The notes beneath the pieces are model-generated. The model was not told the origin of the DNA. It saw only the letters and a program-made list of their open reading frames with translations, and searched no databases. DNA of 21,774 bases from positions 1-21,774 of IMG/VR virus record IMGVR_UViG_3300022752_000445. One strand, written 5' to 3'. Shown here piece by piece: positions 1 to 21,774 of this stretch (the first letter of the stretch is position 1; each line of letters starts with the position of its first letter). A program made the translations under genes and the position numbers. The DNA is from a virus.

Positions 1-1
1 A

Positions 2-106
2 ACTGATGGAATTTCAGAATTTAATAACGGTAAGGGATTAACACTTGTTATCGATGTTCAGATAACTCCATCCAATCAATACAAATTTGATATAACAGTC
101 CAGTGA
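2..106 (+). CDS. C-terminal end of a phage structural gene, possibly baseplate gp25-like (5' truncated)
   Basis: An open frame runs in from the left edge and ends at TGA 104-106, giving the last 34 residues of a protein. The tail alternates hydrophobic and polar residues in two short strands separated by a turn (LTLVIDVQ, then YKFDITVQ). That is how GPW/gp25-like baseplate wedge proteins typically end, and a baseplate gene would suit the virion genes that follow. The fragment is too short to prove the family, so the gp25 suggestion is an inference. The next gene starts at or just after this stop, which suggests translational coupling. Confidence 0.4.
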   Translation, partial: TDGISEFNNGKGLTLVIDVQITPSNQYKFDITVQ

Positions 107-111
107 ATTTA

Positions 112-498
112 ATGAGTAAATTTGATATGTTGACGGAGGATAATTTTGAGTTATTTGCTAAACTCAAATACAATAATCCTTCGTGTGCGTCGATTGATGA
201 ATTCAACGACGATATGAAAAGAATAAAGTATATCAAAAGACTTTTTCATAAGTTTGATAATGAAAGAGTTTTAAAGGATAGACTTATTTGCAATCATATT
301 TTGATTCTTTGTAATGTTTTTGGTGTTGAGTCTTGCATTCGAATGCTATTTTTTAGAATAGATAAACAGTATCATGGATTCTTAAAGACTTTTTTGAATC
401 ACATGAACATACTTCCAAAAAGCATACCGGAAGTGAACTTAGATCTAATTCAATTGGATGGTAGAATAGAAAGGCAAATCAAGAAAAATGCTAAATGA
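112..498 (+). CDS. Conserved T4-superfamily hypothetical protein (baseplate-locus type)
   Basis: This 128-residue soluble, helical protein has no signal peptide or membrane segment. The pattern 'LTEDNFELFA...YNNPSCASIDEF..D..RIKYIKRL', followed by a hydrophobic helix (LICNHILILCNVFG) and a 'RMLFFRID' block, matches my recollection of a small protein common in T4-like phages of marine and soil bacteria, found near baseplate genes. No biochemical role is known to me. The ATG at 112 is preferred because remembered relatives start 'MSKF'. A GTG at 103 would add three residues. Neither start has a clear SD, so initiation may depend on coupling to the upstream stop at 106. It overlaps the next gene by 11 bases. 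Confidence 0.7.
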   Translation: MSKFDMLTEDNFELFAKLKYNNPSCASIDEFNDDMKRIKYIKRLFHKFDNERVLKDRLICNHILILCNVFGVESCIRMLFFRIDKQYHGFLKTFLNHMNILPKSIPEVNLDLIQLDGRIERQIKKNAK

Positions 499-1021
499 AG
501 GAATAGCTGACGCTGGTTTGCTGGTAAGAAGTTTTACTGTTTATAAATTTCTTAGCCTTCTAGCCACACCATATACAAGCCTTGATGCTTTTAAGCAAGG
601 ATTCATAGATTCAAGAGGAAACTTTAAGGAAAATGTAGATTCTTTATTGAGGCAAAGAAAAATTGATGCTCTTGATGTTTTGATAATCAAGCTCAAAAAA
701 TTATTAAGTATGGTTCCAGATCCAAGCGTTAGATCAAAATTAAATAATCAATTATCGATTCTTGATTTGTTTTTGAGTGAAATGTACAATTATGATATAG
801 AGCCACACGAATCTCTATATTTACTAGAAACTCATTGCCTAAAAGAAGGCTTTTCCTTATTGGACTTTTTAGTTGAAGATATGACCGTTGGTGGTGGTGA
901 TGTTGCTGGTCTTCTAATAACAGATATTATTGGACCAAAACAAAAAGATCTTAAAGATCCATACCGCGAGAAAAAGAAGCTTTTCAAAAGAAAGCCTCTT
1001 GAAGACGAAATAGAAGAATAA
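488..1021 (+). CDS. Conserved phage protein, probably virion-associated
   Basis: This 177-residue protein is mostly helical. Residues about 15-45 carry 'FLSLLATPYTSLDAFKQGFIDSRG', a pattern I associate with a widespread myovirus protein family (TP...AF..GIID..G) encoded near tail and baseplate genes. The middle (about 50-110) is rich in amphipathic helices. The tail has a Gly run (VGGGDVAG, about 132-139) and then a basic/acidic end with 'YREKKKLFKRK', a style seen in small virion proteins. Function is unknown. The ATG lies inside the previous gene's stop region (11-base overlap) with only a weak SD, so translation is probably coupled. A role in virion assembly is inferred from position. Confidence 0.65.
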   Translation: MLNEGIADAGLLVRSFTVYKFLSLLATPYTSLDAFKQGFIDSRGNFKENVDSLLRQRKIDALDVLIIKLKKLLSMVPDPSVRSKLNNQLSILDLFLSEMYNYDIEPHESLYLLETHCLKEGFSLLDFLVEDMTVGGGDVAGLLITDIIGPKQKDLKDPYREKKKLFKRKPLEDEIEE

Positions 1022-1027
1022 TCATAA

Positions 1028-1035
1028 TATAAATA
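1028..1035 (+). promoter_or_regulatory. Candidate T4-type late promoter (TATAAATA)
   Basis: TATAAATA, the exact T4 late-promoter -10 octamer, lies in the 29-base gap before the gene at 1051. Transcription would start near 1041, directly at the GGAGG Shine-Dalgarno (1041-1045) of that gene. Late control suits a membrane or virion operon. About three such octamers are expected by chance in AT-rich DNA of this length on both strands, so the call rests on its intergenic position. Confidence 0.45.
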
Positions 1036-1050
1036 ATTCTGGAGGTCATT

Positions 1051-1485
1051 ATGCCGACTGAGTTGATTTCATTGATAGGCGGAAGCCTTACTGGATTTTT
1101 GTTTCGATTCATGGCTCAGAAGAGTCAGGATCAAAAAGAGCTATTTGAACGCCTAATTGCTGCCAACAAGCAGACTACCGAAAATCAGGATAAGGCGGCT
1201 CAAAGAGTTCCCCTTGATGTCGGCAAGGGCGTTCGTCAGCTAATCGTTCTAACTGTTCTTTTTGGAACCATTGCTGCACCATTCATTCTACCATTCTTTG
1301 GTGTTCCTACCTTCGTAGAGGTTGATTCAACAAACCCAGAAGCATTCTTTGGCCTATTCCCAGAGACTGCAAAGAAGTATTTTGTTGAGATTAACGGATA
1401 TCTTTATACATCTGAAAATCGTCAAATACTCGTAGCGATTGTCGGTTTCTACTTTGGCACTGCTGCCGCAGGGAGGAAGTCATGA
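1051..1485 (+). CDS. Multi-pass membrane protein, holin-like candidate
   Basis: This 144-residue protein has three hydrophobic segments: about 4-20 (with GGSLTGF), 63-85 (LIVLTVLFGTIAAPFILPFFG) and 125-141 (ILVAIVGFYFGTAAAG). A charged linker (about 22-62, rich in Q, K, E and R) separates the first two. The basic C-terminus is GRKS. Size, three membrane segments and position before a lipobox membrane protein fit three-segment phage holins, which perforate the inner membrane at lysis. No holin family signature is decisive, and no endolysin gene lies in the window. A virion- or host-membrane-modifying role is equally possible. Start: GGAGG at 1041-1045, 5 bases before ATG. The stop overlaps the next ATG (ATGA). 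Confidence 0.6.
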   Translation: MPTELISLIGGSLTGFLFRFMAQKSQDQKELFERLIAANKQTTENQDKAAQRVPLDVGKGVRQLIVLTVLFGTIAAPFILPFFGVPTFVEVDSTNPEAFFGLFPETAKKYFVEINGYLYTSENRQILVAIVGFYFGTAAAGRKS

Positions 1486-1724
1486 AGAAGATCTGGGCAT
1501 TAGTTTTAGTTCTAGCACTTGTTTTTGCAGGATGCGATACCACTCCAGAAATCATTCCAGACATTACTGGTGATAATGTTATAATGATGGATATCAAGAG
1601 CCAGATTGAAAATAACAAGATGGTCAAAGATGATTATAGCTGGGTAATCTGGTATTTACCGATTCTTTTCTTGGTTGTTGCTTGGGGATATAAAGAATTC
1701 TTCACTAAGAAAAAAGGTGAATAA
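1482..1724 (+). CDS. Small lipobox protein with C-terminal membrane anchor (spanin-like candidate)
   Basis: This 80-residue protein has a type II signal peptide: MKK, a hydrophobic core at residues 4-15 and the lipobox VFAGC with the lipidated Cys at 18. After about 35 residues comes a strong transmembrane helix (about 53-70, WVIWYLPILFLVVAWGY) and a basic cytoplasmic tail (KEFFTKKKGE). A lipid anchor at one end and a membrane helix at the other is the layout of unimolecular spanins, such as phage T1 gp11, that fuse the two membranes at lysis. The linker is unusually short for that, and Asp at +2 is an inner-membrane retention signal in E. coli, so it may sit wholly in the inner membrane. SD GGAGGA lies just upstream. 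It overlaps both neighbours (ATGA and TAATG). Confidence 0.65.
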   Translation: MKKIWALVLVLALVFAGCDTTPEIIPDITGDNVIMMDIKSQIENNKMVKDDYSWVIWYLPILFLVVAWGYKEFFTKKKGE

Positions 1725-3586
1725 TGGCTGAGAGAACTAGATTACCTAAAAGTAGATCGGGAAATGTATTTGCAAATCCCCTTGATCGAATAAGATATGG
1801 AGATTTACCCGCAGTTCCTGAAGGAACTAGGCTTAACCTTTTTCCTGATATTAATCCTACTGGGGATTACAAACCAAGAAGACTGAAATTTATTCCTGAT
1901 GTGCAATATAATCCACAGAGAGTTGGAATAGGTCAAATTAAACCAAAAATAAAAGGTGGCCCTGTTTCTCCAGTTTCTGGAAATTTTGGTCCAACCACCG
2001 TAAAACAAGCAATTGATGCTTCTGCACAACAAGCAGCTCAACAAGCAGCGGAACAAGCCAAGCCTGCTGGGAAGGTTGCAAGAGGCGCAGCTACTGCAAC
2101 TAGTCTACTTGGTGGAGGACTAGGGTCACTTGCATATGAAACATTAGTTCCCCAAGAATTTAGAGATTGGGCGCAAAGATCAAACTATACGGTAGGCGAA
2201 ACAAATTTATCAGTCGATGATTTCTTATCGACTGCTGCATTTCAAGGGGGAATGGACGCAACTTCTGCTGGTTTATCTACATTATCTGGTGGTGCTCTAG
2301 GAACTCCACTTGCAGCAGCGGCTAAAGGATTTCTACCAAATGTAGTTGGTGGAGTAATTGGTAGTCAGGAAGGGGAAAGAATCGGATCAAGACTCGCACA
2401 AACACTCGGTGGGGGTGAACTGGCTCAAGGCGCAGCAGGACTTGGTGGTGGTGTTTTAGGATGGATGGGTGGTGCTAAAGTAGCAAGAGATTTAATGACT
2501 AAAGCTGGTAGAGAGGGCATGAAAACTGGAATGAAAGGTTTAGGTAAAGGTGTAGGAGCAGCAGGAGCAATTCTAGATACAGCCTTTACTGCCGCTGATC
2601 AATTTGATACGAAATATAAAGGTCTTGGCGGCGAATTAGAATCTATTCTGGACCCAGGTGATTTATTAGCTCTTTCTGGGGGTCCAGTTGGATTGGCAGC
2701 TTTTGTGGGAACAAAGGGGCTTAAAGTGGGTGGTGCAATTTCTAGAGCAGCAATTGATGCTGAACAACAGAAAAAAAATAAACTTGCAACAGATCTAACA
2801 AATGCAATATCAACTTTACAAAATACCGATTGGTCTAAGCAGCCCAAGGGAGCTAAAGAACAATGGGAAAAATATACCAGAGATTTGGAAGCACAACGCA
2901 AAAATATGACTACTATTTTTGGTGATGAGAAAAAGGCTGTTGAATTAGCCAGTCAAGAAGGAATGAGAGATTTTAACTTTAGATATAATCCACAGACTAA
3001 AGGAACCGAATTCCAGAGTGATGTTGCTGATGAATTGAAAAGAAGAGCGCAGGATACTGCAAGAGCCAGCGGTGCAACTCCAGCCGAATTTAAGGATATA
3101 GAACAAAGACTACAGGTTGCTGCCTTGAAGAAGCAAGCAGAAGAAGCACCAAAAACAGCAGAAGGACGAGCAAGAATTAAGAAAGTCGAATCCCAGGAAC
3201 AGGCTGCTCAAAGATTTGCTGCACAAGATGCTGTAAGACAGGCAAGAGAAGCAGGATACGAACCAGATCCAGAACTTCTCAAACAAGCTGCTGGACCAAT
3301 TGAAAAAGATCCAAATGCAAAGGAATCCCCACAAACAGCAATAGACGCAGAAGTAGAAGGAATTCGTGCTAAAGAAAATGAACAAATGCAACAAGCACAA
3401 AGAAAAGAAGAAGAAAGAAAAGCCAAAAATGCTGCGGCAGAAAAGAAATTAGCTGATGCTAGAATCGGTGATTCGGAAGCAGCCCAAACTTCTAGAAATC
3501 TAGAAACAATGAGTAAAAAATTAAGAGAAATGCCATCACTAGAACAGCAAATTCAAATGGCTAAAGATAAATTAAAATCAAGATAA
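1724..3586 (+). CDS. Large Gly/Ala-rich, coiled-coil protein; possible internal or injected virion protein
   Basis: This 620-residue protein matches no family I recognise. Residues 1-80 are Pro/basic-rich and probably extended. About 93-110 is an Ala/Gln helix (ASAQQAAQQAAEQA). About 115-345 holds many Gly/Ala-rich weakly hydrophobic segments (such as TSLLGGGLGSLA, GGVIGSQ, GLGGGVLGWMGG, KGVGAAGAILDTAFTAA) of the kind that can enter membranes. From about 350 to the end it is charged, Gln/Lys/Glu-rich and likely coiled coil. This layout is reminiscent of ejected internal virion proteins, but that is inference. The start ATG overlaps the previous stop (TAATG) and has AAGGTG upstream. Its 3' end overlaps the convergent resolvase gene by 9 bases. 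Confidence 0.65.
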   Translation: MAERTRLPKSRSGNVFANPLDRIRYGDLPAVPEGTRLNLFPDINPTGDYKPRRLKFIPDVQYNPQRVGIGQIKPKIKGGPVSPVSGNFGPTTVKQAIDASAQQAAQQAAEQAKPAGKVARGAATATSLLGGGLGSLAYETLVPQEFRDWAQRSNYTVGETNLSVDDFLSTAAFQGGMDATSAGLSTLSGGALGTPLAAAAKGFLPNVVGGVIGSQEGERIGSRLAQTLGGGELAQGAAGLGGGVLGWMGGAKVARDLMTKAGREGMKTGMKGLGKGVGAAGAILDTAFTAADQFDTKYKGLGGELESILDPGDLLALSGGPVGLAAFVGTKGLKVGGAISRAAIDAEQQKKNKLATDLTNAISTLQNTDWSKQPKGAKEQWEKYTRDLEAQRKNMTTIFGDEKKAVELASQEGMRDFNFRYNPQTKGTEFQSDVADELKRRAQDTARASGATPAEFKDIEQRLQVAALKKQAEEAPKTAEGRARIKKVESQEQAAQRFAAQDAVRQAREAGYEPDPELLKQAAGPIEKDPNAKESPQTAIDAEVEGIRAKENEQMQQAQRKEEERKAKNAAAEKKLADARIGDSEAAQTSRNLETMSKKLREMPSLEQQIQMAKDKLKSR

Positions 3587-4147
3587 TCTAAAGTTTATTT
3601 GATTATCATAAACAGCTTTGCAGATGTAAAAGGAGTCAACGATATCCGTAATAGGATTCTTGACTTCTTTTCCTATCTGGTCAAAGTGAATTCTTAAATC
3701 AGTCCCAGTCTCTTTTACGAATGCCTCAAACATTTCCTGCTTACTGGCATTTCCTTTTCCGCTGGCAAGTTTCTTGACTCTGGTTGGCTGAATGACATCA
3801 AGAGGAATTGACTGTTGCCAAAGCTTGTACTTCAAGATTCCCGTATTCTCTGCTATATGAAAGACTCTTCCCTTGGCTCCATATGCATAGTCTTCAAGTG
3901 CGACTTGTTCGCTTCCTATTAAAAGCTCTACTGCCCAATCAGATATGCTATCATATCTTCCACACTCAACGGTATAATCGGGAAATAGCTCTCCACGAAT
4001 ATTGTGATTGAACATTGTGGCATTCTTTTTAGTATCTGTTAAGAAGTAAAAGGAACAGTTCTTATAAGAAAACTCCCTATGCAATCTACCATTAAAAATG
4101 CAAATGCAAGGGGAGGTTAAAGAGTAATCAATACCAGCGATTATCAC
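3578..4147 (-). CDS. RuvC-like Holliday junction resolvase
   Basis: This 189-residue protein has a RuvC/RNase H fold pattern. Strand 1 is 'IIAGIDYSLTSP' with catalytic Asp7. The second acidic residue is Glu85 in 'VALEDYAYGAKG'. A basic Lys136 lies in 'GKGNASKQEMF'. A C-terminal acidic pair, Asp168 and Asp171, lies in 'ITDIVDSFYICKAVY'. RuvC-family enzymes cut four-way junctions with metal-bound acidic residues. In T4-like phages such an enzyme can debranch replicating DNA before packaging, the job of unrelated gp49 in T4. The start is GTG at 4147, fixed because strand 1 begins immediately after it. No SD precedes it, and an AATAAATA box ends 4 bases upstream. It converges with the 620-residue gene. 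Confidence 0.85.
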   Translation of the reverse strand: MIIAGIDYSLTSPCICIFNGRLHREFSYKNCSFYFLTDTKKNATMFNHNIRGELFPDYTVECGRYDSISDWAVELLIGSEQVALEDYAYGAKGRVFHIAENTGILKYKLWQQSIPLDVIQPTRVKKLASGKGNASKQEMFEAFVKETGTDLRIHFDQIGKEVKNPITDIVDSFYICKAVYDNQINFRLS

Positions 4148-4151
4148 ATAG

Positions 4152-4159
4152 TATTTATT
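4152..4159 (-). promoter_or_regulatory. Weak late-promoter-like box (AATAAATA) before the resolvase
   Basis: On the - strand, AATAAATA ends 4 bases before the GTG start of the RuvC-like gene. It fits the degenerate NATAAATA late motif reported for T4-like cyanophages. If used, the transcript would start at or just inside the start codon. The 24-base gap is very AT-rich, so chance is a serious alternative. Confidence 0.2.
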
Positions 4160-4171
4160 TTATTTTTATTG

Positions 4172-5029
4172 TTAATTATTACCACCAACAAAGGCCCATC
4201 CAGATCTTTTAGTATGATCAAATAAATGTGTAACCTTTAAACCAGTACTTTGTAAAAAATCATGGATATGTTTATAATTTTCAGATTGTAAATCATCTTC
4301 GGTATCTCCATGTGGCCAAACAATATGAAGATTATCTCCATTTTTTATTATTGTAAGATCATTTTTTCTTAAAGTATCTTTTAATATTTCTGAGTATTCT
4401 TCTTCTTTTATACCGCCTTTAGGCAATCTTCTTTTAAATGGATTCAATTGTAAAATAACATCAGTTAAATAATGTCTTGCTCTTGTACCGTGGCAACTAA
4501 GATCAAATGTTCCACAACTTCCTGTTTTTTGGGGTTTTCTTTTTACTGGTTCTACTACTTTTATTTCTGCTGTAATCCTTTTACCATCACTTCTTGTCCA
4601 AGCAATATCTGGGCGTACATGAGTAATTACTCTGCCTCCGCTTTTTCCCACATGGGTTGATAACATTAATTCTGATTTTTTAGTTTCATCCTTACCTGGA
4701 TTTTCTGGGACTTCCACTGTCCAGCCCTTCGGGGTAACAACCTTTAATCTGCTAGTGAGTGTTTCTGTACTTATTTTTTTCCCGAGATTTTGCATTTTGG
4801 TTTCAAGATCTTCGGGATTTAAGTTTTGATGTTTAATCCTATATTGGTCTTCTATGGCTTGTCTATGTTGTTCGGATGGAGCAATTTGATCAAGAATGCT
4901 TAGATTGCTAGAAGAACGAGAAACATCCAATCCTGGACCTAAACTAATTTTTACTTTTGTAGAAGGACCACGGCTCATATCAGTTCTATCTTCAATTAAA
5001 ATTTTTATGTATTTTAACCTATAATCCAT
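4172..5029 (-). CDS. Putative PD-(D/E)XK superfamily nuclease
   Basis: This 285-residue protein is not recognised as a whole. Residues 139-158 read R-P-D-I-A-W, nine residues, then T-A-E-I-K-V: Pro140-Asp141, with Glu155-x-Lys157 fourteen residues on, each in a hydrophobic strand. This is the PD-(D/E)XK nuclease core. Glu120 could be the helix-1 acidic residue, and the following helix (HYLTDVILQLNPFKRR, 186-201) offers Tyr187 and Gln194 as motif-IV-like residues. Two cysteines, 172 and 179, lie in a loop between. The N-terminal 100 residues are Lys/Ser-rich and helical. The gene is more AT-rich than the RNR upstream, suggesting later acquisition. It starts 3 bases after the RNR stop. A second possible start is ATG 4978. 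DNA processing or host-DNA degradation is inferred. Confidence 0.6.
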   Translation of the reverse strand: MDYRLKYIKILIEDRTDMSRGPSTKVKISLGPGLDVSRSSSNLSILDQIAPSEQHRQAIEDQYRIKHQNLNPEDLETKMQNLGKKISTETLTSRLKVVTPKGWTVEVPENPGKDETKKSELMLSTHVGKSGGRVITHVRPDIAWTRSDGKRITAEIKVVEPVKRKPQKTGSCGTFDLSCHGTRARHYLTDVILQLNPFKRRLPKGGIKEEEYSEILKDTLRKNDLTIIKNGDNLHIVWPHGDTEDDLQSENYKHIHDFLQSTGLKVTHLFDHTKRSGWAFVGGNN

Positions 5030-5032
5030 ACC

Positions 5033-6964
5033 TTATTTAGTCAAATCCACAATCTCGCAAGCTCCTGCGGTGCAACTAAAAGTCTGGGTTCCTGTAGTGT
5101 TATCTTCCTTTTCGTAGTTGGATAGGTCTGACCAATCAACATCAGAGGGAAGTTTAGCCAGTAGTGCTTCATACTGCTCCTTGGTGCAGTCTTCGTATGG
5201 AGCCTGACGGTAGGTGTGATCTGAGTGTGGAAGGAATGAAATGCCGCTGATCTCATCGAAGTGAGCATAGACCCATGCTCCTACTTCCATCCATTCCTCA
5301 TCACGAACAGTTACAGTAATGCTAGGCTTGTGTTCGCACCAGTACTGCTGATAGGTCAACCAAAGTTCCAATTGTTCGATTGCGGTCATATCATTACGAG
5401 TTACGCAATGATCTGGGGACTTCATTGGGAATGAGAAGACCATTGTGTGGTTTGGCTTCATTACGCATGGCTCGGCAACGAATCCCTTATCGATCATGAA
5501 CTGGCAGATTGGGTCTTTACGGTCTGCACGAACACGGCGAATGTAATAGTCGGCATGACGAGCATGAATACCCGAAGCAGCATCAACCAACTGACTGACC
5601 GTTCCGCTTGGCTTTACACAAGTGATGGCAGCAGATTCATTGATCTTTAGCTTATGTGCATATTCCTTATTGGTTTCAATTGCGACATGACGCAGATGAT
5701 CAAGAACATCCTTAAGGTCTACACCACCAGCACGACCATTGGTGATTTCATTATCCATGATACCAGTCAAGGATACTCCAAGCAGACGCTCTTCTTCACA
5801 GTTCTTCTTCCAATCGCTTGAAAGATAACGGAAGTTGGTAAGAGTAGACTGGAATGTACCCAGGATAGTCGCAAGACGAACCTTACGAGCAAGTGTATCT
5901 GGAGTATCGTCTGCACGAATTACGACTTCAGATAGATTGCAGAACTCGCGGTCGCGTAGAATGATCTCTGAGCAAGGATTGGTTCCGAAGTCGTGGTTTG
6001 GATCACGACGATCTCCAAGACGCTTGATCTGGTTCTTTGCGGCCTTACGGTTGAAGATACCACGCTCTCCACTCTTGCTCTTGTAGAGGGAAACCCATTC
6101 GTCCATGAAGGTAGCCATGTCTGGCTTTTCCTTGTAGCAGGCTGAGTTATTTGCAAGAGCGCGTTGAGCATTGTTCTCCCACCATGCACCGCTCTTTGCC
6201 ATACGCATACGATCATCGTCAAGGGACGAGAGTGAAATTAGAGCAGAACGACGAACCCCACCGACAACTACGATTTCAGCAATTTTGCATACGATATCGT
6301 GGCATTCGACGGTAGTGAGCTTTCTACCCGCTGCCTTGCGGAAGGTTTCAATGGTAAATCTGAAAAGGTCTTCCAGAGGTTCAGGTCCCGATGCTCGTCC
6401 ACCGAAGGTTTTAAGTCTTGCTCCAGCAGGACGAACTTTTGAAACATCCCATTGCGGAATCTGACCACCAATGAGTAATGAGAATAGTTCTCGGTAGGCT
6501 TTAGCCCAACCAATCTTAGAATCTTCCACCACGATAATAGTATCGCTATTTGTAAATTCTTCAGCAATAGTAGGAAGCTTTTCAACGAATTCCCTTTCGA
6601 CAGAAAAACCGACACCTGTTCCGCACATTAAGATGTATACAATCTCGTCAAACGAGCGAACCTTGCTCGTTGAAACATAGGAGCAGTTATACCCTGCTAC
6701 ATGGTCGCGTTCTAGTGCCTCACCTGCGGTCATGAGGCAACGCATGGACGGCATCACTTCCAAATTCAATACCGCTGTTTCAAGTTCCTTACGAAGATCC
6801 TTTGAAAGCTTGTAGTTGCAATTATTCTTTAGATGTTCCTCAAAGAAATCAAAATAGCGTTTTACAGTCTCTCCCCATGATTCACGACGAGTTTCGGACT
6901 CAATCCAGCGTGAATATCTTGAAGAATAAATAAAAGTTTGGTAAGCTGTTGGTAAATTAATCAT
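5033..6964 (-). CDS. nrdJ: Adenosylcobalamin-dependent (class II) ribonucleoside-triphosphate reductase
   Basis: This enzyme reduces ribonucleotides to deoxyribonucleotides using B12 to make a thiyl radical, without oxygen or a second subunit. All key residues of the Lactobacillus leichmannii RTPR family are visible. N329, C331 and E333 in NPCSEIIL form the radical site (408-type Cys). C94 (YNCSYV) and C342 (EFCNLSEV) are the redox pair, C342 lying 11 residues after C331 as in that enzyme. 'CVKPSGTVSQL' is at about 449. A C-terminal C631-x4-C636 is the swinging thiol pair. At 643 residues it is about 100 shorter than the 739-residue reference, so regulatory insertions may be reduced. The start has AAGGAG upstream. 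A homing endonuclease gene lies directly upstream and a putative nuclease downstream. Confidence 0.93.
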   Translation of the reverse strand: MINLPTAYQTFIYSSRYSRWIESETRRESWGETVKRYFDFFEEHLKNNCNYKLSKDLRKELETAVLNLEVMPSMRCLMTAGEALERDHVAGYNCSYVSTSKVRSFDEIVYILMCGTGVGFSVEREFVEKLPTIAEEFTNSDTIIVVEDSKIGWAKAYRELFSLLIGGQIPQWDVSKVRPAGARLKTFGGRASGPEPLEDLFRFTIETFRKAAGRKLTTVECHDIVCKIAEIVVVGGVRRSALISLSSLDDDRMRMAKSGAWWENNAQRALANNSACYKEKPDMATFMDEWVSLYKSKSGERGIFNRKAAKNQIKRLGDRRDPNHDFGTNPCSEIILRDREFCNLSEVVIRADDTPDTLARKVRLATILGTFQSTLTNFRYLSSDWKKNCEEERLLGVSLTGIMDNEITNGRAGGVDLKDVLDHLRHVAIETNKEYAHKLKINESAAITCVKPSGTVSQLVDAASGIHARHADYYIRRVRADRKDPICQFMIDKGFVAEPCVMKPNHTMVFSFPMKSPDHCVTRNDMTAIEQLELWLTYQQYWCEHKPSITVTVRDEEWMEVGAWVYAHFDEISGISFLPHSDHTYRQAPYEDCTKEQYEALLAKLPSDVDWSDLSNYEKEDNTTGTQTFSCTAGACEIVDLTK

Positions 6965-6977
6965 ATTAAAATTCTCC

Positions 6978-7550
6978 TTATTTTTTATAATTTTCTGTTA
7001 TGATTTTCGCTATTTCGATAAATTGTTCTCTGGATAAATCCCATTTCATACGATTTACATCTTTATGAACCCATTGAACATTTTGTTTTGTATAACCTAG
7101 TTTACTATCTATTCTGTCCAATGAAGCGTTGCCTTTTTTGCCTTTAGTTTCAAAATAAAGAGGAAATTTGGTATATGCACATATTTTATCTTGTTTTTCA
7201 AAAATTTCATCTAACTCTTCTCTTGTAACATCAAATGGAATTTTTCTTTTTTCGGCACATTTTTTTATTTTTTGAAAGTACATTCCAGTGACATTGTTAG
7301 AAGAAGAGGTCCAATTATAGCTATTTTCAAATCTAAATCTAGACCCAAAACAAGAATTACATCCTTGTACATTTCCATAAACTAAATGCCATTTACTTAT
7401 TTCTTTTTCTATTCCACAATCGCATTTAACTTTCCACAATCTAGTTTTTGATTTTTGGCTTTTATATTTTGTTAACGCGCCCTCACCGATTATAGTATAT
7501 GAGCCAATTTTTTTATTAAACCAATCTTCTCCCTTATATAATATCTTCAT
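6978..7550 (-). CDS. Free-standing HNH homing endonuclease
   Basis: This 190-residue protein has an N-terminal zinc-binding module with Cys pairs at about 43/45 (VKCDCG) and 64/67 (GCNSC), as in many phage HNH proteins. The C-terminal part carries 'CAYTKFPLYF', then 'ASLDRIDSKLGYTKQNVQWV' and 'NRMKWDLS', the DRID-GY-NVQWV-N-K signature of an HNH-fold nuclease group common beside phage introns or as stand-alone genes. These enzymes cut a related phage's DNA so that their own gene is copied across. The RNR next door is intact, so this is not an intron-borne copy. The gene is much more AT-rich than its neighbours, indicating transfer. It has AAGGATG as SD and a TATAAATA box 21 bases upstream. 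Confidence 0.87.
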   Translation of the reverse strand: MKILYKGEDWFNKKIGSYTIIGEGALTKYKSQKSKTRLWKVKCDCGIEKEISKWHLVYGNVQGCNSCFGSRFRFENSYNWTSSSNNVTGMYFQKIKKCAEKRKIPFDVTREELDEIFEKQDKICAYTKFPLYFETKGKKGNASLDRIDSKLGYTKQNVQWVHKDVNRMKWDLSREQFIEIAKIITENYKK

Positions 7551-7570
7551 GTGTATATCATCCTTTTATT

Positions 7571-7578
7571 TATTTATA
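7571..7578 (-). promoter_or_regulatory. Candidate T4-type late promoter (TATAAATA) for the HNH gene
   Basis: On the - strand, TATAAATA lies in the 49-base gap between thyX and the HNH gene. A start about 6 bases downstream would give a short leader carrying AAGGATG before the ATG at 7550. T4 homing endonuclease genes such as I-TevI also carry late promoters, which supports the call. The exact octamer and its placement are seen; use is inferred. Confidence 0.45.
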
Positions 7579-7599
7579 ATAAACACATGTTATGTAAAG

Positions 7600-8295
7600 T
7601 TATTTGGTCAGTTCCTGCCAAGAGACAGGAAAACAAGGCTGAATTAGCTGCCCAATAGCCGAAGCGTATTCCCGGACTTCCCATTGAGCATGGGGATCGA
7701 TTCTTTGCTTAAAAACGCGGGCGTAAGCGGCCAGAGAACCCGTCCAGTACCATTCGGTGTATGTACCCTGGGGTAGGGCGAAACGGGCCTGCTCAGGGGC
7801 TACGCCAGCCTCTAGGAGCCAGTTGTAGGTCTTTAGGGCATCGCTAGCCACCCCAAAGTACATGGCCTCAGCAGCCGCTACCGTGTCTTCATTGGTAATA
7901 AAGTCTTCTGAACCCTGCTTTGCCCCATTTGTGGGCTTAGAACGCCACTTTGGAATGTAAATTTCGGGTTCTTCGGTTACATAACGACGAGAAATTTCAT
8001 TCTCGACAAACCCAACCTTGTGCTTAAAAAGCTGGGTTCGAATCGAAATTGGAGCCTTGACATGAAGCATGATCTGGGGATGGGCAAATGGAGTCCAGTG
8101 CTTGTGTTGGGCAAGGTACTTAATTAGCTTCTTATCCTTTTCCGAAAGAATATTGGCAGGAACATGGCTATCTGGATGTTCCCATTCGCTTTCCTTGTGA
8201 AACGAAACTCTGGCTGAATTAACAACCGTTAGATCGCTTCCCATACACTCAATCATACGAACAAAACCCTTGTCTAGAACATTTACTTTTTCCAT
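7600..8295 (-). CDS. thyX: Flavin-dependent thymidylate synthase ThyX
   Basis: ThyX makes dTMP from dUMP using FAD, NADPH and methylene-tetrahydrofolate. The 231-residue length is typical. The ThyX motif appears at residues 91-105 as K-H-K-V-G-F-V-E-N-E-I-S-R-R-Y, a variant of the classic RHRxxSxNExSxR: the two Arg are Lys and one extra residue precedes the N-E-x-S-x-R part. Flanking 'WTPFAHPQIMLHV' (about 67-79) and 'ARFALPQGTYTEWYWTGSL' further on are also characteristic of ThyX. It overlaps the primase end by 13 bases, with SD GAGG inside the primase's last codons. With dUTPase and RNR in the window it completes a route to dTTP precursors. Confidence 0.93.
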   Translation of the reverse strand: MEKVNVLDKGFVRMIECMGSDLTVVNSARVSFHKESEWEHPDSHVPANILSEKDKKLIKYLAQHKHWTPFAHPQIMLHVKAPISIRTQLFKHKVGFVENEISRRYVTEEPEIYIPKWRSKPTNGAKQGSEDFITNEDTVAAAEAMYFGVASDALKTYNWLLEAGVAPEQARFALPQGTYTEWYWTGSLAAYARVFKQRIDPHAQWEVREYASAIGQLIQPCFPVSWQELTK

Positions 8296-9290
8296 TGCAT
8301 ATACCTCAATTTTGCTTCTAATCCCGAATAGGTGTTCTTGCTAATCATATCCATCGGATCACCAACCGCAAGAACATAGTCGTTAATATCCTTGACCTTA
8401 ACATCAGGCCAAATAAGAATCTTATGACCCTTCTCCATAACCGTTTCCATGAAGTTGCAAATCTGCTTGTTGCGCTTTTCATTATCGAAAACATAAACCA
8501 CCTCGCTGTTTGCAATCTTCTCTGGAAGTTTCATATCTCCAGCAGCACCAACCATCGCAACTGCGTTGGGTAGGAAGATGCTATCGATTGGGCCTTCTGT
8601 GATATAGATTGTTTCTTGTGGATTTACTCTCCACAATCCATACCATAGTTTTTCCACAGAATCCTTCTTGAGAGTAATATATCGGATCTTGGAATCTCTC
8701 TCAAGCGCGCGGCCTTGGAGTCCGATGACTTCCTTGTTTTCGTCGTAGAAGGGAATGACGAGTCTTGGTTCTTCTGGTAGCGAGTATTCGCTGCTGAATT
8801 CCTTCGCGGTCTTTCCAAAGTCTTCGGTGTAATAAAAGTAGCAGAGCGATTCATCAGGGATGTTTCTCTTGGCCAGATATTGCACGACTGGATGTTCAGA
8901 ACCAAGGTCACAAACATTGACGCAATGTGGCGGAACTTCGAATGTAGTAATCTTCCTAGAGGGCTTGAATAGCTCCTCTGTCTTTGGCTTCTTGTAGTTT
9001 GATCTTCCATTTTCTCCATTTGAAAATCTCCTAAATGCATATTCCTTTGCGATATCTGGATTGATTGCTTCTAGGAAAGAATAGAGATTCGTTCCATAAC
9101 CACAGTTATGGCAGCGGTAAAAGAAATCATTTCCCTTCTGGTAGAAATAACCACGGGCAAGATTCTTACGCTTCTTAGAATCGCCACAAAAAGGACAACG
9201 GCAGTTTGCCAGATTGTCCTTCTTCCACTTGAACTTTCCCAGATTGCTTGAAACGATGTTGATGTAAGTCTTATCGATGTACGCGCTCAT
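8283..9290 (-). CDS. 61: DNA primase, T4 gp61-type
   Basis: This 335-residue protein is close to T4 gp61 (342). An N-terminal zinc ribbon uses C32, C35 (CPFCGDSKK) and C60, C63 (CHNCGYG). The TOPRIM domain has strand 'TIYITEGPIDSIFL' (Glu232 metal ligand, Asp236) and 'VVYVFDNEKRNKQ' (Asp269), followed by 'KDINDYVL' near 300. It makes RNA primers at the fork with the gp41 helicase, whose gene overlaps its start by 4 bases (ATGA) in the helicase-primase order expected for a coupled primosome. SD GGAAG lies in the helicase's final codons. Its 3' end overlaps thyX. Confidence 0.92.
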   Translation of the reverse strand: MSAYIDKTYINIVSSNLGKFKWKKDNLANCRCPFCGDSKKRKNLARGYFYQKGNDFFYRCHNCGYGTNLYSFLEAINPDIAKEYAFRRFSNGENGRSNYKKPKTEELFKPSRKITTFEVPPHCVNVCDLGSEHPVVQYLAKRNIPDESLCYFYYTEDFGKTAKEFSSEYSLPEEPRLVIPFYDENKEVIGLQGRALERDSKIRYITLKKDSVEKLWYGLWRVNPQETIYITEGPIDSIFLPNAVAMVGAAGDMKLPEKIANSEVVYVFDNEKRNKQICNFMETVMEKGHKILIWPDVKVKDINDYVLAVGDPMDMISKNTYSGLEAKLRYMQWKK

Positions 9291-10684
9291 TCAATCTTCC
9301 AATCGTTTACCTTGACCAGATTGGGAATCTGGCGAGGGCTATATCCATTACCATATCCATGAGGATCGTTCTGGTTTGAATCGGAGATTCCGTCTTGATC
9401 GTCACGCTTGACATCAAAGAGCTTCATCTTGGACCTATCAATACCAACCACGAACTTCTTGTTCACGGTAGCACTATTGTAGCGGTTCTTCAACTGCTTT
9501 ACCAGAATTTGTCCAAGATTTTCAAGATCGTCTGTGCTGATCAAAGCACAGAAGAAGTCTGCTGTGGCAGGAAGACCAAACGATTCTGATGTATCTTCAA
9601 GACCGAAATCGCTATTGGCAAATCCTGAACGGTTTACCTGAGTAGCAGAGAAGATCGGTACATTATATTCTACGGCCAAACCGCGCAGTTCTTCGGCCAC
9701 AGACTTGATGTAGAAGTAACTATTAGTATTGGCATTCTGCTTGATCCTGGCAGAAGCACAGATATTGATATAGTCAACAAAGATGACATCTGGAATGAAA
9801 CGCTTCTTGATCTTGAGTTCGTCTAGAAGATGCTTGAAGTTTGCAACTGATGCACTTGCTGTCGGGTATTCCTTGACAATCAACTTGCCATGAATCTTGC
9901 TCTTGAGAGCTTCCATCTTCTTATCATAGACTGTCTTTGGAAGCTCTTTGAGGCTATCCAAAGTGATGTCTAGTAGATTGGCATCGATGCGCTCGGCAAT
10001 TCTTTCTTCTGCCATTTCACAGGTAATGTAAAGAACATTCAGGTTCTGTACAAGGCAGTTGGCTGCATGATGGCAAAGGAATAGAGACTTACCTACTCCT
10101 GTACCCGCCATGACGATATTGAGAGTCTTGGCAGGAACACCACCCCCAGTGATGGCGTTGAAGAATTCAAGATCGAATGGAATACGCTTTTCTACCTGAT
10201 GATAAAACTGAAAACGCCGTTCAGCATCGTCAATATAGTCGTGACCAATGTGGTTGTCAAAAGAGACAGAAAGAGCATTTGAAAGAATAGTTGGAATTGC
10301 ATTCTTTGTATGAGTCTTCGACTTTCCGTCAAGAATGTGAATAGAATCCATGATAGCATTGTAAACTGCCTTATCCTTTACATGGTTTTCAGTTTGCTCA
10401 ACAAGCCAATTGATATCTGTAAGATCTGTTTCGGTAAAGATGCTTTCAATACACTTAGAGCATTCTGTGTATTCATCCTCAGAAACTAGATCAAGCTTTG
10501 ATAGGCTAATATCAACAGCCTCCCTTGTGGGGAGGCTGTTGTACTTGGTAATGAAGTCAGAGATCAGACCGAAGATCTTCTTATTGGCATTTCCTGAAAA
10601 GTATTCTTCTTTGAGGAATGGATGAACCTTACGAGCGTAAGTTTCATTCGTCGCCAGATTCTTCAATATAACTGATTCCATCAT
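9287..10684 (-). CDS. 41: Replicative DnaB-like helicase, T4 gp41-type
   Basis: This 465-residue RecA-fold ring helicase moves 5'-3' on the lagging strand. Walker A is 'AGTGVGKSLFLCHHAA' (about 193-208). Walker B lies in 'PDVIFVDYINICA'. A DnaB-type 'ATQVNRSGF' and 'SESFGLPATADFFCAL' follow, and the N-terminal 140 residues are the helical primase/loader-interaction domain. The frame also allows TTG at 10690. ATG at 10684 is chosen because GGAGAGG sits 9 bases before it; ATG 10681 is another option. The start lies inside the preceding small gene (41-base overlap). Codons for residues about 49-58 form a perfect 12-bp hairpin in the mRNA, described separately. Confidence 0.93.
   Translation of the reverse strand: MMESVILKNLATNETYARKVHPFLKEEYFSGNANKKIFGLISDFITKYNSLPTREAVDISLSKLDLVSEDEYTECSKCIESIFTETDLTDINWLVEQTENHVKDKAVYNAIMDSIHILDGKSKTHTKNAIPTILSNALSVSFDNHIGHDYIDDAERRFQFYHQVEKRIPFDLEFFNAITGGGVPAKTLNIVMAGTGVGKSLFLCHHAANCLVQNLNVLYITCEMAEERIAERIDANLLDITLDSLKELPKTVYDKKMEALKSKIHGKLIVKEYPTASASVANFKHLLDELKIKKRFIPDVIFVDYINICASARIKQNANTNSYFYIKSVAEELRGLAVEYNVPIFSATQVNRSGFANSDFGLEDTSESFGLPATADFFCALISTDDLENLGQILVKQLKNRYNSATVNKKFVVGIDRSKMKLFDVKRDDQDGISDSNQNDPHGYGNGYSPRQIPNLVKVNDWKIE
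10513..10541 (-). repeat. Perfect 12-bp inverted repeat with 5-nt loop inside helicase gene
   Basis: Arms CAACAGCCTCCC and GGGAGGCTGTTG flank a 5-base loop (CACAA in mRNA sense). The stem is GC-rich and perfect. It encodes N-S-L-P-T-R-E-A-V-D in gp41. No U-tract follows on either strand, so it is not a standard terminator. By a rough calculation a match this good with so short a loop is expected about 0.01 times in this window. Confidence 0.85.
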
Positions 10685-10961
10685 CTTCAATTACCTCTCC
10701 GTCGAATTCGTCACCAATTGTTCCATCGCGCTCTTCTAGTAACTTAACTAGAATATCTCCGACAACTTGATTGAACTGCTCTTTGTCGGTATCGGAAACT
10801 TCGCCTTTCACTATATCATAGTTGAAATTTAAAACAAGGCTTTCGTTCAATTCTTCAACCTTGATAACACCATATTGAATCGCAATGCCGGAAAACTTTC
10901 CTTCTGCGATTTCAATTGCAGCATGTTCGCTTCCGTCATTATTTACGATATTATACTTCAT
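10644..10961 (-). CDS. Conserved small acidic phage protein
   Basis: This 105-residue protein has no membrane segment or known domain. The N-terminal half looks like a small beta fold (IEIAEGKFSGIAIQYGVIKV, then SLVLNFNYDIV). It is followed by a helix (QFNQVVGDILVKLLEE) and a very acidic tail (GEVIEDDGISYIEESGDE). I recall similar small acidic proteins beside replication genes in T4-like phages of marine bacteria, without a known role. The open frame extends upstream to 11078, but ATG 10961 is preferred: it restarts just inside the previous gene (11-base overlap) and has an AAAGAA/GAAG purine stretch before it. Its 3' end carries the SD and start of gp41. A helper of the replisome is a guess from position only. 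Confidence 0.7.
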   Translation of the reverse strand: MKYNIVNNDGSEHAAIEIAEGKFSGIAIQYGVIKVEELNESLVLNFNYDIVKGEVSDTDKEQFNQVVGDILVKLLEERDGTIGDEFDGEVIEDDGISYIEESGDE

Positions 10962-11214
10962 ATTCTTCAATTCTTTCTTTTGCTTCTTCGATTGACATAT
11001 CTTCAATGAAGCATGGGGTTCCCGCTCCAACCCATGCACCAATAATATTGAATTCAAAATATTCAACAGCTTCATCAAATGTCATTCCTTCTTCCATCAG
11101 ATTGTTGATTATCTTCTTCTGACTGTATGCGGCGATTGGTTGATTTTCACCAAATCTCCACATGAAACCAAGGAATGCATTATCATGACCATCACAAAAA
11201 AGTACATTATCCAT
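10951..11214 (-). CDS. Conserved small phage protein, 'FCDGHDNAFLG...YFEFN..GAWVG' type
   Basis: This 87-residue protein has a recognisable pattern: 'VLFCDGHDNAFLGFMWRFG' at the N-terminus, 'AAYSQKKIINNLMEEGMTFDEAVEYFEFNIIGAWVG' in the middle and 'GTPCFI' near the end. I have seen this arrangement in many otherwise unrelated phages and some bacteria, always as a small protein of unknown function. ATG 11214 is preferred over the longer frame from 11241, which would overlap the dehydratase gene. GAGG lies 6 bases before ATG 11214, and the start is 8 bases after the previous stop. It overlaps the following gene by 11 bases. Confidence 0.75.
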   Translation of the reverse strand: MDNVLFCDGHDNAFLGFMWRFGENQPIAAYSQKKIINNLMEEGMTFDEAVEYFEFNIIGAWVGAGTPCFIEDMSIEEAKERIEEYEV

Positions 11215-11221
11215 GTTTACC

Positions 11222-12226
11222 TCAAATCGTGTTAAATTCAAGCTTTGGGTTCTGAAGCTTGTGCATCCAGTAATCGGCCATCCCTCCCATCATCTCTTCA
11301 AATGAAGTTGTTGGCTCCCAACCCATTTCACGCTTTGCCTTACTAGCATCGCCACGAAGATAATGCAATTCTTCTGGTCGTTCATACTTCTTATCAGTCT
11401 TGACATACTTGCGATAATCCATGCCAAGATGTTCGAATACAAATTCAACCATGTCTTCTACTGAATATGCATATCCAGTAGCAAGAACATAATCGTCTGC
11501 CTTTGGCATCTGAAGCATGTTCCACATTCCGCGTACATAATCCCTCGCATGGCCCCAGTCTCTCTTTGCTCGTAGATTTCCTAGAATAAGTTCATTTGCC
11601 ATACCCAACTTAATCTTTGCTGCCTGTAGAGCAACCTTGTTGGTTACGAAGTTGATGCCTCTGCGAGGAGATTCGTGGTTGAACAAAATCCCTGAGCAAA
11701 TAAACATTCCATATGCATTTCTATAGTTGTGGCAAAGATTATGGGCATAAAGCTTTGCACAGCCATATGGACTCACAGGACTCATGTGAGTAGTTTCTCT
11801 CTGGTATCCATCAGAGTCACAAGAGTTTCCGAACATCTCAGAAGTGGCTGCATGGTAAACCTTAGTCTTTGGCGAGAATCTACGAACTGCTTCAAGTACC
11901 GCCAGAGTACCACCACCATTCACATCAAGGGTATACTTTGGAAGATCGAATGAAATCTGAACATGAGATTGTGCTGCTAGATGATATAGTTCATCCGGCT
12001 GAAGCTTTTGCACATTTGTTTCAATACTGATCGGATCGGTAAGATCTGCGTAGTGAAGCTGAATCTTTCCTTGCTCCCAAATATCATTGATACGAGTTGT
12101 CTGAGATTCTGGAACAGAGTTTCTACGAACTGTTCCATGAACTTCATATCCCTTCTCAACAAGCATCTCTGCGAGATAAGAAGCGTCCTGGCCATTGGCC
12201 CCGATGATAAGTGCTTTCTTAACCAT
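11222..12226 (-). CDS. gmd: GDP-mannose 4,6-dehydratase
   Basis: It converts GDP-D-mannose to GDP-4-keto-6-deoxymannose, precursor of GDP-fucose, GDP-rhamnose and related sugars. The 334-residue extended short-chain dehydrogenase has the NADP-binding loop '[14 protein letters not shown]' (residues 7-20), 'GTVRRNS' (31-37), 'TSEMFGN' with catalytic Thr128 and Glu130, Tyr154-x3-Lys158 (SPYGCAK), 'PRRGINFVT' (188-195) and '[17 protein letters not shown]' (215-231), all hallmarks of GMD. ATG 12226 has GGAGG 9 bases upstream; the longer frame to 12256 would run into uvsX. It overlaps the uvsX end by 8 bases. No epimerase/reductase partner is visible, so it may feed a host pathway or modify host glycans; this part is inference. 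Confidence 0.93.
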
Positions 12227-13229
12227 ACTTGAATTCCTCCTGTACCTTTTCATCAATTTGCTTTAGAATATCAGCGGTGAAGTACTTCTCAGGTTCTTCG
12301 TTGATATGCTTTTCGAACACCTTAGTACCATCAGGAAGTTCAATCTTAGTAGAGTTCTTCTTGAAGATACCACAATCCAAGGCAAGGTCAACAAGACCGT
12401 AGTAACGATTCAAACCGCTATCGAAGTTCAGTTGAACCTGAACGATCTTATTTTCCTTGGTTAGTCGGCTCTTGTAAAGCTTGCAAGTAATTAGATTACC
12501 TACAACTTCATCATCCTGCTTATCCTTCTTCTTGGATAGAGTTACGATAGTAGAAGCCGCATATTTTAGACCAGATCCACCACCAAGTTCCTTTGTTGGA
12601 ACATAGGCTCCTACTACATCGTAGGTGTGATTCGTCATAAGCATGGGAATCTTTGCCTTACCCAACTTGAGAGTAAGAACACGGAATGTTCCCTTGATAA
12701 CTTGTGCGCGAGTCATGTCGCGGGTGTTCTTGCCTTCAGCGACATCGTTCATTTCCTTTGCTGTGCTCAACATGCCCAGCGAGTCAAGAACAATCATCAT
12801 TGGCTTGCGTTCTGATTCATCTGTTGCAAGAACCTTGTCAACAATGGTCAAGCACTGATGGCGAAAGTCTTCTACTGTTTCGACTGGAAAAACAGCAATT
12901 CGTTTTGGGTCCACTCCACGATCAGTAAACATGTCACTGGTTACTGCCTGTTCGGTATCGAAGTAGAGTACTACGCCTTCCGGGTTCGCTGCCAGAAATT
13001 GTGCCACGATACCAATGCTGAAGTAAGTCTTGCCAGTAGCAGATTCACCAGCCAGACAGGTAATCTTGTTATCAGGTAGACCATCAAATAGACTGCCAGA
13101 TAACAGAGCATTAAACACATAAGACCCAGTATCAATATAGCCGCCAACATCAGATCCATCAAGTCCATCTTCGACTTTACTTGCGAATTTGTTTCCTGAG
13201 ACATTAATCATTTCCTTTAAAAAATCCAT
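12219..13229 (-). CDS. uvsX: UvsX/RecA-type recombinase
   Basis: This 336-residue strand-exchange ATPase drives recombination-dependent replication and repair. Walker A is '[10 protein letters not shown]' (61-70). The RecA-like catalytic Glu93 lies in 'LYFDTEQA', and Walker B is '[11 protein letters not shown]' with Asp149. A DNA-binding-loop-like region with '[16 protein letters not shown]' follows at about 218-233, similar to RecA L2 and its flanks. Length is below T4 UvsX (about 390) but typical of relatives outside the T4 genus. The start has AAGGAG 4 bases upstream and lies 8 bases after the polymerase stop. The order polymerase-uvsX-helicase-primase matches the replication block of T4-superfamily phages, here with gmd inserted. 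Confidence 0.92.
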
Positions 13230-13237
13230 ATTTCTCC

Positions 13238-15775
13238 TTAAGCAAAAAGTGATTCAAGTGTATTTCGTCTTTCTGTCTGCCACCCAATGGCTTCTACGAT
13301 TGCCTTGAGTGGGTCTAGAAATGCTTTCTCAAACTGAGTATCATAATCAATATAGGCGTTTAAGTCAAACTCTTTCGGCAAAGAATTTATGAACGAAATA
13401 ACACAATCCTTGCCAGTTATTCCGCCTACAGGGTTTGGAGACTTCAGATACAAGAACTTGATCTTATCCGCATCCCTAATGATCTGGTACTTTTTCTGGA
13501 GTTTAGCCTTATTGACATAGTAATTGTAAAGAAGAGCACCCTTGACGGCGATTGGAGTACCCTTCTTATAAATGGTTACTTGGTCCGTATAATCTTTTAC
13601 TCCATTTACAGAGCGAGGGAATGCAATGTCTTCTGGCGCAAACTTTTGGAATTTATTTCTGAAGTCATCGATATGCTTGATAAGAGTATCGTTGTCTTTG
13701 GTAAGAATAATGTCGATGCACTTCTTGAGTTCTTCCCGAACAACCTGGGGTGTGGATGAGCGGGTAGTTTCGATTCCCATGATCTTGGCCTTGGGCTTTG
13801 CATAACGAACACCTTCTGAGTCATGGACCAGAAGCATGTAACGCTTCTTGGCTGTCCAGATTCCCTTGGAGGCAATCGATTCTCGCTTCATGAACATCTT
13901 GTTTGCATAGGCGTTCATGTATTCTGCAAGTTCATCATAGCACTTCTTGATGAAAGGTTCGATGATCTCCTTGCAGCACTTGTCGAGGTAACTTACGATC
14001 TCGTCTGTTGACTTGCCAGCAGCAAGCTTTTCCACAAGAGGCCCCATGTTGATATAGATTGAGTCTGTATCGCTGGCTACGACATAATCAAACTCAGTCT
14101 TGAGCATTTTGTTCAGGAATTCGTTGATCTTGTTTTCGATCCAGCGAATCGAAAGTTGACCAGACAGCGTAATCGCTTCTGCAATTGATTCGTCGTAGTA
14201 TCGGAAGTATTCGTTTCCTACAGCACCGTAAGCAGAGTTTAGCTGAATCTTACGGGCCATCTGGAAGTTGTTGTACTTCGCAACCAAAAACTCCAACTCA
14301 GTTCTTTCCTCATCAGTCAGATTCTTGCTTTCCAGTTTCTTCTGGCACTCAATCATCTTCTTCTTATACTGACTGCGTTCGGCGTACATCTTTTCCATGA
14401 GCCGAGGAAGGAATCCCTGAATGTCCTTACGCAAGCCAACTCCATTTGATGCTACACAGATATTCTTCTTCTTGGCTTCGTTGGTGTATGTCTGTGCCTC
14501 TGGTGTGTTTGTCAGAACACGAATTGGAGTTAGACCACCACGGAAGAAATACGAATCATTGCAAATAGTCTCTGGAGAGAGATTGTATTGCATGATGAGG
14601 TGTGGATAGAGACTGTTCAAGTCGAACGAAACGATCCAGTCATTCATGCCAAGAATGGGTTCCTTGACATACGCGCCTTCGTATTGCTGTTCCTTGATCG
14701 CAGACTTCTTCTTTGGAATTACGATCTTATCCTTGAGAAGTTCGTTGTAGATAATGGTATCCCATGTACGAACCTGGCTGAAGACATCCTCGTAATTCAC
14801 CTTGGCTGAATAGGCCACAGCGAGAACGAGTTCAATCAGCTTCATCTTCTGTTCAAGCTTATAGACTAGTTCAACATCGTGGTAATTATAGTGAACAAAC
14901 TTATTGAAGTCCTTCTTATAGAACTCCTTAAGATTGTCGTATTCGTCATAAGAGAGTTTGCGCTCTCCTAGTTCTACCGATGCAATGTAATCAAGACGGT
15001 ATGATTCTTGCTTTGTGTAGGTGAACTTGTTGTATAGTTCGTAATAGTCAAGAGTCGAGATACCTACGATATCGTAGGACTTCTGGGGTCCACGGGTTGC
15101 AGACTGAATCACCTTCTCAAAGACACGGTTGAATGGAGATAAACGGGAGGAATCCTCTTCTCCCATCAAATAAGAGATTCGATTGTAAAGATATGGAATG
15201 TCGAAGAAGCGAACATTCCAGCCTGTGATGATATCTGGAGCATGTGATTCCCAGAAGATCAGGAAGTCTTCCAGAAGCTTTCTTTCATCGTCGTACTGCT
15301 GACATCTCACATTCGGAATGTCAATATTGAACTCTCCGAGTCCAAAGACATAGGACTTTGCCCCAAGACGAACCGTAATCGCAATGATCTTTTCGGTTGG
15401 GTTTGAAATCTGGGGAAAGCCGTCTTCGCATGTCGTTTCGATGTCGATGAATGCCGTAACGATCTCGCGTTCGTTGTAGGAGATTTCTTCTGGAAATTCC
15501 TTGCTGATGAACTGGTAAATAAAGTCTGTCTGACCGTAGACCTCAAAGCCAGAGATGCCATCATACTTTTCAATGAACTCACGGCACTCGTACATATTGC
15601 CCGGACTGACTGGATGCAGAGGCTGGCCATATAGAGTCTTCCATTCTGAAGACTTACTGCTGGATACAAAGAGAACGGGTTCAAAGGGAACTTCCCTCTG
15701 AACCCGAATCCCATTTTCCACCCCTCTATAGAGGATCTTGCTGCCGCGAGTTTCTACGCAAGTATAAAAAGACAT
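13238..15775 (-). CDS. 43: Family B DNA polymerase, T4 gp43-type
   Basis: This 845-residue replicative polymerase (T4: 898) includes proofreading. Exonuclease motifs: 'FIDIETT' (Asp111, Glu113), '[12 protein letters not shown]' (Asp191) and 'YNYHDVELV' (Asp300). Polymerase motif A is '[12 protein letters not shown]' (Asp385), motif B '[16 protein letters not shown]' (about 509-524) and motif C '[12 protein letters not shown]' (Asp569, Asp571). The C-terminus '[10 protein letters not shown]' resembles the clamp-binding peptide at the end of T4 gp43. The N-terminus '[17 protein letters not shown]' matches the usual start, so ATG 15775 is well fixed. There is no SD. Instead TATAAT ends 6 bases before ATG with TTGCAA 16 bases further up, predicting a leaderless transcript. 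Confidence 0.96.
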
Positions 15776-15781
15776 GCGGCG

Positions 15782-15809
15782 ATTATAGCGAGATTACTGC
15801 TTCTTGCAA
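15782..15809 (-). promoter_or_regulatory. Sigma-70-type promoter for DNA polymerase, probably leaderless
   Basis: On the - strand: -35 TTGCAA (15809-15804, 4 of 6 consensus), a 16-base spacer, -10 TATAAT (15787-15782, perfect), then CGCCGC and ATG at 15775. RNA would begin at about the A of ATG. It lies across the 3' end of the upstream DUF1599-type gene. The layout is identical to the one before dut. Confidence 0.6.
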
Positions 15810-16129
15810 GTTTCTTCCTTCGACTTTACATAAGCCGAGAACAAAACGCAATAATTCATGATATCTAGAATTGCGTCTTCATACCCTTCATTTTCGACTG
15901 ACAATTTACCATCTTTGGCAAATGTAGAAAGTCTAGACATTTTATCAGTAATTCTCAATAGTATACCGACCTCTGTTGAGCAAAGATTAAATATTTCACC
16001 TTTTCTAAAGTTAGAAAAAGGATCTTTTCCTGAAGCATAATCATTATTTTTTGCAACTAAAATATCGAATGCTGCTTTACACAATTCACTATGATGTTTA
16101 AATAAATCTTCTCTAGTCATATTATTCAT
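15794..16129 (-). CDS. DUF1599 / nucleotide-modification-associated-type protein
   Basis: This 111-residue helical protein has the pattern 'AKNNDYASGKDPFSNFRKGE' (about 26-45), then 'VGILLRITDKMSRLSTFAKDG' (54-74) and 'EGYEDAILDIMNYCVLFSAYVK' (83-104). The N-x-D-Y/DPF-NF, R-x-D-K-x-SRL and E-D-x-x-D-x-x-NY elements are those of the DUF1599 family. It is related in sequence style to MazG-like helical NTP pyrophosphatases, with acidic metal-binding residues. A role in nucleotide clean-up or modified-base supply is inferred and suits its place between dut and the polymerase. SD AAGGA lies 7 bases before ATG 16129, inside the HNH gene's end (8-base overlap). Its last codons overlap the polymerase promoter. 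Confidence 0.8.
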   Translation of the reverse strand: MNNMTREDLFKHHSELCKAAFDILVAKNNDYASGKDPFSNFRKGEIFNLCSTEVGILLRITDKMSRLSTFAKDGKLSVENEGYEDAILDIMNYCVLFSAYVKSKEETCKKQ

Positions 16130-16715
16130 AACTCCATCCTTTAATATTATTTCTACAACGATATCTAATAGTACTTGCTGGTAAATTGGTTTCTAAAGAC
16201 GCTTCATACGAACTAAACCACTTTTTATCTCCAAAAATTGGTTTTTTTCCTTTAGATTTACCCAATAATCTTACCATTTCTTTATGTTTGTCCGAATAGG
16301 GTCCAATTTTGTGTTGCTTTAATCTATTTTTTAGTTCTGTCTGATATGTCTCTGAAAAGAAAAATGTTTTTGCCTTTTTTCTGGCTTCAACTGATGCTTT
16401 TGCGCCTAAATCAGGTCTTCTATTTCTTTTCATATTTTCTGAGCAAGCTTTTATTTTTTTGGGGGATTTGGATTTTCCTCCCTTTTTGCCAGCTTCAGAA
16501 GCACCTTGTAAGAATTTTCCATGTCTGCAAACCATGTCACCTTGTTTTAAATGAACAGAAAAATGTTCTTCTGGTGTCAAGAGTTTTAAATTTAATGGGT
16601 CGTTATTTTCTCTATTTCCATCTATATGGTGTATATGCATTCCTTTAGGAACTTTTACTCCATAATAGTTTTCATATATTTTTTTATATATTCTAGATTG
16701 TACTCTTTTTTTCAT
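16122..16715 (-). CDS. HNH homing endonuclease with C-terminal NUMOD/IENR1-type DNA-binding module
   Basis: This 197-residue protein has an HNH core at residues about 25-56: 'GMHIHHIDGNRENNDPLNLKLL' and then 'EEHFSVH', with the catalytic His pair and the N-x3-P-x-N-L element typical of phage HNH homing nucleases. The middle is strongly basic (GKKGGKSKSPKKIK). The end 'KWFSSYEASLETNLPASTIRYRC' plus 'KGWSYE' is an IENR1/NUMOD-type helix-turn-helix used for DNA recognition. It is free-standing and AT-rich and sits between dut and the DUF1599-type gene, both intact. No SD is visible before ATG 16715. Instead a perfect 8-bp inverted repeat ends on the A of the start codon. Confidence 0.87.
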   Translation of the reverse strand: MKKRVQSRIYKKIYENYYGVKVPKGMHIHHIDGNRENNDPLNLKLLTPEEHFSVHLKQGDMVCRHGKFLQGASEAGKKGGKSKSPKKIKACSENMKRNRRPDLGAKASVEARKKAKTFFFSETYQTELKNRLKQHKIGPYSDKHKEMVRLLGKSKGKKPIFGDKKWFSSYEASLETNLPASTIRYRCRNNIKGWSYE

Positions 16716-16735
16716 CTAACTATATATTAGTTAGA
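16715..16735 (-). repeat. Perfect inverted repeat over the HNH start codon
   Basis: On the - strand, TCTAACTA and TAGTTAGA flank ATATA, and the last A is the first base of the start codon. It could be an operator, or an RNA hairpin hiding the start. TTGTCA (16746-16741), a 16-base spacer and TATAGT (16724-16719) also form a possible promoter, but that -10 lies only 3 bases before ATG. Confidence 0.5.
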
Positions 16736-16746
16736 CTATCTGACAA

Positions 16747-17253
16747 CTATACTCCTGTGCTCCCGAAGCCACCGCTTCTATCTGTTTTCTGTTCCGGTCT
16801 TTCTGTTAGATGCAAGTAAGTAAAATATTCCTTTCTTACAAGTTCAATCTGGGCAATTCGTTCGCCATGAGAAATATCATAAGAAATATCACTGGTATTT
16901 ACCACCGGAATCATTAGCTCCTCAACATAATCAGAATCAATAACTCCTTCACAATTGGCCAGAATCAATCCCTTCTTGATTGAAAGACCAGATCGTGGGT
17001 GCATTCTCAGAGAATAGTGCTCAGGAATATCGAAGATGATTCCTGTTGGAATCAGGATTCTTTCTTTAGGTCCAATACGAATACCTACAGTATTTTCATC
17101 CGTAGTAGTTGTACTCTTACTATTATATCTGTCGTAAGTTACGATTGTACTATTCTTTAGATATGCATAAACATCAACACAAGCCGAGTTTTCGGTTTGT
17201 AGTGATGGGCATTGTACCGTTGGGTGTAATTTATAAATTCCTAATGATTGCAT
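16747..17253 (-). CDS. dut: dUTPase (deoxyuridine triphosphatase)
   Basis: It hydrolyses dUTP to dUMP, preventing uracil incorporation and feeding ThyX. The 168-residue trimer-type enzyme shows all five motifs: I 'SACVDVYAY' (Asp27), II 'HPRSGLSIKKG' (85-95), III 'EGVIDSDYVEEL' (102-113), IV 'HGERIAQIEL' (129-138) and V 'DRSGGFGSTG' (158-167). Motif III has Val-Glu where Arg-Gly is usual, and motif I has Cys-Val for the usual Gly-x. A Ser/Thr-rich insert (about 34-56) lengthens the region between motifs I and II. ATG 17253 is chosen over GTG 17268 because the GTG overlaps the promoter's -10 region. There is no SD, and a leaderless promoter is predicted. Confidence 0.92.
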   Translation of the reverse strand: MQSLGIYKLHPTVQCPSLQTENSACVDVYAYLKNSTIVTYDRYNSKSTTTTDENTVGIRIGPKERILIPTGIIFDIPEHYSLRMHPRSGLSIKKGLILANCEGVIDSDYVEELMIPVVNTSDISYDISHGERIAQIELVRKEYFTYLHLTERPEQKTDRSGGFGSTGV

Positions 17254-17259
17254 AATCAA

Positions 17260-17287
17260 ATAATACACTAAAAACTAGGAATGTCAA
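17260..17287 (-). promoter_or_regulatory. Sigma-70-type promoter for dut, probably leaderless
   Basis: On the - strand: -35 TTGACA (17287-17282, perfect), a 16-base spacer, -10 TATTAT (17265-17260, 5 of 6), then 6 bases (TTGATT) and ATG 17253. The predicted RNA start coincides with the ATG. The -35 overlaps the stop codon of the upstream gene. It separates the early-type dut and replication genes from the late-type fibre locus. Confidence 0.65.
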
Positions 17288-17583
17288 GCATCTACAGCGT
17301 CAGAAAATTCTGTATTTGCTTTTATCCAATTATATGCTACACTAAGAGGATTTCCTTCTGAATCTAATATGATAGGACTAAACACAATATCATAAGTATC
17401 TGAAAAAATTTCATACTTATAGTTTATTATTGGCCTAAAACCGCTATTTCTTTTTGTTTCATCAATATAACCAGCCAGATTTATAATAACATGTTTGTCT
17501 TTATTTTTTATAGTTAGACTATTGATGTGCCAATATGTTACATCTATTCCCTGATTATTTGTAATTGTTTTTTCTAATCCCAT
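17284..17583 (-). CDS. Small phage protein downstream of tail fibre
   Basis: This 99-residue soluble protein opens 'MGLEKTITNNQGIDVTYWHI', followed by a beta-rich stretch (SLTIKNKDKHVIINLAGYID) and a later 'YDIVFSPIIL' strand. It ends 'YNWIKANTEFSDAVDA'. Small proteins with this opening (MGL..EI...NG..V.YH.I) are common in phage tail or fibre loci as far as I recall, with no assigned function. SD AAGGAG lies 7 bases before ATG. It is 10 bases downstream of the fibre gene and probably cotranscribed with it. Its stop codon lies within the dut promoter. A fibre accessory or virion role is inferred. Confidence 0.65.
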   Translation of the reverse strand: MGLEKTITNNQGIDVTYWHINSLTIKNKDKHVIINLAGYIDETKRNSGFRPIINYKYEIFSDTYDIVFSPIILDSEGNPLSVAYNWIKANTEFSDAVDA

Positions 17584-17593
17584 ATTGTTCTCC

Positions 17594-19624
17594 TTATGCC
17601 CAAGGTCCTATTGATGTTACTGTATTTGTACCAACAGGAGTGAATTTAATCCATGATCCTTCTTGAATTTGGTTTGTGCCACCCGGATTCGCACTAAATG
17701 CTATTTGAGGAGTAATAGTTACAGAATCAACAGTCTCTATAGATCCTCTCAAAAGAATGTAAACTCTTGCTGATCCAGCTGTAGCATTTATGACACCACC
17801 ACTTGTTTCGAAATATACAGTATCTTGTGCTCTAGATACTGTACCAGCGGCTACTGCTGTAGATAATATATGCAATCTAAATATCGGAGAATTTGCAACA
17901 ACGCTATCAGTTAATCTTAATGCAGTGGTGTGTGTAGTTGTTCCGCTTTGAACAACTATATGCCCTTCAACAATGTAGCTAGTATTTGCCGCCAATGTAA
18001 TTACATCTGAAGATGCCGAAAATATGTTTTGATAAGCCGTAATACCGCTTAAAGAAACAAGACTTGACGCATATGAAATATGTGGAGCTTCAATTAATCC
18101 TCTTCCGCCAGTAGTTCCAGCGTAAAGATTATTTCCATCAAATTCTATACAACCAGGAGTTGCACTTCCTAAGACTGTTGATCCCAAAATTGTTTTAGCA
18201 TTAATATTTACATTAGAAGAAAAAGTTGCTCCAGAGGCAGATATTCCGCCTGGAAATTGCTGCAATCCAGTAAAAGATTGTGCTATATTAGTTTTTGCTA
18301 CATTTCCAACCCAACTTATTTGTCCTGCACCATCAGTAGTTAATACATCATTAGCAGAACCATCTGTATTTGGGAAGGTATATTGACCCCCAACAAAACT
18401 AAAAGATATTATTCCAGAATCATCATCGACATACAATACTGTTTGCTGATTATCACCATCAACATCACCTATGGCCGTAACATTAGTAGATGCTAAGTAT
18501 AATGGTCCCGTATTTGCTTTAAATTTAAAGCCGCCAGATCCATATCCCACCATAGAATTTTGAGATCCTGGTGTGATTTCAATATATCTCGCAGCAGTTG
18601 ATACAAATCTGATACTTGTGTTTCCAGATGGGAAATAGAATGTAACGCCGCCAGACCCAGAAATTCCCTGCGTAAATTGCTGCAATCCGGTGAATGACTG
18701 AGCCGTGTTTGTAAAGGCAACATTGGAAATAGCTCCAGTATTTCCATTGATTGATGAAACACCTTGGACAGCACCAGTTTTTCCATTAAAACTAGAAACA
18801 TAGTCTGTAGGCATCGGTCCAGTAGGACCAGTTGGCCCTAGTTGAGTATACATGACCTGATGTGCTGTAAGAATTACTGATGGAATTGCTGGTCTAGTTG
18901 GATTTGTTCCTGCTGGGTCTGCTATAAATTCTAAACGAGTATCAGATGTTCGCCACATCAATTCAACATAATCATTAGCATTAACTTGCACCATGTAGTT
19001 CCAAGCAGCAACGGTTTTAGCTGCTGCTGCACCACCCGAAACAGTTACAATGGTGTTACTATCTGCAATATCTGTTCCGTTTTTACGGAACCATATATCA
19101 ATAGTGTCTGTACCAGATCCAGAAACTCTATCGGCCTGTGCAGAAAACTCAATGTTATATACGCCAGGATAACTAAATGTAATTTGTGAATTAGAAACTA
19201 TACTTACGCCATTAGAATTAGGATCTGTATTGTTATAGGTAATTGGATAAGCACCAGTTGTGCCTGCTGCTTGTTGGTCTTGTGTTGACCAGAAACTACC
19301 CCAATATCCTAATGCTCCTCCGGCTCCAGTAGCACCATTAGCACCAGTTGCTCCTGTAGCACCAGTTGCTCCTGTAGCCCCTGTAGATCCAGTTGCACCA
19401 GTAGCACCAGTAGCACCAGTTGCTCCTGTTGGACCCACAGATCCACCAATAACTGAAATAACTACTGGTCCTGTACCATTATAATTTGCAAAACTTATTC
19501 CGCTTCCAGCAGAAATACCATAAATGCTCTTATTAACCCATCCATCACCATTGTAAATGTAATGAATGCCACCAAAATCGTAGGTATCACCGCTTGAAGG
19601 ATTGCTTGGGAAACTAATTGGCAT
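17594..19624 (-). CDS. Collagen-repeat tail fibre protein with jelly-roll-like domains
   Basis: This 676-residue secondary structure-rich fibre starts with '[28 protein letters not shown]' (2-29), a short module seen at fibre ends. It continues with a Gly-X-Thr collagen-like stretch (64-102, mostly GAT). Residues about 105-260 resemble a C1q/TNF-like jelly roll (LGYWGSFWS...GVYNIEF...[17 protein letters not shown]). A second mini-collagen (GPTGPTGP, 263-270) and '[10 protein letters not shown]' (277-286), a motif frequent in phage fibres, follow. Two copies of an '[13 protein letters not shown]' module lie at about 308-322 and 448-462, and the beta-rich C-terminal domain (about 510-676) would be the receptor-binding tip. 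There is no SD; CATAAATA ends 8 bases before ATG. Residue roles are inferred. Confidence 0.85.
18230..18289 (-). repeat. Fibre module repeat, copy 2 ([10 protein letters not shown] type)
   Basis: It encodes [20 protein letters not shown]. It matches the copy at 18650-18709 at most positions, with third-base differences showing an old duplication kept by selection. Confidence 0.7.
18650..18709 (-). repeat. Fibre module repeat, copy 1 ([10 protein letters not shown] type)
   Basis: It encodes [20 protein letters not shown]. It is a partner of the copy at 18230-18289. The two lie 420 bases apart and each begins a beta-rich segment of the fibre. Confidence 0.7.
19316..19435 (-). repeat. Gly-Ala-Thr collagen-like tandem repeat in fibre gene
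   Basis: Thirteen uninterrupted Gly-X-Y triplets, mostly GAT, are written as near-identical 9-base units. This low-complexity DNA is prone to slippage, so copy number may vary between isolates. The reverse strand reads as a long Pro-Val-Ala frame that is only a shadow. Confidence 0.85.
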
Positions 19625-19632
19625 AGGTCATA

Positions 19633-19640
19633 TATTTATG
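19633..19640 (-). promoter_or_regulatory. Late-promoter-like box (CATAAATA) before tail fibre
   Basis: On the - strand, CATAAATA ends 8 bases before the fibre ATG at 19624. A start about 6 bases downstream would leave a leader of only 2-3 bases, and no SD is present. It fits the NATAAATA late motif of T4-like phages. Chance is possible in this AT-rich sequence. Confidence 0.3.
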
Positions 19641-19644
19641 GTTG

Positions 19645-20826
19645 TCAACTGATCCAAACTTGAGATCCGTTTTTGGTTACTGAAGTATAAATTATTCCAT
19701 CATCCAAATGATACCAACGATCACCTGGATTTGGGTTTGATGGTGCGGTAGAACTTTCTGTAAATGAAGAACCTCCACTAGTAGCATCAACTCTTACATT
19801 TGACCCGGATCTCGTAACAGTAAGATTATTGCCGAAGTCAATAAAAGCGACACCAGTACGAAGTACAACGCTACCATTTGTTTTTACTCCTAAACCGCTA
19901 CCACCGCTATTGTGTAGCGGATCGATTGTCATTGGATTAACTGGTATTGCGGCTAGTTTATCATTGACAAACTTTATGTCAAAAGAAAGTTCCTTTTTCT
20001 TTTCATCATATCTTAAAGGATAAGAAGCTGAAACGACACCAGACTCTCCTTGTTCGCCTCTTTCCCCCTGTGGTCCTTGGGGACCCATAGGCCCAACTGG
20101 TCCTTGTTCCCCCTGTGGTCCCTGTGAACCTGCCTTGCCATCTTTTCCGGCTGGTCCTATTGGTCCCTTTTCGCCTTGTGGTCCCTGTGGCCCGATAGGA
20201 CCTTCTGGACCGATTGGACCCATAGGACCAACTGGACCTTGTTCTCCTTGTGGTCCCTGTTGTCCCTTTTCGCCTTTTTGTCCTTTTGGTCCTTGCTTTC
20301 CATCAATACCAGCAGGACCTTGTTCACCCTGTGGCCCCTGTTCTCCCTGTAAGCCTCTTGGACCCATATGACCCTGTGGGCCGGGTGGACCCTGATCGCC
20401 TTTATCACCCTTTTCCCCGTCCTTGCCATCTCTGCCAGGAAGACCTTCTGCCCCAGCATCACCCATGATACCCTGTCGGCCTCTTGGTCCCTGTGGGCCT
20501 TGAATACCGGGTGGGCCTGCTGCTCCGGGAGTTCCCGGAAGACCTATTTGTTCAATTATTTGGGTTTTAATCTTTTGGGGAGAAGATATTGTTTTTACTG
20601 GCTTACTTGGTTCAGGAATAGCAGAAAAATATTCATTTAAATTATTTTCGTGCTTTATGCAAATAATTTCTCCATCAGAATCTTTTAAGAATAATGATGT
20701 TTTGCCTGAACCTATTTGATAGCTTTTAGAATACCATTGCGCCCCAACGCATTCGAAGATTGTATCTCTTTTGAGATTTGCGATGGTTCTCTTTAGAACT
20801 ATTTTTTTTCCTAGAGAGAAGTTCAT
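19645..20826 (-). CDS. Long collagen-like fibre protein
   Basis: This 393-residue protein has a compact N-terminal domain (1-75, with '[18 protein letters not shown]' and '[14 protein letters not shown]') and a Pro/Lys linker (about 72-94). A perfect collagen-like tract follows at residues 95-262: 56 Gly-X-Y triplets without a break, rich in GPQ, GEQ, GPM and charged GEK/GKD. A beta-rich C-terminal region comes next ([40 protein letters not shown]). It ends '[17 protein letters not shown]', a module common at phage fibre tips. It should form a trimeric rod on the virion. Its start overlaps the upstream stop (TAATG) and lacks a clear SD, so coupling is likely. It precedes the second fibre gene by 20 bases. 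Confidence 0.87.
20041..20544 (-). repeat. Collagen-like Gly-X-Y tract (56 triplets)
   Basis: 504 bases encode uninterrupted Gly-X-Y triplets with Pro common at X. The segment [14 protein letters not shown] occurs twice (around triplets 33-37 and 48-52), showing internal duplication. Proline hydroxylation is absent in bacteria, so stability would rest on Pro at X and Lys/Glu/Asp pairs. Confidence 0.9.
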
Positions 20827-21774
20827 TACTTATAGTGTCGTTCAATAATTGTTTCTTTTTTGATTTTTACCTTGTGAATCGATCTGCCGGAACTATATTT
20901 ATTTGTTTCTACGGTCAATTTTTTATTGAATTTTTTTGTATTAATTTTCATGCTGCTATATTCGGTAGTTTGAACAGGTATAAAATCGTCAATTTTATAT
21001 AGGCTATCATAATCAACGAATTCCGTCAATGTGGGTTCACCCATTAAAGATAAAAACGAATTGATGTCATCAATTCCATATCTAGCATTAATTAAACTCC
21101 AATTACTTTGAAGATATTGTCCTGCTCTTGCGCCAGCAGGCCAAACACTTATGCCAGATTTAGAAAAGTATATAAAATTTGTTCCACTATCTCCGGTAAC
21201 TGATCCAACAAATTTGGGTTGTATTACATCTTTTATAACTGACTTATATTGGCCCGATATAATCGGCGTATCGTATAATGATGTTACGGTCAATTGTGTT
21301 AAAGAATTAAAAGAAGAATATGGAAAATACCATAAAGCAAATATACCATTTGCATTTACCATAAATGCAGCTAACTTTTCATTTAAATTTTTACCAGAAT
21401 ATTGAATATATTCTTTTAGAGAATAAGGATTTAAATAGTATTGGTGGTATACTGGAAATGTCACTCCAGCATTTCTTATCTTACCTATTCTAATATCTCT
21501 TTCGCCACTCAATCTTTGAGTATACTGATTATAATTTATATCATAAACATCAACTATAACGGTTTCAAACTGTTGCGTTGATGGATTATAATATGAAACA
21601 GTTCGATTCATTCCAGAACTATATCCTACGCAGTGAGCACAAAATGCAGCATGAGTGGGTGAAATAAAAGTAACAGTGTCGCTTCCTGGACCATATAATC
21701 CTATTTTTTTTCTTGCTTTGTCTATTCCACCATCACATATGGAAAATATTTCAATTCTAAGAGATTCTTCTATA
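20826..21774 (-). CDS. Fibre-locus protein of unknown function (5' end beyond window)
   Basis: An ATG exists at 21611, but the frame stays open with no stop to the right edge and there is no SD at that ATG, so the gene very probably begins outside the window. At least 315 residues are present. The upstream part contains '[20 protein letters not shown]' and '[11 protein letters not shown]', a Cys cluster. The rest is beta-rich with many Tyr and Asn ([48 protein letters not shown]). It ends basic ([17 protein letters not shown]). Overlap with the collagen gene start (TAATG) suggests one operon. A virion structural role is inferred from position and composition. No family is recognised. Confidence 0.6.
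20896..20903 (-). promoter_or_regulatory. Weak late-promoter-like box (AATAAATA) upstream of collagen gene
   Basis: On the - strand, AATAAATA lies 69 bases before the collagen gene start, inside the upstream coding region. It fits the NATAAATA motif and a late gene, but in AT-rich sequence such matches are common. Confidence 0.15.

Follow-up and report, generated by a model that had tools for sequence, protein, structure and literature searches.

Gene content of the window and the layout before dut and pol

The viral record IMGVR_UViG_3300022752_000445 was analyzed at its entire length of 21,774 bases (hereafter the window) and represents a T4-like phage. Its minus strand carries the genes for a DNA polymerase, a UvsX/RecA-like protein, a DnaB-like helicase, a primase-like protein, ThyX, a class II ribonucleotide reductase and a dUTPase. 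These genes are arranged in the order dut-(HNH)-mazG-like-pol-uvsX-gp41-gp61-thyX-nrdJ, in which the homologs of gp43, UvsX, gp41 and gp61 follow each other as in a T4-like replication cluster. dut is the head of the cluster, which sits downstream of collagen-like fibre genes, and the order dut-gp43-uvsX-gp41 is common to phiM12 and the window. The polymerase belongs to family B and is nearest to gp43 of a marine T4-like cyanophage (52% identity). In addition, two overlapping small ORFs with putative TTG starts were found between the sugar enzyme and helicase genes (10644-11241). The sequence CTAACTAATATATAGTTAG (16716-16737) forms a short inverted repeat directly before the ATG of the HNH gene at 16715, and this gene has promoter-like boxes 3 nt from its ATG; the arrangement is conserved at G007:82248.

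Table 1. Features of the window bearing on the starts of dut and pol, with SD-led genes for contrast.
Feature	Position	Strand	Remarks
99-aa ORF upstream of dut	17284..17583	-	Ends in the dut -35 box
dut -35 box, TTGACA	17287-17282	-	Sequence; conserved in 29/79 dut relatives
dut -10 box, TATTAT	17265-17260	-	First T at -12 from ATG
dut TTGATT, 6 nt between -10 box and ATG	17254..17259	-	Positions -6 to -1 by prediction; relatives and viral contigs peak at offset 6
dut ATG	17253-17251	-	A at 17253 is the predicted RNA start
dut, dUTPase, 168 aa	16747..17253	-	PF00692, E 1e-18; start aligned across relatives
pol -35 box, TTGCAA	15809-15804	-	Within end of upstream gene; spacer 16
pol -10 box, TATAAT	15787-15782	-	First T at -12; 6 nt (CGCCGC) before ATG; conserved in L082-L093
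pol ATG	15775-15773	-	
DNA polymerase, family B, gp43-like, 845 aa	13238..15775	-	PF00136, PF03104
UvsX/RecA-like gene	12219..13229	-	SD AAGGAG; same direction as pol; SD-led contrast
Late-type box TATAAATA with leader, SD TGGAGG and ATG at 1051	1028..1051	+	Contrast case

The initial annotation had described TTGACA, a 16-nt spacer, TATTAT, 6 nt and ATG before dut, and this layout is exact to the letter on the minus strand, where the spacer reads TTCCTAGTTTTTAGTG. Its statement that dut and pol share both the spacer and the offset, i.e., the number of nucleotides between the -10 box and the ATG (16/6), and that both lack an SD, was also confirmed in the sequence. Other genes of the window do have an SD (AAGGAG before uvsX and nrdJ, TGGAGG before the gene at 1051). 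In the scanned part of the window, the dut promoter was among the two best of 63 promoter-like sites. Similar to the TA-led leaderless genes (PMC3160421), dut and pol possess a TANNNT motif whose first T is at -12 and no SD.

The 16/6 layout was found at 2 of the 24 gene starts of the window, while a first-order model built on the upstream regions of the window predicted 0.007 (P = 2e-5). When any spacer of 15-18 and any offset of 4-8 were accepted, P was 0.006. As the thresholds of this test were chosen after the data had been seen, conservation is the real test. Moreover, a scan of the whole window that allowed three mismatches gave 3 matches vs. 1.5 expected, which was not significant, and the evidence is thus the position at gene starts together with conservation.

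Conservation of the layout in relatives and viral contigs

Upstream DNA could be read for 79 dut relatives, of which 29 had sigma70-type boxes at offset 6 from the homologous ATG. The remaining 50 had an SD-like core instead, with the ATG at the same place; the SD pattern was loose, and L020, whose geometry is right and whose -10 box is weak (TACTCT), was counted as SD-like. Because the SD-bearing dUTPases align to the same methionine, the ATG of dut is very probably the true start. The GTG at 17268, which is the start of dut in the ORF list, was rejected, since it is upstream of the predicted RNA start and the relatives share the ATG instead. The leaderless-type dUTPases span from 98% to about 50% protein identity, and two further ones with offset 6 (47% and 41%) were found in the blind scan of viral contigs described below. 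The spacer was 17 rather than 16 in L016-L019, and in L004 the letters of spacer and promoter were changed with the geometry the same. In the near relatives L002 and L005-L008, the 36-nt promoter was 92-97% identical to that of the window, and the DNA just upstream was 28-32% identical.

The TGA inside the dut -35 box of the window (17282-17287) is the stop codon of the upstream 99-aa ORF, in whose place several relatives have unrelated sequence. The TGA of this box also terminates an upstream ORF in several relatives (L003, L004, L005, L006, L007, L012, and L020). As these ORFs are mostly unrelated among the relatives, the border of the fibre module lies at the -35 box.

The layout is kept throughout the window's polymerase clade (13 of 13), and four polymerases elsewhere on the tree (L102, L109, L113, and L123) also carry it. 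On the polymerase tree, the layout requires 4 changes, of which at least 3 are forced by well-supported branches. With 29 of the 79 dut relatives and 13 of the 13 clade polymerases keeping the layout, the earlier judgment that coincidence was unlikely has been borne out. Its description of dut and pol as two independent cases was right about the exact repetition and understated the matter, as each of the two layouts is conserved across relatives. In L173 (G012:25985) and L193 (G010:22643), the pol promoter and the first codons (MSFYT) are duplicated just upstream of dut, where the duplicated promoter heads a 73-aa ORF.

The lineage was sampled with 14 records, which include one near-duplicate pair, are mostly fragments and have gene starts taken from simple ORF calls. 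In these records, sigma70-like boxes preceded 41 starts at offset 6 and 0-11 starts at any other offset from 0 to 20, with 0-1 starts at each of the offsets 4, 5, 7, and 8. The highest other offset was 20, with 11 starts that belong mostly to the uvsX family and have an SD in between. Internal ATGs of the same 14 records gave a flat distribution with no peak at offset 6. The rows at offset 6 are redundant, with 37 starts falling into 11 families: dut, pol, UvsY, gp55, a peptidase-like protein, an HNH gene, sugar/glycosyl genes and small ORFs. TANNNT alone at offset 6 was not clearly enriched and was rejected as too weak a measure of the class; the class is thus a minority of genes, and the -35 box is needed to see it.

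A blind scan of 2.9 million viral contigs was also conducted with the exact string TTGACA-16-TATAAT-N-ATG, in which the ATG was placed at set distances, and the fraction of ATGs opening an ORF of ≥50 aa was determined among the matches listed. This fraction was 24% at offset 5, 72% at offset 6, 55% at offset 7, and 44% at offset 9 of the matches listed, vs. a background of 21% for any ATG in such DNA; the difference between offsets 6 and 5 was significant (P = 3e-13). At offset 5, the A would be located before +1 and remain untranscribed; at offset 6, it would be the first base of the RNA. Among the matches listed, 19 of the 144 ORFs at offsets 6 and 7 matched a set of T4-like replication and related proteins (dut, gp43, gp41, gp61, UvsX/Y/W, gp62, gp47, gp55, and one sugar enzyme), compared with 2 of the 27 ORFs at offset 5 and none of the 48 at offset 9. 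A pyrimidine at -1 was common and equally so in the matches that open no ORF; this initiator signature was thus rejected as additional proof of the RNA start. Overall, the comparison of the motif before starts with controls, which the initial annotation had proposed as a check, was strongly positive in both the relatives and the viral collection, and the layout, as in the TA-led genes, is commoner before starts than in controls.

No offset-6 layout was seen in partial scans of Syn9, T4, phiM12, ACP17, and V45v66. A search for MotA_activ in the relatives, run without a positive control, gave no match, and a consensus -35 box is present where the MotA box would be expected. Neither a host link nor a close relative of the window phage was found among 84,980 genomes. 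An actinobacterial host as the cause of the leaderless genes was rejected, given that no WhiB was found in the relatives and that these genomes provided no host link; the tRNAs did not point clearly either way.

Late gp55-type boxes at offset 5

In the lineage records, the gp55-type late box NATAAATA was found at offset 5 before 20 starts of 9 families, which include a baseplate wedge protein and tail proteins, vs. 1-3 starts each at offsets 3, 4, 6, and 7. Smaller peaks of this box were found at offsets 15 and 18, with SD-led genes among them. Similarly, 72% of the ATGs at offset 5 from GTATAAATACT opened ORFs among the viral-contig matches listed, vs. 37% at offset 4 (P = 2e-7). A family of ~71-82 aa (MILRELFYFDKETLEP...) was often found behind an offset-5 late box in the viral contigs (L825, L740, L761, L808, L830, L847, and others); among isolates, it had only weak matches, in jumbo phages.

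The late box occupies positions -13 to -6 relative to +1 and the sigma70-type -10 box positions -12 to -7, and these positions would call for the one-base difference between offsets 6 and 5. The strongest single argument for the predicted RNA start on the A of the ATG is that two different promoter types point to one and the same base. The initial annotation had proposed an early-gene class of nucleotide and replication genes. This was not supported: the late box stands at offset 5 before structural genes, the sigma70-type cases are also found before glycosyltransferases and an HNH gene, and an early-only class was rejected once the late boxes had been found.

In the scanned regions of HTVC008M and Melnitz, only 1-2 cases of each kind (offset 6 and late box at offset 5) were found, and these phages are test systems rather than proof. 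For instance, the gp25 gene of HTVC008M has TATAAATA 5 nt before its annotated ATG. HTVC008M is a cultured relative, which makes the leaderless question testable now.

Predicted leaderless expression and comparison with known systems

Geometry, conservation, enrichment and exact offsets were all observed directly. The best explanation for the dut site, and one in which we have considerable confidence, is a sigma70-type promoter fused to the start codon from which a leaderless mRNA is predicted; from the sequence we infer its promoter activity, the RNA start, leaderless translation and a benefit. RNA polymerase would place +1 on the A of the dut ATG, seven bases past the -10 box. The resulting dut mRNA would have neither leader nor SD, and ribosomes would initiate on its 5'-terminal AUG. 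pol carries a separate copy of the layout within the cluster. We hypothesize that translation of the ORF relies chiefly on transcripts of its promoter and that, for lack of an SD, read-through RNA of the variable tail-fibre genes upstream contributes little.

If the promoter is real, dut could still be expressed mainly from read-through RNA of the upstream fibre genes, which are co-oriented with it at a distance of only 30 nt, so that the abutting promoter would be minor and the absence of a leader incidental. We regard this as unlikely, as dut would have no SD on such RNA, promoter and offset are retained in relatives whose upstream genes differ, and the onset at offset 6 is sharp across viruses. 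Likewise unlikely is an RNA start 1-3 nt upstream or downstream of the A, which would leave a leader of a few nucleotides at most or begin the RNA within the codon. The start choice of RNA polymerase varies and offset 7 also yielded 55% ORFs among the viral-contig matches listed, but the lineage peak is clearly at offset 6, with 41 starts vs. 0-1 at offsets 5, 7, and 8. The joining of unrelated upstream sequences at the -35 box would also fit the conserved 36 bp serving chiefly as a landing site for recombination at the border of the variable fibre module; this is very improbable, given that the same geometry is found before pol, uvsY, and gp55, away from that border, and that the spacer sequence may change while the geometry holds. 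Finally, chance in an AT-rich genome, for which only the loose whole-window scan would speak, has almost no probability, as it is already refuted by conservation and is also opposed by the gene-start test, the offset peaks and the viral-contig scan.

In this lineage, the fusion of promoter and start codon would not be limited to one temporal class, and the post-gp55 promoter type NATAAATA would also be fused to ATGs, one base closer. The best reading of the combined results is that promoters of two types are fused to start codons, probably giving leaderless mRNAs for part of the replication genes and part of the late genes. A wider proposal, on which our confidence is evenly divided, is that a wide set of uncultured T4-like phages have fused host sigma70 and phage gp55 promoters to start codons at the exact base that each demands; leaderless mRNAs would then encode the late sigma factor together with some of the replication and virion proteins, possibly keeping translation going when SD-led initiation is altered during infection. 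If true, promoters would directly reveal the start sites in many environmental phages, and gene starts in these phages could be corrected.

Leaderless expression is already well known in some bacterial phyla and for single phage genes. A description of it in T4-like phages or for gp55-type late promoters was not found in the open-licence papers searched. The Thermus phage phiYS40 is lytic and has leaderless transcripts, and its host lineage itself uses many leaderless genes. Lytic growth with leaderless transcripts, which are predicted here, is shared with phiYS40, which is an unrelated phage type. In the -10-adjacent leaderless genes of Deinococcus-Thermus and Actinobacteria, TANNNT is located ~12 bp before the start (PMC3160421; PMC12340547). 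The first T of the -10 box at -12, the lack of an SD and the predicted RNA start at the start codon are shared with these genes. Different from them, the genes described here belong to T4-like phages, have a full -35 box at fixed spacing and are a minority, and a second version is built on a phage late promoter. Similar to lambda cI (PMC3160421; PMC9031893), these phage genes are expected to be read from a 5'-terminal AUG; cI, however, is a single repressor gene, whereas several replication and structural genes of T4-like phages are involved here.

T4 transcription relies on sigma70 for early, MotA/AsiA for middle and gp55 for late genes (PMC2988020; PMC6024815), and its late genes are read from an 8-bp TATA box located roughly one helical turn upstream of +1 (PMC2988020). 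The window lineage shares with T4 the homologous pol/uvsX/gp41 cluster, a gp55 homolog and the late box TATAAATA. In the scanned regions of T4, however, the late boxes are separated from the ATG by 12-36 nt, without any directly adjoining it, whereas the distance in the window lineage is 5 nt.
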